The notes under the pieces are model-generated. The model was given only the letters and a program-made list of their open reading frames with translations, was not told the origin of the DNA and made no database searches. The position numbers and the translations under genes are program-made. Below are positions 1 through 64,000 of a stretch of DNA of 64,000 nucleotides, piece by piece. The DNA is from Pseudovibrio japonicus (lineage in GTDB: Bacteria; Pseudomonadota; Alphaproteobacteria; Rhizobiales; Stappiaceae), in NCBI RefSeq assembly GCF_014651595.1, contig NZ_BMXE01000003.1:248001-312000 (forward strand), in the 5' to 3' direction. The first letter of the stretch is position 1. Each line of letters begins with the position of its first letter.

Positions 1-1940
1 TGCGCGCCGGGCTGGTGGAGGATGCCCCTTGCCCGGTTTGTGGTTCTGACCAGCACCCCGTAGATACACAGGAGGGCCGGGCTGCGTTGGACACGCTGTT
101 CGGCGACGTGTTTCTACAGCGCAAGGAAGCGGAAGAAGCTTGTGCAGCTGCGCGGCGAAATCTAGACGAGATCAATCAGAAACTTGCTGCCTGTAAAGCC
201 TCGAAGCAAAACGCCTTTGAGCTGCAAAACCGCTATGCAGCGGAAGCAGATGCTTTGCGCACCTCTGCCGATCAGCAATGGGCTGTGCTGGAACCTCCCT
301 TTGCTCTGGAGCTGAGCGTTGATGATGTTCTTGAGACGCCAGAGCTGCTGGATGGGGTGCTGGATGAGGTAGTCCTCAAGGTAGAGGACTTGCGCCGCGT
401 TCTGGATCAGGATGAAACGCTCCGCAAGGATCTGGAACAGCTGGACAGCAAGCTGCGGGAGTTGCGCGGGGCACATCACAAAACGGCGACCGAGCAACGG
501 CAGAACGCTGAAGCGATTTCAGTAATCCGTGCGGAGCTTTCGCGCACTGAAGGGCGGCATAACGAGAACTCAGCGGCGCAAGTGCGTATGGAGCAGCGGT
601 TGACTAAGATGCTGGAGGCCGGTGGCATGGCCGTCGTGTCTCTTGCTGCCGAGCTGCCAGCGCTGAGGGATGATTTGCAGGAGCGCATTTCCAATTGGAA
701 TGCGCTTGAGCTGCAGGAGGGGACAACTGCTGCGGCCCTGCAATTTCTTGAGCAGAAGACGAGTGGTCTTGTTGAGCGGCGTGACGGGCTTGCCAAAACA
801 TCCGGTGAGTTGCAGCGCCAACTGGAGCACCTTCGGACGCGGCATCAGGAGCGGTCTGCTGAGCGTAAATTGCTGCTGGGCGGTATGGCAACAGCAGCCC
901 ATCGGGCAGCGGTTGACGAAAAACATAGCAACGCAAAAGAACGCGTAAAAAACGCAAGTAACGCACAAAACAACGCAAGAGATGAATTTGGGCGCCTTGA
1001 GGCTGGCTTAGCGGCGGCAAAGGCTGCTGAGGCAAAAGCGATTTTGGCGCTAACGGATTGTTCTGACAAGTTAAACTCGGAGCTTGCTGTTCTGGGGCTT
1101 ATGAGGGATGCCTATGATGGCCTGCGGGAGAGGGCATCTCACGAGCTGGACGCGCTGACGCTTGAGCTGAAGGCGCTGGATGATGCTTACATAGCAGCGC
1201 AAACTGCTGTTTCCACTTGGGAAAAGGAGCTTGCTGCGGTTCAGGCATTGCCTATGCCAGACCAGCCGCAGGAGGAGTTATCCTCTCAGCTGGAGACAAC
1301 CAAGCAGGTGCTTTCTAGCTTGCAGGTCAAACGCGGCGTTCTTTCTGAGAAGCTGCGGGTCGATGCTGAGGCGCGGGAAAAAGCCAAACAAATCATGGGC
1401 TTGCTTATGGAGGCAAAAGAGACTGCCAAGACCTGGGGAGCGATTTCTGAGGCGATTGGGTCTGCTGATGGCTCCAAGTTCCAGAAGGTGGCGCAGGGAG
1501 TTACTCTCGATTTGCTGGTGGAATTGGCCAACAAACAGCTGCACCAGCTCAAACCACGTTACCAGCTCAAACGCGCTGATTTCGGTCTCGGCCTTTTTGT
1601 TATCGACCGCGATATGGGCGACACACCACGTTCCACACGCTCGCTAAGTGGCGGAGAACGCTTCCTTATTTCGCTTAGCTTGGCTCTGGCTCTGTCCGGT
1701 TTGGAAGGCCGCCAGTCGTTTGTTGACACGCTCTTTATTGACGAAGGCTTCGGTTCATTGGACGCTGAAAGCCTTGACCTTGCCATTGATGCACTGGAAA
1801 TGTTGCAAGGGCAGGGGAGAAAAGTTGGCGTCATCAGCCACGTGGAAGCGCTGAAGGATCGGATTCCAGTTCAGGTTCAGGTACTTAGACAGGGAGCAGG
1901 GCGGAGCCGCGTTGCCGTCAATGCCCCGGCAGGATGGTGA
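1..1940 (+). CDS. sbcC: Exonuclease subunit SbcC, C-terminal part (5' end outside window)
   Basis: Large ATPase subunit of the SbcCD (Rad50/Mre11-like) nuclease, which opens DNA hairpins and processes double-strand ends. The reading frame is open from the first bases, so the N-terminal Walker A half lies upstream of the window. The visible part starts at the zinc hook (CPVCGSDQHP, the CxxC that dimerises SMC/Rad50 proteins), continues through about 450 residues of Gln/Glu/Leu-rich coiled coil and ends in an ABC head: signature motif SLSGGERFLISLSLALAL, Walker B/D-loop FIDEGFGSLDAESLD and the switch histidine in VISHVE. The length after the hook suits SbcC. The partner sbcD would be expected upstream and cannot be seen. 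Confidence 0.93.
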   Translation, partial: RAGLVEDAPCPVCGSDQHPVDTQEGRAALDTLFGDVFLQRKEAEEACAAARRNLDEINQKLAACKASKQNAFELQNRYAAEADALRTSADQQWAVLEPPFALELSVDDVLETPELLDGVLDEVVLKVEDLRRVLDQDETLRKDLEQLDSKLRELRGAHHKTATEQRQNAEAISVIRAELSRTEGRHNENSAAQVRMEQRLTKMLEAGGMAVVSLAAELPALRDDLQERISNWNALELQEGTTAAALQFLEQKTSGLVERRDGLAKTSGELQRQLEHLRTRHQERSAERKLLLGGMATAAHRAAVDEKHSNAKERVKNASNAQNNARDEFGRLEAGLAAAKAAEAKAILALTDCSDKLNSELAVLGLMRDAYDGLRERASHELDALTLELKALDDAYIAAQTAVSTWEKELAAVQALPMPDQPQEELSSQLETTKQVLSSLQVKRGVLSEKLRVDAEAREKAKQIMGLLMEAKETAKTWGAISEAIGSADGSKFQKVAQGVTLDLLVELANKQLHQLKPRYQLKRADFGLGLFVIDRDMGDTPRSTRSLSGGERFLISLSLALALSGLEGRQSFVDTLFIDEGFGSLDAESLDLAIDALEMLQGQGRKVGVISHVEALKDRIPVQVQVLRQGAGRSRVAVNAPAGW

Positions 1941-1985
1941 TAAGTCCTTTTGGGTTCCCTTTGGCTTGATTGCTGGTGCGCGGGC

Positions 1986-4052
1986 TTAGTCTCCCGCATG
2001 GGACAGCTCTCCTGCACCGTTAACTGCTTGTTTTTCCGCTTCTTTCAGCTTCTGGGAGGTTTGCTGAAGCGCTGAGATGTACTCGTCCAGAGCCTGAATT
2101 TCCAAATTGGCATTACTGACATGCTTTGCCATTTCGCCATCCAGCGTTTGCGGGCGGCCAATCAGGTAGCCTTGCACTTCGTCGCAGGATTCTGCGCACA
2201 GAAGCGCTAATTCCGGTTCAGTTTCAACACCTTCTGCGATGACTTCCATTCCCAGAGCCTGCCCCAAATGGATGACTGCGCGGATAATGGCCGCAAGTTC
2301 CGGTGTGTGGGTTACCCCCTTTACGAAGCTGCGATCGATCTTCAGGCGGTCAAACGGAAAGCGGCGGAGATAGCTGAGGGAGGAGTAGCCGATGCCAAAG
2401 TCGTCAAGCGCGATGGTGATGCCTAACGCCTTGAGTTGGTTGAGGATACTGAGGGCGCGGCGATTGTCGTGAATGAGCACGCTCTCGGTGATCTCCAGCT
2501 CCAGACGTTCCGGAGACAGGCCGCTGTTGGCCAGTGCGTTTTCCACTTCCTCAATAAGATATTCATCACAGAACTGGACTGGACTGAGGTTCACCCCCAC
2601 ACGGTACTGTTCCGGCCACTGCGCGGCTTGCCTACATGCTTCGTTCAAGACCCAGCGACCAATTGGAACAATCAGGCCGCTTTCTTCGGCAACCGGTATG
2701 AACTTGTTCGGGCTGATCTGGCCCTTCTCCGGATGGTTCCAGCGCAGGAGTGCTTCAAAGCCAACAATCAGGCGCGTGTCAGAGCGTGCCTGTGGTTGGA
2801 AGTGGAGTTGAAACTCTCGGTTTTTCAGAGCGTTACGCAGATCGCCTTCCATGGTTCTTCTCAGCAGGATGCTCTCTTCCATTTTTGCTTCAAAGAACGC
2901 GAACGTGTTCCGGCCCGCTTCTTTCGCCTCGTAAAGGGCAATGTCTGCCTTGGACATCAGCTCGTCGGGGTCGGTCCCATGGTCAGGAATAAGGGCGATG
3001 CCGATGCTGGCACTCGTCCTGACGGTGATGCTGTTGCCCACATGGATTGGCTTTGACAGCACATCGATGATCTTATTTGTCAGCAGGCCAACTTCAGCGT
3101 CCGATTTGTTGTTGACCTGGATTATGGCGAACTCATCTCCGCCAAGCCGTGCAGCCATGTCATGGTGGCTTATACAGGCGTTGAGACGATGCGCGACAGT
3201 CTGGATGAGTTTATCGCCCACCGGGTGGCCATATAAGTCGTTGATATCCTTGAAACGATCCAAGTCTATCAGCAGGACTGCAGATGTGGTGCCATCGGCA
3301 CTCATCTGGGTTTGAATGGCTTGTTGGAAGCGTTCGCGGAAGTACGTTCGGTTGGGCAGTCCGGTCAGCATGTCGTGTTGGGCGAGGTGCCTGATACGGG
3401 CTTCGTCTTCCTTTTGCTTACGCATGTCGCGGATAGCTGAAATGCGAAGAGTCTCGCCTACCACTTCAATCAGACGGCCTCGTACTTCCACCGGAATGCG
3501 TTCTCCGGTTTTGCTGAGCAGCACGCTCTCCTGCGGGGTGGCTTCATTGGCGAGGAGGTTGGCGCGGGCCTGCTCTTTGTAATCGGGTGCTACATGAGAC
3601 AGCAGAAGGCTACCAGTTAATTCTTCTGCAGAGTAGCCGAGAAGCTCGTAAATGACGTGATTACACTCCACGACTACGCCATCTCTTGAGAGTGTAAGGC
3701 CTTCGAAAGCCCCTTCTGCAAAGGTGGCGAGCTTGGTAAGCTCTTCCTGATGCTTACTATTTGATGTTTCAGTGATTTTTCGCCGTATCTCTTCGCTTTG
3801 CAGCTTGTCGAGATATGAGTTGAAGAGGGACGCAAGGCGTTTGTGGGGATCTTTTTCCCGGATCGGTAGGCGTTCATCCAGTTTTGCATCGTGCCAGAGT
3901 AGTTTGCCAATGAGGTTCTCCATCTGGCGGACGCTGGAGGCAATTGTAGGCTCTGTGAGGTCACCATGATTAGGTTTGCGGAACAGGCCCGAAAATCTTA
4001 GAGGGATAAAGAGAAGGCGTAATACTGGCTGGAAAAGGGCTTTAAAATGCAT
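1986..4052 (-). CDS. PAS-GGDEF-EAL bifunctional c-di-GMP signalling protein
   Basis: Predicted diguanylate cyclase/phosphodiesterase of 688 residues. A short hydrophobic N-terminus (about residues 5-25) may attach it to the membrane, but no full transmembrane pair is seen. A PAS domain follows (about 110-220, with NHVIYELLGYSAEEL), then a GGDEF domain with intact RLGGDEF near residue 303, then an EAL domain with FEALLRW near 432 and the loop DDFGIGYSSLSYL, so both catalytic centres look intact. The ATG is preceded on the coding strand by GGGGGTACCCAA, a usable ribosome site. It converges with sbcC, leaving only 45 bp. The net activity (synthesis or breakdown) cannot be told from sequence; the PAS ligand is unknown. 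Confidence 0.9.
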   Translation of the reverse strand: MHFKALFQPVLRLLFIPLRFSGLFRKPNHGDLTEPTIASSVRQMENLIGKLLWHDAKLDERLPIREKDPHKRLASLFNSYLDKLQSEEIRRKITETSNSKHQEELTKLATFAEGAFEGLTLSRDGVVVECNHVIYELLGYSAEELTGSLLLSHVAPDYKEQARANLLANEATPQESVLLSKTGERIPVEVRGRLIEVVGETLRISAIRDMRKQKEDEARIRHLAQHDMLTGLPNRTYFRERFQQAIQTQMSADGTTSAVLLIDLDRFKDINDLYGHPVGDKLIQTVAHRLNACISHHDMAARLGGDEFAIIQVNNKSDAEVGLLTNKIIDVLSKPIHVGNSITVRTSASIGIALIPDHGTDPDELMSKADIALYEAKEAGRNTFAFFEAKMEESILLRRTMEGDLRNALKNREFQLHFQPQARSDTRLIVGFEALLRWNHPEKGQISPNKFIPVAEESGLIVPIGRWVLNEACRQAAQWPEQYRVGVNLSPVQFCDEYLIEEVENALANSGLSPERLELEITESVLIHDNRRALSILNQLKALGITIALDDFGIGYSSLSYLRRFPFDRLKIDRSFVKGVTHTPELAAIIRAVIHLGQALGMEVIAEGVETEPELALLCAESCDEVQGYLIGRPQTLDGEMAKHVSNANLEIQALDEYISALQQTSQKLKEAEKQAVNGAGELSHAGD

Positions 4053-4394
4053 TTGGGTACCCCCAAGAAACTACTAAGCATAATCAATTGAATTTGTTGC
4101 GTATTTATTAATAATTTTAACGATTATCACTGATTGATTATCGGAACTAAAGACGGTGAGCGTGTTTTGATTGGGAGCACAATCTCGAAAATGGTAAGTA
4201 AATCCTTTGCTTTGTTTTAGTGTTTGTGCTGGTGAATACTCGTATTCGACTTCAATTTGAAAGAACAAGTATCACGTCTATAAATAATGAATCTCTTCTC
4301 TTTTCACAGAAGCATATAGTTCACTTTTTATGGGCAATTGATGTGCATTGTATTTCTCCATCTTGCTTGAACAGCTTCTAGGTGATCTTGAGCG
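4053..4394. other. AT-rich intergenic region
   Basis: About 340 bp between the divergent GGDEF-EAL gene and the HAD-like gene. It is clearly more AT-rich than its surroundings and should hold both promoters. A 64-codon frame on the minus strand has no recognisable content and was not called. No RNA gene or repeat was seen. Confidence 0.5.
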
Positions 4395-5213
4395 ATGCAG
4401 TGGTCCAGCTTATTTCTATACTCAGCAGTTTCAGTATTACAGCCAACCGGCGGTGAGCGGGATAACATCCTTCCAAGCTGGAGTTCTACCAACGTGCGTC
4501 ATGGTCTCGTGGAAAGTATTGAACGCATGGCAAATGCTGGCAGCCCGGAATTTGTGAAGGTTGATGAACGTGTTGCGGTTGTCGTTGGTGATGGGGCTCT
4601 GTGGAGCGAGGCCCTTTCGGGGGCAGACAACAAAGTCCTCTCTCCAGATACAGACGGGGGGCTGAGCAATTTTGCGGATTACAGCGAGCAGGTACGTGCC
4701 CTTCTTTCTTTAAGTGGACCGTCGGCTTCTGGCGCGACATACCGGGAATTTGCCTATGAGCCGCTGAAGGAGTTGGTGGCTTTTCTCAAAGCGCATCAGT
4801 TTCAGATCTGGGTTCTGAGCTTTGGAGACCATGAGGTGGATCGCACTATGGTCGAATTGAATTACGGTCTGGAGCGATTTCGTGTGATTGAAGTGATTCA
4901 CCGTGACAATGCAGCACCCTCAACGGATCTTGCGCGCTCCATCTGGGAGCGGATCGGGACGGAGCCCAAGGTTTTCTTGGGGCATACACAGGATGATTTG
5001 GGTCTGCTGAAGCTTGCGGGTAAGGCCGATGGTGTACTGAAAATCCAGATTGCTGCTGGGCATCATGCGTCAGCCAGGTCGTCTGACGCAAGCTCTTATG
5101 AAGGTGCCGCACCGGGAAGCTCCTGGAATTTTGTAATTTCTCCCGAGGAGCATTGGCTAAGGAGATTCTCCTGGCAGGCTCCTGCCGTGAGTGGATTTCG
5201 CAATAATCAGTAG
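4395..5213 (+). CDS. HAD-superfamily-like protein with degenerate active site
   Basis: A 272-residue protein whose layout follows the acid-phosphatase-like HAD family: a LPSW segment near residue 26, a GSPEFV...ERVAV run into motif I, a PLKELVAFLKAHQF...VLSFG motif II, and a C-terminal GHTQDDLGLL resembling the motif IV GNSDGDLQML. In motif I the family pattern AVFDNDGTLW reads AVVVGDGALW here, so the nucleophilic Asp is Val64 while the second Asp (Asp66) and Trp70 remain; motif IV is also altered. It therefore probably lacks phosphatase activity. Family members often carry a signal peptide; here only a weak hydrophobic start is seen and a TGA lies just upstream, so no longer start is possible. 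AGGTGA 9 nt before the ATG can serve as ribosome site. Confidence 0.6.
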   Translation: MQWSSLFLYSAVSVLQPTGGERDNILPSWSSTNVRHGLVESIERMANAGSPEFVKVDERVAVVVGDGALWSEALSGADNKVLSPDTDGGLSNFADYSEQVRALLSLSGPSASGATYREFAYEPLKELVAFLKAHQFQIWVLSFGDHEVDRTMVELNYGLERFRVIEVIHRDNAAPSTDLARSIWERIGTEPKVFLGHTQDDLGLLKLAGKADGVLKIQIAAGHHASARSSDASSYEGAAPGSSWNFVISPEEHWLRRFSWQAPAVSGFRNNQ

Positions 5214-5434
5214 AATATACTAAGACCTTCGTAGAGGTTTTTCTGAGTTATATTTGAATGGTTGTAGTTTTAATCGATTGAAGTGCTGGGTGCGTCCCTC
5301 GTTGCAAATAATTTCTGCTTTTCGAGAAGTAATTTTATCTGGTTTGACCAAGATCAATGATTGGTTGGAGTACTCTGATATCTCTGAATACAGCTTCGGC
5401 TGGCACTCGGATGGGGGAGTGTCAACTATCTTAA

Positions 5435-5467
5435 AGGCGTGTACCAGCGGGTGCACGCCTCTTTTTT
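5435..5467 (+). terminator. Strong rho-independent terminator
   Basis: An 11-bp stem (left arm AGGCGTGTACC, right arm GGTGCACGCCT, one G-U pair) with an AGCG loop, followed by CTTTTTTG. It lies 220 bp beyond the HAD-like gene, so it ends either a long 3' UTR or a separate small transcript. Confidence 0.8.
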
Positions 5468-5584
5468 GCTCGCATCGCTGGCGGTTCATCTGGCTGGATT
5501 GACGTTGCCCCCAGACTGCATTTCCTAAACTATCCATTTTTCCAGTTGTATATGCTTCCCTAATCTAGGATATTTCCGCTGTTG

Positions 5585-5765
5585 GGTTCAACAAGAGGCC
5601 AAGCCTCTTAGATGAAAAGGGAATGCGGTAGGGACGACCAAAGATGGGCCCGAGCCGCAGCTGCCCCCGCAACTGTTACGTGGTGCGTCTTTCATGCAAG
5701 CCACTGGAGATGATCTCTGGGAAGGCGAAAGATGCAAAAGCCACAAGCCAGGAAACCTGCCCGAC
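5585..5765 (+). promoter_or_regulatory. Cobalamin (B12) riboswitch
   Basis: Conserved cobalamin-riboswitch blocks occur in order: AAAAGGGAATGCGGT (near 5618), the B12-box core GCCGCAGCTGCCCCCGCAAC (near 5653), AGCCACTG, CTGGGAAGGC and the terminal AAGCCAGGAAACCTGCC (ends near 5761). Downstream, the small hairpin TCGCAC-GGTGG-GTGCGA (5797-5813) abuts the GAGGAG ribosome site of the next gene and could be part of the expression platform. The expected effect is repression of the CbiM-like gene when adenosylcobalamin is plentiful. The 5' boundary is approximate. Confidence 0.95.
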
Positions 5766-5828
5766 ATGACATAAACTCAGCCCTTATTGGGTGCCATCGC
5801 ACGGTGGGTGCGAAGAGGAGCATTAGAA

Positions 5829-6494
5829 ATGCACATTGAACCGGGTTACGTATCGGCGGCCAAGGTAGTGGCTGCCAATGCAGGCGCAGTTGCTGTTTTT
5901 GTCTGGGGCTGCAAACAGCAGCTCTCCGACTTTCTGAAAGAGCCGCTCACACCGCTGAAAACACTGCTTGCCGCAGGGTTCTTCTCCATTTTCATGCAGA
6001 GTTTCCATATGTCGGTTGGGCCATCTGAGCTTCACTTTGTTGGCGCGATGGCAATGTACCTGACACTTGGCTTTACGCCTGTCCTTCTCGGCTTTGCTAT
6101 TGGCTTGCTGTTTCAGGGGCTCGTTTTTGATCCGCAGGACCTTTACCACCTGGGCATCAACAGCCTGTCTTTGATGCTGCCGTTGATCTCTGTTCATTAC
6201 CTGAGCGGTAGCGCGCTGTTCAAAAAGAAGCTTACCAAGCGTGTGAGCTTTGCGCAGATCGTGAAGCTGGACGCTATGTACTACACTGGCGTGACCGGCA
6301 TGGTTGGTTTCTGGCTGATGATTGGCGACGTTGCGACGCCGTTCACCGCATGGGGGCAGTTCGCGCTGTCTTATCTGGCGATTGTGGCGCTTGAGCCGGT
6401 TGTTACCTTCGTTGTTGTGAAGGGCCTGAAGGCTGTTGAGGGCAACGTTATCGTACGGAATCTGACAGTGGTTCCGCAGCTGAAGCTCGCCTAA
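5829..6494 (+). CDS. CbiM-like ECF-type cobalt/cobalamin-linked transport permease (stand-alone)
   Basis: A 221-residue polytopic membrane protein of the CbiM/NikM family of substrate-capture permeases. The mature N-terminus MHIEPGY matches the family start MHIxxGY, in which Met1-His2-Ile form the metal-binding tip; this fixes the start at the ATG 9 nt after GAGGAG rather than at an upstream in-frame ATG. About six hydrophobic segments follow, with the conserved FHMSVGPSELHFVGA region. It sits directly under the cobalamin riboswitch, which supports a role in cobalt or corrinoid uptake. No cbiN, cbiQ or cbiO gene follows: a terminator and ettA come next. It may use ATPases encoded elsewhere or work alone. 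Confidence 0.85.
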   Translation: MHIEPGYVSAAKVVAANAGAVAVFVWGCKQQLSDFLKEPLTPLKTLLAAGFFSIFMQSFHMSVGPSELHFVGAMAMYLTLGFTPVLLGFAIGLLFQGLVFDPQDLYHLGINSLSLMLPLISVHYLSGSALFKKKLTKRVSFAQIVKLDAMYYTGVTGMVGFWLMIGDVATPFTAWGQFALSYLAIVALEPVVTFVVVKGLKAVEGNVIVRNLTVVPQLKLA

Positions 6495-6518
6495 GAGTTT
6501 ACCGGATTATTCAGATTA

Positions 6519-6549
6519 GGGGCGGCGGTGCAAACCTGCCGCCCTTTTT
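6519..6549 (+). terminator. Rho-independent terminator after the CbiM-like gene
   Basis: GC stem GGGCGGC / GCCGCCC around a short loop, followed by five T residues. It isolates the riboswitch-controlled gene as a single-gene unit. Confidence 0.85.
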
Positions 6550-6717
6550 CTTTGTTATGGGCCGGTCGTCACTGCCGAAAAACACGCGGCCTTACTAGAA
6601 AAATCGGCGGATTTGATCATCGCTGAAACGATATGCATTGCCCCATGGCGCGGCTTCCACTATGAGTGCTCTCCAGAGAATTCATTGTTGACACATATCA
6701 GGAGATGCAGGCAGTCC

Positions 6718-8367
6718 ATGGCGCGCCAGTTCATCTATCACATGCACGGGGTCTCCAAGGCCTACGGTGCAAAAAAAGTACTCGATAACATTCACCTGTC
6801 TTTCTACCCGGATGCGAAGATCGGTATCCTGGGTCCAAACGGTGCAGGTAAGTCTACTCTTTTGAAGATCATGGCTGGTCTGGATAAAGAGTACACCGGT
6901 GAAGCTTGGGCTGCAGAAGGTGCCAAGGTTGGCTACCTGCCGCAGGAGCCGCATCTGGACCCGGAAAAGAACGTTCTGGAAAACGTGATGGAAGGCGTTG
7001 CGCATAAGCAGGCGCTTCTGGATCGTTACAACGAACTGATGATGAACTACTCAGATGAGACCGCTGAAGAAGGCGCTCAGCTGCAGGACGTCATTGATGC
7101 GCAGGACCTGTGGAACCTGGAGAGCCAGGTTGAGATGGCAATGGAAGCGCTGCGCTGCCCTCCATCTGACAGTTCTGTTGTGAACCTTTCCGGTGGTGAG
7201 CGCCGCCGTGTTGCGCTTTGTAAGCTTCTGCTTTCCGAGCCTGACTTGCTGCTGCTTGACGAACCGACCAACCACCTTGACGCTGAGACCGTTCACTGGC
7301 TGGAACGCCATCTGCGTGAATTCAAGGGCTCTGTGCTGATCATCACCCACGATCGCTACTTCCTTGATAACGTGACTGGCTGGATTCTGGAGCTCGACCG
7401 CGGTCAGGGCATCCCGTATGAAGGTAACTACACCACATACCTTGAGAAGAAGACCAAGCGTATGGAGCAGGAAGGTCGTGAAAACATGGCTCGCTCCCGT
7501 GCGATCAAGCGCGAACGCGAATGGATGGGTATGTCTCCGAAAGGCCGTCAGACCAAGTCAAAAGCGCGTATCCGGGCTTATGACGATCTGTTGGCTGCTC
7601 AGGAAGAGCGTATGCCGTCCATCGAGCAGATCCTTATTCCTGTTGGTGAGCGCCTGGGTAACAACGTTATCGATCTGGAAAATGTTTCCAAGGGCTTTGG
7701 TGACCGTCTGCTGATTGACGATCTTTCCTTTAAACTGCCACGCGGTGGTATTGTTGGCGTGATCGGTCCAAACGGTGCTGGTAAATCAACTCTCTTCAAG
7801 CTGCTGACCGGTCAGGAAACACCTGACAGCGGTAAAGTAGAGCTTGGTGAGCGCGTCCACCTTGGCTACGTGGATCAGTCCCGCGATAAACTGGATGACA
7901 GCAAAACCGTTTGGGAAGAGATTTCCGAGGGTGCTGAAGTGATCTATCTGGACAAGAAAGAGATCAACTCACGCGCTTACTGTTCTTCCTTCAACTTCAA
8001 GGGCCCTCAGCAGCAGGCGAAAGTTGGCGATCTTTCCGGTGGTCAGCGTAACCGCGTGCACCTTGCCAAGGTTCTGAAGTCCGGCGCAAACGTGCTGCTG
8101 CTCGATGAGCCGACGAACGATCTTGATACTGAAACCCTTGCAGCGCTTGAAGATGCTCTTGAGAGCTACGCAGGTTGTGCGGTTGTTATCTCGCACGATC
8201 GTATGTTCCTTGACCGTCTTGCAACGCACATGCTGGCCTTTGAAGGTGATAGCCACGTTGAGTGGTTTGAAGGTAACTTTGAAGACTACGAAAAAGACAA
8301 GGTTCGCCGTTTGGGTGCACACGCTGCAGACCCGAGCCGCATCAAGTACAAGCCACTTACCCGCTAA
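6718..8367 (+). CDS. ettA: Energy-dependent translational throttle protein EttA (ABC-F)
   Basis: Soluble ABC-F ATPase that binds the ribosomal E site and gates early elongation according to ATP/ADP ratio. Two ABC cassettes are visible: Walker A GPNGAGKSTLLK with signature LSGGERRRVALCKLL and LLLLDEPTNHLDAET, then a charged linker (EGRENMARSRAIKRER) and a second Walker A GPNGAGKSTLFK, signature LSGGQRNRVHLAKVL and DEPTNDLDTET. MARQFIYHMHGVSKAYG is the typical EttA start, so the ATG at 6718 (after AGGAGA) is chosen over an upstream in-frame ATG, giving 549 residues against about 555 in E. coli. It is a single-gene unit between two terminators. Confidence 0.95.
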   Translation: MARQFIYHMHGVSKAYGAKKVLDNIHLSFYPDAKIGILGPNGAGKSTLLKIMAGLDKEYTGEAWAAEGAKVGYLPQEPHLDPEKNVLENVMEGVAHKQALLDRYNELMMNYSDETAEEGAQLQDVIDAQDLWNLESQVEMAMEALRCPPSDSSVVNLSGGERRRVALCKLLLSEPDLLLLDEPTNHLDAETVHWLERHLREFKGSVLIITHDRYFLDNVTGWILELDRGQGIPYEGNYTTYLEKKTKRMEQEGRENMARSRAIKREREWMGMSPKGRQTKSKARIRAYDDLLAAQEERMPSIEQILIPVGERLGNNVIDLENVSKGFGDRLLIDDLSFKLPRGGIVGVIGPNGAGKSTLFKLLTGQETPDSGKVELGERVHLGYVDQSRDKLDDSKTVWEEISEGAEVIYLDKKEINSRAYCSSFNFKGPQQQAKVGDLSGGQRNRVHLAKVLKSGANVLLLDEPTNDLDTETLAALEDALESYAGCAVVISHDRMFLDRLATHMLAFEGDSHVEWFEGNFEDYEKDKVRRLGAHAADPSRIKYKPLTR

Positions 8368-8390
8368 GGTTTGCTTGCTTGAGAGAATTA

Positions 8391-8416
8391 AGGCCCGCTT
8401 TGGCGGGCCTTTTTTG
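8391..8416 (+). terminator. Rho-independent terminator after ettA
   Basis: Perfect 8-bp stem AGGCCCGC / GCGGGCCT around TTTG, followed by a T run. Confidence 0.9.
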
Positions 8417-8428
8417 TTAGGGCGAACG

Positions 8429-8540
8429 GATAAGGCGTTTGCCTGAAAATGGCGGAGCAATACGTGCTCCGCTCTATCTGATGCTAGGAATTGTTGCCTA
8501 GTGCTTTTGCCATAGCGGCTGCCCAGCCATCGGTTCCGGT
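8429..8540 (+). repeat. Direct repeat copy A (chitinase 3' end)
   Basis: A 112-bp stretch that matches 11693-11805 in the same orientation with scattered mismatches. Shared blocks include GCGTTTGCCTG, GGCGGAGCAA, GTGCTCCGCT, GATGCTAGGA, GGCTGCCCA and CATCGGTTCCGGT. The second copy is the 3' end and downstream flank of the intact chitinase gene. Together the copies bracket the two glycosyltransferase genes. Confidence 0.85.
8484..8540 (-). pseudogene. Remnant of a second GH18 chitinase gene (last 18 codons)
   Basis: Read on the minus strand this gives TGTDGWAAAMAKALGNNS and stop, closely matching the end of the intact chitinase (TGTDAWAATMAAALGNQS and stop). Upstream of these codons the similarity ends abruptly. 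It is therefore the truncated tail of a paralogous chitinase gene, left by deletion or by insertion of the sugar-transferase segment. The substitutions show the duplication is not recent. Confidence 0.75.
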
Positions 8541-8866
8541 AGAAGATGACGCGCGACTTAGCCAAGCAGAAGTAGATGAACCAATCATCTAGTGCATCGT
8601 GAGCACGGACGATCAAGTGTGAGGCAGGAGCAGTATCTGAGTGAGGAGCACACAACTCGCGCTGCCAAGAGCTGCCGGCGAGATATTTGCAGTCTGACTT
8701 TTGCAAATGTGGCGGGAAGAGATCGTGGTTCTCAAGGCTGACCTACCGTCAACTGGTTGGGCTACTGCCCATACGAAATCTCATAGTCCCTAAATTAATC
8801 GTAATTTCAAATGCACAAGCCTAACGATATGTTGTTTGCGTTGTGGAGATATAAAATGAGATACTG
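8541..8866. other. Non-coding stretch between chitinase remnant and glycosyltransferase
   Basis: About 325 bp with no credible gene. Minus-strand frames can be read across part of it but show no recognisable domain and are broken. It may be eroded DNA at the edge of an insertion. The promoter of the glycosyltransferase pair should lie in its AT-rich last 120 bp. Confidence 0.4.
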
Positions 8867-9829
8867 ATGTCACATAGTTTTACACCGTCCGATTTAACAA
8901 TCACTGTTCCTTGCAAAGACGCACAAGCAACCGTTGGCACGACGCTGAACTCGATGCGCCCGCACATGAAAGATGGCGGAAAATGCATTCTTATAGATGA
9001 TGGCTCGACTGACAAGACCCTTAGCATTCTAAAGGCTTTTGCTGAGGAGTGGCCTGGTGCAGAAGTCATAAGCCTTGATGAAGGAAAAGGTGCAGGCAAC
9101 GCACGCAATCTGGGAATATCTAAGACGGACACTGCACTATGGGGTACACTTGATGCGGACGATTGGGTGCATCGTGACTACTATCAGACTCAGATAAAGC
9201 TCTTTAATAGAATTGACGATTTGGACTTTGTCAGGACCGGCTTCATTGAAGTTAAGGGTCCGGAGCGCACTATAAGAACCGCTCCATTTGGTGTTTGGAA
9301 CAAGCCATTTGATCCAAAACTCGGTATTATGCCGGAAGACAGATCAACACTGGTCGACCAGGACCAAAGCTGGTCTGGGTTGTATTCCACTGATTTTCTA
9401 AAAAAAAATGGTATTATGTATGACAATCTTGCAACCTGCGAGGATAAAATTTTATGTTGGAAAATACAAGTTTTAGGTCGCAAAATGGCGGTTTCTCCAG
9501 AATGCCGTATCTTCTACCGCAGAGGTAATGTCAATAGCCTGACCCAGATAGGCGATATGCGGCAACTAGATTTCCTTGAGTCTATGAAGAACATTTACAA
9601 CTTTCTTTTAGATCAAGGTCATCAAGAATTATTTCCAAAGCTCATTCGAAGAATTCTATCCCTAATTTGTTTTCACATTGGCAAAAAAGACAGATTGCAG
9701 CCCGAGGTTAAGGAGGAATTGATCCGGAAATCCTCTTGCCTGTTAAATCTTTTGCCGCAGACAGAGATTGAAGAAGCGTTGTCTAGGATAGACAAAAAGC
9801 GACGCGACTTGATCAAGGGAATTATGTAA
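8867..9829 (+). CDS. Family 2 glycosyltransferase
   Basis: A 320-residue GT-A fold glycosyltransferase. The N-terminus shows the GT2 pattern: TITVPCKDAQATVGTTLNSM, the nucleotide-binding LIDDGSTDKT near residue 42 and the DxD-type LDADDW near residue 98. A trailing helical region (about residues 220-320) is not recognised. No membrane segment is seen, so it probably acts in the cytoplasm on a nucleotide-sugar donor for surface polysaccharide or glycoprotein synthesis. Its stop overlaps the next start (TAATG), a sign of translational coupling. Base composition is more AT-rich than flanking genes, which suggests acquisition. Confidence 0.88.
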   Translation: MSHSFTPSDLTITVPCKDAQATVGTTLNSMRPHMKDGGKCILIDDGSTDKTLSILKAFAEEWPGAEVISLDEGKGAGNARNLGISKTDTALWGTLDADDWVHRDYYQTQIKLFNRIDDLDFVRTGFIEVKGPERTIRTAPFGVWNKPFDPKLGIMPEDRSTLVDQDQSWSGLYSTDFLKKNGIMYDNLATCEDKILCWKIQVLGRKMAVSPECRIFYRRGNVNSLTQIGDMRQLDFLESMKNIYNFLLDQGHQELFPKLIRRILSLICFHIGKKDRLQPEVKEELIRKSSCLLNLLPQTEIEEALSRIDKKRRDLIKGIM

Positions 9830-11439
9830 TGTTACTTTGCGAAGCATCCACGAAACTTGGCATCCTGATCCTTTTGACAATCTTTAAGAGAAATGATGAT
9901 ATCCCGGGGTCGGATCGCCGTATCTTACTTGTATGCAACCATACCTCCGATTTTGAAGCACAGGAAAAGCTTCTTGATTATGCGCGCAATACTCCAAGTA
10001 TTGCAGCGCAATTCAGCGCGATTTTCAGCTTAAACCAACTGATTGAACCTTTGCATCCAAGCAAATGGGTAGCGCCATCTGATCGCTTGCAGGCGATGTC
10101 GACGGCATCACTTTTGCGCAACGCATTGGTTAGTGAAGGGCAGGAGATTACTCACCTATTGGTTGGGTCAATCCAAGCGCCTCCTTCAAAGACATTAGCT
10201 GGGCTATTCGAAGCCGCTTCTGTGTATGTTTACGTGGATGGCCTGATGACGTTTAGCCCCACGCGTTCTAAGCTCATTAATCAAATTGGCAGCCGGATTG
10301 AGCGACTCTATTTTCTTGATCTGCTTAACGGGGTCGACCCTGCGCTGCTGCGCGAATTCTCGACCGCTCGGTATCCCATTAGTCCTAAAAGCCTTAAGAA
10401 TGTGATCGCAGATTTTTCTGCCGATCACATCGAAGGAATACCCAAAAACCTCGAAGGCTCGCCGGTTTTTTTGGGGCAGTATCTATCCAGCCTAGGGCTA
10501 TACTCGCAAGAGGAAGAAATCGATCTCTATGTACGAGGTCTGGTTAATTGCGCAGCGATGGCTGGTAATAAGACTGTGTTCTTTAAACCTCATCCGAGGT
10601 TTTCTGATGGGCTCTTAAATTTGCTTATGTCTTCACCACTTTTGAAAAACTATGACGTTCGTGTCCTCGACAGTAATTTAGTCATGGAAGAGTACCTAGT
10701 CCATGTGCGCCCTGCTTTCATTTGCGCCGTCTTTTCAACAGGTTTGGGAACAGCCAACTCGATTTATGGGATCCCGGTTTTTGGCTTCAAAACACACGAT
10801 TTTTTAAAACGCCTCTCTCCTTACGAAAATAGTAACCGCGTCCCCGCGGCGATAGTTTACCATGCGTATCCCGATATCGAAGCACCAGAAACCTTTGTGA
10901 AACCGTCAACCGAAGAGCTTCAGTTAAAGGTCGACCTTCTTGCAGCGGCGATGCAGCCAAGTATGCAAATTAAAACGGAACGCCAGCGTGGGCGACTTCT
11001 TCAATTGTCTCAAATCCTTAAAGACTTTGTTAGTTCAGAAGCGAATGGTCGTGTGGCGGCGTTCAAAGTACCTAAGCTTTTGTCTTTTGAAACTCTGGCA
11101 TTAAGCGGTGCAAAGCCTGAGATTAACGCCACTTCTTCGAAGGCGCCTAAAAAATCACCTCTCGCCAAGGCAAGAAAACTCATGGAGGAAGAAAATTTCG
11201 AAGATGCTTTCGTCGTGAGTTTGAAAGCATTGCAGAAAACTCCGGATTCAACACAACATATGAGAATAGTTACCCAGATTGCAGCTATGAAGGGCGGGCT
11301 CTGGGAGCGAAGAGCGGCAGAAGTGCGCGAGAGCCACAAAGCTGCATTAAAAGAAAAAAATAGGCGAAAAGGTACGTTAAAGAACAAAACGATTTCGCGA
11401 GGTAAGAACTTCGTAAAGCGACTATTGAAATCCAACTAA
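9829..11439 (+). CDS. Probable surface-polysaccharide glycosyltransferase (polysialyltransferase-like features)
   Basis: A 536-residue protein not firmly recognised. The middle holds FFKPHPRFSDG (about residue 246) and CAVFSTGLGTANS (about 303). An HP dipeptide motif followed some 50 residues later by a Ser-rich S/T motif is the arrangement of bacterial sialyl- and polysialyltransferases (GT-B fold), so a CMP-sugar or related transferase is plausible. The C-terminal 130 residues look like a helical-repeat segment (KARKLMEEENFEDAFVVSLKAL) and end in a strongly basic tail. It overlaps the upstream GT2 gene by one base and forms an operon with it. AT-rich like its partner. The transferred sugar is unknown. 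Confidence 0.55.
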   Translation: MLLCEASTKLGILILLTIFKRNDDIPGSDRRILLVCNHTSDFEAQEKLLDYARNTPSIAAQFSAIFSLNQLIEPLHPSKWVAPSDRLQAMSTASLLRNALVSEGQEITHLLVGSIQAPPSKTLAGLFEAASVYVYVDGLMTFSPTRSKLINQIGSRIERLYFLDLLNGVDPALLREFSTARYPISPKSLKNVIADFSADHIEGIPKNLEGSPVFLGQYLSSLGLYSQEEEIDLYVRGLVNCAAMAGNKTVFFKPHPRFSDGLLNLLMSSPLLKNYDVRVLDSNLVMEEYLVHVRPAFICAVFSTGLGTANSIYGIPVFGFKTHDFLKRLSPYENSNRVPAAIVYHAYPDIEAPETFVKPSTEELQLKVDLLAAAMQPSMQIKTERQRGRLLQLSQILKDFVSSEANGRVAAFKVPKLLSFETLALSGAKPEINATSSKAPKKSPLAKARKLMEEENFEDAFVVSLKALQKTPDSTQHMRIVTQIAAMKGGLWERRAAEVRESHKAALKEKNRRKGTLKNKTISRGKNFVKRLLKSN

Positions 11440-11692
11440 ATTTGCCGCGAACTTCCTCAGGTGGGAATACTGTTGAATACCAGTCTATTTTGTGTGTCGC
11501 GCATATTTGCTCTGGAAAATGCCGCTCTTGATGTCAATGGACAGGGGATCAAATTCAGAGGTTTAAGATCATTTGTTCTGTGCGGGTGTCCACTGCTTGG
11601 TATTGTGCCAGCTTCCACCATACCTTGGCGTTGCGCAGGAGACTTGCCCGTTGAGGTCTTTTTTACGGCCTTTTATTATTGTCTGACGCACA
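11440..11692. other. Intergenic stretch without recognised gene
   Basis: About 250 bp between the sugar-transferase operon and the second direct repeat. A 78-codon frame starting near 11461 has no family signature and is rejected. There is no clear terminator for the operon apart from a T-rich patch near 11660. Confidence 0.4.
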
Positions 11693-11805
11693 GATAATGC
11701 GTTTGCCTGTTAAAGGGCGGAGCAACATGTGCTCCGCTGTGTCCGATGCTAGGATTGGTTGCCAAGCGCTGCGGCCATGGTGGCTGCCCAGGCATCGGTT
11801 CCGGT
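11693..11805 (+). repeat. Direct repeat copy B (3' end of intact chitinase)
   Basis: This matches 8429-8540 in the same orientation. It covers the last 19 codons of the chitinase gene and about 55 bp of downstream sequence including the hairpin GCGGAGCA-ACATG-TGCTCCGC, which is present in both copies (as GCGGAGCA-ATACG-TGCTCCGC in copy A) and probably terminates the chitinase transcript. Confidence 0.85.
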
Positions 11806-12660
11806 ATCAGAACCATATTGTGTTGGATACTGCCAACCCATCATGCCCGCAAAGTCTGGCTCTTTGGCGAGGAGCGGCTTAATCAGGCTATTTACAATGT
11901 CGTCTTCACAAAGGTAGCCATTGTCCGCGGGCGTTCCGGTCACATTCGTTGAGGTGGTTGGCTTGCCAAGGATCAGCTTGGAGATGGGTACTCCTGTTGA
12001 GGCGATACCCATGATGCTGGACGGGAACGTTTGCCCGTCAACTGGGACAGTACCTGCAACTTTTCCAGTCTCTTCTTCTGCTGTCGTACCAACATACCAG
12101 TCGTTATTGTAGTACTGGATGTTGTAGAGATCGACAGCATCGCCAGCGCCCTTTGCAACGTCAACGTACACTTGCGTGTATGTGCCAGGGGCTCCGCCAT
12201 AGAAATAGGGCGCCTGCGGTGCGTGGGTTACGAAGTTCTGGCCTTCCGGAAGCTTCGATTTCAGGGCCTTAGACAGATCAGTGAGGAATGTGGGAGCATC
12301 ATATCCTGTGTAACCGGTGTCTTCCCAATCGATATCAACACCATCGAGTTTGTGGTGGCTCACCATCTGGCTCAGCTGGTCCGCAGTGTTGTCGACGTTA
12401 TCTGCAAGTGCGGCCCAGGCATCGGTGGAGAAGTTTTCGCCACCAAGAGAGATGAGTACTCGTTTGCCAGCACTCTTGAGGGTCGTGATCAGGTTGGGAT
12501 CGTCGAAGTTGGCCTGCAGCTCCGTACTGGGAGACAGCGTGCCAGATGTATCTGCAACCACGAAGCAGAGGATGACTGTTGTGTAGTCGCTCTGTGCCAT
12601 CTGGCCGACGAGCTGTGTGTTCGTGCTTAGGGCGTACCCGACAATTTCTTTATTGGTCAT
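11749..12660 (-). CDS. Glycoside hydrolase family 18 chitinase
   Basis: A 303-residue single-domain GH18 enzyme that would cleave beta-1,4 bonds in chitin. The catalytic pattern DxxDxDxE is intact as DGVDIDWE (Asp106, Asp109, Asp111, catalytic acid Glu113), and the substrate strand motif SLGGENF occurs at 71-77. No signal peptide is visible (start MTNKEIVGYAL), and no chitin-binding domain is attached, so export would need a non-Sec route or the enzyme handles imported oligomers. AAGGAAAG lies 3-10 nt before the ATG. A broken second copy of its tail lies 3.2 kb away. Confidence 0.9.
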   Translation of the reverse strand: MTNKEIVGYALSTNTQLVGQMAQSDYTTVILCFVVADTSGTLSPSTELQANFDDPNLITTLKSAGKRVLISLGGENFSTDAWAALADNVDNTADQLSQMVSHHKLDGVDIDWEDTGYTGYDAPTFLTDLSKALKSKLPEGQNFVTHAPQAPYFYGGAPGTYTQVYVDVAKGAGDAVDLYNIQYYNNDWYVGTTAEEETGKVAGTVPVDGQTFPSSIMGIASTGVPISKLILGKPTTSTNVTGTPADNGYLCEDDIVNSLIKPLLAKEPDFAGMMGWQYPTQYGSDTGTDAWAATMAAALGNQS

Positions 12661-12923
12661 TTTCTTTCCTTTTTTCGTTGGCGATCAAAGAGGTCGCGTA
12701 GAGTTGACGAAGAGCAGGAAAGAGCGTGATACGGAGACTGTGTTGTGGTTAATTCTGCAGAGTGGACGCTAGTGCTCCAAGTGTGCGGATGTGGCTCGCG
12801 ACAACATCTATATTCATGTTGCATGCGTATATATACTGATGTGACGCATAAGCGCAGATGGTAAATTGACTAAAATCAAGACTGTGTTCTTCTCCCCCCC
12901 ATTCATCATAAACGGGCACTGTA
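12661..12923. other. Divergent intergenic region
   Basis: About 260 bp between the chitinase start and the small membrane protein start. It should carry the two divergent promoters; no palindrome or RNA element stood out. Confidence 0.4.
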
Positions 12924-13187
12924 ATGAGCGATACAACTCTGTCTTCTGCCGGGCTGCAGCAGGATAACGATCCCTTCTTCTTCAAGTTGCTTTACCTGGT
13001 TCCGATCATCGGTTGGCTTTTCAAAGATGCGGTTCATGGAAATAGCGATGCGAAGTACTATTTCTGCGCAAACTTCTTTGTTGGCTGGGGTCTGGCTATC
13101 GCGTTCTTTGGATACGCTGCGATCATCATTCCAGCGCTGTGCCTGGTTGCACTCGCGTTTACATGGATTATTGGTGTGTGCCGATAA
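12924..13187 (+). CDS. Small membrane protein of unknown function
   Basis: An 87-residue protein with a polar N-terminus, then FFFKLLYLVPIIGWLFKDAV (about residues 18-37, partly hydrophobic) and two clear hydrophobic segments (about 47-66 and 67-85). I do not recognise a named family; topology suggests an inner-membrane protein. It converges with the DUF2293 gene, with 7 bp between the stops. No good Shine-Dalgarno sequence is seen, but hydrophobic periodicity and amino-acid usage are protein-like. Confidence 0.6.
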   Translation: MSDTTLSSAGLQQDNDPFFFKLLYLVPIIGWLFKDAVHGNSDAKYYFCANFFVGWGLAIAFFGYAAIIIPALCLVALAFTWIIGVCR

Positions 13188-13194
13188 TTTTCAG

Positions 13195-13530
13195 CTACTG
13201 ATCTTGCGTGCCGCTTTCGTTGGAAGCGGCCAGCAGCTCTGCGGCGGTTATGCGTCCGCCCCATGATGTGATGGTGGTTTCCATCTCGTCAGCCACGCAA
13301 TAGCGGGCCGCGTCCCGGTCCAGCCCTTCCTCCAGTAACTCATCATAGTTTGTGTATTGATGGCGTACGTAGCTTGTTGTTGCCAGAAGAACGGCAATGT
13401 GCGCAGGTAAATGGCGCAGGTGTGGTTGATTGGCCTTACTTCGAATTTCAGCAGCATCCAGATAAGGAACATGCGGGATTAGCGCTCCAAGAGCGTCGCT
13501 AACGGCTTTTTGTCTCTTGGTCTTGCTCAC
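13195..13530 (-). CDS. DUF2293 domain protein
   Basis: A 111-residue protein matching the DUF2293 pattern: an RHQYTNYDELLEEGLDRDAAR core (residues about 56-76) followed by a short helical tail with TTITSWGG. Function unknown. It starts at a GTG (MSKTKRQKAV) and lies 30 bp downstream of the GGDEF/degenerate-EAL gene on the same strand, so the two may be co-transcribed. Confidence 0.75.
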   Translation of the reverse strand: MSKTKRQKAVSDALGALIPHVPYLDAAEIRSKANQPHLRHLPAHIAVLLATTSYVRHQYTNYDELLEEGLDRDAARYCVADEMETTITSWGGRITAAELLAASNESGTQDQ

Positions 13531-13560
13531 ACATGATCTCGTTTGCGCTGAAGGTCCGTG

Positions 13561-15603
13561 CTAATTTATCATGGAAGAAGCGAACCGTGACACTCTTTCG
13601 TGGGCCAGACCTTGTTTCGCTCTTTGAATGGGGTCCGGGGAAATTCCCAGAACGTGCTTCTTATAGATCTCGGAGAAGCGTTGCTCTGGTGCGTAGAACC
13701 TGCCCTGAACATACTCTGCGCCCAGTTGCTTCAGCTTTTCTTCGGTATCGGCGTTTTTTACTTCCGAGAGAATGAGCTCGATGTTGAGCGCATGGGCGAA
13801 CTCAGTTGCGGCTGAGAGTAAGCGTGCAGTCTTTTCTTCCGCAAAGAGCTTTTCAACGGAACCAGCGTGGAGCTTGATGTAGGAGATGTTCAGCTTCTGA
13901 AAGTGCTCGACTTTCAGTCCACCAGAATCGAAGTGGTTGATGCACAGTTTGACGCCTGTGTTGGTGAGCTCGTTGAGTTGCCGTATCAGAATATGAGCGT
14001 TGGCCCTTAACAGCACGCGCGAAGGGATTTCCAGTGTGAATTTGTGCGCTGGCACGTTGTTCTCACGAAGGATATATCCGAGATCCTCACAGAACCCTTC
14101 CTTGAGCAAGGAAGGAACCGGTACACGGAACAGGAACTCCCAATGCTGCATGGTGGTGTTCTGACAGGCGCGCATTGTGTGGATGATGGCGGCCATAATT
14201 GTCTCACCGAGGACATTGCTGAAACTAGCGCTGTCGAAGATCTTTGACAGATCGTTTCCCCGTGCGATTTCTAACATCTGCGAGGGCCACTCGGGCCGGG
14301 CCTCCAGCATTCTGATCTGTCTTGTTTCGCGGGACTTTATGGGTTGGAACACGGTGCCAACTTCATTGTGTGTGAAGGCCTGTTTGGCGCTGTGTTGCAG
14401 GTTGACCTGTCGTTGCAGTCTTGTGCGCATGATCTGATTAAACAAGCTGGCCTGATTCCGACCGCGTTTCTTTGCATGATACAAGGCTGTGTCAGCGCTC
14501 TCCTGTAGTTCCTTAACGGTATGCGCGTGGCAGGGGAACACGGCTGCGCCGATGCTGACCTTAGGCCGTATCTCGCTGTGATCGTGATAGACCGGGTGGC
14601 TGAGGGAGACTGGCAGTTCCTCAAGCAACTCTCTGATCTGATGGCGTTTGGTGTCTTCCACCAGCAGTGCGAACTCGTCACCGCCCACTCTGAGCGCTGT
14701 AACGTTCTCGCTTTCCATCTGTTTGAGGCGTTCTGAAATCGCCACCAAAGCCGCATCACCTGCGGCGTGTCCATGGGCGTCATTGATGACCTTCAGGTGG
14801 TCGAGATCAACATAAAACAGTGCCACTCGCTGGTCTGGATTTGATGTGCGCTCAATTGCAGCTGAGATCAGTTGCTCAAAACTCTCACGATTTCTAAGGC
14901 CTGTGAGGGGGTCGATGTTGCAGACGGTGAAAATCTCTCGCGGATTGGATTGTTCCGGTGGGAGCAGGTACTTGTCCTGCTGTTTGCTAGTTATGGGGCG
15001 AGGTGCCGACAGATCGGTTGTGGAGAGGATGCGCAGCAGGCCGGGGACGAGAATTCGTGCAAGGTTTCGGAAATTCTTGAGCTGTTTGGTTAGCTCCGCG
15101 TTTTTGAGTTGTTCTGAAAGGGGTGTATTCTGGTAGGGCGCCTGAGCGAAGTGATCGGAACTGCTGGTTTCGGAGTTGAACAGGATGCCGACGACTGCGA
15201 CCACATGTTCTTTCAAAGACAGTCGCATGAGGGCGATGAATTGTTGTGGCGGGCGGTGCAGTCGTGCGGCTGATGATGGCTCGGCGCCTCTGAATTTGTA
15301 TGGGAAGATCTGAACGTCGTCACCACAGGTTGGCAGCTGGGTAATTCTTGAGAGTAGTTTGCCGAGTTGATCTTTGTAGGCGTGAATGGCGTCCGAAACG
15401 AATAGGTCGGGCTCCTCCGAGCTGTCAGATTGATTGATCATGATGAAGGTTGGGCGCTCGAACAGCTTTTCGTAGACGCGCAGCACGGATTCTGCAAAAG
15501 GCTGCGGGGGAATCTCGGCTGACTGTGGGCTCGTTCTATATGAAGGGTATTCGATATTATATTTTGCGTTGCCTGCTTCTGACATCATTCCCACCACCAT
15601 CAA
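13561..15603 (-). CDS. GGDEF protein with degenerate EAL domain
   Basis: A 680-residue protein. An uncharacterised N-terminal region (about 1-220) precedes a GGDEF domain with intact RVGGDEF near residue 308, so cyclase activity is plausible. The following EAL-like domain keeps the fold length, but the signature reads MLEARPEW instead of FEALLRW, and the DDFGTGYSS loop is replaced by NHFDSGGLKVEH, so key metal-binding acidic residues are missing and phosphodiesterase activity is very unlikely. The degenerate EAL may bind c-di-GMP or a protein partner. The N-terminus is uncertain: MSEAGNAKYN, six codons in, has the better ribosome site (GGTGGGA). Confidence 0.85.
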   Translation of the reverse strand: MMVVGMMSEAGNAKYNIEYPSYRTSPQSAEIPPQPFAESVLRVYEKLFERPTFIMINQSDSSEEPDLFVSDAIHAYKDQLGKLLSRITQLPTCGDDVQIFPYKFRGAEPSSAARLHRPPQQFIALMRLSLKEHVVAVVGILFNSETSSSDHFAQAPYQNTPLSEQLKNAELTKQLKNFRNLARILVPGLLRILSTTDLSAPRPITSKQQDKYLLPPEQSNPREIFTVCNIDPLTGLRNRESFEQLISAAIERTSNPDQRVALFYVDLDHLKVINDAHGHAAGDAALVAISERLKQMESENVTALRVGGDEFALLVEDTKRHQIRELLEELPVSLSHPVYHDHSEIRPKVSIGAAVFPCHAHTVKELQESADTALYHAKKRGRNQASLFNQIMRTRLQRQVNLQHSAKQAFTHNEVGTVFQPIKSRETRQIRMLEARPEWPSQMLEIARGNDLSKIFDSASFSNVLGETIMAAIIHTMRACQNTTMQHWEFLFRVPVPSLLKEGFCEDLGYILRENNVPAHKFTLEIPSRVLLRANAHILIRQLNELTNTGVKLCINHFDSGGLKVEHFQKLNISYIKLHAGSVEKLFAEEKTARLLSAATEFAHALNIELILSEVKNADTEEKLKQLGAEYVQGRFYAPEQRFSEIYKKHVLGISPDPIQRAKQGLAHERVSRFASSMIN

Positions 15604-15962
15604 CCAACCAACTCACTACCAAACCACTATTGATAGGTATTATGGGCTTCTACGCAAAAGGAAAGCAGGGTGTCTCTGAGAATTAAGGGGCGAATTTTGT
15701 TCAATTACTGTAAAAATACATGGTAAATTTTAGGAAAATGGGGATAAATGCCCGTGATGTTCCGGCTTTATGTGGGAAGGTGAGGTTCCCAAGTTCTTAT
15801 ATCTTCATATTACATATGTAGCCTAGTAATTGAGGCGTATAAGATTTTTCGGATCAAAAACAATACTGTTTTATCGGTGATTTCTTGCGGAGCTTTCTGC
15901 GCTGCCGGTGCACTAGAGCAACTTCTTTATTAGGAAAGCTAAAACTTTTCATATAATTTGGA
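15604..15962. other. AT-rich divergent intergenic region
   Basis: About 360 bp between the GGDEF gene and the SufR-type regulator. It presumably holds promoters for both; no gene, repeat or RNA element recognised. Confidence 0.4.
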
Positions 15963-15980
15963 TTGTGCTATGAGTTTCCT

Positions 15981-16616
15981 ATGAGTGATCGTACAAAAGA
16001 TAGATTGATGTACGCGCTGAAATCGCGCGGGCCTAATACAGCTGCAACCCTAGCCAAACACCTGGGAGTGACGGCTGTTGCCATACGTCAACATCTTGAT
16101 GCACTGCTGGAAGCTGAGCTTGTTGAGTTTGAAGATCTGAAAGGCACTGTTGGACGTCCACGCAGGACCTGGCGGATTTCTGAGCTGGGCAACAAGAGAT
16201 TTCCGGATAACCACGGTGCTGTTCTTGTGGATCTGCTTGGCAACATCAAGGAGCTTTATGGTGAAGAGGGCCTGCAGAGTCTTATTGATGCGCGGGCCGA
16301 TCAGTCACGCAAGTCCTATCTGGCAGCCATGCAATCTGCAAAGACGCTGTCGGAAAAACTGCATCGTCTGGCAGAGCAGCGGACCGAAGAAGGGTATATG
16401 GCTGAGGTTCTGAAGGATGGGGAGGATTGCTTCCTGTTTGCCGAGAACCACTGCTCTATCTGCTCTGCAGCGCGGTCCTGCCAGCAATTTTGTAAGTCTG
16501 AGCTGGATTTGTTTCAGGAAGTCCTGGGCGATGACGTGTGCGTCGAGCGCGTGGAACACATTCTCAAAGGCGATCGCCGGTGCCTTTACAAGGTTGCTCC
16601 AGCCTCGTCGGTTTGA
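15981..16616 (+). CDS. SufR-type winged-helix regulator with Cys cluster (COG2345-like)
   Basis: A 211-residue regulator. The N-terminal winged helix spans about residues 3-65 (LAKHLGVTAVAIRQHLDALLEA, then the wing GRPRRTWRIS). The C-terminal part carries the cysteine pattern HCSIC-x5-C-x3-C (about residues 151-166) and a later Cys in DRRCLYKV, typical of SufR/COG2345 regulators that hold an Fe-S cluster and control Fe-S assembly genes. No suf genes are adjacent, so its targets are elsewhere or different. The start is uncertain: an ATG six codons upstream (15963) is possible and neither has a good ribosome site. It converges with a LuxR-type gene 18 bp away. Confidence 0.78.
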   Translation: MSDRTKDRLMYALKSRGPNTAATLAKHLGVTAVAIRQHLDALLEAELVEFEDLKGTVGRPRRTWRISELGNKRFPDNHGAVLVDLLGNIKELYGEEGLQSLIDARADQSRKSYLAAMQSAKTLSEKLHRLAEQRTEEGYMAEVLKDGEDCFLFAENHCSICSAARSCQQFCKSELDLFQEVLGDDVCVERVEHILKGDRRCLYKVAPASSV

Positions 16617-16634
16617 AATCCCAGCTGCAAGTTT

Positions 16635-17240
16635 CTAGACCAGCAGTGACAGCAGCATCGCCAGTTCTACACGACTGCTTACATTGAGCTTTGCGTAGAT
16701 ATTCTTGCGGTGTGTGCGCAGGGTGTTCTTTGTAATTTCCAGATCTGCTGCAATTTGAGGCTCTGTCTGCGTACCGGACAGCTGCTCCAGTACGATTGCC
16801 TCCTTATCCGTCAGGCGGAAGAGGGCGGTTGCCTTCTGGATGTTGATCTGCTGCTGGACTTCCAGATCAGTTATGAAAAGGTAGAACAGGTCCTCAGCTC
16901 TTGAGGCCACCAAGCGGATTTCCATATGGATCGGGCGCAGGAAGGCTTCATCACGGCGTAAGATCAGTTCCTGCTGAAAATCAGGCGTGTTTGTTGCAGC
17001 CACCAGACTTTGTGCGTTTTGAAACTCGCGCTGATGGGCCGGGTCGGTGAATTCCAGTTTGCCGGTGCTGTTGATCTTGATCTGAGGAGTTTGCTCAAAC
17101 AGGTGTCTGGCAAATCTGTTAGCCTGTAGGATCGTGCCGTTGCCGTGAACTATGGCAATACCCTTTTGCAGTCGGTCAAGGCTGTCTGCAAGGTGCTTGC
17201 AGAAGGCCTGGTCTACAATAGGGGCAGTGTCACTGTACAC
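16635..17240 (-). CDS. LuxR-family regulator with PAS-like sensor region
   Basis: A 201-residue transcription factor. Residues about 15-120 resemble a PAS-type sensor (LQKGIAIVHGNGTILQANRFARHLF). The C-terminus is a LuxR/FixJ DNA-binding domain: LTDKEAIVLEQLSGTQTEPQIAADL with recognition helix ITKNTLRTHRKNIYAKLNV. It lacks a receiver domain. The GTG start has AGGAATT 8 nt upstream. It follows oxyR on the same strand after about 200 bp that contain an imperfect inverted repeat (17260-17288; arms ACACC-CGCCG and CGGCG-GGTGT), possibly its operator. Confidence 0.82.
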   Translation of the reverse strand: MYSDTAPIVDQAFCKHLADSLDRLQKGIAIVHGNGTILQANRFARHLFEQTPQIKINSTGKLEFTDPAHQREFQNAQSLVAATNTPDFQQELILRRDEAFLRPIHMEIRLVASRAEDLFYLFITDLEVQQQINIQKATALFRLTDKEAIVLEQLSGTQTEPQIAADLEITKNTLRTHRKNIYAKLNVSSRVELAMLLSLLV

Positions 17241-17441
17241 GGTACTGAATTCCTGTTTTACACCCGCCGCTAAACGGCGTGCTGGTGTAATCGTTTGCCT
17301 TTGAGTGGAAGGACGTTCATCTAACCAAGATAGACCGTCTCATCCATGTTCGATAGCTTAGTGAAAAATCGATAATGCGTATGCAGGCCGACGGCATATT
17401 GTCGGGTTATTCACAGTAAGAGATTGCATTAACTCGCTTCA

Positions 17442-18329
17442 TTAGTTGGTGACATCGCGCAGACACTCTGCGAGTGCAATGAAATCATCGTTTCTTGGTG
17501 ACGTCTTGCGCCATATCAGGCCTATCCTACGGGAAGGTTGAGGCTCTGCAAACCGCAAAAGTGTTATACGCTCGTCAGCAATCTCTGTATCTGCGCAAAT
17601 TTCCGGCAGGACGGTGACGCCGTATCCGGAGGCCACCATGTGAAGGACGGTTGCGATACTGGTGGCACCCAAATTAGCTGATTGATTTTGACCGATTGAA
17701 CCACAAAAACTCAGTGTTTGATCTCTGAGACAGTGCCCCTCTTCGAGCAGCAGCAAATTCTCGCCGTGGAGGTCGGTGGCTCCCATGCGTTTGCGCTCGT
17801 CGATTTTTCGTGAACTGGATACAGCTAAAAGGAATTGATCTTCAAAGATAGGTTCTTCTTCCAAGTCCGGTTCTTCGATTGGTAACGCGGCAAGGATCAC
17901 GTCCAGACTGCCGTGTTTCAGCTCACTGACCAGTGATGCTGTGAGCGTTTCGCGCAGTTCAAGTTGCAGATCGGGGTACTGCTTGGTGAGGGCAGGCAGA
18001 AGCTTTGGCAGGATGTATGGGGCGAGTGAAGGGATGATGCCCAAACGGATTTTGCCGCTTAGTGGTAGCGCAGCATGCTCTGCATAGTCTTTCAGGTCTT
18101 GCATCTGCCTGAGGATATGGCTGGCACGTTTGGCGATTTCCTCGCCCGACGGCGTTAAACGTATCGAACGGGCGTTTCTCTCGACAAGGCTCAGGCCAAG
18201 CTCTTTCTCCAGATCGCGGATCTGCATGGACAGGGCGGGCTGTGACACGCAGACCTCGTCGGCTGCATTGCCAAAGTGCAAATGTTGCTGAACGGCGACG
18301 AAGTAGCGGAGTTGTTTGAACGTAAGCAT
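17442..18329 (-). CDS. oxyR: Hydrogen-peroxide sensor OxyR (LysR family)
   Basis: A 295-residue LysR-type activator of peroxide defence. The N-terminal helix-turn-helix (FGNAADEVCVSQPALSMQIR) is followed by the substrate-binding fold. The redox pair is present: GHC200 LRDQTLSFC209, with the eight-residue spacing of E. coli Cys199/Cys208 and the same GHCLRDQ context, so it should form the regulatory disulfide. No katG or ahpC lies next to it; a 520-bp non-coding region lies upstream. Confidence 0.92.
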   Translation of the reverse strand: MLTFKQLRYFVAVQQHLHFGNAADEVCVSQPALSMQIRDLEKELGLSLVERNARSIRLTPSGEEIAKRASHILRQMQDLKDYAEHAALPLSGKIRLGIIPSLAPYILPKLLPALTKQYPDLQLELRETLTASLVSELKHGSLDVILAALPIEEPDLEEEPIFEDQFLLAVSSSRKIDERKRMGATDLHGENLLLLEEGHCLRDQTLSFCGSIGQNQSANLGATSIATVLHMVASGYGVTVLPEICADTEIADERITLLRFAEPQPSRRIGLIWRKTSPRNDDFIALAECLRDVTN

Positions 18330-18852
18330 CTGATAAGGATAACTTATTGGAATGAGAAATTGAATGGGTGTTTTCTGATGGGGCGCTGACGCCTTTTTCT
18401 GACTTAAATGAATGCGCGTTTTGGGTGCCAGCCGGTGCCGATGGGATGCGACTCAACGGAGGTGGATTTAAGAGGTTAAAGTTATGCGATGATATTGCTG
18501 CCGTGAATGGCCAAAAATGCTGATGTGCCCACTCAAAATGTCGGGGTTGAGTTGACAAAAAGAAGGAGGGTTTTGCTTCGGTATTTCCGGGTCACTTGCC
18601 TGCCTGATGCATAAGATAGGATCGGCACATATGGATGATGATTTGTAAGTGGTTGTTGTTGCTTAGCTTTTTAACTAAATTTCGCGATGATATGCTAACT
18701 GGCAAGAATTTATTGGTTTTTTCGTTTTCGAGCATCTGTAAATCGTCTACGATTTTTTAGAAATTAATTAAAAATATATAATAGTGGGTTAGGTTTTGTT
18801 TAGGCCTGTTTCTTAGGTTTCGATCAGTTTGCGTATCCCAACGGTGTTTTAA
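18330..18852. other. Long intergenic region upstream of oxyR
   Basis: About 520 bp between the oxyR start and the DUF2336 start. The second half (18600-18850) is very AT-rich. No convincing gene, RNA element or clear inverted repeat was found. It should contain the divergent promoters. Confidence 0.4.
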
Positions 18853-19938
18853 ATGTCGTCTGACTTGGCTTCCCATATTGTTGATTTCAAATCTCTTGCG
18901 CTCGAGAAAAATATTGAGCGGCGTTCGGAACTTGCCTGTCACGTTGCACTGTTGTTTGCCCGCACCTGGGAGCGGTGCTCTGACGATCAGATTGATATCT
19001 ATGATGGGGTTATGCTCAGGCTCTCCGAAATGGTTGAGCGTCATGCGCTGAGCTATATGGCAGAGCAGCTTTCTGGTGTACGGCGGGCGCCCGAGCAGAC
19101 CGTTCGCAAGTTGGCCTTCGACGAGATTGATGTTGCCGAGCCGCTTTTGCGCAACTCGACGGTTTTGCGGGAAAGTGATCTGGTCAGCATTGCGCGGGGC
19201 AAGAGTGACGATCATCGGCTGGCGATTGCAAAGCGGGATGTGATTTCGGAGACCATCAGTCATGTGCTGGTGGACTTGGGAAATACCGAGGTGAAGCAGA
19301 CGGTTGCAGCGAATTTTGGTGCTGTGCTTGGCCAGCGCAGTGTGAACACGCTGATGGGCGAGGCAAGGGGAGATGAAGTACTCCAGCTGGCTCTTGGTCA
19401 GCGCGCTGATCTGGCGGATGCGCATATTGAGGCGCTTATCAATTTTGCAAGTGAGCAGGTTCGCAAGCAGCTCATCAAGGATGGGGCTAATGAGGCAGCT
19501 GTTAAACTGCCGAAAGCGGCCCGCATTGCAGCGAGCAAACTCTCCAATGAGTTCTGGCTGGGCCGGTACGACTTTGAGACTGGCCGTGCGCGGGTGATGG
19601 AGCTGGTGCGTCAAGGCGGGCTGAACGAGAGTGCTCTGCGCGCGTATGCGGAGGAGGACAGGTTTCCGGAAGCGGTCGCGGCGTTTGCGATGCTGGCGGG
19701 GATCGGCCATTCAGAAGCGCAGCATTGGTCCGTGCGCAATGACACTGAACCCTTCCTTGTGGTGTGCCGTGCCTCCGGCTTTGGCATGATGACTATTCAG
19801 GCTCTGTTGAAGATTGGGCCGTGGCGCTATCGTCTTTCCAACTCACAGCGGCAATCTGCTCTGAAGGCTTATCAGGAGCTGGACCAGAAAGAGGCCTACA
19901 AGCAGTTTATTACCTGGAAAGAGCAATGGATGACGTAA
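18853..19938 (+). CDS. DUF2336 domain protein
   Basis: A 361-residue, mainly helical, soluble protein matching the DUF2336 family common in Alphaproteobacteria. It has short HEAT-like repeats, e.g. VRKLAFDEIDVAEPLLRNSTVLRESDL then a second block IAKRDVISETISHVLV, and a C-terminal region with ALLKIGPWRYRLS. No catalytic motif, signal peptide or membrane segment is visible. Function is unknown. It is a single-gene unit closed by a terminator. Confidence 0.8.
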   Translation: MSSDLASHIVDFKSLALEKNIERRSELACHVALLFARTWERCSDDQIDIYDGVMLRLSEMVERHALSYMAEQLSGVRRAPEQTVRKLAFDEIDVAEPLLRNSTVLRESDLVSIARGKSDDHRLAIAKRDVISETISHVLVDLGNTEVKQTVAANFGAVLGQRSVNTLMGEARGDEVLQLALGQRADLADAHIEALINFASEQVRKQLIKDGANEAAVKLPKAARIAASKLSNEFWLGRYDFETGRARVMELVRQGGLNESALRAYAEEDRFPEAVAAFAMLAGIGHSEAQHWSVRNDTEPFLVVCRASGFGMMTIQALLKIGPWRYRLSNSQRQSALKAYQELDQKEAYKQFITWKEQWMT

Positions 19939-19966
19939 GCCATCCTAAATTTTATAAGCTTTTTGA

Positions 19967-19993
19967 GGGTCGTGTCTGCGGCCCTTTTTTTTT
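19967..19993 (+). terminator. Rho-independent terminator after DUF2336 gene
   Basis: Stem GGGTCG / CGGCCC (one G-T pair) around TGTCTG, then nine T residues. Confidence 0.85.
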
Positions 19994-20092
19994 GCGTTTT
20001 CTTTTATTGCCTAAGTTGAACTTTTATAAGAAATCAATTTTAGGTTTTGTTGGGTTTACTCCGGTTTGATTGGGTTTTTAATCAAAGCTGGA

Positions 20093-20335
20093 ATGATGCA
20101 ACCGAGAAAAGTCAAAAAGGTTTCCGTCGAGAGCCCCAGTGCGGACCGTTTTCTGAACGTCCTCATCTCAGTTCTCATGCTGTTTGTTTTTGTTGGCATG
20201 GGGCTGCTGCTGCATATCAGTTTGTTGAGTGCGCAAGTACATGAGACAGAGGCTCACGTTGCCCAAGAGCCATGGTCGTTGCCTGAGGACACGCGAGATG
20301 GGCGTGTAGATTTGCGTGCCGAAAGGCGGCTGTGA
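20093..20335 (+). CDS. Small single-pass membrane protein, unknown function
   Basis: About 80 residues: a basic start (MMQPRKVKKV), one hydrophobic helix (about residues 22-45, LNVLISVLMLFVFVGMGLLL) and a polar acidic tail. The charge pattern predicts an inner-membrane anchor with the tail in the periplasm. I do not recognise a family. In-frame starts at 20066 and 20096 are alternatives. Called on its coherent membrane-protein composition. Confidence 0.45.
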   Translation: MMQPRKVKKVSVESPSADRFLNVLISVLMLFVFVGMGLLLHISLLSAQVHETEAHVAQEPWSLPEDTRDGRVDLRAERRL

Positions 20336-20604
20336 AGCGTGTTATAGAGGCTTCCAGAACCCTGAGTTGCTCTGACACACAGAAAAAGATCAAGACAAGT
20401 GCTGTTTACGTTTCATTATGAGTTCGGAACGGAAAGTTCGACGAAGGCCTAAGTGACGGAATTCTAAGCATTTTTGCATTTCGTGTTGCTGCGGACCGTC
20501 TGAGTTGAATTTTAATCATTCAATTTCCAAGGAAAACTCAGAAAAACTATTCCCTATTTGGTGCGAGAAGGGAACGTACGTCCTTGTCATTCAGCTATTG
20601 TACG
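20336..20604. other. Intergenic region upstream of the methionine operon
   Basis: About 270 bp, AT-rich toward the 3' end, between the small membrane protein and the SahR-type operator. No gene recognised. Confidence 0.4.
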
Positions 20605-20622
20605 TATAAAGATATCTTTATA
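20605..20622. promoter_or_regulatory. Perfect 18-bp palindrome, likely operator of the SahR-type regulator
   Basis: TATAAAGATATCTTTATA is a perfect palindrome 20 bp before the ATG of the ArsR-methyltransferase regulator. ArsR-family dimers bind such sites, and its place over the probable promoter fits autoregulation and repression of the regulator-metF-metH operon. No second copy was noticed in front of metF or metH. Confidence 0.65.
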
Positions 20623-20642
20623 TCACATTATTAGATTAGCTG

Positions 20643-21686
20643 ATGGCGGTAATAGGCTTGATAGTCAGAGTGAACAATGAACTGGAAGGGAAGCTCCCTG
20701 TAGAGGACTTGGTAGGGTGCTTGCGTGCCTGTGGTGAGACAACGCGTATTCGTTTGCTGGCCTTGCTTGTGCTTGGCGAGCTGACGGTGAAGGATCTCAC
20801 AGTTATTCTCGGGCAGAGCCAACCGCGGATTTCGCGTCATCTCAAGCTTCTGTGCGAAGCCGGGGTGATCAAGCGTTATCCGGAAGGAGCGTGGGTTTAT
20901 TACCGTCTTGGTGAAGGCGGCCCGGCAGAGTTGGCGCGGCGTATTGTTTCGCAAAGCCAGCAGAATGATCCGGTGCTTGCTGCAGACCATGAACGTCTGG
21001 TGTCATTACGGCGTGCGAAGGCAGAGGAGGCGGCGGCCTTTTTTGCAGCGCGTGCGAATAATTGGGACAAAGAGCGTAGTCTTCATGTCCCCGAGGTCGC
21101 TGTCGAGGGTGCTATGCGCGCCCTTGTTGGGCCCAAGTCCTTTGATACCTTGGTGGACCTTGGAACCGGAACCGGCCGTTTGCTGGAATTGTTCAGCGAG
21201 CAGTATGAACGTGGCATCGGTATTGATGCCAGCCAGAACATGCTTTCTGTAGCGCGGGCTAATCTGGACCGTGCAGGCTTGCAGAAGGCGCAGGTGCGTC
21301 AGGGCGATATCTATGCGTTGCCGATTGCACCAGACACAGCTGATCTGACTGTGGTTCATCAGGTTCTTCATTATCTGGAAGAACCTGGACGAGCGATTTT
21401 GGAAGCTGCCCGTACATTACGGCCGGGTGGTCGCCTGTTACTCGTTGATTTTGCTCCTCACGAACTGGAGTTCCTGCGGGAAAAGCATGCGCATCGGCGC
21501 CTTGGTTTTGCTCAGGAGCAGGTTCGCAATTGGCTTGCAGAAGCTGATCTGGAGCTTGTTTCCACGAAAGATCTTACCCCGGGCGCGGGGGAAAAAGACA
21601 AACTAACTGTTACCCTTTGGCTCGCTCAGGACCGTCGGGTTATCACCGACCTGCCTGTAGCGGATCCGACCAAGGAGCTTGCTTAG
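20643..21686 (+). CDS. sahR: SahR-type regulator: ArsR winged helix fused to SAM-methyltransferase-like domain
   Basis: A 347-residue two-domain regulator. Residues about 18-90 form an ArsR helix-turn-helix (TRIRLLALLVLGELTVKDL, then SQPRISRHLKLLCEAGV). Residues about 150-290 form a Rossmann methyltransferase-like domain (LVDLGTGTGRLLELF, IGIDASQNMLSVAR, then DLTVVHQVLHYLEEP). This fusion is the architecture of SahR, described in Proteobacteria as a repressor of SAM-cycle genes released by S-adenosylhomocysteine. Location 2 bp upstream of metF, with metH next, strongly supports that role. The ATG has no clear ribosome site; a GTG nine codons in is an alternative. Confidence 0.85.
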   Translation: MAVIGLIVRVNNELEGKLPVEDLVGCLRACGETTRIRLLALLVLGELTVKDLTVILGQSQPRISRHLKLLCEAGVIKRYPEGAWVYYRLGEGGPAELARRIVSQSQQNDPVLAADHERLVSLRRAKAEEAAAFFAARANNWDKERSLHVPEVAVEGAMRALVGPKSFDTLVDLGTGTGRLLELFSEQYERGIGIDASQNMLSVARANLDRAGLQKAQVRQGDIYALPIAPDTADLTVVHQVLHYLEEPGRAILEAARTLRPGGRLLLVDFAPHELEFLREKHAHRRLGFAQEQVRNWLAEADLELVSTKDLTPGAGEKDKLTVTLWLAQDRRVITDLPVADPTKELA

Positions 21687-21688
21687 CT

Positions 21689-22609
21689 ATGAGCGAACAT
21701 AGTATCGACCGCCGTTTCAGGCTCAATGGAGCCTCTGACATCTCCGTTTCCTTCGAGTTCTTTCCTCCGAAGAGCGAGAAGATGGAGCAACAGCTTTGGT
21801 CGTCAGTCAAACGGCTCGAACCACTGGCTCCAAGCTTTGTTTCCGTCACTTATGGTGCTGGCGGATCGACCCGTGAACGTACTCACTCTACGGTTTCCCG
21901 TATTGTGAATGAGACAACTCTAAAGCCCGCTGCACACCTGACTTGTGTGGACGCCACCAAGGAAGAGGTGAATGAGGTCATTCGCTCTTACTGGGATGCT
22001 GGCGTTCGGCATATTGTAGCGCTGCGTGGTGATCCTGCGGGAGGGGTTGGAGAGACTTACATACCCCATGATGGTGGATACCAGTCAACGGCGGATTTGG
22101 TGGCGTCCATTCGTTCCATCGGAGACTTTGAAGTTTCTGTTGCGGCTTATCCAGAAAAGCATCCGGAATCCCCAAGCTGGTCAACTGAACTGGATGTGCT
22201 CAAGGCGAAAGTGGATGCGGGGGCGACCCGTGCGATCACGCAGTTCTTCTTCGATAATGATCACTACTTCCGCTATGTGGACCGGGTTCGGGCTGCTGGT
22301 ATCAACATCCCGATCATTCCGGGCATTGTGCCTGTTACCAGCTTCAAGGGCATTTCCGGATTTGCCTGCAAGACGGGTGCCTCTGTTCCCGGTTGGCTGG
22401 CGCACCGGTTCGATGGTCTGGATGATGACCCTCGCACCCGCGAACTGGTTGCTGCGGCGGTGGCAGCGGAGCAGGTGATGAGCCTTGCGGATGATGGTGT
22501 TGAGGACTTCCATTTTTACACCATGAACAAAGCGGATCTTGTTTACGCAATCTGCCACATGCTCGGTCTTCGCGGAAAACAGGATGCAAAAGCATCTGTT
22601 GCTGCCTGA
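21689..22609 (+). CDS. metF: Methylenetetrahydrofolate reductase
   Basis: Flavoenzyme that reduces 5,10-methylene-THF to 5-methyl-THF, the methyl donor for methionine synthase encoded next. The 306-residue protein shows the MetF landmarks VSFEFFPPKSEKME near the N-terminus, VTYGAGGSTRERT, HLTCVDATKEEV, HIVALRGDPAGG and AITQFFFDNDHYFRYVDR. The start at 21689 follows AAGGAG (inside the end of the regulator gene) by 11 nt and gives the normal family length; an in-frame ATG 24 codons upstream overlaps the regulator and is unlikely. Part of a sahR-metF-metH operon. Confidence 0.95.
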   Translation: MSEHSIDRRFRLNGASDISVSFEFFPPKSEKMEQQLWSSVKRLEPLAPSFVSVTYGAGGSTRERTHSTVSRIVNETTLKPAAHLTCVDATKEEVNEVIRSYWDAGVRHIVALRGDPAGGVGETYIPHDGGYQSTADLVASIRSIGDFEVSVAAYPEKHPESPSWSTELDVLKAKVDAGATRAITQFFFDNDHYFRYVDRVRAAGINIPIIPGIVPVTSFKGISGFACKTGASVPGWLAHRFDGLDDDPRTRELVAAAVAAEQVMSLADDGVEDFHFYTMNKADLVYAICHMLGLRGKQDAKASVAA

Positions 22610-22640
22610 AACCACTCCACACCTACACAGACACCTTAAA

Positions 22641-22666
22641 CGGGTTGCGACCCAAGTCGTGACCCG
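22641..22666 (+). other. Hairpin between metF and metH
   Basis: An 11-bp stem with two G-T pairs (arms CGGGTTGCGAC and GTCGTGACCCG) and a CCAA loop in the 90-bp gap between metF and metH. No T run follows, so it is not a standard terminator. It could protect a processed mRNA end or modulate metH translation. It does not match SAM-II, SAH or cobalamin riboswitch consensus as I know them. Confidence 0.6.
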
Positions 22667-22699
22667 GACAAAGTAAAGTATTAGAAAAGATCGGATCCC

Positions 22700-25600
22700 A
22701 TGAGTTTGCAGGTGAAAAAGACCGGTTCGGACATTTTTGCAGCCCTAGAAGCAGCGGCCAAGGAGCGTATCCTTGTTCTTGATGGCGCCATGGGAACTAT
22801 GATCCAGAATCTTAAGCTCGATGAAGCTCAGTTCAGAGGCGAGCGATTCAAGGACTGGAAACAGGACCTGAAAGGGAACAATGACCTTTTGATCCTGACC
22901 CAGCCGGATGATATTCGCGATATTCACCTTCAGTACCTGAAGGCGGGTGCGGATATTATCGAGACCAATACGTTTTCCTCCACCTCCATCGCGCAGGCTG
23001 ATTACGGGATGGAGAGCATTGTCTATGAGCTGAACAGGGACGGCGCGCGTCTTTGTTGTGAGGCTGTGGAACAGATGAAGGCGATTGATCCTTCGCGCCG
23101 CCGTTTTGTGGCTGGTGGGCTTGGACCAACCAACCGGACAGCCTCCATTTCTCCGGATGTGAACAATCCGGGCTTTCGTGCCGTCTCTTTTGATGAGCTG
23201 AAGGATGCCTATGCTGAAGCCACGCGCGGTCTGGTTGATGGTGGGTGTGACCTGATCCTTGTTGAGACGATCTTCGATACGCTGAACGCAAAAGCGGCTT
23301 TGTTCGCAATTGATGAGGTGTTTGAGGAGAAGGGGATCAAGCTGCCGGTGATGATCTCCGGTACGATCACCGACTTGTCCGGACGTACGCTTACCGGTCA
23401 GACGCCGGAAGCGTTCTGGAACTCTGTTCGCCATGCTCAGCCGTTTACCATTGGTTTGAACTGTGCACTGGGCGCAAAGGAAATGCGCGCTCATATTGAC
23501 GAGATTTCCCGTATTGCTGAAACGCTTGTCTGTGCCTATCCAAACGCTGGTCTGCCAAACGAGTTTGGCGAGTATGACGAGAGCCCGGAATACATGGCCG
23601 GGTTGTTGAAAGAGTTTGCAGAATCCGGCCTTGTGAACGTGGTTGGCGGGTGTTGCGGTACGACGCCAGACCATATCAAAGCGATTGCAGATGCGGTTGA
23701 AGGATTGCCACCGCGTTCTCTGCCGGAAGTTCCGCGCCTGATGCGCCTGTCTGGTCTTGAGCCGTTTACCTTCACCAAGGACGTGAACTTTGTGAATGTG
23801 GGTGAACGGACCAACGTGACCGGTTCTGCGCGCTTCCGTAAGCTCATCAAAAATGACGATTACGATGCAGCGCTGGAGGTGGCCCGCTCTCAGGTAGAGA
23901 ACGGTGCCCAGATCATTGATATCAACATGGACGAGGGGCTTCTGGAAAGTGAAGAAGCCATGGTCACCTTCCTGAACCTGATTGCGGCAGAGCCGGATAT
24001 TGCGAAGGTTCCTGTGATGATCGACAGTTCCAAGTGGACTGTCATCGAGGCTGGTCTGAAGTGCGTTCAGGGTAAGGCGGTGGTGAACTCCATCTCCCTG
24101 AAAGAGGGCGAAGAGAGCTTTATCGAGCATGCCAAGCTGGTTCGCCGGTATGGAGCTGCGGTTGTTGTGATGGCGTTTGATGAAACCGGTCAGGCGGATA
24201 CACAGCAGCGCAAGACCGAGATTTGTAAACGCTCCTACGACATTCTGGTCGATAAGGTTGGTTTCCCGCCTGAAGATATCATCTTCGATCCGAACATCTT
24301 TGCAGTGGCAACGGGTATTGAAGAGCACGACAATTACGGCGTGGACTTCATCGAGGCGACACGCTGGATTTCTCAGAACCTTCCTCATGCGCACATCTCT
24401 GGCGGTGTTTCGAACCTGTCGTTCTCCTTCCGCGGAAACGAGCCCGTGCGTGAGGCGATGCACTCTGTGTTCCTGTACCACGCCATTCAGGCGGGCCTGG
24501 ACATGGGTATCGTGAACGCCGGTCAGCTGGCGCTTTATGATGATTTGCCGGAAGAACTGCGTGAGCTTTGTGAAGATGTGGTGCTGAACCGGCGCTCTGA
24601 CTCCACTGATCGGCTGCTTGATGCTGCTGATAAGTTCAAAGGTCCTGGCGGTAAGAAGCGTGAGATTGATCTGAGCTGGCGTGAGCAAAGCTTTGAAAAG
24701 CGTCTGGAGTATTCTCTGGTTCACGGCATCGGTGACTTCATCATTGAGGACACCGAAGAAGCACGCCAGAATTTTGAGCGTCCGCTACACGTGATTGAAG
24801 GTCCGCTGATGGACGGCATGAACGTGGTGGGTGACCTGTTCGGTGCTGGTAAGATGTTCCTTCCGCAGGTGGTGAAGTCTGCCCGTGTGATGAAGGCGGC
24901 TGTTGCATATCTGTTGCCGTACCTTGAAGAGGAAAAACGGCGCAGCGGGCTGGATCAAAACTCCTCCAACGGTAAGATCCTGATGGCGACCGTGAAGGGC
25001 GACGTGCACGATATCGGCAAGAACATTGTGGGCGTTGTTTTGCAGTGTAACAACTTCGAGGTGATCGACCTTGGGGTGATGGTGCCGACCGCGAAGATCA
25101 TCGAGGAAGCGAAAGCGCAGAAGGTAGACATGATCGGCTTGTCCGGCCTGATCACGCCGTCGCTGGATGAAATGTGCCATGTGGCTGCCGAGATGGAACG
25201 CGAGGGGCTTGATATTCCTCTGCTGATTGGCGGGGCGACGACGTCTCGTATTCATACGGCGGTTAAGATCCACCCGAATTATGCCAAGGGACAGGCGATT
25301 TATGTCACCGATGCAGGTCGTGCGGTGGGTGTTGCGTCTCGTTTGATGTCAGAGCGTGGACGTGAAGAAATCTATGAGAATACGCGCGTTGAATATCTGG
25401 ACGTGGCTGCCAAACATGCTGCTGCTCAAAAGAAGAAGGTGCGTTCGACCATAGCAAGTGCGCGGGCGAACGGGTTTAATCCAAGCTTTGACGATTATAA
25501 GCCAACAAAGCCTACGTTCCTTGGAACCAAGTGCTTCACGAATTTCCCTGTGGCCAAGCTGGTTGATTATATTGACTGGACTCCATTCTTTGCGACGTGG

Positions 25601-26446
25601 GAGTTGAAAGGAACATTCCCGGCGGTGCTCGAAGATGACCGGTATGGCCCTGCGGCGCAGGCGCTTTACAACGATGCGCAGCAGATGCTCAAGGAAATCG
25701 TTGAGGGTGAGCTGCTGAAGGCGAGTGCGGTGATCGGCTTCTGGCCTTGCGGGCGCGATGGTGATGATCTGGTGCTTTACACGGATGACAGCCGTAGCGA
25801 AGAACTGACGCGCCTTTATACGCTTCGTCAGCAAATGGACCGGACTTCATCCAAGCGGCACAACGTGGCGCTCGCGGATTTCATTGCTCCTATCGAGAGC
25901 GGTGTGCCTGACTATATTGGTGGCTTTGCGGTTACCGCTGGTATCGGTGAAGAGGCGTTGGTCAAACGCTATGAGGATGCGGGTGATGACTACAACAAGA
26001 TCCTCAGTCAGGCCCTTGCAGACCGTTTGGCGGAGGCCTTTGCTGAGTGTATGCACCATCTGGTTCGTACTGATTTCTGGGGCTACGCTCCGGATGAGGC
26101 ATTGACCAGAGAGGAGCTGATTGCAGAGCGCTATGACGGCATTCGTCCTGCTCCGGGGTATCCGGCCCAGCCAGATCACACCGAGAAGGGCACCCTTTGG
26201 GATCTGCTTGATGCGGAAAAGCAGGCCGGTATTGAGCTGACAGACAGTTATGCGATGTGGCCGGGGTCTGCCGTGTCCGGGCTCTACTTCTCACACCCGG
26301 AGAGCTATTATTTTGGTGTGGGCAAGATTGAGCGTGATCAGGTGCAAGATTATGCCAAGCGTAAGGGCTGGGACCTTGAGCTTGCAGAACGTTGGCTAGC
26401 GCCAATCCTGAACTATGACCCTAAACCTCGGCAAGCTGCCGAGTAA
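22700..26446 (+). CDS. metH: Cobalamin-dependent methionine synthase MetH
   Basis: Transfers methyl from 5-methyl-THF to homocysteine through cobalamin. At 1248 residues it has all four modules: homocysteine domain with zinc ligands Cys255 (GLNCALGA) and Cys318-Cys319 ([10 protein letters not shown]); pterin domain ([13 protein letters not shown], then [12 protein letters not shown]); cobalamin domain with the lower-ligand motif D768-V-H770-DIGKN; and the SAM reactivation domain with [12 protein letters not shown] near the C-terminus. The gene depends on B12, whose uptake may be served by the riboswitch-controlled CbiM-like gene 17 kb upstream. Only a weak ribosome site precedes the ATG. Confidence 0.97.
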
Positions 26447-26470
26447 CTGGCTGACACATTGACAATAATC

Positions 26471-26502
26471 AGGGCTGCGGAGGATTTCGCAGCCCTTTTT
26501 TA
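26471..26502 (+). terminator. Rho-independent terminator after metH
   Basis: Perfect 9-bp stem AGGGCTGCG / CGCAGCCCT followed by six T residues; ends the methionine operon. Confidence 0.92.
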
Positions 26503-26630
26503 TTGCTGGGATTGTCGTTAAAGCGTGCAAAGACTGTTTCCAATTTATGGCCTAATCATTCGCTGATCTTCGATTATGTATGTTCATGAGAAGACAATCA
26601 GCTCCTGGACAGGGGCTCAGGAGATGACCG

Positions 26631-27227
26631 ATGAAAAAGACAATTTTGAAGATCCATAGCTCAGCTGCGACCTCGACCTCTGTGACCCGCCAGCTTGCCG
26701 ATGAGCTTGCCGCCAAGATCTCCAATGACGGCGACACCGTTGTTGAGCGTGATCTGAACACACCGATTTCGTTTATCAATGAAGCTTGGATTGGTGCTGC
26801 ATATACGCCAGCAGAGCAGCGCAGTGAGGAGCAGAAAGAAGGACTTTCTCTGTCTGATACGCTCATTGCTGAACTAAAAGCAGCCGATGTGCTGGTTATT
26901 GGCGCACCAATTTACAACTTCTCTGTGCCTGCCGTTTTGAAGGCTTGGGTTGACCAGATTGCGCGTGTGGGTGTGACCTTCAACTACACAGAATACGGCC
27001 CGGAAGGCATGCTGAAGGGCAAGAAGGCTTATATCGTTGCAGCAGCAGGCGGTGTGCCAGTTGGCTCTCAGGCAGACTTTGCAGTGCCTTACCTCAAGCA
27101 GGTGCTCGGTTTTGTTGGCGTAACTGATGTGGAAGTTATTGCAGCAGAGGGTGTTGCTGTTGACCGCGATGGTGCAATTGCACAGGCGCAGAACACAATG
27201 GCTGGATTGACCGCTGTGGCTGCCTAA
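26631..27227 (+). CDS. azoR: FMN-dependent NADH-azoreductase
   Basis: A 198-residue flavodoxin-fold quinone/azo reductase. AzoR landmarks: start MKKTILKIHSSAATSTSVTR (the phosphate loop of FMN), GAPIYNFSVPAVLKAWVDQI, GVTFNYTEYGPEG and AAAGGVPVGSQADF. It reduces azo dyes and quinones with NAD(P)H; the physiological role is usually handling of quinone or thiol stress. AGGAGA lies 8 nt before the ATG. It forms a single-gene unit between two terminators. Confidence 0.92.
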   Translation: MKKTILKIHSSAATSTSVTRQLADELAAKISNDGDTVVERDLNTPISFINEAWIGAAYTPAEQRSEEQKEGLSLSDTLIAELKAADVLVIGAPIYNFSVPAVLKAWVDQIARVGVTFNYTEYGPEGMLKGKKAYIVAAAGGVPVGSQADFAVPYLKQVLGFVGVTDVEVIAAEGVAVDRDGAIAQAQNTMAGLTAVAA

Positions 27228-27258
27228 TTGCCCGCATAAGCCAATGTCTCATCTGGAG

Positions 27259-27289
27259 CCCACCTTGGAAACAAGGTGGGTTTCTTTTT
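27259..27289 (+). terminator. Rho-independent terminator after azoR
   Basis: Perfect 8-bp stem CCCACCTT / AAGGTGGG around GGAAAC, then TTTCTTTTT. Confidence 0.9.
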
Positions 27290-27354
27290 GCGTCTTCTGA
27301 TGGTGTGCCTTCTTTTTTGTTATTTGAAGGACTTGGTTAGCATGGGGGAGGGGA

Positions 27355-27438
27355 TTACAGCAGGCCGATCACGATAGCTGCAACAAATGCAAATGCAAAT
27401 GTGATTGCCAAGGCGCTAAAGCTTCGTGTGACAGTCAT
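27355..27438 (-). CDS. Possible 27-residue single-helix membrane peptide
   Basis: Minus-strand frame starting ATGACTGTCACACG reads MTVTRSFSALAITFAFAFVA and ends AIVIGLL, i.e. a short polar start with one Arg followed by one hydrophobic helix. GGGAGAAAG lies 4-12 nt before the ATG, a good ribosome site. Composition and ribosome site suggest a real small membrane protein, but nothing else supports it. Confidence 0.45.
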   Translation of the reverse strand: MTVTRSFSALAITFAFAFVAAIVIGLL

Positions 27439-27829
27439 GGATCTTTCTCCCGTTACTCACTAGCTGGTTGTAGCTTATGTGAGAGGTTCCACCTAAGGAA
27501 GCAAAAAAATGCCATTTTTTGGCGCGCTGCTAGAAAACACCCTGTGACCGCTGAAAAATTCTGCTGCATAAACACACGGCTACAGCGAGTAAGTATACTC
27601 TGTTCAATTTGGAATTGACCCAGGGGCGCGTTGTATTTTCCAAGTCAAATCAATATGGAGAATTTTTGTCGTCCCGTGAGAAATGACGGGTTTGTGATAT
27701 CTTTTTCCCCATTTGTGAATTGGGCGTGGATAGTTCGAGCAGCTGCGCAGTTTGTTGCCTTAATCCAGAAATATTCAGCATCGCATCTTGGGCTAGGCCC
27801 TCCTTCAAGCTGTTCAAAACGGGGATTTC
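27439..27829. other. Intergenic region upstream of the extensin-like gene
   Basis: About 390 bp with no recognised gene. Plus-strand frames at 27631 and 27720 run into the extensin-like gene in other frames and have no domain content. Confidence 0.4.
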
Positions 27830-28642
27830 ATGCTGGATCAGAAGAATGGCAGCGCAGCTGCCCGAAGAATTTTGCCTGCAGCTGTGTTTGCCGGCATGTG
27901 TATTGGCGCTGCACAGGTTAGCGCTGAACCGATACAGAAGGTTCTTTCTCCTGATAGTGGTGCAACGTCGCAGCCTCTATTACCCCTTCCTGAGATAGAT
28001 GAGAGTTTCAATCCCCCCAGACAGCCCATGGCCAAGCCTCTTGTTCTTGATGCAGCAGACAGCGCATCACAAGGTGATTTTGAGCCAGTGGTTTTCGGAA
28101 GAGGCTGCGCGCTGCGCGGAATGCGCGTCAATATTGTCAAGAGTGTCAATGGCCCTGGGGCATGTGGGATGAAACAGCCCGTGACCTTGAACTCGGTTGG
28201 TGGCAGGCGACAGAAAGTTGCTTTGAACGCGGCGGTTCAGGTTGAGTGTAAAGTGGCACAACAGCTGGATCGCTGGGTGCAGCAAGTCGCTATGCCGGCG
28301 GCACGCAAGGAGTTTGGCGCTTCCATTACGAGTATTCGAACCGCTGCTGGATATGTCTGCCGCGGGCGGAATAACGTGAAAGGTGCGAAGTTGTCCGAGC
28401 ATGGCAAGGGCAATGCCGTTGATATTGTGGGCTTCACTTTATCTAATGGACGGGAAGTGACCGTTGCAAATGGCTGGAATGGTTCATCGGCCAACAGGCG
28501 ATTTATACGCGGGCTGCACAAAGGTGCTTGTGAGCACTTTACAACTGTGCTGGGACCAGCAGCGGACCGGTATCACCAAGATCATTTTCACTTAGATCTG
28601 GCTTGTCATGGAAAAGGCTGTACGCGCCGCATCTGCAGGTAG
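27830..28642 (+). CDS. Extensin-like secreted protein (LAS-type fold)
   Basis: A 270-residue exported protein. The N-terminus (RRILPAAVFAGMCIGAAQVSA) is a Sec signal peptide with cleavage near residue 32. A Pro-rich spacer follows, then the extensin-like C-terminal domain: paired cysteines (GCALRG, GACGMKQP), the metal-site-like SEHGKGNAVDIVGF near residue 192 and the late HQDHFHLD. These His/Asp positions match LAS-type (D-Ala-D-Ala carboxypeptidase-like) folds, so a role at peptidoglycan is plausible but unproven. The ATG follows GGGGATTTC. Confidence 0.85.
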   Translation: MLDQKNGSAAARRILPAAVFAGMCIGAAQVSAEPIQKVLSPDSGATSQPLLPLPEIDESFNPPRQPMAKPLVLDAADSASQGDFEPVVFGRGCALRGMRVNIVKSVNGPGACGMKQPVTLNSVGGRRQKVALNAAVQVECKVAQQLDRWVQQVAMPAARKEFGASITSIRTAAGYVCRGRNNVKGAKLSEHGKGNAVDIVGFTLSNGREVTVANGWNGSSANRRFIRGLHKGACEHFTTVLGPAADRYHQDHFHLDLACHGKGCTRRICR

Positions 28643-28728
28643 ATACGTTTCTCTTCGAACCTAGCAGAACTTATTGCCATGCTTCTCGCGAGAGCTGGGG
28701 TTCCCAAAGGTGTTGGTGTAATAGAAGA

Positions 28729-28770
28729 GCCCGCCTGAGAGAGACTGGGCAATGTCTCTTGCAGGCGGGC
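28729..28770 (-). terminator. Large hairpin terminator of the BA14K gene
   Basis: Two-part stem (outer GCCCGCCTG/CAGGCGGGC, inner AGAGAC/GTCTCT with small bulge). On the minus strand it is followed by TCTTCTATT. It lies just past the BA14K stop and between two convergent genes. Confidence 0.75.
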
Positions 28771-28789
28771 AACACCTTTGATCAAGGGA

Positions 28790-29272
28790 TTATTGGCAGA
28801 AACGATCTTTGCCAGAGTAGGTGCGATAGGTGCCAGTGCTTGGGTTGAAACTTCTGTATTTGCTGGTGCAGTATGAGTACCATGCTGGTGACCACGGAGC
28901 CGGAGCTGCCACCGGAGCGCGGTAAACTGGCGCTGGTTGGTGTACGACCACTGGCGGGCGATATGCAGGTACTGGCGGACGGTATGCCGGAGGTGGGGGA
29001 GCAATGTACTGCGGACGTGGTTTGACCGCATTGCCGATGATAAGGCCGGTTGCCAGACCCATTACACCGATTGCAGCTGCCTGACCGCCATTGATGCCGC
29101 TCTTCTTGTGCTTTCTCGCCTTACGTTTGTTCTTCTTGTAGTAGTGGTTCTGAACGTAGGTATTATTTTCAATGTAGGTGTTGCGCTTTTGACCTGCCTG
29201 AGCCGCAGAAACGACTGGCAACATCATTGCCCCTGCAAGCGCTACTGAAATTATTGCTGATGCTTTAGCCAT
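28790..29272 (-). CDS. BA14K-family exported protein
   Basis: A 160-residue protein. A Sec signal peptide (about 1-26, IISVALAGAMMLPVVSAAQA) precedes a very basic Lys/Arg/Asn segment, a Gly-rich hydrophobic helix (GQAAAIGVMGLATGLIIGNA), a Pro/Tyr repeat region (variations on AYRPPV) and the C-terminal BA14K signature WSPAWYSYCTSKYRSFNP ending GKDRFCQ with two Cys. BA14K proteins, first described as a Brucella antigen, are envelope proteins with lectin-like activity reported for the Brucella member. GGAG lies 6 nt before the ATG. It is convergent with the extensin-like gene. Confidence 0.88.
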   Translation of the reverse strand: MAKASAIISVALAGAMMLPVVSAAQAGQKRNTYIENNTYVQNHYYKKNKRKARKHKKSGINGGQAAAIGVMGLATGLIIGNAVKPRPQYIAPPPPAYRPPVPAYRPPVVVHQPAPVYRAPVAAPAPWSPAWYSYCTSKYRSFNPSTGTYRTYSGKDRFCQ

Positions 29273-29587
29273 TTTCGTCTCCGTAAACAGTATTGCGTGT
29301 TTGTTGATGCTAATTAATCATTTGTGGGCTGAACCTTCTTTGAGAATGCCATTCATCTTGTGTTCATCTAGATGAATGAGGGGGAAAACGTATTTATATC
29401 AGTGTGTTATGTGTGAGTAAAATTCTCAAGAAAATTGAATCTGAGTGGACTCATAGCAGCGCAGAGCGAAAGGAATCAGGCTGTACTCTTTGAAAACCAC
29501 AGGCCAGTTTTCGGGAATACGCTTTCGTGCAGGAAGACAATATTTTAGAGCCGGAGCAAGTTCAGATCGGGGACATGTGAGGCTGGT
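29273..29587. other. Divergent intergenic region
   Basis: About 315 bp between BA14K and the HugZ-like gene. The first half is AT-rich and should hold the BA14K promoter. No gene recognised. Confidence 0.4.
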
Positions 29588-30334
29588 ATGGAAAAGAAGA
29601 TAGACCCAATTCGCGAAACCACAGATGAAGCGCGTTCTCTTGCCAAGATGCTGATCAGGTCTGCCCGATTTGCTTCGCTTGCGGTGCTGGAGCCGGGGAG
29701 GGGTTATCCTATTGTGAGCCGTGTTGGGGTGGCTGCAGATGTGATTGGCGCGCCGTTTATGCTTGCCTCCAGTCTTTCCAACCACTCGCAGTGTCTGGAG
29801 CAGGACCAGAGGGTGTCTTTGTTGATCGGCGAGCCGGGCAAAGGGGATCCGCTGGCGCATCCGCGGCTAACGGTTATTGGCCGGTTTGAACGGCTGAGCA
29901 AGGGTGATCATCGGTGTACGGAACTGCGTAGCCGCTATCTGATGCGGCACCCCAAGGCCAAGCTCTACGTGGATTTTGCTGATTTTGAATGGTACCGGCT
30001 CAATGTTGAGCGGGTGAATATGAACGGTGGTTTTGGCAAGGCGTACTTGTTAAGCGCAGAGGATGTTCTGTCTCATGATGCGGGCCGGGACAAGCTTGCT
30101 GCGACTGCCCATGATCTGGTTCTTCGCATGAATGACAGGCGCTCCGATGAGATTGGCTTTTTTGCCTCGCGCACCTTTAAGGTGACTGCCGCCAAGTGGG
30201 GTTTGGTGAGCGTTGATCGTGAGGGAGCGGACTTCTTCTCCGGCGAGACTGTGTACCGGCATGCGTGGCCAAATGTGGTTGCTGCTGAGGAGCTGGAAGA
30301 GCGACTCTTACAAGCCATAGGTTGTCCCGGATAG
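29588..30334 (+). CDS. HugZ-like pyridoxamine-oxidase-fold protein
   Basis: A 248-residue protein with an N-terminal FMN-binding split barrel (AKMLIRSARFASLAVLE, YPIVSRVGVAADVIGAPFML, then QDQRVSLLIGEPGKGDPLAHPRLTVIG), the pattern of HugZ/HutZ heme-utilisation proteins. The C-terminal third corresponds to a DUF2470-like domain, but its usual HMNxDH motif reads RMNDRR, so the site is degenerate. It could be a heme-degrading enzyme or another flavin/heme-binding oxidoreductase. GAGG lies 5 nt before the ATG. Confidence 0.75.
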   Translation: MEKKIDPIRETTDEARSLAKMLIRSARFASLAVLEPGRGYPIVSRVGVAADVIGAPFMLASSLSNHSQCLEQDQRVSLLIGEPGKGDPLAHPRLTVIGRFERLSKGDHRCTELRSRYLMRHPKAKLYVDFADFEWYRLNVERVNMNGGFGKAYLLSAEDVLSHDAGRDKLAATAHDLVLRMNDRRSDEIGFFASRTFKVTAAKWGLVSVDREGADFFSGETVYRHAWPNVVAAEELEERLLQAIGCPG

Positions 30335-30416
30335 GTAGATGACCTAGGATTTTCTTGTGTTTTTGTTCTGCTTGGAGCATTGATACAAAAAAGCGCGCAA
30401 GAAGGCTGGAGCAGAT

Positions 30417-31073
30417 ATGAACAAAGAGAATTTGGACACTACAGCAGGTGCAGAGATCTATTCTGAGAAAACTCTGCGATTGTATGATCTGCTGGTTCTG
30501 AAGTTCTCCAGCACATTTTTGTGGCGATGCCCCACTGCCAAGGCCTTGAGTTTCTTCAACTGCAATGTGAGTGGCAATCATCTGGAGGTTGGTCCCGGTA
30601 GTGGCTATTTTCTGGAGCATGGCCGCTTTCCGCAGGATTCACGTCTGGTGCTGATGGACCTTAATGAGGACTGTCTTGCTTATGCAAAGGCACGGTCTGC
30701 GGTTGCGAATGTGAGCTGTACTCAGGCGGATGTGATGGAGCCGATTGAGTGGTCAGGGGACAAGTTCGACAGTATAAATCTGGGTTATGTGCTGCACTGT
30801 CTGCCGGGAACTATGAAGCAGAAATATTTGCCTTTTGAGAACCTTAAGCCACTCCTCAATGAGGGTGGAACCCTGTTTGGCTCCACCATTTTGGGAGAAG
30901 GGCAGAAGCCGAACTGGGCAGCGCGCAAGTTGATGGGGGTCTACAACAACAAGGGCGTCTTCTCCAACGCCCATGATAATGTTGAGGACCTGCGCGCCAA
31001 TCTGGAAGCGTACTTCAGGGACGTCTCGATTGAAGTTGTTGGTCTGGTTGCGTTGTTTAAGGCACGCGTATAG
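30417..31073 (+). CDS. Class I SAM-dependent methyltransferase
   Basis: A 218-residue Rossmann methyltransferase. Motif I is LEVGPGSGYFLEHG near residue 58; the acidic loop is VLMDLNEDCLAYAKAR; DSINLGYVLHCLPG is motif IV/post-I. No membrane segment. The substrate is unknown; the GxGxG context resembles small-molecule or lipid methyltransferases. It lies 82 bp after the HugZ-like gene on the same strand and converges with the GST gene (4 bp between stops). Confidence 0.82.
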   Translation: MNKENLDTTAGAEIYSEKTLRLYDLLVLKFSSTFLWRCPTAKALSFFNCNVSGNHLEVGPGSGYFLEHGRFPQDSRLVLMDLNEDCLAYAKARSAVANVSCTQADVMEPIEWSGDKFDSINLGYVLHCLPGTMKQKYLPFENLKPLLNEGGTLFGSTILGEGQKPNWAARKLMGVYNNKGVFSNAHDNVEDLRANLEAYFRDVSIEVVGLVALFKARV

Positions 31074-31077
31074 GTGC

Positions 31078-31740
31078 CTAGTCTGGAAACAGCACAAGGT
31101 CATCTTCTGGTGACCATGGCTTCCATTTTTTACCAAAGACGGATGTGAAGTCTGGATGGTCGATCCGTTCGCCTAGCCATTTCTGCACGCTCTCGGGTGC
31201 TTGGCTGGCAAAGCGTTCCTTATCTGCGTTGGCGAACTGGCGCACGAACGGGAACAGGGCCTGATCGGCCAGAGCCGGGCGACTGCCGAACAGATAGACA
31301 GAGTTTTGCAGGCGCTCGGAAAGTCTGGAGAGCTCATTGATGGCGAGAGCGTAGTGTTCATCGGGGTCGGCGTCTTCGTAGCGGGTGGAGTATTTGTATC
31401 TGTCCAGATTGCGTTTGAAGTCGCCGTCCATGTCTTCGATGAGCTGCAACATGTCATCATGGGAGCCAGTCTCTGGCGTGAGCCAACCCTGCGGATCGTT
31501 CTGTTGTAGTGCCCAGAGCATGATCTCCAGGCTCTCTTCAATGACCGTGCCGTCGCTCAGTAGAAGAACCGGTACTGTTCCTTTGGGCGATATCTCCAGC
31601 ATGTGGGCTGGTTTATCTCTCAGCATGATTTCCCGAAGGGCCACAGGTGTCTGGCTTGCAAGCAACCCCAATCTTGCGCGCATTGCGTAGGGGCACCGAC
31701 GAAATGAATACAGGATCGGGAAGTGAGTCTGCTCAGCCAT
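31078..31740 (-). CDS. Glutathione S-transferase-like protein
   Basis: A 220-residue GST. The N-terminal thioredoxin fold shows FPILYSFRRCPYAMRARLGL, where the CPYA Cys replaces the usual Ser/Tyr, as in omega/beta-like and glutaredoxin-like GSTs. The glutathione-binding KGTVPVLLLSDGTVIEES follows. The C-terminal helical domain contains PALADQALFPFVRQFAN. Its ATG overlaps the stop region of the upstream thioesterase gene by 8 nt, so the two are co-transcribed. Confidence 0.85.
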   Translation of the reverse strand: MAEQTHFPILYSFRRCPYAMRARLGLLASQTPVALREIMLRDKPAHMLEISPKGTVPVLLLSDGTVIEESLEIMLWALQQNDPQGWLTPETGSHDDMLQLIEDMDGDFKRNLDRYKYSTRYEDADPDEHYALAINELSRLSERLQNSVYLFGSRPALADQALFPFVRQFANADKERFASQAPESVQKWLGERIDHPDFTSVFGKKWKPWSPEDDLVLFPD

Positions 31741-32371
31741 GCTTTCTGTGGTCTGCCTTTGATTGATCGTTTCCAGCAGCTGGTATTTCTAATGAATCTA
31801 CCGGAGCAATGCCAGCGGATTTGCGCTCATAGGCCTGAATTGCCTGCTCTTCCTTCAAAAAGGCCTCGATATGGGGCTGCAGTTTGAGGTGTCTTACAGG
31901 CGTGCCAGTGGCTTTGAAGACCGTCGATGTTGGCACAGTCGCTCCACGTGCACGGTCGTACATGCTCACGCGAACCAAGCCAGTTGCAGCTACAATACCT
32001 TTCTTTGGGCCTCTGGTGAAGATGAAACGCTGTTCCATTACGGCTACTTCTTCGGTCCAGTAGACAAACTCACTTTCCAGTTTGAAAGGCTCCCAAAATG
32101 GCAGCTCTCTGCGAAAGCGGACGGTGGCATGGTTGGTCAGTGGGGCCCATTTGTTCTCCAAGACGACTTTTCCGAGCTTGGTGCGGCTCATGTGGTCCAC
32201 ACGGCCCAAATCCATGATGGCCAGATATCGGCTGTTGGTCAGATGGATGTTCAAATCAATATCAGAGGGGAGAACGCGCAACTGAAGAACAGACTTGCTG
32301 AACATGTCTGCTAGTTTTTCCCGAAAAGGGAACGTAAGGAAGTAAAGTATAAGTCTAAACCAGAGTTGCAT
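31733..32371 (-). CDS. Hot-dog-fold thioesterase-like protein
   Basis: About 212 residues. A hydrophobic N-terminal segment (MQLWFRLILYFLTFPF) is followed by a 4HBT-type hot-dog domain with LPSDIDLNIHLTNSRYLAIMDLGRVDH, the HxxNxxY/DxxR pattern of THEM6-like acyl-CoA thioesterases. The start is put at the Met after GGAGAAAAA; a Met 11 codons upstream is possible. Predicted to hydrolyse acyl-thioesters at the membrane; the substrate is unknown. First gene of a two-gene unit with the GST. Confidence 0.78.
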   Translation of the reverse strand: MQLWFRLILYFLTFPFREKLADMFSKSVLQLRVLPSDIDLNIHLTNSRYLAIMDLGRVDHMSRTKLGKVVLENKWAPLTNHATVRFRRELPFWEPFKLESEFVYWTEEVAVMEQRFIFTRGPKKGIVAATGLVRVSMYDRARGATVPTSTVFKATGTPVRHLKLQPHIEAFLKEEQAIQAYERKSAGIAPVDSLEIPAAGNDQSKADHRKHG

Positions 32372-32431
32372 TTTTTCTCCACGTGATTGCCCTGCGGCTT
32401 TCACAAAGTCTAACAGGTTATCTCTTAGGTA

Positions 32432-33250
32432 ATGAAGTTGCCTAATAGGTTAGGTGTGTTGTGCCAGATGTTGAATGATTTTTCCAGTTATCTCTTTGTG
32501 GGGGACATTGCGTATAGTTCAACGGAACTTGCCGCCATTGCTGGCGCCTTTCTGTTCGCAGCATTTGTGAAGGGCGCAACGGGATTGGGGTTTTCAACCA
32601 CCTGCCTGCCTATTCTGGTTTATGCGGTGGGGTTGAAGAGAGGCATTCCGCTCGTTCTCCTGCCAAGTATTATCAGCAATATTCTCGTGATGCTGGATGC
32701 TGGGCATTTCAGGGAAATGGTAATGCGTTTCCGCTGGATGCTGTTTGCAACGGTTCCGGGCGTCTTGCTGGGCCTTTGGTATCTGGATTCGTCGGCTGCG
32801 CAGGAAGCGGTGGTTGTGCTTGGGATTGTGCTGATCAGCTACGCCCTGTTTGCATTCTTCACGCCAAACCTGACGCTTTCCTATGAAATGGAGCGTTTGC
32901 TTGGGCCTCTCAGCGGTTTTGTGACCGGGGCGGTCAATGGGCTTACCGGTTCGCAGATCATGCCTGTTATGCCGTTCTTGTTGTCGCTCAATCTGAACAG
33001 CGAGCGATTTGTTCAGGCGATCAATTGCTCGTTTACGCTGTCCTCATTCGTGATGGCGGGCGGCCTTTATTATCTGGGATTGCTGGACCTGAGTGCGCTT
33101 GGCGTTTCCACGCTTGGGCTTGCCTTTGTGTATCTGGGGACCAAACTGGGTGCGCTGGTGCGCCAGCTGATGTCACCCTCCGTCTTCCGCACGACCATTT
33201 TGCTGCTTTTGTTCGGGCTTGGGGTGAGCTTGCTGTTTCAAGCCTTCTAG
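32432..33250 (+). CDS. TauE/SafE-family membrane transporter
   Basis: A 272-residue membrane protein with about eight hydrophobic segments. The TauE/SafE repeat signature is visible twice: AAFVKGATGLGFSTTCLPIL near residue 45 and SGFVTGAVNGLTGSQIMPVM near residue 168. The family exports or imports sulfite, sulfonates or related anions. It is divergent from the thioesterase gene with 60 bp between starts. A Met 12 codons downstream is an alternative start. The actual substrate is not deducible. Confidence 0.85.
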   Translation: MKLPNRLGVLCQMLNDFSSYLFVGDIAYSSTELAAIAGAFLFAAFVKGATGLGFSTTCLPILVYAVGLKRGIPLVLLPSIISNILVMLDAGHFREMVMRFRWMLFATVPGVLLGLWYLDSSAAQEAVVVLGIVLISYALFAFFTPNLTLSYEMERLLGPLSGFVTGAVNGLTGSQIMPVMPFLLSLNLNSERFVQAINCSFTLSSFVMAGGLYYLGLLDLSALGVSTLGLAFVYLGTKLGALVRQLMSPSVFRTTILLLLFGLGVSLLFQAF

Positions 33251-33365
33251 AGTGGCCTGCAAATGATGTGATGACCAGCCGACTTGTAAACTCAATTGAA
33301 GATGCTCAACTGTAAACCAGCCCGAACTATCGGCGAGACAGGAGCTAGAAAAAAGTGATCGGAAC

Positions 33366-34343
33366 ATGGTGATCGTTCAACTGCTCGGTGGGCTGATCCT
33401 ACTGCTTGTTGGTGGTGAGGCATTGGTGCGCGGCAGTGTGGCTGTTGCGACGCAATTGGGTGTTTCAAAGCTGTTTATTGGTTTGACCCTTGTGGGCTTT
33501 GGCACGTCCATGCCAGAGCTGGTGGCCAGTTTGCAAGGTGCGCTTGCCGGTTACCCCGGTGTTGCGGTTGGCAATATCGTGGGCAGTAACATTGCTAATG
33601 TGCTGCTGATCCTCGGCGTTACGGCGGTGATCCTGCCATTTGCGGTGAAACGTGAAGCGTTTCAACGGGATGGCGCTGTGCTTGTGCTTTCCAGCCTGAT
33701 TTTGCTGGCTGTCATCCTGACAGGCTATCTGTCCCGCTGGGCGGGCGTGCTACTGGTTGGTTTCCTGCTGGCCTACACCGGTTACAGCTACTGGTCAGAG
33801 CGCAATGCCGCGAAAGCAGCCGCTCAGATACACGAGGCGGAAGCGGAAGAGGCGAGCATGCCAAGCGTTTCCATTTGGTGGGGGCTTTTGATCTTTGCTC
33901 TGGGCGTTCTTGGGATTGTCTTTGGGGCGAGTATGCTGGTGTCGTCAAGCATCGTGATTGCCCATCATCTTGGCGTTTCTGATGCTGTGATCGGTTTGAC
34001 GCTGGTTGCCATCGGCACATCACTGCCGGAGCTTGCAACGTCGGCTATCGCTGCTGCACGCGGCCATGTTGAAGTGGCGTTTGGCAATATCGTCGGCAGC
34101 AACATCTTCAACATTTTTGGTATTGGCGGGGTGACGGCCCTTGTTGTGCCGATCCCGGTTCCCGCCGAAATCGCACAGGTGGACATCTGGGTGATGGTGG
34201 GCACCGTCGTGCTGATGGCGATTGCCTGCATCACTGGTTGGCGCGTGAGCCGTCGGGAAGGCGTGTTCTTATTATGCTGTTACGCAGCTTACATGGTCTT
34301 TCAGCTTATGCCCGGTTTGCGGGCGGCAGCGGGTATTGCGTAA
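33366..34343 (+). CDS. Calcium/sodium antiporter (CaCA family, YrbG-like)
   Basis: A 325-residue inner-membrane exchanger with ten predicted helices and the two inverted alpha repeats of the CaCA family: GFGTSMPELVASLQGAL...VGNIVGSNIANVLLILG near residue 50, and AIGTSLPELATSAIAAA...FGNIVGSNIFNIFGIGG near residue 215. Acidic residues of both GTSxPE motifs, which bind the cation, are present. A charged cytoplasmic loop (about residues 145-165) separates the halves. It stands 115 bp after the TauE-like gene. Confidence 0.92.
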   Translation: MVIVQLLGGLILLLVGGEALVRGSVAVATQLGVSKLFIGLTLVGFGTSMPELVASLQGALAGYPGVAVGNIVGSNIANVLLILGVTAVILPFAVKREAFQRDGAVLVLSSLILLAVILTGYLSRWAGVLLVGFLLAYTGYSYWSERNAAKAAAQIHEAEAEEASMPSVSIWWGLLIFALGVLGIVFGASMLVSSSIVIAHHLGVSDAVIGLTLVAIGTSLPELATSAIAAARGHVEVAFGNIVGSNIFNIFGIGGVTALVVPIPVPAEIAQVDIWVMVGTVVLMAIACITGWRVSRREGVFLLCCYAAYMVFQLMPGLRAAAGIA

Positions 34344-34360
34344 ATGGCTGGTCTTGCTCA

Positions 34361-34465
34361 CCGTCACCCCACACTTGATGCGGGATCCATCACGTCACTA
34401 CGCGTGCGGCCCTCTTCATTGTAGGAACCGTTGCGTGGATCTCGGCTCGGGGGCCGGGATGACGG
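34361..34465. repeat. Palindromic intergenic repeat element
   Basis: The ends are inverted copies: CCGTCACCCC...GGGATCCAT at the left and GTGGATCTCGG...GGGATGACGG at the right. The CCGTCATCCC-GGATCCA pattern is typical of short palindromic intergenic repeats in many Alphaproteobacteria. Only this copy was seen in the window. The RNA could fold into a long hairpin. Confidence 0.6.
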
Positions 34466-34538
34466 CGGGGGAGGGCTTCGATGCAAGCACAAGAAACTTA
34501 TCCCCCTGACGCAAAACACACGGCATACTCATCGCATG

Positions 34539-34584
34539 CCCACGTGACGGGCTGCTGGCGGACCGTCCGTCAATTTGTCGTGGG
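34539..34584. repeat. Imperfect inverted repeat
   Basis: Arms CCCACGTGACGG and CCGTCA-ATTTGT-CGTGGG can pair with a 6-nt bulge around a GC-rich centre. There is no T run, so it is not a clear terminator. It lies in the same gene-free stretch as the palindromic repeat. Confidence 0.45.
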
Positions 34585-34924
34585 CTGGGTGGGGCTACTG
34601 TGAAAGGTAACGCATTTTACAGCAGGTCCGTGGAGGTTGCCCAAACGCCATGAGTGTTGGGGCGGGAGGATGCGCGGCCAAACCAAAGGGCGTCAGCACT
34701 GGGAGTCACTCTTAGCAGAGATGCCTTTTCACAGCGTCTTTTGGACCTTGGCCATAGCCTCCTACAAAAACATCCGGGCAAGGCGATAGCTGATGCCGAA
34801 GAAACTAACTTACTCACACTGCGCAGGCATCGCCTGCCGCCTTGCTCACCCCGACTTCCGGGAAACCTAACTTCAACACTACATGGGATGCCATGTGGTG
34901 CTGTTGGTGTTTGTGTTCTTGTGT
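34585..34924. other. Gene-free stretch upstream of the toxin-antitoxin locus
   Basis: About 340 bp with no recognised gene; frames of 60-90 codons exist on both strands but have no domain content. Together with the repeats before it, this gives over 600 bp of non-coding DNA, which with the decayed toxin points to a plastic site. Confidence 0.4.
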
Positions 34925-34946
34925 GCCAGACTTAGCTAAGTCTGGC
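34925..34946. promoter_or_regulatory. Perfect 22-bp palindrome, likely antitoxin operator
   Basis: Half-site GCCAGACTTAG followed immediately by its exact inverse. It lies 15 bp before the antitoxin ATG, where Phd/YefM and VapB antitoxins bind to autoregulate their operons. The spacing places it over or just after the promoter. As no T run follows, a terminator is less likely. Confidence 0.65.
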
Positions 34947-34960
34947 TAAGGAATGGTGTG

Positions 34961-35194
34961 ATGAAGATAAACATGCATGAAGCGAAGTCCAATCTTTCCA
35001 AACTTGGTGAGAAGGTTTGGCGGGGAGAGCGTGTTGTCATTGCTAAAGCAGGCAAGCCCTATCTTGATCTCGTACCACACAAGGCGCAGCTGAATCCGCG
35101 TAAGCCAGGTCGCTTCAAAGGGGAGGTCAAACTTGCCACTGATTTCAATGAAGAGATCAAAGGTGTTACTTCTGGGTTTGCGAGTGAAGATTGA
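34961..35194 (+). CDS. Phd/YefM-family antitoxin
   Basis: A 77-residue antitoxin. The N-terminal DNA-binding fold reads MKINMHEAKSNLSKLGEKV and continues GERVVIAKAGKPYLDLVPH, the Phd/YefM signature. The C-terminal acidic tail (FNEEIKGVTSGFASED) would wrap the toxin. The start follows AAGGA by 9 nt; a GTG one codon earlier is possible. Its stop overlaps the toxin start (ATTGAGACC region), typical of toxin-antitoxin operons. The antitoxin looks intact although its toxin is broken. Confidence 0.88.
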   Translation: MKINMHEAKSNLSKLGEKVWRGERVVIAKAGKPYLDLVPHKAQLNPRKPGRFKGEVKLATDFNEEIKGVTSGFASED

Positions 35195-35563
35195 GACCCC
35201 TTCTTCTCGATACGCACGTACTCCTTTGGTGGCTGGCTGGTGATCCGAAATTAGGTGTTAAAGTACAATCCGTTATTGCAGATCGGCACAATGACTTTTT
35301 CTTGAGCGCCGCAAGCTTATGGGAGATTGCGATAAAGCAGAATATTGGAAAACTCACTGAACCAGAAGGCTTGGCAAGTATTATTGAGGAGGAAGGTTTT
35401 TACCTTTGGTAATATCACTCTTCTATGGCGAGCAGGCTGGTTGCCTTCCCGAGCATCACAAAGATCCATTCGACTGAATGCTAATTGCCAAGCACAAGGT
35501 CTAGAGGTTGTGATGTCAGACGAGAAGTTTCAAGCTTATGGCGTGAGGTTGGGGAGTACATAA
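35191..35563 (+). pseudogene. PIN-domain toxin (VapC-like), disrupted
   Basis: Starts MRPLLLDTHVLLWWLAGDP, the classic PIN-domain RNase start with the first catalytic Asp, and holds SAASLWEIAIKQ with the conserved Glu. After 73 codons the frame ends at a TAA (35410). Adding one base near 35407 restores LVISLFYGEQAGCLPEHHKDPFD, then a TGA (35475) stands where the family has Arg (DPFDRMLIA), and MLIAKHK follows. A second single-base loss near 35497 is needed to reach GLEVVMSDEKFQAYGVRLG and the true stop. Two frameshifts and one nonsense codon therefore separate the catalytic halves, so the toxin should be inactive. Confidence 0.85.
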
Positions 35564-35565
35564 AG

Positions 35566-35910
35566 ATGGCGCATCATAAGTTTCATGTAAAGGTAATGCC
35601 TCTTAAACACTCAGGTTCGGGACGCGTCATGATTAAGTACAATCGACGTGACGGTGCTCAAGAAAATGAGCGAGTTATAATAACGAAAAACAAGAAAGCT
35701 CGATGCACTGCAGTTGTTTGGGGCCATGAAGAAGCTGAAGACGTAATCAAATTGGATGTGGACCTGCTAACCAAACTTGATTTGAATGAGGGGGATGAAG
35801 TTTATCTCTGGGTCGACCGAGCTAGTTTTCGGGGGAGACTGAAATCGTATGTCTATGAGGGGCTTTGGTTCTTGGGAGAGTTACCCGGTATCTTATTGCT
35901 GTGGAGGTAA
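35566..35910 (+). CDS. Uncharacterised 114-residue protein
   Basis: Starts MAHHKFHVKVMPLKHSGSGR only 3 bp after the toxin stop. The first half is basic with beta-like alternation (VMIKYNRRDG, RVIITKNKKARC); a later stretch LTKLDLNEGDEVYLWV resembles the loop-strand of small beta-barrel or AbrB-like domains, but I do not recognise a family. Position right behind the toxin-antitoxin pair suggests co-transcription. The C-terminal residues (LPGILLLWR) run into the terminator. A longer frame starting 27 codons upstream would overlap the toxin remnant and is less likely. Confidence 0.5.
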   Translation: MAHHKFHVKVMPLKHSGSGRVMIKYNRRDGAQENERVIITKNKKARCTAVVWGHEEAEDVIKLDVDLLTKLDLNEGDEVYLWVDRASFRGRLKSYVYEGLWFLGELPGILLLWR

Positions 35911-35936
35911 ACACCCGGCTACATGAGCCGGGTGTT
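35911..35936. terminator. Bidirectional terminator hairpin
   Basis: Perfect 10-bp stem ACACCCGGCT / AGCCGGGTGT with loop ACATG, lying between the convergent small gene and the 5-oxoprolinase gene. T/A stretches on either side are short. Confidence 0.75.
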
Positions 35937-35941
35937 CCCAA

Positions 35942-38900
35942 TTAGTTTGCTTTGCCCCAGCCGCCGCTGGTTGGGGGGACGACTGTGATGGCTTCGCCTG
36001 CTTCCAGAATGGTTTGGTCGCAGCCTTTGAGTTCTTCCAGTTGTCCAGAGTTGCGGCGCACGAAGGTGCGGCCCATTTGGCCGTTTTCGCCGCCTTCCAT
36101 GCCTTTGGGGGCGATGGTTCTGTGGGAGGCGAGGATGGCGCAGTCCATCTTTTCAAGGAAGCGGATGGTGCGTTTGGTGCCGTCGCCAGCGTGCCACTTG
36201 CCTTTGCCGCCTGAGCCTTTGCGGATGTGGAAGTCTTCCAGCAGGACCGGGTAGCGGAACTCCAGAACCTCAGGATCGGTAAGGCGGGAGTTGGTCATGT
36301 GGACGTGAACGCCATCGGTGCCGTTGAAGCCCGGGCCAGCCGGAGAGCCGGAACATAGGGTCTCGTAGTACTGATAGGTGTCGTTGCCGAAGGTCAGGTT
36401 GTTCATGGAACCCTGACTATTTGCCATAGCACCAAGTGCTGCGAACAAGGCGTTGGTGATGTGCTGTGAGGTTTCCACGTTGCCTGCCACAACTGCGGCC
36501 GGATAATGCGGCCGCAGCATGGAGCCTTCCGGCACCACAATGTTGATTGGGCGCAGGCAGCCTGCATTCATCGGGATGTGACCTTCCACCATGACGCGGA
36601 AGCAGTAGAGAACAGCGGCACGGGTGACTGGTTCCGGTGCGTTGAAGTTGTTGGGCTTCATATCGCTGGTGCCGGTGAAGTCCACCGTTGCTTCGCGCTT
36701 TTCCTTATCGACGGTGATTTTGACCTTGATGGTTGAGCCCTGATCGGTCGGGTACTCGTAGGTGCTATCGGAGAGTGCTTCGATAACGCGGCGCACGCTT
36801 TCTTCGGCGTTGTCCTGAACGTGGCCCATATATGCTTGCACGGTTTCCAGACCGAAGTGGTCTGTCATCTTGCGCAGTTCCTGAACGCCTTTTTCATTTG
36901 CTGCGATCTGGGCTTTCAGGTCAGCCACGTTCTGGTGCACGTTACGGACAGGGTACTTGTGGTTGGTAAGCAGCTCGACCAGCGCTTCTTCGCGGAACTC
37001 GCCCTGATCTACAAGCTTGAAGTTGTCGATCAAGACGCCTTCTTCGTTCACATTGGTGGCAAGCGGGGTCATTGAGCCGGGAGCGGAGCCGCCGACATCT
37101 GCATGGTGACCACGGGAGGCGGACCAGAACAGGATCTCTTTGCCGTTGTCGTCAAACACCGGAGAAACAACGGTTATGTCGGGCAGGTGGGTTCCGCCGT
37201 TGTAAGGGGCGTTGAGAGCGAACACATCGCCCGGTTTGATTTTGCCTTTGTTGAGCGCAATGATGGCCTCAACGGAGCGGTCCATGGAGCCAAGGTGCAC
37301 CGGCATGTGCGGTGCATTGGCAACCAGAGCGCCGTTTTGGTCAAAGACTGCGCAGGAGAAATCCAGACGCTCCTTGATGTTCACGGAGTAGGCGGTGTTC
37401 TGGAGGGTAACACCCATCTGTTCGGCAATGGACATGAAGAGGTTGTTGAACACTTCCAGCATCACAGGGTCAGCGGTGGTGCCCAGAGCGAGCTTCCTCT
37501 CCAGCGGGATGGTGCGTGTTAGAATGATGTGGTTCTTGGCATTGACCTCAGCCTGCCAGCCTGGCTCGACGACGATCGTGGCGTGTGGTTCCATGATAAG
37601 AGCTGGGCCTTGCAACTTCATGCCCGGCTGGAAATGGTCGCGTTTGAGGATGGAGGCGTCCTGCCATTTGCCATTGGCGTAGAATTGCGTTTGCTCGGCA
37701 ATTTCAGGGGTGTGTGTTGCCTGCTCCAGATCTGGTTCCTGAAGGCCTGCGCCGCCGCCTACGGCTTCCACTTCGAGGGCTTCAACCACGATGGTTTTGT
37801 TCTCGTAGGCGAAGCCGAACTGTTTGATGTGGTTTTCGGTGAAGGCTGTGATCATGGCGTCCATGTCAGCGGTGTTCAGATCCACGGCGATCGGGGTATC
37901 GGTGCCGTCGTAGCGCAGGTGAGCACGTGGCAAGATGGAGAGGCCGTCTTCGGTGACGCCCTGGTTTATGACTTCTGTCTTGGCGTCTTTTGCAAGGCGT
38001 TGGGCGAGGTCTTCGAGCGCTGCCAGATGGTCTGCGTTCAGATCTTTCACCACGGCTTGCTGGCGGGTTGCGCGGATATCGGCAAGGCCCATGCCATAGG
38101 CAGACAAGATGCCGGAGAGCGGGTGCACGATGACGGTTTTCATGCCGAGGCTGTCGGCGACCATGCAGGCGCTTTGACCGCCCGCGCCGCCAAAGCAGGT
38201 GAGGGCGTATTCGGTGACGTCGTAGCCGCGTTGTACGGAGATCTTCTTGATGGCGTTGGCCATGTTCTCGACGGCGATTTTCTGGAAGCCTTCTGCCACT
38301 TCCTCTCCGGTTCTGCCGTCGCCGATTTCAGCGGCCAGTGTGTTGAAGGCGGTTTTGACGTCTTCGATTGCCAGAGGCTCGTTCTGATTTGGTCCGAAGA
38401 TTTTCGGGAAGTAGGCAGGGTTGAGTTTGGCGGTCATCACGTTGGCGTCGGTGACGGTGAGTGGACCACCTCTGCGGTAGCATTTGGGGCCGGGGTTTGC
38501 GCCAGCAGAATCCGGGCCAACCTGAAAGCGACCATCCTTATAATGAAGGATGGAGCCACCGCCTGCGGCAACAGTATGGATCATCATCATGGGTGCACGC
38601 ATGCGCACGCCAGCCACTTCGGTTTCAAAGGCGCGTTCGAACTCGCCGTCGAAGTGGGAGACGTCGGTGGAGGTGCCGCCCATGTCAAAGCCAATGAGTT
38701 TCTCAAAGCCTGCCATCTTGGAGGTTTCAACTGCACCAACAACGCCGCCAGCGGGGCCAGAGAGGATGGCGTCTTTGCCCTGAAAGAGGGAAGCATCAGT
38801 CAGGCCACCGGAGGACTGCATGAACATGAGGCGGCAGTCGCTGTTCTCGATGTCGAGCTCGCTGGCGACTTGATCCACGTAACGACGCAGGATCGGGGAG

Positions 38901-39547
38901 AGGTAGGCGTCCACAACGGTGGTGTCGCCACGGCCAACCAGTTTCATGAGCGGGGAGACTTCATGGCTGACAGAGATTTGCGGGAAGCCGACTTGCTGTG
39001 CGATGTCGGCCAGCTGCTTCTCGTGCTCAGGATATGCGTAGGCGTGCATCAGGACAATGGCGATGGAGCGGATGCCATCTGCGTAGGCCGCTTCCAGCTG
39101 GGTTTTGATCTGGTCAAGGTCCTGCGTTGCTTCAATTGTTCCGTCTGCGCGGACACGTTCGTCTGCTTCAAGAACCTGATCGTAGAGCAGTTCTGGTTTG
39201 ATGATTTCTTTTGCAAAGATGTCCGGGCGGGCCTGATAGCCGATTTCCAGAGCGTCGCGGAAGCCTTTGGTGATGAGAAGCAGGGTGCGGTCACCCTTGC
39301 GCTCCAGCAGTGCGTTGGTTGCAACTGTGGTGCCCATCTTCACGGTGGCGATCTGGTCGGAGGGGATGCGGGTGTCCGGGGCAATGCCCATGAGGTCGCG
39401 AATGCCCTGAATGGCGGCGTCTTTGTAGGCCTCGGGGTTTTCGGAGAGGACTTTATGGGCGCGGATTTCTCCTTGCGGTGTGCGTGCAACGATGTCGGTG
39501 AAGGTGCCGCCGCGATCGATCCAGAAGTCCCACTTGGCCGTTGTCAT
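35942..39547 (-). CDS. 5-oxoprolinase (ATP-hydrolysing), HyuA-HyuB fused form
   Basis: A 1201-residue enzyme that opens 5-oxoproline (pyroglutamate) to glutamate with ATP, part of glutathione turnover. The N-terminal HyuA-like half starts [20 protein letters not shown] (phosphate loop) and contains [17 protein letters not shown] near residue 290 and [16 protein letters not shown] near 455. The HyuB-like half begins near residue 690 ([20 protein letters not shown]) and contains HPDITVVSP-type elements and [11 protein letters not shown]. Fusion of both subunits in one chain is typical of true 5-oxoprolinases; acetone carboxylase-like or hydantoinase enzymes have separate subunits. Divergent from a MarR-type regulator 230 bp away. 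Confidence 0.88.
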
Positions 39548-39590
39548 GCTTTTGTCCCCGCCTCAAATTTGAAAATGTAATCTGTGATAC

Positions 39591-39607
39591 ATCTATAAAA
39601 TGTAGAT
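39591..39607. promoter_or_regulatory. Small inverted repeat in the divergent 5-oxoprolinase/marR promoter region
   Basis: ATCTA-7 nt-TAGAT within the AT-rich segment just upstream of the 5-oxoprolinase start. It is a candidate MarR-family operator only because of its position and symmetry. Confidence 0.3.
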
Positions 39608-39778
39608 AAAATGTCAATATGGATGTGGTCGTGTTATGGACACTTGCGGTGTTCTGTGTCGATATTTTCGGGGAACTGTCGTTGGGCAGAGCTTGTATGG
39701 CGTGTGTAACTGACGACATTATGGAGCGCGAGAGAATGCGAATCTGGGCTGTTTCAGTTGGGAAGGTGTGAGGTCAAA

Positions 39779-40321
39779 ATGAGTGATGCTGTGAAGCCGA
39801 AGACTGCAGGAGGACTGGGCGTTGGGCCGGTCGTGTCCTCATCGCAGCTTGCATCGGGTGAGTTGCCTGCGCTGTCCGAAGTGGAGTTTGCGGTGACGAT
39901 GATGGTCAACGCCTATCACCGTTGGATGGTGCGCTGCATGGCGGCGGCGGGGCAGGAGGGGTTATCCCCGCTGGAAACACTGGTGCTACACTCTGTCAAT
40001 CACCGTGAACGTTCAAAGACGCTGGCTGATCTGTGCCTTGTCCTGAATATTGAAGATACGCACACGGTGTCCTACGCGCTGAAGAAGCTGGAGAAGGCGG
40101 GACTTATTCAAGCTGGTAAACGCGGTAAGGAGAAGACTGCCGAGATTACTGATGCGGGGCGTGAGCTGTGCGAAGCGTATAAGCAGTTGCGGGATGCCTT
40201 GCTTGTGAAGCCTGTAAAGGAGCTGGGGCAGGATGAAGGGGAGCTGTCTCGGCTTGCATCCGTTTTGCGTAGTGTGTCTGGTCATTATGATCAGGCTGCA
40301 CGGTCCGCTGCTGCAATGTAA
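39779..40321 (+). CDS. MarR-type winged-helix regulator
   Basis: A 180-residue regulator. An N-terminal extension (about 40 residues) precedes helices SEVEFAVTMMVNAYHRWMVRCM, the winged helix LADLCLVLNIEDTHTVSYALKKLEKAGLIQ and the wing KRGKEKTAEITDAG. The start at 39779 has GAGG 8 nt upstream; an ATG seven codons before lacks one. Divergent from 5-oxoprolinase, so it probably controls that gene in response to 5-oxoproline or a related amino-acid signal; this is inference. Confidence 0.8.
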   Translation: MSDAVKPKTAGGLGVGPVVSSSQLASGELPALSEVEFAVTMMVNAYHRWMVRCMAAAGQEGLSPLETLVLHSVNHRERSKTLADLCLVLNIEDTHTVSYALKKLEKAGLIQAGKRGKEKTAEITDAGRELCEAYKQLRDALLVKPVKELGQDEGELSRLASVLRSVSGHYDQAARSAAAM

Positions 40322-40327
40322 GAGGGA

Positions 40328-40348
40328 TGCGGCAGGTTTACTGCCGCA
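40328..40348. terminator. Hairpin between convergent genes
   Basis: Perfect 8-bp stem TGCGGCAG / CTGCCGCA with GTTTA loop, between the MarR-type stop and the DoxX-like stop. Only CGCCTTT follows on the plus strand, so it is a moderate terminator. Confidence 0.6.
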
Positions 40349-40353
40349 CGCCT

Positions 40354-41259
40354 TTAATCGACACGTTCGATTTCGGTGAGCGCGGTGTCACCCATCAGCA
40401 GCTTGATCCACCCGGGTACCTTTCCGGTTCTGCGCAACACACCATCTATGGAGAATTCTCCGGCTCCTGTGGTGGTGAAGCTCAGATAGGATGCAAACAG
40501 GATCAGCGGAAGCTCCCATGAAACGGCGGTGGCGAACGAGACGAAACCGTGTTCCAGTGCACCGCTGATCATTGCAGCAAACAGGATATAGGCTGCTCCC
40601 AGGAAGCAGGAGAGGCGGGTAAGCAGACCGAGCCCAATTCCGATTGCAATGCCGAGTTCTGCCAAGCCCGCCAGATCAATGAGCATGGCTGGGTTTGCAA
40701 GGCCCAGAAGTGAGAAGAACTCCACGTGCTCCATGTAGGGCAGGGAACCGGCAAACAGTTTGTCGGTGAAGTGCGGCACCATGACGAAGCCAACAAGCAA
40801 ACGGAAGAACGTGAGCTGCCATTGCCACAGTGTCAGGCCTCTGCCAGCTGTCTCAAAAGAGTTGCGCTGGATTGTGCTGAGGAACCAAACGAGGTTGACA
40901 ACGAACGCAAAGGCGAGTGGCCAGCTGAGCAGGAACGCGTAATACAGCGAAGCAATGCGCCAAGCCACGAGCAGGCAGAGCAATTGGCACAGGAAGCCAA
41001 GCGTAAAGCTCTTGGGCACGACGATCACAACAAAGAAGAATGCCAGTGCCAACCAGATCAGCAGTGGTCGCAAGGCCGATTCCGGTATGGGCGACATGAG
41101 CACATCCAAAGAGATGAGTGCTGCAACGCCAAGTAAAACGGCGGTTATGAGGGATTGAAACAGTTGGAAGAACGACAAGTAGTGGAAGGGTCGTGCAATC
41201 TCTGCCAGATCCTCCTCTTCGCTCACATCATCAGAGTTTCCATTGCTCTTGTTTGTCAT
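40354..41259 (-). CDS. DoxX-like integral membrane protein
   Basis: A 301-residue protein. An acidic N-terminus is followed by about eight hydrophobic helices. The C-terminal half carries the DoxX pattern: FFRLLVGFVMVPHFTDKLFAG, FFSLLGLANPAMLIDLAGLAELGIAIGIGLGLLTRLSCFLG (with the conserved ELG) and an ending helix. The N-terminal four helices form an extra domain. DoxX proteins are linked to membrane redox and oxidative stress, but the exact role is unknown. GAGGTAGCT precedes the ATG on the coding strand. Confidence 0.75.
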   Translation of the reverse strand: MTNKSNGNSDDVSEEEDLAEIARPFHYLSFFQLFQSLITAVLLGVAALISLDVLMSPIPESALRPLLIWLALAFFFVVIVVPKSFTLGFLCQLLCLLVAWRIASLYYAFLLSWPLAFAFVVNLVWFLSTIQRNSFETAGRGLTLWQWQLTFFRLLVGFVMVPHFTDKLFAGSLPYMEHVEFFSLLGLANPAMLIDLAGLAELGIAIGIGLGLLTRLSCFLGAAYILFAAMISGALEHGFVSFATAVSWELPLILFASYLSFTTTGAGEFSIDGVLRRTGKVPGWIKLLMGDTALTEIERVD

Positions 41260-41380
41260 AGCTACCTCACAGGGAATCCCGAGAGCGGGTCATTTGTAAC
41301 AGGGTAGCGCGCTGCGCCTAACGAGAGATATCCTGCTATTCTCGCTAGGCTTATTTGAGAGGTTAGACGGTTTTAAGAGA

Positions 41381-43459
41381 TCAGACGGACTGAGCGGATT
41401 CGACCTGCATTGTTTCATCCTCTCCCAGCCGACAGCGGATGTTTGCATGCGGGTTTTGTGGGTCCACATTGGCGGGTTTGCCGAAATAGTAGCCCTGCAC
41501 GATGTCGCAGCCACCTGCCCGCAGGATCTGTGCCTGCATCTCGTCTTCGACGCCTTCGGCTGTGATCAACACGTCAAGTGAGCGGCCAAGACCGATGATT
41601 GCGGCGACAATGGCATCGGTATGAGCATCCTTGCCGATGTTCATGATGAAGCTGCGATCGATCTTGATCTTGTTGAAGGGGAAGCGCGAGAGATAACTCA
41701 GGGATGAATAGCCGGTTCCAAAGTCATCCATGGCAATGGAAACACCCATATCGCCGATCTTTCTGAGGGACTTAACCACGCTTGTGGTGTCCGCAATCAG
41801 GAGGCTTTCTGTGATTTCGATTTCAAGACGCTCCGGCGCGAGACCGGATTCTTCAAGGGCTTCGGTGATCTTCTGCTCGATCAGGCCGGATTTAAACTGG
41901 GCCGGTGAGAAGTTGACTGCGACTTTGAGGCTTGGGTCAGACCAGCTCGCAGCATCGGCGCAGGCTTTTTTGAGTACGTATTCGCCCAAGGCTTCGATGA
42001 GGCCTGTGTCCTCTGCGATCGGAATGAAGATTTCCGGAGAGATGCGGCCCTTTTCCGGGTGGACCCAGCGGAGCAGCGCTTCAAAGGCTTTGAGCTTGTT
42101 ATCTGCCAGTCCAACCTGTGCCTGATACACGACCGAGAAGCCATCCTGCTTCAGGGCCCGGATCATCTCGGTTTCCAGTTCGCGACGGCGCTGCAGTTCT
42201 TCGTCCATGCTGGCTTCGTACCATGTGTAGATGGAACGGCCGCCATTCTTGGAGCGGTAGAGCGCAAGGTCTGCGCAATGGAGCAGACGGGAGGAGCGCC
42301 ATGCAGCGTCCGTTGCCTGTGCTATGCCCATGGAGAGGGAGATCCGGATTTCCTTGTTGTCGATGACGCAGTCGGTATTAGTTGTCGCCAGTGCGCGCTG
42401 GGCGAGGACGGTGATGTCATGGCGGGTGTAATCACCCTCGATCATGACGGCAAATTCATCGCCGGAAAGGCGTGAGACGAGATGCTCTGTGAACACAAGG
42501 CGCAAGCGGTCTGAGATGATCTGTAGGAAGGTGTCTCCCGCAGCGTGGCCGTGATTGTCGTTCACTTCCTTGAATTTATCGACGTCAATGGCGATGACGT
42601 AGACATTTGAAGCTGTGATGGAGGCTTTGCGTAAGGCCTTGTTCAGCTCGTCGGAAAAGACGGCGCGGTTTGGCAGATGGGTGAGCGGGTCGTTGTGTGC
42701 CAGAAAGCGGATGGTTTTGGAGGTCTTCCAGCGATCATGCAGGCCTTTCCATGCAAACATGATGGAGGTTAACGCAACAACGACAACAAGCAGGAAGGCG
42801 AAGGCGGAGCCAAAGGCGATGGTGTCGAGAAAGACGATTGTGCTGAGCTTTGGCTTGGTGAAGAAGATAAAGCCGCCGCGGACTCTGTTTTCCTCATTCA
42901 CGTAGGGAATGATGGTGCCGAACTCTGGAATTTTCCACTCGAACCAATCGAAGTTGGTGTAGATCTCCTGCTCTCCCGACTTGAGAGCGGCGTGCCATGC
43001 CTCGTAGGCCTTCGGGTCGGAAAGGATTTGATTGACACGGGAGCGTGTCATATTCCGCGGATACACAGCCAAAGGACGGCCGGGAACGTTGACGACCAGA
43101 AGCTCCAGCTCATGAAACTGCTCTGCTAAAGCTTGCGTAACGGATACAGCCTTGGCGTAAGGTAGTTTCCAGCTTGGCGAGATGATCTCGGGCGCTTTTT
43201 CAGGATTGGAGCCGCGCAGGCCGAAATCTAAGGAAGCAGAGGAGTTGTGTGGTCCCATTTGCTCAGGGACCGGGGCTTCAAACGGCTGATGCGACGCGAT
43301 GATCGTCTTTGCGGTTTCGAAATCTTTCTGAGCTTCGGATTTGAATAGATAATATAAAGTCGCCTGATCAATGGCGTAAAAACTTGTGGCGATGACGCCA
43401 ATCACAGCAAATACTATGGAGGCGTAAAGTAACTTTCGATGTGGAGGTATCGTTTCCAC
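41381..43459 (-). CDS. Membrane-bound GGDEF-EAL c-di-GMP signalling protein
   Basis: About 692 residues. TM1 (LLYASIVFAVIGVIATSFYAI) lies at residues 9-29, then a periplasmic sensor region of about 200 residues, TM2 (IVFLDTIAFGSAFAFLLVVVVALTSI), then GGDEF with the variant LSGDEF near residue 331 and EAL with FEALLRW near 458 and DDFGTGYSSLSYL. SGDEF variants can be active, so cyclase function is open; the EAL site looks intact. Start: a GTG at 43459 preceded by GGGGATTTCAA places TM1 at a normal distance. The frame stays open 39 codons farther upstream to an ATG at 43576, but that part has no protein-like features. Confidence 0.85.
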   Translation of the reverse strand: METIPPHRKLLYASIVFAVIGVIATSFYAIDQATLYYLFKSEAQKDFETAKTIIASHQPFEAPVPEQMGPHNSSASLDFGLRGSNPEKAPEIISPSWKLPYAKAVSVTQALAEQFHELELLVVNVPGRPLAVYPRNMTRSRVNQILSDPKAYEAWHAALKSGEQEIYTNFDWFEWKIPEFGTIIPYVNEENRVRGGFIFFTKPKLSTIVFLDTIAFGSAFAFLLVVVVALTSIMFAWKGLHDRWKTSKTIRFLAHNDPLTHLPNRAVFSDELNKALRKASITASNVYVIAIDVDKFKEVNDNHGHAAGDTFLQIISDRLRLVFTEHLVSRLSGDEFAVMIEGDYTRHDITVLAQRALATTNTDCVIDNKEIRISLSMGIAQATDAAWRSSRLLHCADLALYRSKNGGRSIYTWYEASMDEELQRRRELETEMIRALKQDGFSVVYQAQVGLADNKLKAFEALLRWVHPEKGRISPEIFIPIAEDTGLIEALGEYVLKKACADAASWSDPSLKVAVNFSPAQFKSGLIEQKITEALEESGLAPERLEIEITESLLIADTTSVVKSLRKIGDMGVSIAMDDFGTGYSSLSYLSRFPFNKIKIDRSFIMNIGKDAHTDAIVAAIIGLGRSLDVLITAEGVEDEMQAQILRAGGCDIVQGYYFGKPANVDPQNPHANIRCRLGEDETMQVESAQSV

Positions 43460-43795
43460 TTGAAATCCCCATTCCAAAGCGCTGAAAATGTTGCGCTGGC
43501 AGCAGGCAACCGAAAATGAGTTGGTGCTGTTACATATATAAGTATTCAATAGATAACGAATATATTTGTAATTCATTACCCATGTGTTTCAGGGGTATAT
43601 AATTAAGGGGCGAGCTTGAGCCGGACACTTGGGCAGGGTGCGTTTTGTCCGCTGGGAGGAAATAAAACCCAAGGGAAACAACCAATTCGGATTGATAAAT
43701 AATTTGTTAGGTATAAACCTGATTTGTAGTGATAAATTTGCTTGCTGTCTGTTCAGCGAAATTGTCATGTAGGTTGAAGAGAGAGCAGGATACCG
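43460..43795. other. Divergent intergenic region
   Basis: About 335 bp, AT-rich, between the GGDEF-EAL GTG start and the DjlA-like ATG. Minus-strand frames here look non-coding. It should hold both promoters. Confidence 0.4.
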
Positions 43796-44488
43796 ATGAA
43801 TTTTTGGAGCAGCTTTGGCAATATTGTAGGTGCACTGCAGAGTGGTGGTGCCCAGCTGGTTGACCGGCTGCAACAGCTTGTTCAATCGGTTGGTGAAGCA
43901 CGCCGGAATGTTGCCTTCACGGTTGCCATGATTGCATTGTCGGCAAAGATGGCTAAAGCCGATGGTGTTGTAACTGCTGATGAAGTGATCGCGTTCTATG
44001 ATTTGTTTGAGGTGCCGGAGGGCGAAGAGCGCAACGTCGCGCGGCTCTTTCAGCTGGCTCAGCAGGACGTCGCGGGCTTTGAGACCTATGCCTCCAAACT
44101 GTCCGTCTGGTTTGCAGAAGACGAGAGTGCGCGCACGGATGTGCTGGACGGGCTCTTTTACATCGCCAAGGCTGACGGGGTGATCCATGAAAGAGAGATC
44201 GCCTATCTGAGCCGGATTGCCGAGATCTTTGGCATCGATCCGGTTTGTTTTTCCCAGATCAAAGCCCGACATATAAGAGGCGGTGGAGATCCGTATCTGG
44301 TTCTCGGCATTGATATGGGTGCAAGTGATAAAGAGGTCCGCTCCTCTTATCGCCAGCAAGTTCGGGAAACGCACCCTGATAGCCTGATTGGCCGGGGGGT
44401 TCCCGAGGAGTTCGTCAAGATCGCCAGCGATAAGCTGGTCGCATTGAATAAAGCGTATGAGCAGATCTGCGCAGAACGAGGAATATGA
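43796..44488 (+). CDS. DjlA-like protein: TerB domain plus C-terminal J domain
   Basis: A 230-residue protein. Residues about 30-150 form a TerB-like helical domain (ALSAKMAKADGVVTADEVIAF and a second IAKADGVIHEREIAYLSRIA, the acidic helix-loop repeats of TerB). Residues about 163-230 form a J domain (DPYLVLGIDMGASDKEVRSSYRQ, then the HPD motif in RETHPDS), which would stimulate a DnaK ATPase. Unlike E. coli DjlA there is no transmembrane anchor. Its stop overlaps the amidase start by 4 nt (ATGA), so chaperone adaptor and cell-wall amidase are translationally coupled. Confidence 0.88.
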   Translation: MNFWSSFGNIVGALQSGGAQLVDRLQQLVQSVGEARRNVAFTVAMIALSAKMAKADGVVTADEVIAFYDLFEVPEGEERNVARLFQLAQQDVAGFETYASKLSVWFAEDESARTDVLDGLFYIAKADGVIHEREIAYLSRIAEIFGIDPVCFSQIKARHIRGGGDPYLVLGIDMGASDKEVRSSYRQQVRETHPDSLIGRGVPEEFVKIASDKLVALNKAYEQICAERGI

Positions 44489-45249
44489 GCGTTAAACCTG
44501 AATGCGCAGTGCCTGCGCGTCTTCGTCCATCTCCAAATCATAATGAACGTCGCGTCCCGGCTGTTGAAATGCTGATCTTGCATTACACGGCGATGGAAAG
44601 TGCCGAGAAGGCGATCTCCTGGCTGTGTGATCCGCGTTCGGAAGTCTCCTGTCATTATCTGGTTGATGAGCAGGGCATGGTTACGCAGATGGTGCCGGAG
44701 GGGCGGCGCGCGTGGCATGCCGGTGCTTCTCGATGGAAAGGGCTGGAGGATCTCAACTCCCGGAGTATCGGGATCGAGATTGCCAATGCGGGCGATTTGG
44801 ATGAGGGGACAGAAGAGTATCCAGATGCGCAGATCGAAGCGGTGATCGCTTTGGCGAAGGATATTTGTGAACGCCACAACATTGCACCTGAGTTGGTGCT
44901 TGGGCATTCGGATATTGCGCCATCGCGTAAAAAGGACCCGGGTCGCCACTTCCCATGGGCGCGGCTGGCTGATGCGGGTGTGGGCCATTATATAGAGCCG
45001 GTGGACATTGATGCTTCCAGCTTCTTCCAGGAAGGTGATGAGGGGCAGCCGATTGAAGCCTTGCAGTCGCTGCTGGGGCTTTATGGGTATGATGTCATGG
45101 TCAGCGGTGTGTTCGATGAGAAGACCAGACATGCTGTTGAGGCATTCCAGCGTCATTTCCGGCCTGCAAAGGTCGATGGGATTGCCGATGCGCAGACTAT
45201 TGCGACGCTGCATGGGCTACTCAAGCAGCTAAAATCCATCGGAACGTGA
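44485..45249 (+). CDS. N-acetylmuramoyl-L-alanine amidase (Amidase_2) with peptidoglycan-binding domain
   Basis: A 254-residue AmpD/AmiD-type zinc amidase. Ligands are visible: His33 in LILHYTA, then His and Asp ten residues apart in LGHSDIAPSRKKDPG, the AmpD spacing. A C-terminal PG_binding_1 domain (QPIEALQSLLGLYGYDVMVSGVFDE, then AVEAFQRHFRP) sits at about 190-250. No signal peptide is seen, so it probably acts in the cytoplasm on recycled anhydro-muropeptides, or is exported by a non-Sec route. It overlaps the DjlA-like gene. Confidence 0.88.
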   Translation: MSVKPECAVPARLRPSPNHNERRVPAVEMLILHYTAMESAEKAISWLCDPRSEVSCHYLVDEQGMVTQMVPEGRRAWHAGASRWKGLEDLNSRSIGIEIANAGDLDEGTEEYPDAQIEAVIALAKDICERHNIAPELVLGHSDIAPSRKKDPGRHFPWARLADAGVGHYIEPVDIDASSFFQEGDEGQPIEALQSLLGLYGYDVMVSGVFDEKTRHAVEAFQRHFRPAKVDGIADAQTIATLHGLLKQLKSIGT

Positions 45250-45355
45250 TGGATATCATAGAAAACGCTGCGAAATAGGGTTTAATACGTAATTGAATTA
45301 TGAATTAATTACGTAGGGGAAGGTCTTCGATTTGCTGAAAAGCTTCCCAAGGTAA

Positions 45356-45385
45356 GGCCGATGTGTCCAGCATCGGCCATTTTTG
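45356..45385 (+). terminator. Rho-independent terminator after the amidase gene
   Basis: Perfect 8-bp stem GGCCGATG / CATCGGCC followed by ATTTTTG. Confidence 0.88.
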
Positions 45386-45511
45386 TGTCACAAACTAAGG
45401 TTTATGCCATATTTTAAACATTAAAAATGTAACTTTTCGTGATTAAAACTGTCTGATTTTCGTCTCATCTTCCAACGATAACATCCTTGCTCAAAACATG
45501 ATTGCCAGGAT

Positions 45512-46009
45512 ATGAAGATGAAACTTACAAAAATAAAAAATATCGTAGTAATTCCCGCCCTTGCTGCAAGTGTTATGCTTGGCGGTGTTGTCAATACCAG
45601 CATATTCTCTAATGAAGCTGAGGCAGCTACCAGTAAGAGCAGCTACGTTAAGATGATCGAACAGAAAGCGAAGAAGCACGGTGTGCCGCACGCTATTGCA
45701 AAAGCTGTTGTTCAGATCGAAAGTAACTACAATGCAAGTGCGCGTGGTCGTGCAGGTGAAGTCGGGCTTATGCAAATCAAGCCAGCCACCGCTCGCGGAA
45801 TGGGCTACAAGGGTTCGACCAAAGCTCTCTACCAGCCAGAAAACAACATTGAATTCGGCATGCGATATCTAGCTGGTGCATACAAGCGCGCTGGTGGAGA
45901 TCTGTGCGGTACGATCTTGCGATACAACGCTGGCCACTATGCAAAGCGTATGAACAAGACAAGTGCGAGATACTGTAAGCGCGTTAAGGATATTCTCGGA
46001 CGCAGCTAA
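45512..46009 (+). CDS. Secreted lytic transglycosylase (SLT domain)
   Basis: A 165-residue exported protein. The signal peptide spans about residues 1-39 (basic MKMKLTKIKN, hydrophobic core, AEA cleavage near 39). The mature part is a single SLT domain: catalytic Glu70 in AVVQIESNYNASA, then GEVGLMQIKPATARGMGY and the late RYNAGHYAKR. It would cleave the glycan strand of peptidoglycan non-hydrolytically to make 1,6-anhydro ends, the substrate class of the amidase encoded just upstream. It has its own promoter region and terminator. Confidence 0.92.
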   Translation: MKMKLTKIKNIVVIPALAASVMLGGVVNTSIFSNEAEAATSKSSYVKMIEQKAKKHGVPHAIAKAVVQIESNYNASARGRAGEVGLMQIKPATARGMGYKGSTKALYQPENNIEFGMRYLAGAYKRAGGDLCGTILRYNAGHYAKRMNKTSARYCKRVKDILGRS

Positions 46010-46115
46010 ATGCAGCTTGCATATATGAGGTGGAGCTGCTAAGTTCCTATTCAAAGTTACCTAGAGTTTTATGAATGTCTGACCTCAGGTCAGTCTGTCT
46101 GCAAGGACCGAAAGC

Positions 46116-46152
46116 AGGGTGGTTGATCGGGCAAAATCAACCACCCTTTTTC
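46116..46152 (+). terminator. Rho-independent terminator after the transglycosylase gene
   Basis: Perfect 12-bp stem AGGGTGGTTGAT / ATCAACCACCCT, then TTTTTCTT. Confidence 0.92.
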
Positions 46153-46180
46153 TTAAAATTTTAGGTAAATTCCGCGAAAA

Positions 46181-46879
46181 TTATGCGAACTTCCTAGCGG
46201 CGTTAGCAGGTGATACAGGCACCTTTACGCCCTCCAGGATCTTTCCATCATCAATTGGTTGGCCCAGTGACGTTGTTACGGGAATAACGCCAGCCCAGTG
46301 TGGAAGGGCATAGTCCTCCTCATCATCCACCGGTGCACCCTGACGGATTTTTGCAGCTGCGTGGTCGATTTCGATAGCGATGACGCCTGTCGAGATCTGT
46401 TCCTTCTCAGTCATCGGACGAACTTCATCCCATCGACCAGGTAACAGATGTTCTGTGACTGCCTTCAGGGCGTCCCACGCTTCCTGACGGTCGGTTACGA
46501 GACGGGCGGTACCGTGAATGATTGCGGTTCTGTAGTTGACGGAATGATGGAACGCAGATCGCGCTGCAACGATGCCGTCAATATGTGTGAAGGTGAGGCA
46601 GACTTGGGAGTCCCTGCTCATTTTCTTCACGATGCGTGCGGCTTTGGCGCCGTGAATGTAGATTGTACGATCTACTACGGCAAACGCCATAGGAATGACG
46701 ATCGGGCGGTCGTCGTCCATGAACCCAACATGGACAACAAGGGAGCTTTCCAGAATCGGGAGGATTGTTTTCCAGTCATAGTCAGCGCGCAGGCCATTTC
46801 TGACGCGTGCATATTTAGGTGGATTGGTTGCATGGGTCCTTGTGTCTGGCGTCGCTTCACGTAGAATTTCTGCTGTCAT
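46181..46879 (-). CDS. Pyridoxamine 5'-phosphate oxidase-fold (NimA-like) flavoprotein
   Basis: A 232-residue FMN-binding split-barrel protein. KYARVRNGLRADYDWKTILP at the N-terminus and GFMDDDRPIVIPMAFAVVDRTIYIHG, then VCLTFTHIDGIVAARSAFHHSVNYRTAIIHG match the NimA/pyridoxamine-oxidase-related family. The function may be flavin-dependent reduction or B6-related chemistry. It is divergent from the MocR-type regulator 210 bp away, an arrangement in which MocR regulators usually control the neighbour. Confidence 0.82.
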   Translation of the reverse strand: MTAEILREATPDTRTHATNPPKYARVRNGLRADYDWKTILPILESSLVVHVGFMDDDRPIVIPMAFAVVDRTIYIHGAKAARIVKKMSRDSQVCLTFTHIDGIVAARSAFHHSVNYRTAIIHGTARLVTDRQEAWDALKAVTEHLLPGRWDEVRPMTEKEQISTGVIAIEIDHAAAKIRQGAPVDDEEDYALPHWAGVIPVTTSLGQPIDDGKILEGVKVPVSPANAARKFA

Positions 46880-47089
46880 TGTCTTAACCGTTTCTGGTCC
46901 CCGGTTTTGAGCATTATCGGCAATTTAGAGACCAGTTGGCCCGGTAAGCGGTTGGAGTTTTTGCTCTGATCGCCTGCCGGGTTTTTCGTTGCAATTGTGT
47001 CTCTTGCCCTTGTTATGGGCGAAGAAACGTTGTGTTGAGTTGTATTTTCTGCAAAACTGGTTCTCTTAATAGATCCGCTTATTCTAATT

Positions 47090-48535
47090 TTGGGGTTCCA
47101 GTTGTTCGAGTATGTTGTGACGATCAATCGGGAGGTCAGCACCCCGCTGTCGAGCCAGATTTATCAGCAGTACCGGGATGCGATTTTGAAGCGACGTATT
47201 CCGGAAGGGGAGCGGTTGCCTAGTTCGAGGCAACTTGCGGTCAGTCTTTCGGTCTCCCGCAACACGGTGAACACGGCCTACGATTTGCTGCGCTCAGAAG
47301 GTTTGGTGGATGTGCGGTCCGGTGCGCGGCCTGAGGTGGTTCGCTTGCCGGAAGTGGAGGGGGCTGCCAGTGAGGGAGCTGAGCGGGCTGCTGCGCCGCC
47401 GCTCTCTTCCCGAGGCAAGCGCTTTGCTCTGAACCACCGATATAGCAGCCCATCGGGGCGGGGTGTCGCCATGCAGCCGGGCGAGCCATCCCGTGCGCTG
47501 TTTCCCAAAGAGCAATGGGCGCGTAGTTTGCGGCGTGCGGCGCGGTTGCTCAATGGCGATGCGCTTGGCTATGAACATACCTCCGGTTTGCCTGAATTGC
47601 AGCGCGTTTTGGCGCAATATCTGGCGCAGGAGCGCGGGGTTGTATGCTCACCGGAACAGGTTTTGGCCTTTCCGACAACGCAGTCGGCACTCTTGCTTAT
47701 GACGCAATGTTTCTCGGAGGAAGGGGATGTGGCTCTGCTGGAGGAGCCGGGATATCTGGGCGCGCGATCTGCCTTTGTTTCTGCGGGGTTACGGGTGAAT
47801 GCGCTTACGGAGATTGATGAGGTTGACCAAGCCTCGCTGATTTATGTGACACCGTCGCACCAATACCCGACGGGTAAGCGTATGGAGATGGGGGAGCGTC
47901 TGATGTTGCTGAAGCAGGCGCATGCAAAGGGCGCAATGATCCTTGAGGATGACTATGACAGTGAGTTTTTGTTTGAGGGGCGTCCGATTGCGGCGCTTCA
48001 GGGGCTGAGTGACCGACACTCGGTGATTTACATCGGCACCTCAGCAAAGTCGCTCATGCCAGGTATTCGACTTGCCTATGTGGTTGTTCCTGAAGAACAT
48101 GTTGACGGGTTGCGACAGGCACAGCGCGCATCTGGTGCCTTGGCAAATGTGCATGTGCAAATGGCGTTTGCAGACTTTATCGAGAGCGGGCACTTTCGCG
48201 CGCATCTTAACAAGATCCGCAGTGCGTACCATGAAAATGGCGCGGCGCTCTGCCAGTTGATCGGGGAGCGTTTTGGTAATCAGGTAGGTGTGTCCATGCC
48301 CACGGGAGGCTTACAAACCTGCCTGTATCTGCCGGAAACATGCGATGATGTCGCGGTTGCAGATCATCTGAACAGGCGTGGCTTCGGGGCTAATCCGCTT
48401 TCGGTGTTTTATTTAGGTCGCCCGCAGCGAGGGCTGGTTGTCGGGTTTGCCGAGGCCAACGAAAAACTGAGGAACGGCTTTGTCCAAGCGCTTGATCAGG
48501 CGTTGGAAATAGCCGGAGATGGTGCGCAAACTTAA
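47090..48535 (+). CDS. MocR/PdxR-type regulator (GntR helix-turn-helix plus aminotransferase domain)
   Basis: Up to 481 residues. A GntR-type winged helix at about 15-85 (LSSQIYQQYRDAILKRRIPEGERLPSSRQLAVSLSVSRNTV) is followed by a linker and a fold-type I aminotransferase domain with PLP-binding lysine in GTSAKSLMPGIRLAY (Lys320 from the first possible start) and VTPSHQYPTGKRM. These regulators sense pyridoxal phosphate or an amino-acid adduct. The start is uncertain: TTG at 47090 or TTG at 47102, the latter with GGGG 6 nt upstream. Paired divergently with a pyridoxamine-oxidase-fold gene, consistent with vitamin B6 control (inference). Confidence 0.88.
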   Translation: MGFQLFEYVVTINREVSTPLSSQIYQQYRDAILKRRIPEGERLPSSRQLAVSLSVSRNTVNTAYDLLRSEGLVDVRSGARPEVVRLPEVEGAASEGAERAAAPPLSSRGKRFALNHRYSSPSGRGVAMQPGEPSRALFPKEQWARSLRRAARLLNGDALGYEHTSGLPELQRVLAQYLAQERGVVCSPEQVLAFPTTQSALLLMTQCFSEEGDVALLEEPGYLGARSAFVSAGLRVNALTEIDEVDQASLIYVTPSHQYPTGKRMEMGERLMLLKQAHAKGAMILEDDYDSEFLFEGRPIAALQGLSDRHSVIYIGTSAKSLMPGIRLAYVVVPEEHVDGLRQAQRASGALANVHVQMAFADFIESGHFRAHLNKIRSAYHENGAALCQLIGERFGNQVGVSMPTGGLQTCLYLPETCDDVAVADHLNRRGFGANPLSVFYLGRPQRGLVVGFAEANEKLRNGFVQALDQALEIAGDGAQT

Positions 48536-48578
48536 ATCTTTGCTTGACCTTTATCCTTTGGCTCCGTAGTTCAGGTGC

Positions 48579-48972
48579 ACCAGTCGGCCGGACGGTTGCT
48601 GCTGCAAGTGCCGAAAGGCCGCAGTGGAGGAAAGTCCGGGCTCCATGGAGACACGGTGCCGGATAACGTCCGGCGAGGGTGACCTTAGGGACAGTGCCAC
48701 AGAAAGCAAACCGCCAGTGCACGCATTGGTAAGGGTGAAAGGGTGGAGTAAGAGCCCACCGCGTTTTTGGCAACAAAAACGGCATGGTAAACCCCACCGG
48801 GAGCAAGACCGAATAGGGGCGGCACGGAAGTTTACTTCCAGTCACGTTTCCAGACCTGACCGCCCGGGTTGGTCGCTAGAGGTGTTCAGTAATGGGCATC
48901 CCAGATGAATTGCCGTCACGTACAGGCGTAACACCCTGTGCCTTACAAAACCCGGCTTACAGGCCGACTGGT
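48579..48972 (+). ncRNA. rnpB: RNase P RNA (class A)
   Basis: Catalytic RNA that matures tRNA 5' ends. Conserved blocks are present in order: GGAGGAAAGTCCGGGCTCC, ACAGAAAGCAAACCGCC, GGTAAGGGTGAAAGGGTG with GTAAGAGCCCACCGCG, GGGAGCAAGACCGAATAGGG, AGAGGTGTTCAGTAATGGGC and ACAAAACCCGGCTTACAGGCC. Helix P1 pairs ACCAGTCGGCC at the 5' end with GGCCGACTGGT at the 3' end, which sets the boundaries. TTGACC at 48544 and TAGTTC at 48567 (17-bp spacing) can act as promoter. A T-rich stretch follows the 3' end. Confidence 0.97.
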
Positions 48973-49077
48973 ATTTTCTTTTACGAAGAAATAGATTGTC
49001 TCTTTATTGATTGGTCTGCTTGCTGATTTACGAGACAGCGCAAACGCAATGTTTATTTGATTATTGAGGCAGTTCGT

Positions 49078-49893
49078 ATGCCAAATCAAAAGCCTTTGAA
49101 ACTCATATACTTTTGCCACGGTGTTCCTGGAAGTGAACACGACAGCGTTTTCTTACAAGATGCGCTGCCTGCTGGGGTAGAACTTGTTGCGGCTAATCTT
49201 CTTGCTGCGCAAGGAGATCCTAAAGAGGCTTGTGTCAGGCAGTTTGATGAGATGACTGCTGGTTATGAAGAGGCCAAGGTTCACCTAGTTGGCTTTTCGA
49301 TTGGGACGATGGCGGCAGCGCATATTGCACAAGCCCGTCCTGAGAGAGTTGCGAAGCTTACATTGGTTTCATCGGCGGCTCCTTTAACCCTTGGTGATTT
49401 TCTTCCCAAAACGGCTGGGGCACCTGTGTTCAAGATCGCAAGGTCTTCTCCACGATTGCTGACGGTTCTGATCGTGCTTCAAGGGCTGCTTTTCCGCATG
49501 AGACCTACTGTTTTGCTGAAAGGGCTCTTTGCAAAGTGTGGCGCACAAGAGAAAGAACTCATTGAGCGGCCTGAGGTGGCAAGCGTGCTGCAGGCTGGGC
49601 TTGCGAACAGCCTTGTCAGACATCACGAGAGCTACGCTGCGTATTTGAAGGCCTATGTCAGTGATTGGTCCGCTATTTTGCCTGATATCCGTTGCCCGAC
49701 TGAGCTCTGGCATGGGGCGGCTGATACCTGGACTCCCAGCGAAATGGCATGGGCCATCAAGGAAGCTCTGCCCACGGATGCGCAGCTGCACATTGTTGAT
49801 CGTGCCGAGCATTACTCAACACTTCAGGCTTTTGGAAATACGCTTGGTGAAGCTCTTCGGTCATCGGCCGACTACTCGTCTTCAGAGAAATAA
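49078..49893 (+). CDS. Alpha/beta hydrolase
   Basis: A 271-residue alpha/beta-hydrolase. KLIYFCHGVPGSEHD forms the oxyanion strand, HLVGFSIGTMAAAHIA holds the nucleophilic Ser (GFSIG), and the late WHGAADTWTPSEMAW and DRAEHYST supply candidate acid and His. The ATG has GAGG 9 nt upstream; an upstream TTG in frame is unlikely. The substrate is unknown. It stands alone after rnpB. Confidence 0.85.
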   Translation: MPNQKPLKLIYFCHGVPGSEHDSVFLQDALPAGVELVAANLLAAQGDPKEACVRQFDEMTAGYEEAKVHLVGFSIGTMAAAHIAQARPERVAKLTLVSSAAPLTLGDFLPKTAGAPVFKIARSSPRLLTVLIVLQGLLFRMRPTVLLKGLFAKCGAQEKELIERPEVASVLQAGLANSLVRHHESYAAYLKAYVSDWSAILPDIRCPTELWHGAADTWTPSEMAWAIKEALPTDAQLHIVDRAEHYSTLQAFGNTLGEALRSSADYSSSEK

Positions 49894-49975
49894 CCGGAAG
49901 CATCTTAGGGTGTTGACTGGTCTTTGCTAATCACGTATCCAAAACCTATTATGATGTATACAATAGGATACAATA

Positions 49976-50596
49976 ATGGATTTTTGGGTTTGGTTTTCTT
50001 TCGTACTGATTTCTGCAGCTAATATTGTAACGCCGGGGCCGGCTATTCTTAACACCGTGCGCCGGGCGGCGCAGTTGGGGATGGGGCGGGTGTTTCCGAC
50101 CATTTTGGGAAATACACTTGGGCTGGCGATTGCTGGTGCGTTTTGTGCGGGTGGGGTGGTGAGTTTTGTGCTTACCTCGGAGATATTATGGAGTGTGTTC
50201 CGGTGGCTGGGTATTGGCTATCTGATCTGGCTCGGGCTCAAGTTTGTCTTTAAGCGCGAGGAGATTGATCTGTCAGGTGACGTTCGCGAGTCAGTTTCCG
50301 GGACGATGTTGTTTTGGGAAGCTTTTTTGCTGGCGCTGACCAATCCCAAGGCGATCCTCTTCTTTGTGGCTTTGTTTCCGCAGGTTATGAGTTCCGAGAT
50401 GGCACTGCTTCCTCAGGCCAGTATTCTGGTTGCAACGTTTTGTGGGATCTCGGTGCTGTCCTTAAGCGGTTACTCTGCCTTGGCCTCGCTTCTACGGGCG
50501 CGTTTTATCACTCAAGCGCGATATCGCCGGTTCCGGGTCTTGTCTGGCTTCGTTCTTTTTGGTTTTGCAGGGAAAATTGCGAATGAAGTGCACTAA
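49976..50596 (+). CDS. LysE-family amino-acid exporter
   Basis: A 206-residue inner-membrane protein with about six helices and the LysE/RhtB start: MDFWVWFSFVLISAANIVTP followed by GPAILNTVRRAAQLG. The family pattern ALTNPKAILFFVALFPQ occurs near residue 120. It exports amino acids such as lysine, threonine or homoserine lactone-type compounds; the substrate is not deducible. A GGA lies 8 nt before the ATG. Confidence 0.88.
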   Translation: MDFWVWFSFVLISAANIVTPGPAILNTVRRAAQLGMGRVFPTILGNTLGLAIAGAFCAGGVVSFVLTSEILWSVFRWLGIGYLIWLGLKFVFKREEIDLSGDVRESVSGTMLFWEAFLLALTNPKAILFFVALFPQVMSSEMALLPQASILVATFCGISVLSLSGYSALASLLRARFITQARYRRFRVLSGFVLFGFAGKIANEVH

Positions 50597-50685
50597 AGCG
50601 GTCTCATTTTGCTGTCAGAGGGTGTTCCGGCTTGAAAGTTGGTGAGGCATCACTCAGATAGGAAAGTATTGCAAGGAGATCTTTT

Positions 50686-51927
50686 ATGAGAACAGAATTT
50701 GACAAGGAACTGGAAGAGCGCCTCGTTCGATATACAGCGATTGATACGCAGAGTGATGAGACGTGCCAGGACTCCCCAAGCACTCAGATCCAGCTTGACC
50801 TGCAAAAGGTGCTTCAAGCTGAGCTGCAGGAGATGGGTGCCAGTGATGTTGAGCTGACCGATTATGGTGTTGTCCTTGCGACTATTCCGGCAACTGTTGA
50901 AACTGATGCGCCTGTGGTTGGATTGATGGCACATGTGGATACGGCGCCAGCGTACCATGCTGAAGGTGTGAAGCCGCGTGTTCACCCTGCCTATGATGGC
51001 TCTGTGATTACTTTCCCTGATAATGCCGAATTGTCTCTGTCTCCCGAAAACTCCCGCTATCTGGGTGAGAAGATTGGCGATGATATCATCACGGCGAGCG
51101 GTCTTACTTTGCTGGGCGCAGATGATAAGGCTGGTGTTTCTATCGTAATGTCGCTTGCACACCATCTGCTGGCGAACCCTCAGATCCCGCACGGCAAACT
51201 GCGCCTTGCATTTACTCCGGATGAAGAGATTGGACGTGGTGTTCATGACAGGCTGCCGGCTGATCTGGGTGCTGATTTTGCCTATACGCTGGACGGTGGC
51301 AAAGCTGGTGAGCTGAACTACGAGAACTTCTGTGCCGATGGCGCGACGGTGAAAATCACTGGTGTTTCCGTACATCCGGGCTACGCGAAGGATAAGCTGG
51401 TCAATGCGCTGCATTTGGCAGGCAAGATCATCACCACGTTGCCATTGGCGACGATGACGCCTGAGGTCACTGATGATCGTGACGGATTTATCTTCATCGT
51501 AGATATGCACGGAACGGCTGCTGAAGCTGAGATACATTTTGCTCTGCGTGACTTTGAGTTGGAAGGCCTTGAAGCGAAAGCCGATCTGCTTGAGCAGGTG
51601 TGTGCTGCTGTCCAGGCTGGCGAGCCGCGTGCCTCCATCACCTGTGAGGTGAGAGAGCAATACCGAAATATGCACCATTGGCTGCGCGATGATATGAAGC
51701 CGGTTGATCTGGTGAAGGCTGCCTATGAAGATGTTGGGCTGACAGTCTCTTCCAAGCCAATCCGCGGCGGAACCGATGGCGCTTTGTTGACCGGGAAGGG
51801 GACGGCTTGCCCGAACATCTTTACCGGCATGCAGGAAATTCATGGCCCGCTGGAGTGGATCAGCGTTCAGGATATGGCGCTTGCGATGCAGGTTTGCCTG
51901 AAGCTTGTTGAGCGGGCTGCGAAGTAA
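50686..51927 (+). CDS. pepT: Peptidase T (tripeptidase)
   Basis: A 413-residue M20B zinc metallopeptidase that releases the N-terminal residue of tripeptides in the cytoplasm. Metal-ligand motifs are present: MAHVDTAPAYHAEGVKPRVH (first His/Asp) and LLGADDKAG, the catalytic pair DEEIGRG near residue 183 and YTLDGG with PIRGGTDGA for the second site. It has the normal family length. AAGGAG precedes the ATG. Confidence 0.95.
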   Translation: MRTEFDKELEERLVRYTAIDTQSDETCQDSPSTQIQLDLQKVLQAELQEMGASDVELTDYGVVLATIPATVETDAPVVGLMAHVDTAPAYHAEGVKPRVHPAYDGSVITFPDNAELSLSPENSRYLGEKIGDDIITASGLTLLGADDKAGVSIVMSLAHHLLANPQIPHGKLRLAFTPDEEIGRGVHDRLPADLGADFAYTLDGGKAGELNYENFCADGATVKITGVSVHPGYAKDKLVNALHLAGKIITTLPLATMTPEVTDDRDGFIFIVDMHGTAAEAEIHFALRDFELEGLEAKADLLEQVCAAVQAGEPRASITCEVREQYRNMHHWLRDDMKPVDLVKAAYEDVGLTVSSKPIRGGTDGALLTGKGTACPNIFTGMQEIHGPLEWISVQDMALAMQVCLKLVERAAK

Positions 51928-51960
51928 GCGCATCTAAGCACTATTGTGAACAAATCTGAA

Positions 51961-51989
51961 ACCGTCGGCTATCTGGTCGGCGGTTTTTT
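51961..51989 (+). terminator. Terminator after pepT overlapping the merR 3' end
   Basis: Stem ACCGTCGG / TCGGCGGT (two G-T pairs) followed by TTTTTTC. It lies across the end of the convergent MerR-type gene. Confidence 0.7.
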
Positions 51990-52391
51990 CTTTGCTGGTT
52001 TGCGTTTGCCTGTTGTCTTGAGCAGTCGTTGGAAGGAGGGGCACTCCATATGGCTGGGGGCGGGGCAGTCGGCAACGTGACGCAGGGCGTCGCGCAGGGT
52101 GGCGAGTTCCTTGATTTGCTGATCAATCAGGTCGGCCCGCTCGCGGATTTGGTCTCGCGGGATTTGAAGTTGACCTCCTTCAGAGAACATTCCGGCTATC
52201 TCGGTGAGGGAGAACCCGCCGGTTTTAGCCAGCGTGATCAGCGCGAGTCTGGTCAGGATCTGGGATTCGTACTGGCGTCTGAGGCCGTGTCTGCAGACCG
52301 AATGAATAAGCCCAACCTCCTCATAGTACCTGAGTGTGGAGGGCTTCACGCCTGAGCGTTCGGTGATCTCGCCAATATCCAGCAGCTTCAT
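51969..52391 (-). CDS. MerR-family transcriptional regulator
   Basis: A 140-residue regulator. The MerR winged helix (MKLLDIGEITERSGVKPSTL, then RYYEEVGLIHS) is followed by a dimerisation helix (QIRERADLIDQQIKELATLRDALRHVA) and a short C-terminal loop with CPAPSHMECPSF (two Cys eight residues apart, a possible metal or thiol sensor) and a Lys-rich tail. The start is the Met giving the standard MerR N-terminus; a longer frame upstream overlaps the shared promoter. Divergent from the MFS transporter, which it probably controls. Confidence 0.85.
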   Translation of the reverse strand: MKLLDIGEITERSGVKPSTLRYYEEVGLIHSVCRHGLRRQYESQILTRLALITLAKTGGFSLTEIAGMFSEGGQLQIPRDQIRERADLIDQQIKELATLRDALRHVADCPAPSHMECPSFQRLLKTTGKRKPAKKKPPTR

Positions 52392-52393
52392 AC

Positions 52394-52424
52394 TTGACCT
52401 CAAGTTGACTTGAAGTCGTATCTT
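52394..52424 (+). promoter_or_regulatory. MerR-type promoter with 19-bp spacer and palindrome
   Basis: TTGACC (-35) and TATCTT (-10) separated by 19 bp, with the near-perfect palindrome ACCTCAAGT-TG-ACTTGAAGT (52397-52416) covering the spacer. An overlong spacer with a central dyad is the hallmark of promoters that MerR-family activators untwist. It points to the MFS gene, whose ATG is 37 bp after the -10. Confidence 0.75.
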
Positions 52425-52460
52425 GCTTGCAACAGCGAAAATTTGCAAGGGGATACCAAG

Positions 52461-53693
52461 ATGAAACAGATGTTGGAAACGCAGGAGCACGAGGTCTGGC
52501 GAGACCCTAGAGCGATTGCTCTTTTAATGGCGGCCACACTGACGGTTATGGCGAATGCGACTATCAGCCCGGCGTTGGCCGGATTGGAGGAGATGTTCAA
52601 GGATGATCCGAATGTGTTGTGGTTCTCCCGGTTATTGGTCTCAATGCCATCGCTCAGCGTTATAGTCTGTGCTCCGTTGGCCGGGGTGATTGCTGATCGA
52701 TATGGTCGGCGGGCTTTGTTGCTTACTGGTGTCTTGTTGTTTGCTGTGACGGGGAGTGCGGGGCTGTTTCTACCGGATCTTGCCAGTATGTTGGTGTCTC
52801 GTCTTGGGCTCGGGGTTGCAGTGGCGATGGTGATGACCGCGCAGACGGCTCTGATTGGGGACTATTTTGTTGGCGACCAGCGCAGTTCATTGATGGGGCT
52901 GCAGACCTCGGCGCGTAACTTTGGTGGGTTCTTGTTTATCTCGCTGGCCGGGTTGCTGGCGGTGAGCTCTCCGCGACTTCCGTTTGCGATTTATGGATTG
53001 GCTCTGCTCATGGTGCCGTTCTTGTGGCGGCATATCAGTGAGCCGGTGAAATCCGCAGTAACAGTGCGGAAAGCCGCAGGTGCTGAGCATGATGGGGCTG
53101 CCCTGTGGGGTTGGTTGCTGGCGGTACTAGCGCTGCTGCAAATGGCGACCAACATGATCTTCTTTCTCATGCCGACACAGCTGCCATTCTTTCTGGACAG
53201 CCAAGGTTACGATAGTGCGCGCATGACTGGTGCGGCACTGGGTGTATTGATGATGACAGGCGGTACTGCAGCGCTGCTCTACGGTCGTATCAAGGCGCGG
53301 ATCGGGTTTAGTGGTGCTCTTACATTGGCCTACGGGTTTATGACGGTCGGGTTGTTGCTGCTGACATTGCAAGAGACATGGAGCGTGTTCTTTGGAGTGG
53401 CTGCTATGGGGGCGGGGTACGCACTTGCCATGCCGAACTTTCCGGCTATTGCACTGCAGGTGGCTCCAAGCACAAGGCGAGGTATGGTGGGCGGGGTGCT
53501 GACCTCCTCGGTGTTTCTTGGCCAGTTCCTTTCCGTCTTCGTGAGTATTCCGATGATTGCAGCCATTGGGTTTGCGGGCACGTTTCAGGTGGTTGCTGCG
53601 GTACTGACCTGTATGACCGTTGTTGGGCTGACCACCTTCCTGTGGCGTGCGCTCCGCCGGACAGAAACTGAGGTTGTGCGAGCGGAAAGCTAA
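52461..53693 (+). CDS. Major facilitator superfamily transporter (DHA1-like)
   Basis: A 410-residue twelve-helix transporter. The family motif A occurs as PLAGVIADRYGRRALLL near residue 80, and the N-terminal half shows SRLGLGVAVAMVMTAQTALIGDYF (motif C-like region). Probably a proton-coupled drug or metabolite exporter. The start at 52461 follows AAGGGG; an earlier in-frame ATG at 52410 lies upstream of the predicted transcription start and is rejected. Under a MerR-type promoter. Confidence 0.88.
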   Translation: MKQMLETQEHEVWRDPRAIALLMAATLTVMANATISPALAGLEEMFKDDPNVLWFSRLLVSMPSLSVIVCAPLAGVIADRYGRRALLLTGVLLFAVTGSAGLFLPDLASMLVSRLGLGVAVAMVMTAQTALIGDYFVGDQRSSLMGLQTSARNFGGFLFISLAGLLAVSSPRLPFAIYGLALLMVPFLWRHISEPVKSAVTVRKAAGAEHDGAALWGWLLAVLALLQMATNMIFFLMPTQLPFFLDSQGYDSARMTGAALGVLMMTGGTAALLYGRIKARIGFSGALTLAYGFMTVGLLLLTLQETWSVFFGVAAMGAGYALAMPNFPAIALQVAPSTRRGMVGGVLTSSVFLGQFLSVFVSIPMIAAIGFAGTFQVVAAVLTCMTVVGLTTFLWRALRRTETEVVRAES

Positions 53694-54223
53694 TGCAGGT
53701 GCCTGCGCCTCTCAGTTTTGACTGATCGTCATGTGACTTTGCTGAGGCGCGCAGGGGTTTTTGAAGAATACGTGAACTCTCTCCTCATACATCTTAAGTT
53801 GTTGCTGCTGTTGGCTCTATTGCTGGGGTTGCCGCTTGGCAGTCAGAAAGAGCTGGTGGAGCGGACCGTGCGGTGTCTGGTTCACTCATGACATGAATGC
53901 GTTGAGCTGGGCCGGTCTCGGGTATTTATGGGAAATTGCCCCACCACTTGGTGGTACCTCATGGGATCGCATGGCCCAGAGCGGGAATGTGGGCCGCAGA
54001 GTGTGTCCGATAGGTGAAAAATACCTAGCGTAATTTCGTCTAATTCTTTCTTCTGGTTCCGCACAAAACTGTGTGTACTTCCGGTTGTGACCGTATTTTA
54101 TACGCGTGTAACCCGCAGAAATCCCTGCGTAAACTCTTATCAATACTTCGTTTACCATAATTGGTGATAACTATCAGATGTTAAGGGGCATTCTTTTCCG
54201 TTTGAGACGGTGGGTTCATTGAC
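53694..54223. other. Long intergenic region before the dcw cluster
   Basis: About 530 bp without a recognised gene. It contains a 14-bp palindrome CCACCACTTGGTGG near 53942 and an AT-rich segment near 54010-54180. Probably contains the main upstream promoter of the cell-division cluster. Confidence 0.4.
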
Positions 54224-54225
54224 GT

Positions 54226-54249
54226 CCCATGCAATCCCATGGTATCCCA
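54226..54249. promoter_or_regulatory. Three phased CCCAT boxes, likely MraZ binding site
   Basis: Three CCCAT repeats start exactly 10 bp apart (54226, 54236, 54246); on the other strand they are ATGGG boxes with 5-bp spacers. MraZ is known to bind direct TGGG-N5 type repeats in front of its own operon in E. coli and other bacteria, so this is the likely autorepression site, 140 bp before the mraZ start. Confidence 0.75.
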
Positions 54250-54390
54250 TAGACTTCCGGGGAAATCCGGTTTGTACTTCTGTAATCTTGTTGTTTTTGC
54301 CTGATTTGAGCGCTGACTTTCCAAGGGGTGGGGAGTTGTTTGAGCTGCCGGTGACAGATCAAGAAGATCTGGCTCATTAAGAGGGGACCA

Positions 54391-54861
54391 ATGGCTGGTT
54401 TTGTTTCGCACTTCACCAATCGGGTGGATGCAAAGGGTCGTGTATCGATCCCTGCGCCCTTCCGTGCGGCGTTGGCGAAGGACGGCTTTGAAGGTCTTTA
54501 CTGCTTTCCATCTCCTTTTCAGGAGGCGGTTGATGCAGGTGGCTTCGGACTTACTGCTGAAATCCAGAAACGACTAGATGCGTTTTCGACGCTTTCCATG
54601 GAGTACGATGCTCTGTCCACGGCGCTTTATGGTGCCAGTGAAACCCTGAAGATTGATCGGGATGGCCGGATTGTTCTGTCTGAGATGATCCGTAACCACA
54701 CTGGTATTGACAGCGAAGTCACGTTTGTTGGGCAAGGGTTCAAGTTTCAGATATGGGAACCGACACGGTTCGCCAAGCACCGCGACGAGGCCATGAAGCG
54801 GGCGCTTGCAGTATTGTCTTCCGGCGGAGCGCCGGAGACAGCAGCCGGAGGGGCACTATGA
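54391..54861 (+). CDS. mraZ: Transcriptional regulator MraZ
   Basis: A 156-residue dcw-cluster repressor made of two AbrB-like half domains: FTNRVDAKGRVSIPAPFRAAL at the N-terminus and LKIDRDGRIVLSEMIRNHTG near residue 90, each with the DxKGRhxhP-like core. It binds the phased repeats upstream. GAGGGG stands 5 nt before the ATG. First gene of the division cluster; its stop overlaps the rsmH start (ATGA). Confidence 0.95.
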   Translation: MAGFVSHFTNRVDAKGRVSIPAPFRAALAKDGFEGLYCFPSPFQEAVDAGGFGLTAEIQKRLDAFSTLSMEYDALSTALYGASETLKIDRDGRIVLSEMIRNHTGIDSEVTFVGQGFKFQIWEPTRFAKHRDEAMKRALAVLSSGGAPETAAGGAL

Positions 54862-55898
54862 TGACGGGCGGCGACGGAGACAAATCCGGTATCGCTGGCG
54901 GACCAGCGCGTCACATTCCAGTCCTTCTGGAACGGGTGCGGGAGGCAATGGCCCCCGCGCCGGGTGATGTGATTATTGACGGCACGTTTGGTGCCGGTGG
55001 TTACTCCAGGACCTTTCTTGAAGCTGGTGCCAGTGTGATTGGTGTTGATCGGGATCCGGATGCGATCCGTGATGGTCGGGCTCTGGAGCAGGAGTTCGAT
55101 GGGCGTTTGAAGCTGGTTCACGGGCAGTTTGTTGATCTTGACGAGCACGCACGGGCGCTTGGTCATGACGCGGTTGATGGCGTTGTTATGGACCTTGGTG
55201 TTTCGTCCATGCAGCTGGATCAGGCGGAACGTGGGTTTTCGTTCCGGTTTGACGGGCCGCTGGATATGCGCATGGAGCAGGATGGGCCAAGTGCTGCGGA
55301 TGTGGTGAACACCATGGAGCGCAAGGACCTGACACGCATCATCGGAATGCTTGGTGAGGAAAAGCGTGCTTCAAGCGTATCACATGCCATTTGTCAGGCA
55401 CGCGAGGAAAAGCCTTTTGAGACGACGCTGGAGCTTGCTCGCGTTATCGAGAAGGTGGTGAAGCGTAACCCGAAAAAAGCCAGTATTCATCCGGCGACGC
55501 GCACTTTTCAGGCGCTGCGGATCTACGTGAATGGTGAATTGCATCAGGCGGCTGGTGCATTGGCTGCTGCTGAGCGGATTTTGCGTCCGGGCGGGCGGCT
55601 GGTTGTTGTGACGTTCCACAGTCTGGAGGATCGTATTGTTAAGCGGTTCCTTGCGGATCGTTGCAAAACACGCGGTGGCGGTTCGCGCCACATGCCGGAG
55701 GTGGATGTTCCGCCCCCAACTTTTGAATTTATCGTAAAGGGCAATCAGGATGCCAGCGTTGATGAGATTGCTGACAATCCGCGCGCTCGTTCTGCTCGTT
55801 TGAGAGCAGGGCGCCGGCTGGATGCGCCTGCACGACCATTAGATATTCATGAGGCCGGCGTTCCGCGCCTTGCTTCATTCCATGGACTAGGAGGCTAG
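54858..55898 (+). CDS. rsmH: 16S rRNA (cytosine-1402 N4) methyltransferase RsmH
   Basis: A 346-residue SAM methyltransferase (former MraW). Landmarks: HIPVLLERVREAM at the N-terminus, DGTFGAGGYSRTFLEAG (motif I), DLGVSSMQLDQAERGFSFR, RIYVNGELHQ and VTFHSLEDRIVKRF. The start overlaps the mraZ stop; GGAGGGG lies 5 nt upstream and a second ATG follows at once. Longer in-frame extension upstream overlaps mraZ and is rejected. Confidence 0.95.
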   Translation: MMTGGDGDKSGIAGGPARHIPVLLERVREAMAPAPGDVIIDGTFGAGGYSRTFLEAGASVIGVDRDPDAIRDGRALEQEFDGRLKLVHGQFVDLDEHARALGHDAVDGVVMDLGVSSMQLDQAERGFSFRFDGPLDMRMEQDGPSAADVVNTMERKDLTRIIGMLGEEKRASSVSHAICQAREEKPFETTLELARVIEKVVKRNPKKASIHPATRTFQALRIYVNGELHQAAGALAAAERILRPGGRLVVVTFHSLEDRIVKRFLADRCKTRGGGSRHMPEVDVPPPTFEFIVKGNQDASVDEIADNPRARSARLRAGRRLDAPARPLDIHEAGVPRLASFHGLGG

Positions 55899-55901
55899 GC
55901 T

Positions 55902-56255
55902 ATGCTGCGCTTCGTTAATCTGTTCTTTGTTGTTGCGGTGGTTATTGGTGCCGCGCTCGTTTACGACATTAAAATGTCAAACGAAAACCTTGCCGATCAG
56001 GTGCGTGCGCTTTCTGCCGAGATCGCCAAGGAAAAGGATGAGATCCGCTACTACAAAGCCCAGTGGAGTGTGCTTAATCAGCCGGGCCGGTTGCAGGGTA
56101 TTGTTGATCGTTACAACGATATTCTCAAGTTGGAACCGTTGCGTGCCGAGCAGATCACGACACTGAAGGCCTTGCCGGTTAAGCCAGTTCTGATGGAGCC
56201 AGTTTCTGCTGATGCGATGAGCGGTTACGCCAGTCGCGTTACATCCATACAATAA
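55902..56255 (+). CDS. ftsL: Cell division protein FtsL
   Basis: A 117-residue bitopic protein: transmembrane helix FVNLFFVVAVVIGAALVYDI at about 4-23, then a periplasmic coiled coil (LADQVRALSAEIAKEKDEIRYYKAQWSVLN). In the divisome it pairs with FtsB/FtsQ and activates FtsWI. It has the expected place between rsmH and ftsI, 3 bp after rsmH. Sequence conservation is weak, so the name rests on architecture and position. Confidence 0.9.
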   Translation: MLRFVNLFFVVAVVIGAALVYDIKMSNENLADQVRALSAEIAKEKDEIRYYKAQWSVLNQPGRLQGIVDRYNDILKLEPLRAEQITTLKALPVKPVLMEPVSADAMSGYASRVTSIQ

Positions 56256-56266
56256 GGGAGGGGTTC

Positions 56267-57991
56267 GTGGCGAAAAAAGCTGACAGCTCCTTTCTGAGGC
56301 AGGCTAACTTGAAGCGCAATCATGGCACCAGTGCAATCCGGGTTCGTGGTCCGGGGCGGTCTCGTATCTTCTTCGCAATGACGATATTTGTGATGGTTTA
56401 CGGGGCCATTGCAGGTCGTCTGATCCTGCTTGGTTTGCAGGATGGGAGTCCGGCTGGGAGCTTCCTTGCAGCGCAGAACACTGTGGCGCAATCGCGCCCT
56501 GATATTGTTGATCGCAATGGTGAAATCCTTGCGACCGATATTAAGAGTGCTGCGCTTTACGCCGAGCCGCGAAAGATTCCGGATTCTGATGAGGTCTTTG
56601 ATGGTTTGATCACCGTTTTGCCGGAGCTGGATACGCCTGCAATCAAGAAGCGTCTTGAGAGCAACTCCATGTTCACATGGCTGAAGCGCGAGATCACTGT
56701 TGAGCAGCGTCAGGCCATTCATGCGCTGGGGCTTCCGGGTGTTGGTTTCCGCGAGAGCAATAAGCGGTTTTATCCGGGCGGGCAAACGGTTAGCCATATT
56801 CTTGGTACGGTGAACGTGGACAATCAGGGTCTGTCCGGCATGGAGAAGTATGTCGATCAGGCATGGCTGAAGGACCTGCAGGAGCTGGGCTTTACGCAGG
56901 ACCGGACGATGGAGCCAGTCGCGCTTTCCGTTGATCTGCGTGTGCAGCATGCCGTTCGAGATGAATTGCGTCGATCCATGGAATACTATCAGGCCAAGGC
57001 TGCTATGGGCGTGGTGCTGAAGGTTGATACTGGCGAAGTGATCGCCATGACGTCGCTGCCGGACTTTGACCCGAACAACCGCCAGCAAGCGCTTGAGAAG
57101 AAGCGTATGAACCGTGTGACCGGCGGTGTGTTCGAGATGGGGTCGATCTTTAAGGGTATCACCATTGCAATGGCGCTGGATAGCGGCAAGGTGAAGCTGG
57201 AAGATGGGTTTGACGCAACCAAGCCTATCCGCGTTTCAGGTCGTACGATTAACGACTACTACGGCAAGCATCGTGTGCTTACCGTGCCCGAGGTCTTCGT
57301 TTACTCCTCCAATATTGGCACCATCAAAATTATGCAGAAGGCGGGCATTGAGGAACAAAAGAAGTTTCTGGAAAGGCTGGGCCTGACTGAAAAGTTGCAT
57401 ACCGAGATGCCGGGTGTTGCCAAGCCTTTGCTTCCGCCTAAGTGGAATGAGCTTGCAGCTATGACTATTTCGTTTGGTCACGGCCTTGGCATTACACCGC
57501 TGCAAATGGCAGTGGCCGGTGCAACACTGGTGAATGGCGGCAAATATCTTGAGCCAACCTTCCTTCCTCGTAGTCAGGAAGAGGCTGACAAGCTTGCCAA
57601 GCAGGTTATCAAGCCGGAAACCAGTGAGATCCTTCGCTACCTGAACCGAGAGAATGTAAAGCGTGGCTCGGGTCGGCGGGCGGCTGTGGCAGGTTATGAT
57701 GTTGGTGGTAAAACAGGAACAGCGCAAAAGGTGGTGAATGGTCGTTATATTGAGGGCCTTTACCTGAACTCCTTCATGTCGGCGTTCCCCATATCCAATC
57801 CCCAGTACCTTGTTTTGATTTTGTTGGATGAGCCGCAGAAAGTAGAAGGGCAACATTTTGCCACCGCCGGGTGGAATGCTGTACCAACTACGGCATCTGT
57901 TATCCGCAGAATTGCACCAATGCTCGGCGTGGTGCCTGATTTTGTAGATGACGCAGAGACAATTCCGGTTTCCTATCAGAGCCGAAACTAA
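56267..57991 (+). CDS. ftsI: Peptidoglycan DD-transpeptidase FtsI (PBP3)
   Basis: A 574-residue class B penicillin-binding protein that crosslinks septal peptidoglycan. One membrane anchor (MTIFVMVYGAIAGRLILLGL, about 38-57), the dimerisation domain (RPDIVDRNGEILATDI) and the transpeptidase domain with Ser293-I-F-Lys296, Ser347-S-Asn349 and Lys482-T-Gly484 are all intact. GTG start preceded by AAGGGAGGGG. Part of the dcw operon, 11 bp after ftsL. Confidence 0.95.
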   Translation: MAKKADSSFLRQANLKRNHGTSAIRVRGPGRSRIFFAMTIFVMVYGAIAGRLILLGLQDGSPAGSFLAAQNTVAQSRPDIVDRNGEILATDIKSAALYAEPRKIPDSDEVFDGLITVLPELDTPAIKKRLESNSMFTWLKREITVEQRQAIHALGLPGVGFRESNKRFYPGGQTVSHILGTVNVDNQGLSGMEKYVDQAWLKDLQELGFTQDRTMEPVALSVDLRVQHAVRDELRRSMEYYQAKAAMGVVLKVDTGEVIAMTSLPDFDPNNRQQALEKKRMNRVTGGVFEMGSIFKGITIAMALDSGKVKLEDGFDATKPIRVSGRTINDYYGKHRVLTVPEVFVYSSNIGTIKIMQKAGIEEQKKFLERLGLTEKLHTEMPGVAKPLLPPKWNELAAMTISFGHGLGITPLQMAVAGATLVNGGKYLEPTFLPRSQEEADKLAKQVIKPETSEILRYLNRENVKRGSGRRAAVAGYDVGGKTGTAQKVVNGRYIEGLYLNSFMSAFPISNPQYLVLILLDEPQKVEGQHFATAGWNAVPTTASVIRRIAPMLGVVPDFVDDAETIPVSYQSRN

Positions 57992-58005
57992 ACAGGAGAT
58001 TTTGA

Positions 58006-58086
58006 ATGAGGCGAAACACGGAGAATTTGGGGAAATTTAAAGAGAAGTTTTCCCTTCGACCGGTTTGCCACATTCATGTCTCATAG
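58006..58086 (+). CDS. Possible 26-codon leader ORF before murEF
   Basis: In the 113-bp gap after ftsI, AGGAGAT stands 5 nt before an ATG opening a 26-codon frame (starts MRRNTENLGKFKEKFSLRPV) that ends 18 bp before the murEF ATG. murEF itself lacks a clear ribosome site, so reinitiation after this leader is conceivable. It may also be the remains of an upstream start. No family recognised. Confidence 0.3.
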   Translation: MRRNTENLGKFKEKFSLRPVCHIHVS

Positions 58087-58104
58087 GCCGGACATATCGA
58101 CGCC

Positions 58105-61100
58105 ATGTTGCTTAAAGACCTTACAAAACAAGAGATAGACGCTGCTGCAGGCGATGGGCCCGACAGTGCTGGCGCTCTCACCATTTCGGGGCTTACTGCT
58201 GATAGTCGGGCAGTTGAGCCTGGTTTTGTTTTTGCTGCCCTGCAGGGCGCGAAAGTGGATGGTGCCGAGTTTATCGAACAAGCCGTCACGGCGGGCGCTG
58301 CTGCCATCTTGATTGATGCGGAGCGCGTTACCGATGATATCCGCGAACAGGCCAAGCAGGTTCCGCTGATTGCTGCGCCGGATGCGCGACACGAACTTGC
58401 CCTGATGGCTGCAGCTTTTTCCGGCAATCAGCCGGAGAAGATGGTTGCTGTGACCGGAACTGCGGGCAAGACCTCTGTTGCGGTGTTCGTGCGGCAGATC
58501 TTTGAATATGCCGGGCTGGTTTCTGCCAGTTTGGGGACGATTGGTACCGTCACCTCTACAGGGCAAAGCTATGGTGGCCTGACTACGCCTGATCCGGTCT
58601 CCTTGCATGAAGACCTGAAGCGTCTGGCTGAGGATGGGATTACCCATGCGGCGATGGAAGCCTCCAGCCATGGGTTGGATCAGCATCGTCTGGATGGTGT
58701 ACGCATTTGTGCGGCAGGCTTTACCAATCTTGGCCGTGATCACATGGACTACCATTCGACGGTGGAAGAGTACCTGCAGGCAAAACTGCGGTTGTTCCGT
58801 GATTTGCTGCCGGATGATGGTGTGGTCGTTATTGATCCGGAAGCGCAGTTTGCGGACCGGGTTCTGGAGGTTGCCAAAGAGCGCGGTCTGAAGACCTTTA
58901 CTGTTGGTGTTCTTGGTGAGGACCTGAAGGTTCTCAGTGTTCAACCGGACGGGTTCAGCCAGGTTCTGGAGCTGGAAACGGCTGAGGGCGTGTTTTCTGT
59001 TGCTTTGCCGCTGGCAGGTGATTTTCAGGTGAGCAATGCGTTGATCGCAGCTGGTCTTGCTATCTGTGCTGGCGTGCCCCTGCAAACGGCTTTGGAAGCC
59101 CTGATAGTTTTGCGTGGTGCGCCGGGCCGGATTGAGCATGTGGGCACCCGTGAGAACGGCGCTCTTGTGTTTGTCGATTACGCTCACAAACCAGAAGCGC
59201 TGGAAAATGTGCTTGCTGCCTTGCGTCCGTTTGCGGCGGGTCGTCTGATCAATGTGTTTGGCTGCGGTGGTGATCGCGATGCGGGCAAGCGTCCGTTGAT
59301 GGGTGAGATCTCGGCGCGTCTTGCTGATGTGTCCATCGTGACCAATGATAATCCGCGCACAGAAGACCCCGACAAGATCCGCGAGGAGATTGTTGCTGCG
59401 TGTCCTGCTGCGTTGGAGATCGGAGACCGGGCGCTGGCAATTCACCAGGCGGTGAAGATGCTTCAGGAAGGGGATGTGCTGTGTGTGGCTGGCAAGGGCC
59501 ACGAAACAGGGCAGATTATCGGGACTGAGGTTCATCCGTTCTCTGATCACGAGGAAATTTTAAAGGCGCTTGCAGAGGTTTCAGATGGAACCGAAGCAAC
59601 AGCTGCTCCTGAGGGGGATTTGCCAGAGATCAGTCTTGATCTGGATGAGATGGATCTTCTCGGCGATGAAGCTGATGAGGTAGCTGCTGCAGAAGCGCTG
59701 GATGATGATGATTTGCTGGCGGCTGTTCAATCCGGTGTTGAGGAGCTTGAGGCAGAGGTGCCGATAAATCCTGATCATAAGCGGGACAGCGAGGAAGAAG
59801 ACTGGCTGGCGCTAGAAGAAGGTGTTCTTGGCGCTGATGAGCTGGCTGATGCGGAGCTGTCTGATGTCGAGAGCCATGATCCAGACTTTGGAAAGGACGG
59901 CTTCCCGGTTGTTGCGGAAGATACGCCTGAAGCGCTTGAAGACGAGCTGCTGAGCGATCTTGCGGCTATTGAAGCTGAGGCAGAAGCGGAACCGGAAGTC
60001 GAAGCAGTAGCAGAAGCGGAGAACGTCAAGGAGTCGGAAGTAGGCTCTGAGGCGGATGCAGATGCATTTCCTGCGGATGACGCTCTGGAAGAGGTTGCTC
60101 CCGAGGGCTCAGAGGATGTATCGCAGTCCACTGGGGAGGAGGAGCAGGAGAGTTCAAAAGATCAAGGCAGTTCAACTGCTTCTGAAGAACTGTCCCGCAT
60201 GCCGAAGATTGTTGCTTCTGAGGGATTAAAGCTAGAAAAAACACATCGCAGGTCAGCAATCGACAAGCCTGACTGGACTATCGTCCCCCATATCAACCTA
60301 TTGGATCCGGAAATTAAGTCGGAATATGAGCGGCAAATGATTGAACTGCCTGAAATAGATCGTGGGCCGCTATGGCAGCTTGCTGATTTTCTGGAGGCGG
60401 TAGATGGGGATGTTCACGGTGATCTAAGTGATGACATAACCGGAATTTCCATTGATAGCCGGGAAATTCAGCCCGGAGAGGCCTTCTTTGCGATTAAGGG
60501 GGAGAATTTCGACGGTCACGCGTTTGCTGGCGCTGCCCTTGAGGATGGCGCTGCTGTTGCTGTTGTTGCGCGCGACAAGCTGGATGAGCTGCCTGAAGAT
60601 GGTCGCTATGTGGCTGTCGATGACGTGCTTAAAGCGTTGGAGCGCCTTGGTGTTGCTGCTCGCGCACGTTCCAAGGCACGGATCATTGCGGTGACTGGTT
60701 CGGTCGGTAAGACGGGCACGAAGGAAGCTTTGCGGCTGTGTCTTTCCAAATCCGGCCTCACCCATGCGCCTGTGGCGAGCTTTAACAACCATTGGGGCGT
60801 TCCGCTGACACTGGCACGCATGCCTGCGGATACTGAATTTGCTATCTTCGAGATCGGCATGAACCATCGCGGTGAGATTACACCGCTGGTGAAGATGGTA
60901 CGTCCGCATGTGGCTATTGTGACCACGGTAGAGGCGGTGCATCTGGAAGCGTTTAACTCGGTTGAAGACATTGCCCGTGCAAAGGCTGAGATCTTCACTG
61001 GGATCGAGCCGGGCGGTGTCGCGATCCTTAATCGGGATAATCGCCAGTATGATCTGCTTCGTTATCTTGCCGCTGTGGCTGGTGTGAAGAACATCGTCAG

Positions 61101-61788
61101 CTTTGGCATGCAGCCGGGCGCGCAGTCCGTTGCCAAGAAGGTAGCGGCAAATCCTGATTGTTCCTGCCTGAACGCAAATATTCTGGGGCAGGAAATCTCA
61201 TACAAGATTGGCGCTCCTGGCGCGCACCATGTGATCAACTCTCTGGGTGTGCTGACCGGGGTCATGGAGCTGGGTGCAAACCTTGCCTTTGCTGGTCTTG
61301 CACTGGCGGAAATGTCTGCTCCTAAAGGGCGCGGCGCACAGACTGTTCTTGATGTGAACGGCGGCACAGCTTTGCTTGTTGACGAGAGCTACAACGCCAA
61401 CCCGGCCAGTATGCGGGCAGCTATCAATCTGGTGGCGGGCTTGCCGGTCGTGAAGAATGGCCGCCGCATCGCCGTATTGGGGGATATGCTCGAATTAGGT
61501 GCAGAGTCTGGAGCGTTGCACGCAGACCTTGCTAAGGAGCTGGAGCGCGCCAAGATCGACGTGGTTTATTGTGTGGGTACTCATATGAAGATGCTCTGGG
61601 ACCAGTTGCCTGCGCAGACCAGAGGTGCCTATTCAGAAACCTCCGATGAGTTGGAAAAAGACCTTTTGTCGGAAGTGCGTCCCAATGACATTGTAATGGT
61701 GAAGGGCTCCCTGGGCACCCGGATGGGTCCGCTTGTGGATGCTTTGAAGAAACGTTTTCCTGAACCGGCTTCAACCGGTGAGTCCTGA
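58105..61788 (+). CDS. murEF: Fused MurE-MurF: UDP-MurNAc-tripeptide synthetase and D-Ala-D-Ala ligase
   Basis: One 1227-codon frame contains two complete Mur ligases. MurE (about residues 1-492): ATP loop V116-TGTAGKTS124, HGLDQHRLDGV and D415NPR418, the signature that selects meso-diaminopimelate. MurF (about 754-1227): V863-TGSVGKTGT, FNNHWGVPLTLARMP and the MurF motif D1093ESYNANP. They would add DAP and then D-Ala-D-Ala to UDP-MurNAc-dipeptide in the cytoplasm. In between lie about 260 residues very rich in Asp, Glu and Ala, almost free of Lys/Arg until a non-acidic patch (about 712-752, with VPHINLLDPEIKSEYERQM). Both catalytic parts are full length. The start lacks a clear ribosome site. 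An internal Met near 60199 could allow separate MurF, but no ribosome site precedes it. Confidence 0.93.
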   Translation: MLLKDLTKQEIDAAAGDGPDSAGALTISGLTADSRAVEPGFVFAALQGAKVDGAEFIEQAVTAGAAAILIDAERVTDDIREQAKQVPLIAAPDARHELALMAAAFSGNQPEKMVAVTGTAGKTSVAVFVRQIFEYAGLVSASLGTIGTVTSTGQSYGGLTTPDPVSLHEDLKRLAEDGITHAAMEASSHGLDQHRLDGVRICAAGFTNLGRDHMDYHSTVEEYLQAKLRLFRDLLPDDGVVVIDPEAQFADRVLEVAKERGLKTFTVGVLGEDLKVLSVQPDGFSQVLELETAEGVFSVALPLAGDFQVSNALIAAGLAICAGVPLQTALEALIVLRGAPGRIEHVGTRENGALVFVDYAHKPEALENVLAALRPFAAGRLINVFGCGGDRDAGKRPLMGEISARLADVSIVTNDNPRTEDPDKIREEIVAACPAALEIGDRALAIHQAVKMLQEGDVLCVAGKGHETGQIIGTEVHPFSDHEEILKALAEVSDGTEATAAPEGDLPEISLDLDEMDLLGDEADEVAAAEALDDDDLLAAVQSGVEELEAEVPINPDHKRDSEEEDWLALEEGVLGADELADAELSDVESHDPDFGKDGFPVVAEDTPEALEDELLSDLAAIEAEAEAEPEVEAVAEAENVKESEVGSEADADAFPADDALEEVAPEGSEDVSQSTGEEEQESSKDQGSSTASEELSRMPKIVASEGLKLEKTHRRSAIDKPDWTIVPHINLLDPEIKSEYERQMIELPEIDRGPLWQLADFLEAVDGDVHGDLSDDITGISIDSREIQPGEAFFAIKGENFDGHAFAGAALEDGAAVAVVARDKLDELPEDGRYVAVDDVLKALERLGVAARARSKARIIAVTGSVGKTGTKEALRLCLSKSGLTHAPVASFNNHWGVPLTLARMPADTEFAIFEIGMNHRGEITPLVKMVRPHVAIVTTVEAVHLEAFNSVEDIARAKAEIFTGIEPGGVAILNRDNRQYDLLRYLAAVAGVKNIVSFGMQPGAQSVAKKVAANPDCSCLNANILGQEISYKIGAPGAHHVINSLGVLTGVMELGANLAFAGLALAEMSAPKGRGAQTVLDVNGGTALLVDESYNANPASMRAAINLVAGLPVVKNGRRIAVLGDMLELGAESGALHADLAKELERAKIDVVYCVGTHMKMLWDQLPAQTRGAYSETSDELEKDLLSEVRPNDIVMVKGSLGTRMGPLVDALKKRFPEPASTGES

Positions 61789-61798
61789 GGTTGAATAA

Positions 61799-62893
61799 AT
61801 GCTATATTTGCTGGCGGAGCTGTCAGGGGTTTATCCTTCCCTATCCGCGCTGAATGTTTTCAAATACATTACGTTCCGTACCGGCGGCGCGATCATGACT
61901 GCGTTGTTATTTGTGTTTTTGTTTGGCCCACGCATCATTGATGCGTTGCGTTTGCGTCAGGGACATGGACAGCCCATTCGTGAAGACGGACCTCAGAGCC
62001 ATCTGCTGACAAAAAAGGGAACGCCAACCATGGGCGGCCTGATGATCCTTTCCGGGATGATCGTGGCAACGCTGCTGTGGGCTGATCTTCGCAACCCTTA
62101 CACCTGGATCGTGCTGGGTGTGACCGTTGGGTTTGGTCTTATCGGCTTTTATGATGACTATCTGAAGGTCTCCAAGTCCTCGCATAAAGGCTTTGGCGGG
62201 AAGGCGCGTCTTGGGCTGGAATTTCTGATCGCCGGTGTTGCAGCGTTTGCGGTGACGCTTCTGGATTCCGAGCCGTTTTCCACCAGCATTGGTTTTCCGT
62301 TCTTTAAAGAGTTGACGCTGAACCTTGGTTTGTTCTTCATCCCATTCGCAGCCTTTGTTGTTGTTGGCGCGGGCAATGCGGTGAACCTGACCGATGGTCT
62401 TGATGGTCTTGCCATTGTGCCGGTTATGATTGCGGCGGCTTCCTTTGGTCTGGTAGCGTACCTGACGGGTAACGCGGTGTTTTCGAGTTATCTGCAGATC
62501 CACCATGTGGCGGGCACGGGTGAGCTTGCCGTCTTGTGCGGTGCGGTGATTGGGGCTGGTCTCGGGTTCCTGTGGTTCAACGCCCCGCCTGCTGCGATCT
62601 TTATGGGTGATACGGGCTCTCTTGCTCTAGGCGGTATGCTGGGTGCAATTGCGGTTGCGACTAAGCACGAGATTGTTCTGGCGATCATTGGCGGTTTGTT
62701 CGTGCTGGAAGCGGTGTCTGTGATTGTGCAGGTGGCGTCGTTCAAGGTGACCGGTAAGCGCGTGTTCCGCATGGCGCCTATTCACCACCATTTTGAGCAT
62801 CTGGGCTGGACCGAAAGCCAGGTGGTTATTCGTTTCTGGATCATTGCTGTCGTTCTTGCGCTGGTTGGCCTTGCCACGCTGAAGCTGCGCTAG
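61799..62893 (+). CDS. mraY: Phospho-MurNAc-pentapeptide translocase MraY
   Basis: A 364-residue ten-helix membrane enzyme that makes lipid I from UDP-MurNAc-pentapeptide and undecaprenyl phosphate. Landmarks: [20 protein letters not shown] (catalytic Asp pair), [14 protein letters not shown] and [12 protein letters not shown], then HHHFEHLGW of the cytoplasmic loop ([12 protein letters not shown]). It starts 10 bp after murEF and uses the product of MurF directly. Confidence 0.96.
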
Positions 62894-62906
62894 GAGGGAC
62901 GAAGAC

Positions 62907-64000
62907 ATGATCCCTATCCGTCATCTTGCAGGTAAAGAAGTTGCGTTGTTTGGGCTCGGTGGTTCCGGGTTGCTGACAGCGCGCGCGCTTGAGGCTGGTG
63001 GGGCTCGTGTGGATGTGTGGGATGACAACGAAGCCAGCGTTGCTGCTGCTGAAGAGCAGGGGCTTGCGGCGATCGATCTGCACGATGTCGATATGACCCG
63101 TTATGCGGCGCTGGTTGTTGCGCCCGGCGTTCCGCTGACCCATCCAGTGCCGCACTGGAGCGTGGTGCGGGCGCAGGACGCTGGCATTCCGGTCATCGGG
63201 GATATCGAGCTTTTCGTGAATGAGCGGGAAGAAGTTTGCCCGGAGGCGCCGTTTGTTGCCATTACAGGCACCAACGGGAAGTCCACGACCACGGCACTGA
63301 TCTCGCACATTCTCAAAGAGTGCGGCATGGACGTTCAAATGGGCGGCAATATTGGTCGTCCGGTTCTGGATCTTGAGGAGTTTTCCGAGGATCGCGTTTA
63401 CGTGGTTGAGGTGTCCTCTTACCAGATTGACCTTGCTCCAAGCCTTGCGCCGGATATTGGTGTGATGATGAACCTGTCACCGGACCATCTGGACCGGCAC
63501 GGCAGCATGGCGCATTACGCGTCCATCAAAGAGCGTCTTGTGAAGGGCGCGCGTTTGGCGGTTGTTGGTGTTGATGATGAACACAGTGCCGCGATTGCGC
63601 AGCGCCGGGTGGAGAGTGGAGAGCCGATTGAGCTGATCTCCTGTCAGGAGCCGGTCGAGTTTGGTGTTTATGCGGCTGATGGCAAGGTGATCGAAGTTTT
63701 TGATGAAGAGCAGGTGCTTGTTGCTGACCTCTCTTCTTCCAACACGTTGCGTGGCTCTCATAATGGGCAGAATGCTGCTGCGGCTGTGGCCGTGTGCGCG
63801 GCGCTGGGGCTGGAGCTTGACGAGATTTCTGGCGCGCTGGCGACATTTCCGGGTCTTGCGCATCGCCTGAAGCTGGTGGCTGAAGCTGGTACGGTTTTGT
63901 TTGTGAATGACAGCAAGGCAACCAATGCGGAAGCTGCAGCGCATGCGCTGGCGGCGTTTGACCGGATTTACTGGATTGCTGGGGGGCGTCCAAAAGCTGG
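62907..64000 (+). CDS. murD: UDP-MurNAc-L-Ala:D-glutamate ligase MurD, 3' end outside window
   Basis: Adds D-Glu to UDP-MurNAc-L-Ala. The frame is open to the window end, so at least 364 residues are seen out of about 450-470. Landmarks: FGLGGSGLLTARALEAGG (nucleotide-like N-domain), ATP loop AITGTNGKSTTTALI, VEVSSYQIDLAPSLAPDIG, NLSPDHLDRHGSM and the late NDSKATNAEAAAHAL. GGAGGGACGAAG precedes the ATG; the gap after mraY is 13 bp. Confidence 0.96.
   Translation, partial: MIPIRHLAGKEVALFGLGGSGLLTARALEAGGARVDVWDDNEASVAAAEEQGLAAIDLHDVDMTRYAALVVAPGVPLTHPVPHWSVVRAQDAGIPVIGDIELFVNEREEVCPEAPFVAITGTNGKSTTTALISHILKECGMDVQMGGNIGRPVLDLEEFSEDRVYVVEVSSYQIDLAPSLAPDIGVMMNLSPDHLDRHGSMAHYASIKERLVKGARLAVVGVDDEHSAAIAQRRVESGEPIELISCQEPVEFGVYAADGKVIEVFDEEQVLVADLSSSNTLRGSHNGQNAAAAVAVCAALGLELDEISGALATFPGLAHRLKLVAEAGTVLFVNDSKATNAEAAAHALAAFDRIYWIAGGRPKA

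Follow-up and report, generated by a model that had tools for sequence, protein, structure and literature searches.

The locus examined here raises two questions: why the Mur ligases MurE and MurF should be joined through more than 200 residues dominated by negative charge, and whether a gene built in this way makes one product or two. It lies in a 64,000-nucleotide stretch of the Pseudovibrio japonicus genome (hereafter, the window), to which all positions refer. We propose that murEF encodes a bifunctional MurE-MurF enzyme in which a disordered, strongly acidic tether acts as an electrostatic and entropic spacer, a reading to which we give a probability of roughly 0.55, and that a short conserved patch between the tether and MurF may have a separate role.

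Two complete ligases in one open frame

The murEF gene is a single open frame on the forward strand (58105-61788, stop codon counted) that starts with ATG, contains no internal stop and encodes 1227 amino acids with a calculated mass of 129.9 kDa. Three Mur ligase domains of Pfam each match the product twice. The MurE part (residues 1-490; 58105-59574), delimited by Pfam, NCBIfam and motifs, carries the P-loop GTAGKTS at residue 118 and, at residue 415, a DNPR sequence that we take to be the meso-DAP motif; it passes the NCBIfam models TIGR01085 (524.3 bits, cut-off 257.3) and NF001124 (707.8, cut-off 476). The MurF part (residues 756-1227; 60370-61785), delimited by Pfam, NCBIfam and fold, carries the P-loop GSVGKTGTK at residue 865, passes TIGR01143 (501.9, cut-off 288.6) and NF010693 (738.2, cut-off 544), and has as its top structural match 4qf5, a MurF. 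The whole product falls below the curated cut-off of NF008896, the model for bifunctional MurE/MurF (854.6 against 1023). With both ligase domain sets over their cut-offs, two complete ligases lie within one open frame, and the fusion proposed in a first-pass annotation of this DNA is borne out.

That annotation also pointed to the chance of a stop or frameshift in the linker, against which the relatives speak. A search of the 87 genomes of the family found the fusion in one frame in 15 of the 16 genomes of the genus, and also in the groups g3 (3/3) and g7 (13/14). The two exceptions are G005 in the genus, whose halves lie at two contig ends with the break inside the joint, and G077 in g7, whose halves lie on two contigs; assemblies may break there, which is the one point in favor of an artefact. 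That a missed stop or frameshift merged two genes is, in practice, refuted by the relatives, and we give it next to no weight.

The gene lies in the dcw cluster, in the order mraZ (54391), rsmH, ftsL, ftsI (56267-57991), murEF, mraY (61799) and murD (62907); apart from murE and murF these names are assigned by gene order, and the coordinates come from open frames. When the genome was searched for Mur ligase middle domains, five matches came back: two in murEF, two more within this cluster and one outside it. No second murE or murF was found. We take the three remaining matches, judged from their positions, for MurD, MurC and FolC, so that murEF is the only source of MurE and MurF found in the genome.

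Distribution and origin of the fusion

The closest named loci belong to Pseudovibrio and are 87% identical across their full length. Among the best 80 of at least 588 named loci, the six from Pseudovibrio are fused, and in the other 74 murE is read in another frame than murF. Of the other 54 genomes of the family (g2, g4, g5 and g6), 53 have at least one match, in frames of no more than 705 residues among the matches listed, and G017 has no match among those listed. An even draw of 145 genomes from the order yielded 142 with a MurE match, a few of them clipped by contig ends. The match lies in a frame of at least 945 residues in 14 genomes, and 12 of these are fusions (12/142), three with long joints (G000, G020 and G021) and nine with short ones. 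The short-joint fusions of the order (f11, f18, f41 and f42) share with the window's protein the single frame and the order MurE then MurF, but have 8-24 residues between profile-matched ends in place of its long joint. A similar draw of 145 genomes from the phylum gave 135 with a match and three established fusions (G000, G166 and G586), a count that leaves out the long frames of G564 and G483. Long open frames in G120, G161, G510, G491, G526, G503, G530 and G207 were also considered as fusions and proved separate on inspection. The earlier statement that such fusions exist in a few bacteria was therefore too narrow, given the frequency in the order and the prevalence there of short joints. 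Across the draws and the family search, Pseudovibrio (g1), g3 and g7 were the only groups seen to have long acidic joints.

These three groups do not form one lineage in the gene tree (48 rows, after five near copies were dropped from 53). Pseudovibrio is one clade (100/100), and g3 and g7 together form a separate clade (100/98) that is joined to Roseibium and Pannonibacter at 90/95, on a branch that is not starred. Forcing all fused rows together was rejected (p-AU 0.011, with the test run once a first tree had been seen). In Roseibium and Pannonibacter, the nearest separate relatives, murE and murF are adjacent like the fusion halves and the listed matches are 58-68% identical, but they are two genes in different frames with a 4-nt overlap, whereas the window has one frame. 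The 4-nt overlap occurs in 60 of 78 separate pairs under a nearest-start rule, those of Roseibium and Pannonibacter among them. Because it is common to these genera and the outgroups, it is probably ancestral, and on this comparison the fusion probably arose at least twice, independently. The tree alone would also allow a single old fusion that later split in Roseibium, but the overlap shared with the outgroups argues against it.

The fusion in Pseudovibrio is already in print: passages of a 2019 paper name Pseudovibrio spp. as carriers of fused MurE-MurF and describe the Bordetella pertussis MurE-MurF as active in both steps, elongated, flexible and interacting with MurG (PMC6420597). The same ligases stand in the same order on a single chain in B. 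pertussis and in the window, but the joint is ~20 residues in the former, in agreement with the first-pass annotation, which called it short, against 265 in the latter (PMC6420597). The top PDB sequence match of the window's protein, 8f5d, bears the title 'Architecture of the MurE-MurF ligase bacterial cell wall biosynthesis complex' and is likewise called a multifunctional fusion protein; unlike the window's protein, its chain has 803 residues and hence no long joint. Among the listed hits of a literature search by title and abstract opening, largely outside subscription journals, no other paper concerned a MurE-MurF fusion, and none described the long acidic joint, its length range, the second lineage or the patch. 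We regard as new here the predicted disorder of the tether, the keeping of its charge, its length range, the second lineage and the patch.

The acidic tether

The joint (residues 491-755, 265 residues) consists of 32% Asp plus Glu and 13% Ala and has a net charge of -70; it holds the most acidic 100-residue stretch found among the window's 83 open frames of at least 150 residues (net -36, against -16 for the runner-up). Most of this charge falls in a tether of residues 491-715 (59575-60249, forward strand; net -66), and the last 40 residues form the non-acidic patch that had been recognized at first pass (residues 716-755; 60250-60369; net -4). No known domain was found in the joint by Pfam with E values up to 1. 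In an AlphaFold2 model of the whole chain (residues 27-1226), 833 of 1200 residues reach a pLDDT of 70 or more, the joint is mostly below 50, and the pTM of 0.41 suggests that MurE and MurF have no set arrangement. Weak helices are predicted at residues 735-744 and, with low confidence and in acidic-leucine stretches, at residues 535-548 (59707-59748) and 608-625 (59926-59979). Composition and predicted disorder together uphold the flexible acidic joint that had been read from the letters alone.

Across 31 fused proteins (15 from Pseudovibrio with the window's included, three from g3 and 13 from g7), the joint ranges from 21 to 696 residues, with 23-40% Asp plus Glu, 0-6% Lys plus Arg, 5-19% proline (6% in the window's protein) and a net charge of -8 to -236. 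The charge is negative in 31/31, and by eye no stretch is shared by all; aligning the linkers of related genomes, as had been suggested for this locus, thus recovers a kept charge and not a kept sequence. The shortest joint, 21 residues in G006, indicates that not every species needs a long one. Among nine close genomes, MurE has an amino-acid identity of 0.88 and a dN/dS of 0.079, and MurF has 0.91 and 0.067; four parts of the acidic joint range over 0.44-0.68 in identity and, still below 1, over 0.20-0.55 in dN/dS. Swaps between Asp and Glu make up 71 of the 139 single-base codon differences in the joint that touch either residue (51%), where 15-27% would be expected without selection; their share within the enzymes is similar (32/68 in MurE and 21/50 in MurF), so that the joint does not stand out in how far it keeps charge, and the swaps show no more than that charge is retained.

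Within the proposed enzyme, both ligases would fold normally, tied by a disordered acidic tether that would keep the MurE:MurF pair at 1:1, keep either three-domain enzyme from adhering to the other or getting in its way, and impose no fixed geometry on them. Selection would retain the charge of the tether rather than its sequence or length, and repeat slippage would shift the length. The spacer function is what we infer from these proteins, in which the single frame and intact domains, like the kept composition, are direct observations and the disorder is predicted. By textbook polymer scaling, an acidic disordered chain of ~225 residues would put an estimated 10-15 nm between the enzymes. 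The MurE product, a soluble small nucleotide, crosses that distance by free diffusion, which makes geometric channelling unlikely. The first-pass suggestion that the tether channels this product is thus unsupported, a disordered tether of 21-696 residues fixing no geometry, and we infer that channelling is absent. The modest reading of the tether is that it lets the two enzymes be made together, pairs them 1:1 and spaces them electrostatically.

Slippage might instead have extended a tolerated joint on which no selection acts. The joints contain AE, PE and DA runs, AE being very long in G004, which suggest slippage. This explanation would account for them, for lengths of 21-696 residues and for the AE-type tract (59971-60021), whose segment has the highest gap share among the nine close genomes (0.35); it sits poorly with a joint dN/dS of 0.20-0.55, with negative charge in every fused protein and with two separate lineages each having long acidic joints, and we consider it rather doubtful. 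One further feature could point away from a plain spacer and toward partner binding. A motif of two residues that are each Asp or Glu, at most one other residue, Leu, and then Leu or Phe occurs 12 times in Pseudovibrio against 3.6 in shuffles and 20 times in g3 and g7 against 2.8, counted in representative linkers (8/15 and 7/16, respectively) with dipeptide runs taken out; as one of ten patterns picked post hoc from the sequences, some of which were not enriched, it is a lead. Part of the motif copies resemble internal duplications.

Passages on the PopZ linker of Caulobacter describe a disordered, acidic and proline-rich segment of 78 residues, with -0.28 charge per residue and kept charge and length, in a condensate scaffold (PMC9512792). 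The joint in the window is like it in predicted disorder and kept negative charge (-69 over 263 residues, or about -0.26 per residue), and unlike it in its 6% proline, its free length and its place between two enzymes, so the likeness is one of analogy only. A role with MurG is plausible for the window's fusion by analogy with the B. pertussis protein, which interacts with MurG. Spanning 8-696 residues, the natural joints form a series for asking whether the distance between MurE and MurF, or the charge between them, matters, and this bears on the question of whether the cytoplasmic Mur enzymes act as a complex.

The patch before MurF

The patch is kept in 9/9 close genomes, the window's included, with an amino-acid identity of 0.894, on par with the enzymes, and a pS of 0.243 against 0.51-0.60 elsewhere in the segments of the gene. 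Its low pS was reached by 0/20000 random draws of 40 amino-acid-conserved codons and by 41/3857 contiguous 40-codon interior windows of 12 dcw genes; the draws ignore local rate correlation and the contiguous windows overlap, and ~1% is the fairer figure. These low interior windows fall in three places: the patch, ddl, and a stretch of murF in its 3' part, ahead of mraY; the starts of rsmH, ftsQ and murG are lower still in pS, some of them being gene overlaps. By eye, the patch is absent from six other aligned genomes of the genus; a second copy was not found in the genome, and no Pfam family matches it. A low synonymous rate does not characterize such joints in general: among seven sets it appears only in the window's own group (four of the others being two sequences each); in the g7 C set the last 40 codons have 0.17, but so does MurE. 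An overlapping gene was also rejected: in 9/9 genomes stops interrupt both other forward frames and two of the reverse frames, and the remaining reverse frame, open in 8/9, is stopped in G002. In our reading, the patch would have an additional DNA- or RNA-level function in the window's Pseudovibrio group, perhaps as an internal start for free MurF.

The first-pass annotation saw in the patch a docking peptide, which would recruit MurG, MraY or the divisome. Its enzyme-like identity agrees with this, and of six other sets, three have the last 40 residues before MurF clearly better conserved than the middle of the joint (0.77/0.45, 0.68/0.41 and 0.75/0.26), which keeps a protein role in play; in the other three they are not clearly better (0.82/0.79 in g7 C, 0.34/0.46 in the g3 pair and 0.30/0.28 in G008/G014), and the patch sequence differs by lineage, by eye. 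AlphaFold2 gives most of the patch a pLDDT below 50 with one weak helix, and neither of two models confidently places it against MurE or MurF. Docking also leaves the low synonymous rate unexplained, and, together with the want of a further copy or family and the absence from the six other genomes, this makes it distinctly improbable. We read the patch no less readily as a likely internal start, or promoter, of free MurF than as a docking peptide. An internal promoter, or another DNA or RNA element for murF, mraY and the downstream genes, would fit the low synonymous divergence, and the cluster's two further interior dips fall shortly before mraY and ftsQ, where regulatory sites are plausible; but the patch contains no sigma-70-like match, the region 57900-62000 has three against 1.8 in shuffles, and we think this unlikely.

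A gene with two products, the full fusion and a free MurF starting within the patch at ATG 60337 (MIELPEIDRGPLW...), is a possibility that we hold tentatively, with the balance somewhat against it. This candidate start (codon 745; 60337-60339, forward strand) is present in 9/9 close genomes and in G005, and of the in-frame ATGs it has the least structured surrounding mRNA in 6/9 genomes and ranks third in 3/9. The product would be like a separate MurF, with 11 residues before LW against four in 15 of the 21 loci listed, and the low pS of the patch is in keeping with such a start. That low pS is, however, tempered by the ~1% figure and by the still lower gene starts noted above, and much of the low-synonymous stretch lies upstream of ATG745, where a promoter fits too. 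The Shine-Dalgarno energy at ATG745 (-3.5) is also close to the background median (-3.05), but the signal is equally weak at murE (-3.2) and murC (-2.9). Other lineages are without a comparable kept start. The internal start earlier suggested near 60199 (the ATG of codon 699; 60199-60201) is not conserved, its Met being missing in the eight other close genomes, and 60337 is the better candidate. Starting from the patch, free MurF would give a set ratio of fused to free enzyme after loss of the ancestral gene overlap. The composite picture of a two-product Mur gene, with a patch that codes twice (for a peptide and for a start signal), a set ratio of the fused to the free form and a tether that has arisen twice, is speculative and on balance improbable. 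If MurF were also made alone from within the gene, stoichiometry and not channelling would be under selection.

The gap between ftsI and murE

The gap separating ftsI from murE (window 58006-58104) contains a 26-codon open reading frame (58006-58086) that is preceded by AGGAG and ends 18 nt upstream of murE. Both the length of this small frame and its final five residues are identical in eight of the nine close Pseudovibrio genomes, this one included, and the ninth carries a 23-codon, GTG version. A 24-nt block upstream of the murE start is invariant, and by eye, other genera of this family have similar short DNA blocks upstream of murE. The gap possibly encodes a leader peptide or contains a regulatory element.

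Conserved stretches within murEF and ddl

Synonymous divergence in murEF is also very low over a second stretch, at window 61513-61674 (roughly codons 1137-1190). This stretch lies in the 3' part of murF, upstream of mraY, and is possibly a promoter or RNA element. Elsewhere in the same cluster, outside the window, the ddl coding region includes 60 consecutive nucleotides without variation across the nine Pseudovibrio genomes (locus L123, 17693-17752). This block, ~200 nt upstream of ftsQ, is perhaps a regulatory site.

Fusions elsewhere and the residue preceding DNPR

MurE-MurF fusions with joints of 8-24 residues occur in four other families of Rhizobiales (loci L152-L157 and L160-L162). PMC6420597 names Bordetella, Pseudovibrio, Desulfobulbus and Desulfobacula as carriers. 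Immediately upstream of the DNPR motif, codon 414 of murEF (window 59344-59346) encodes N, whereas the eight close relatives have D.
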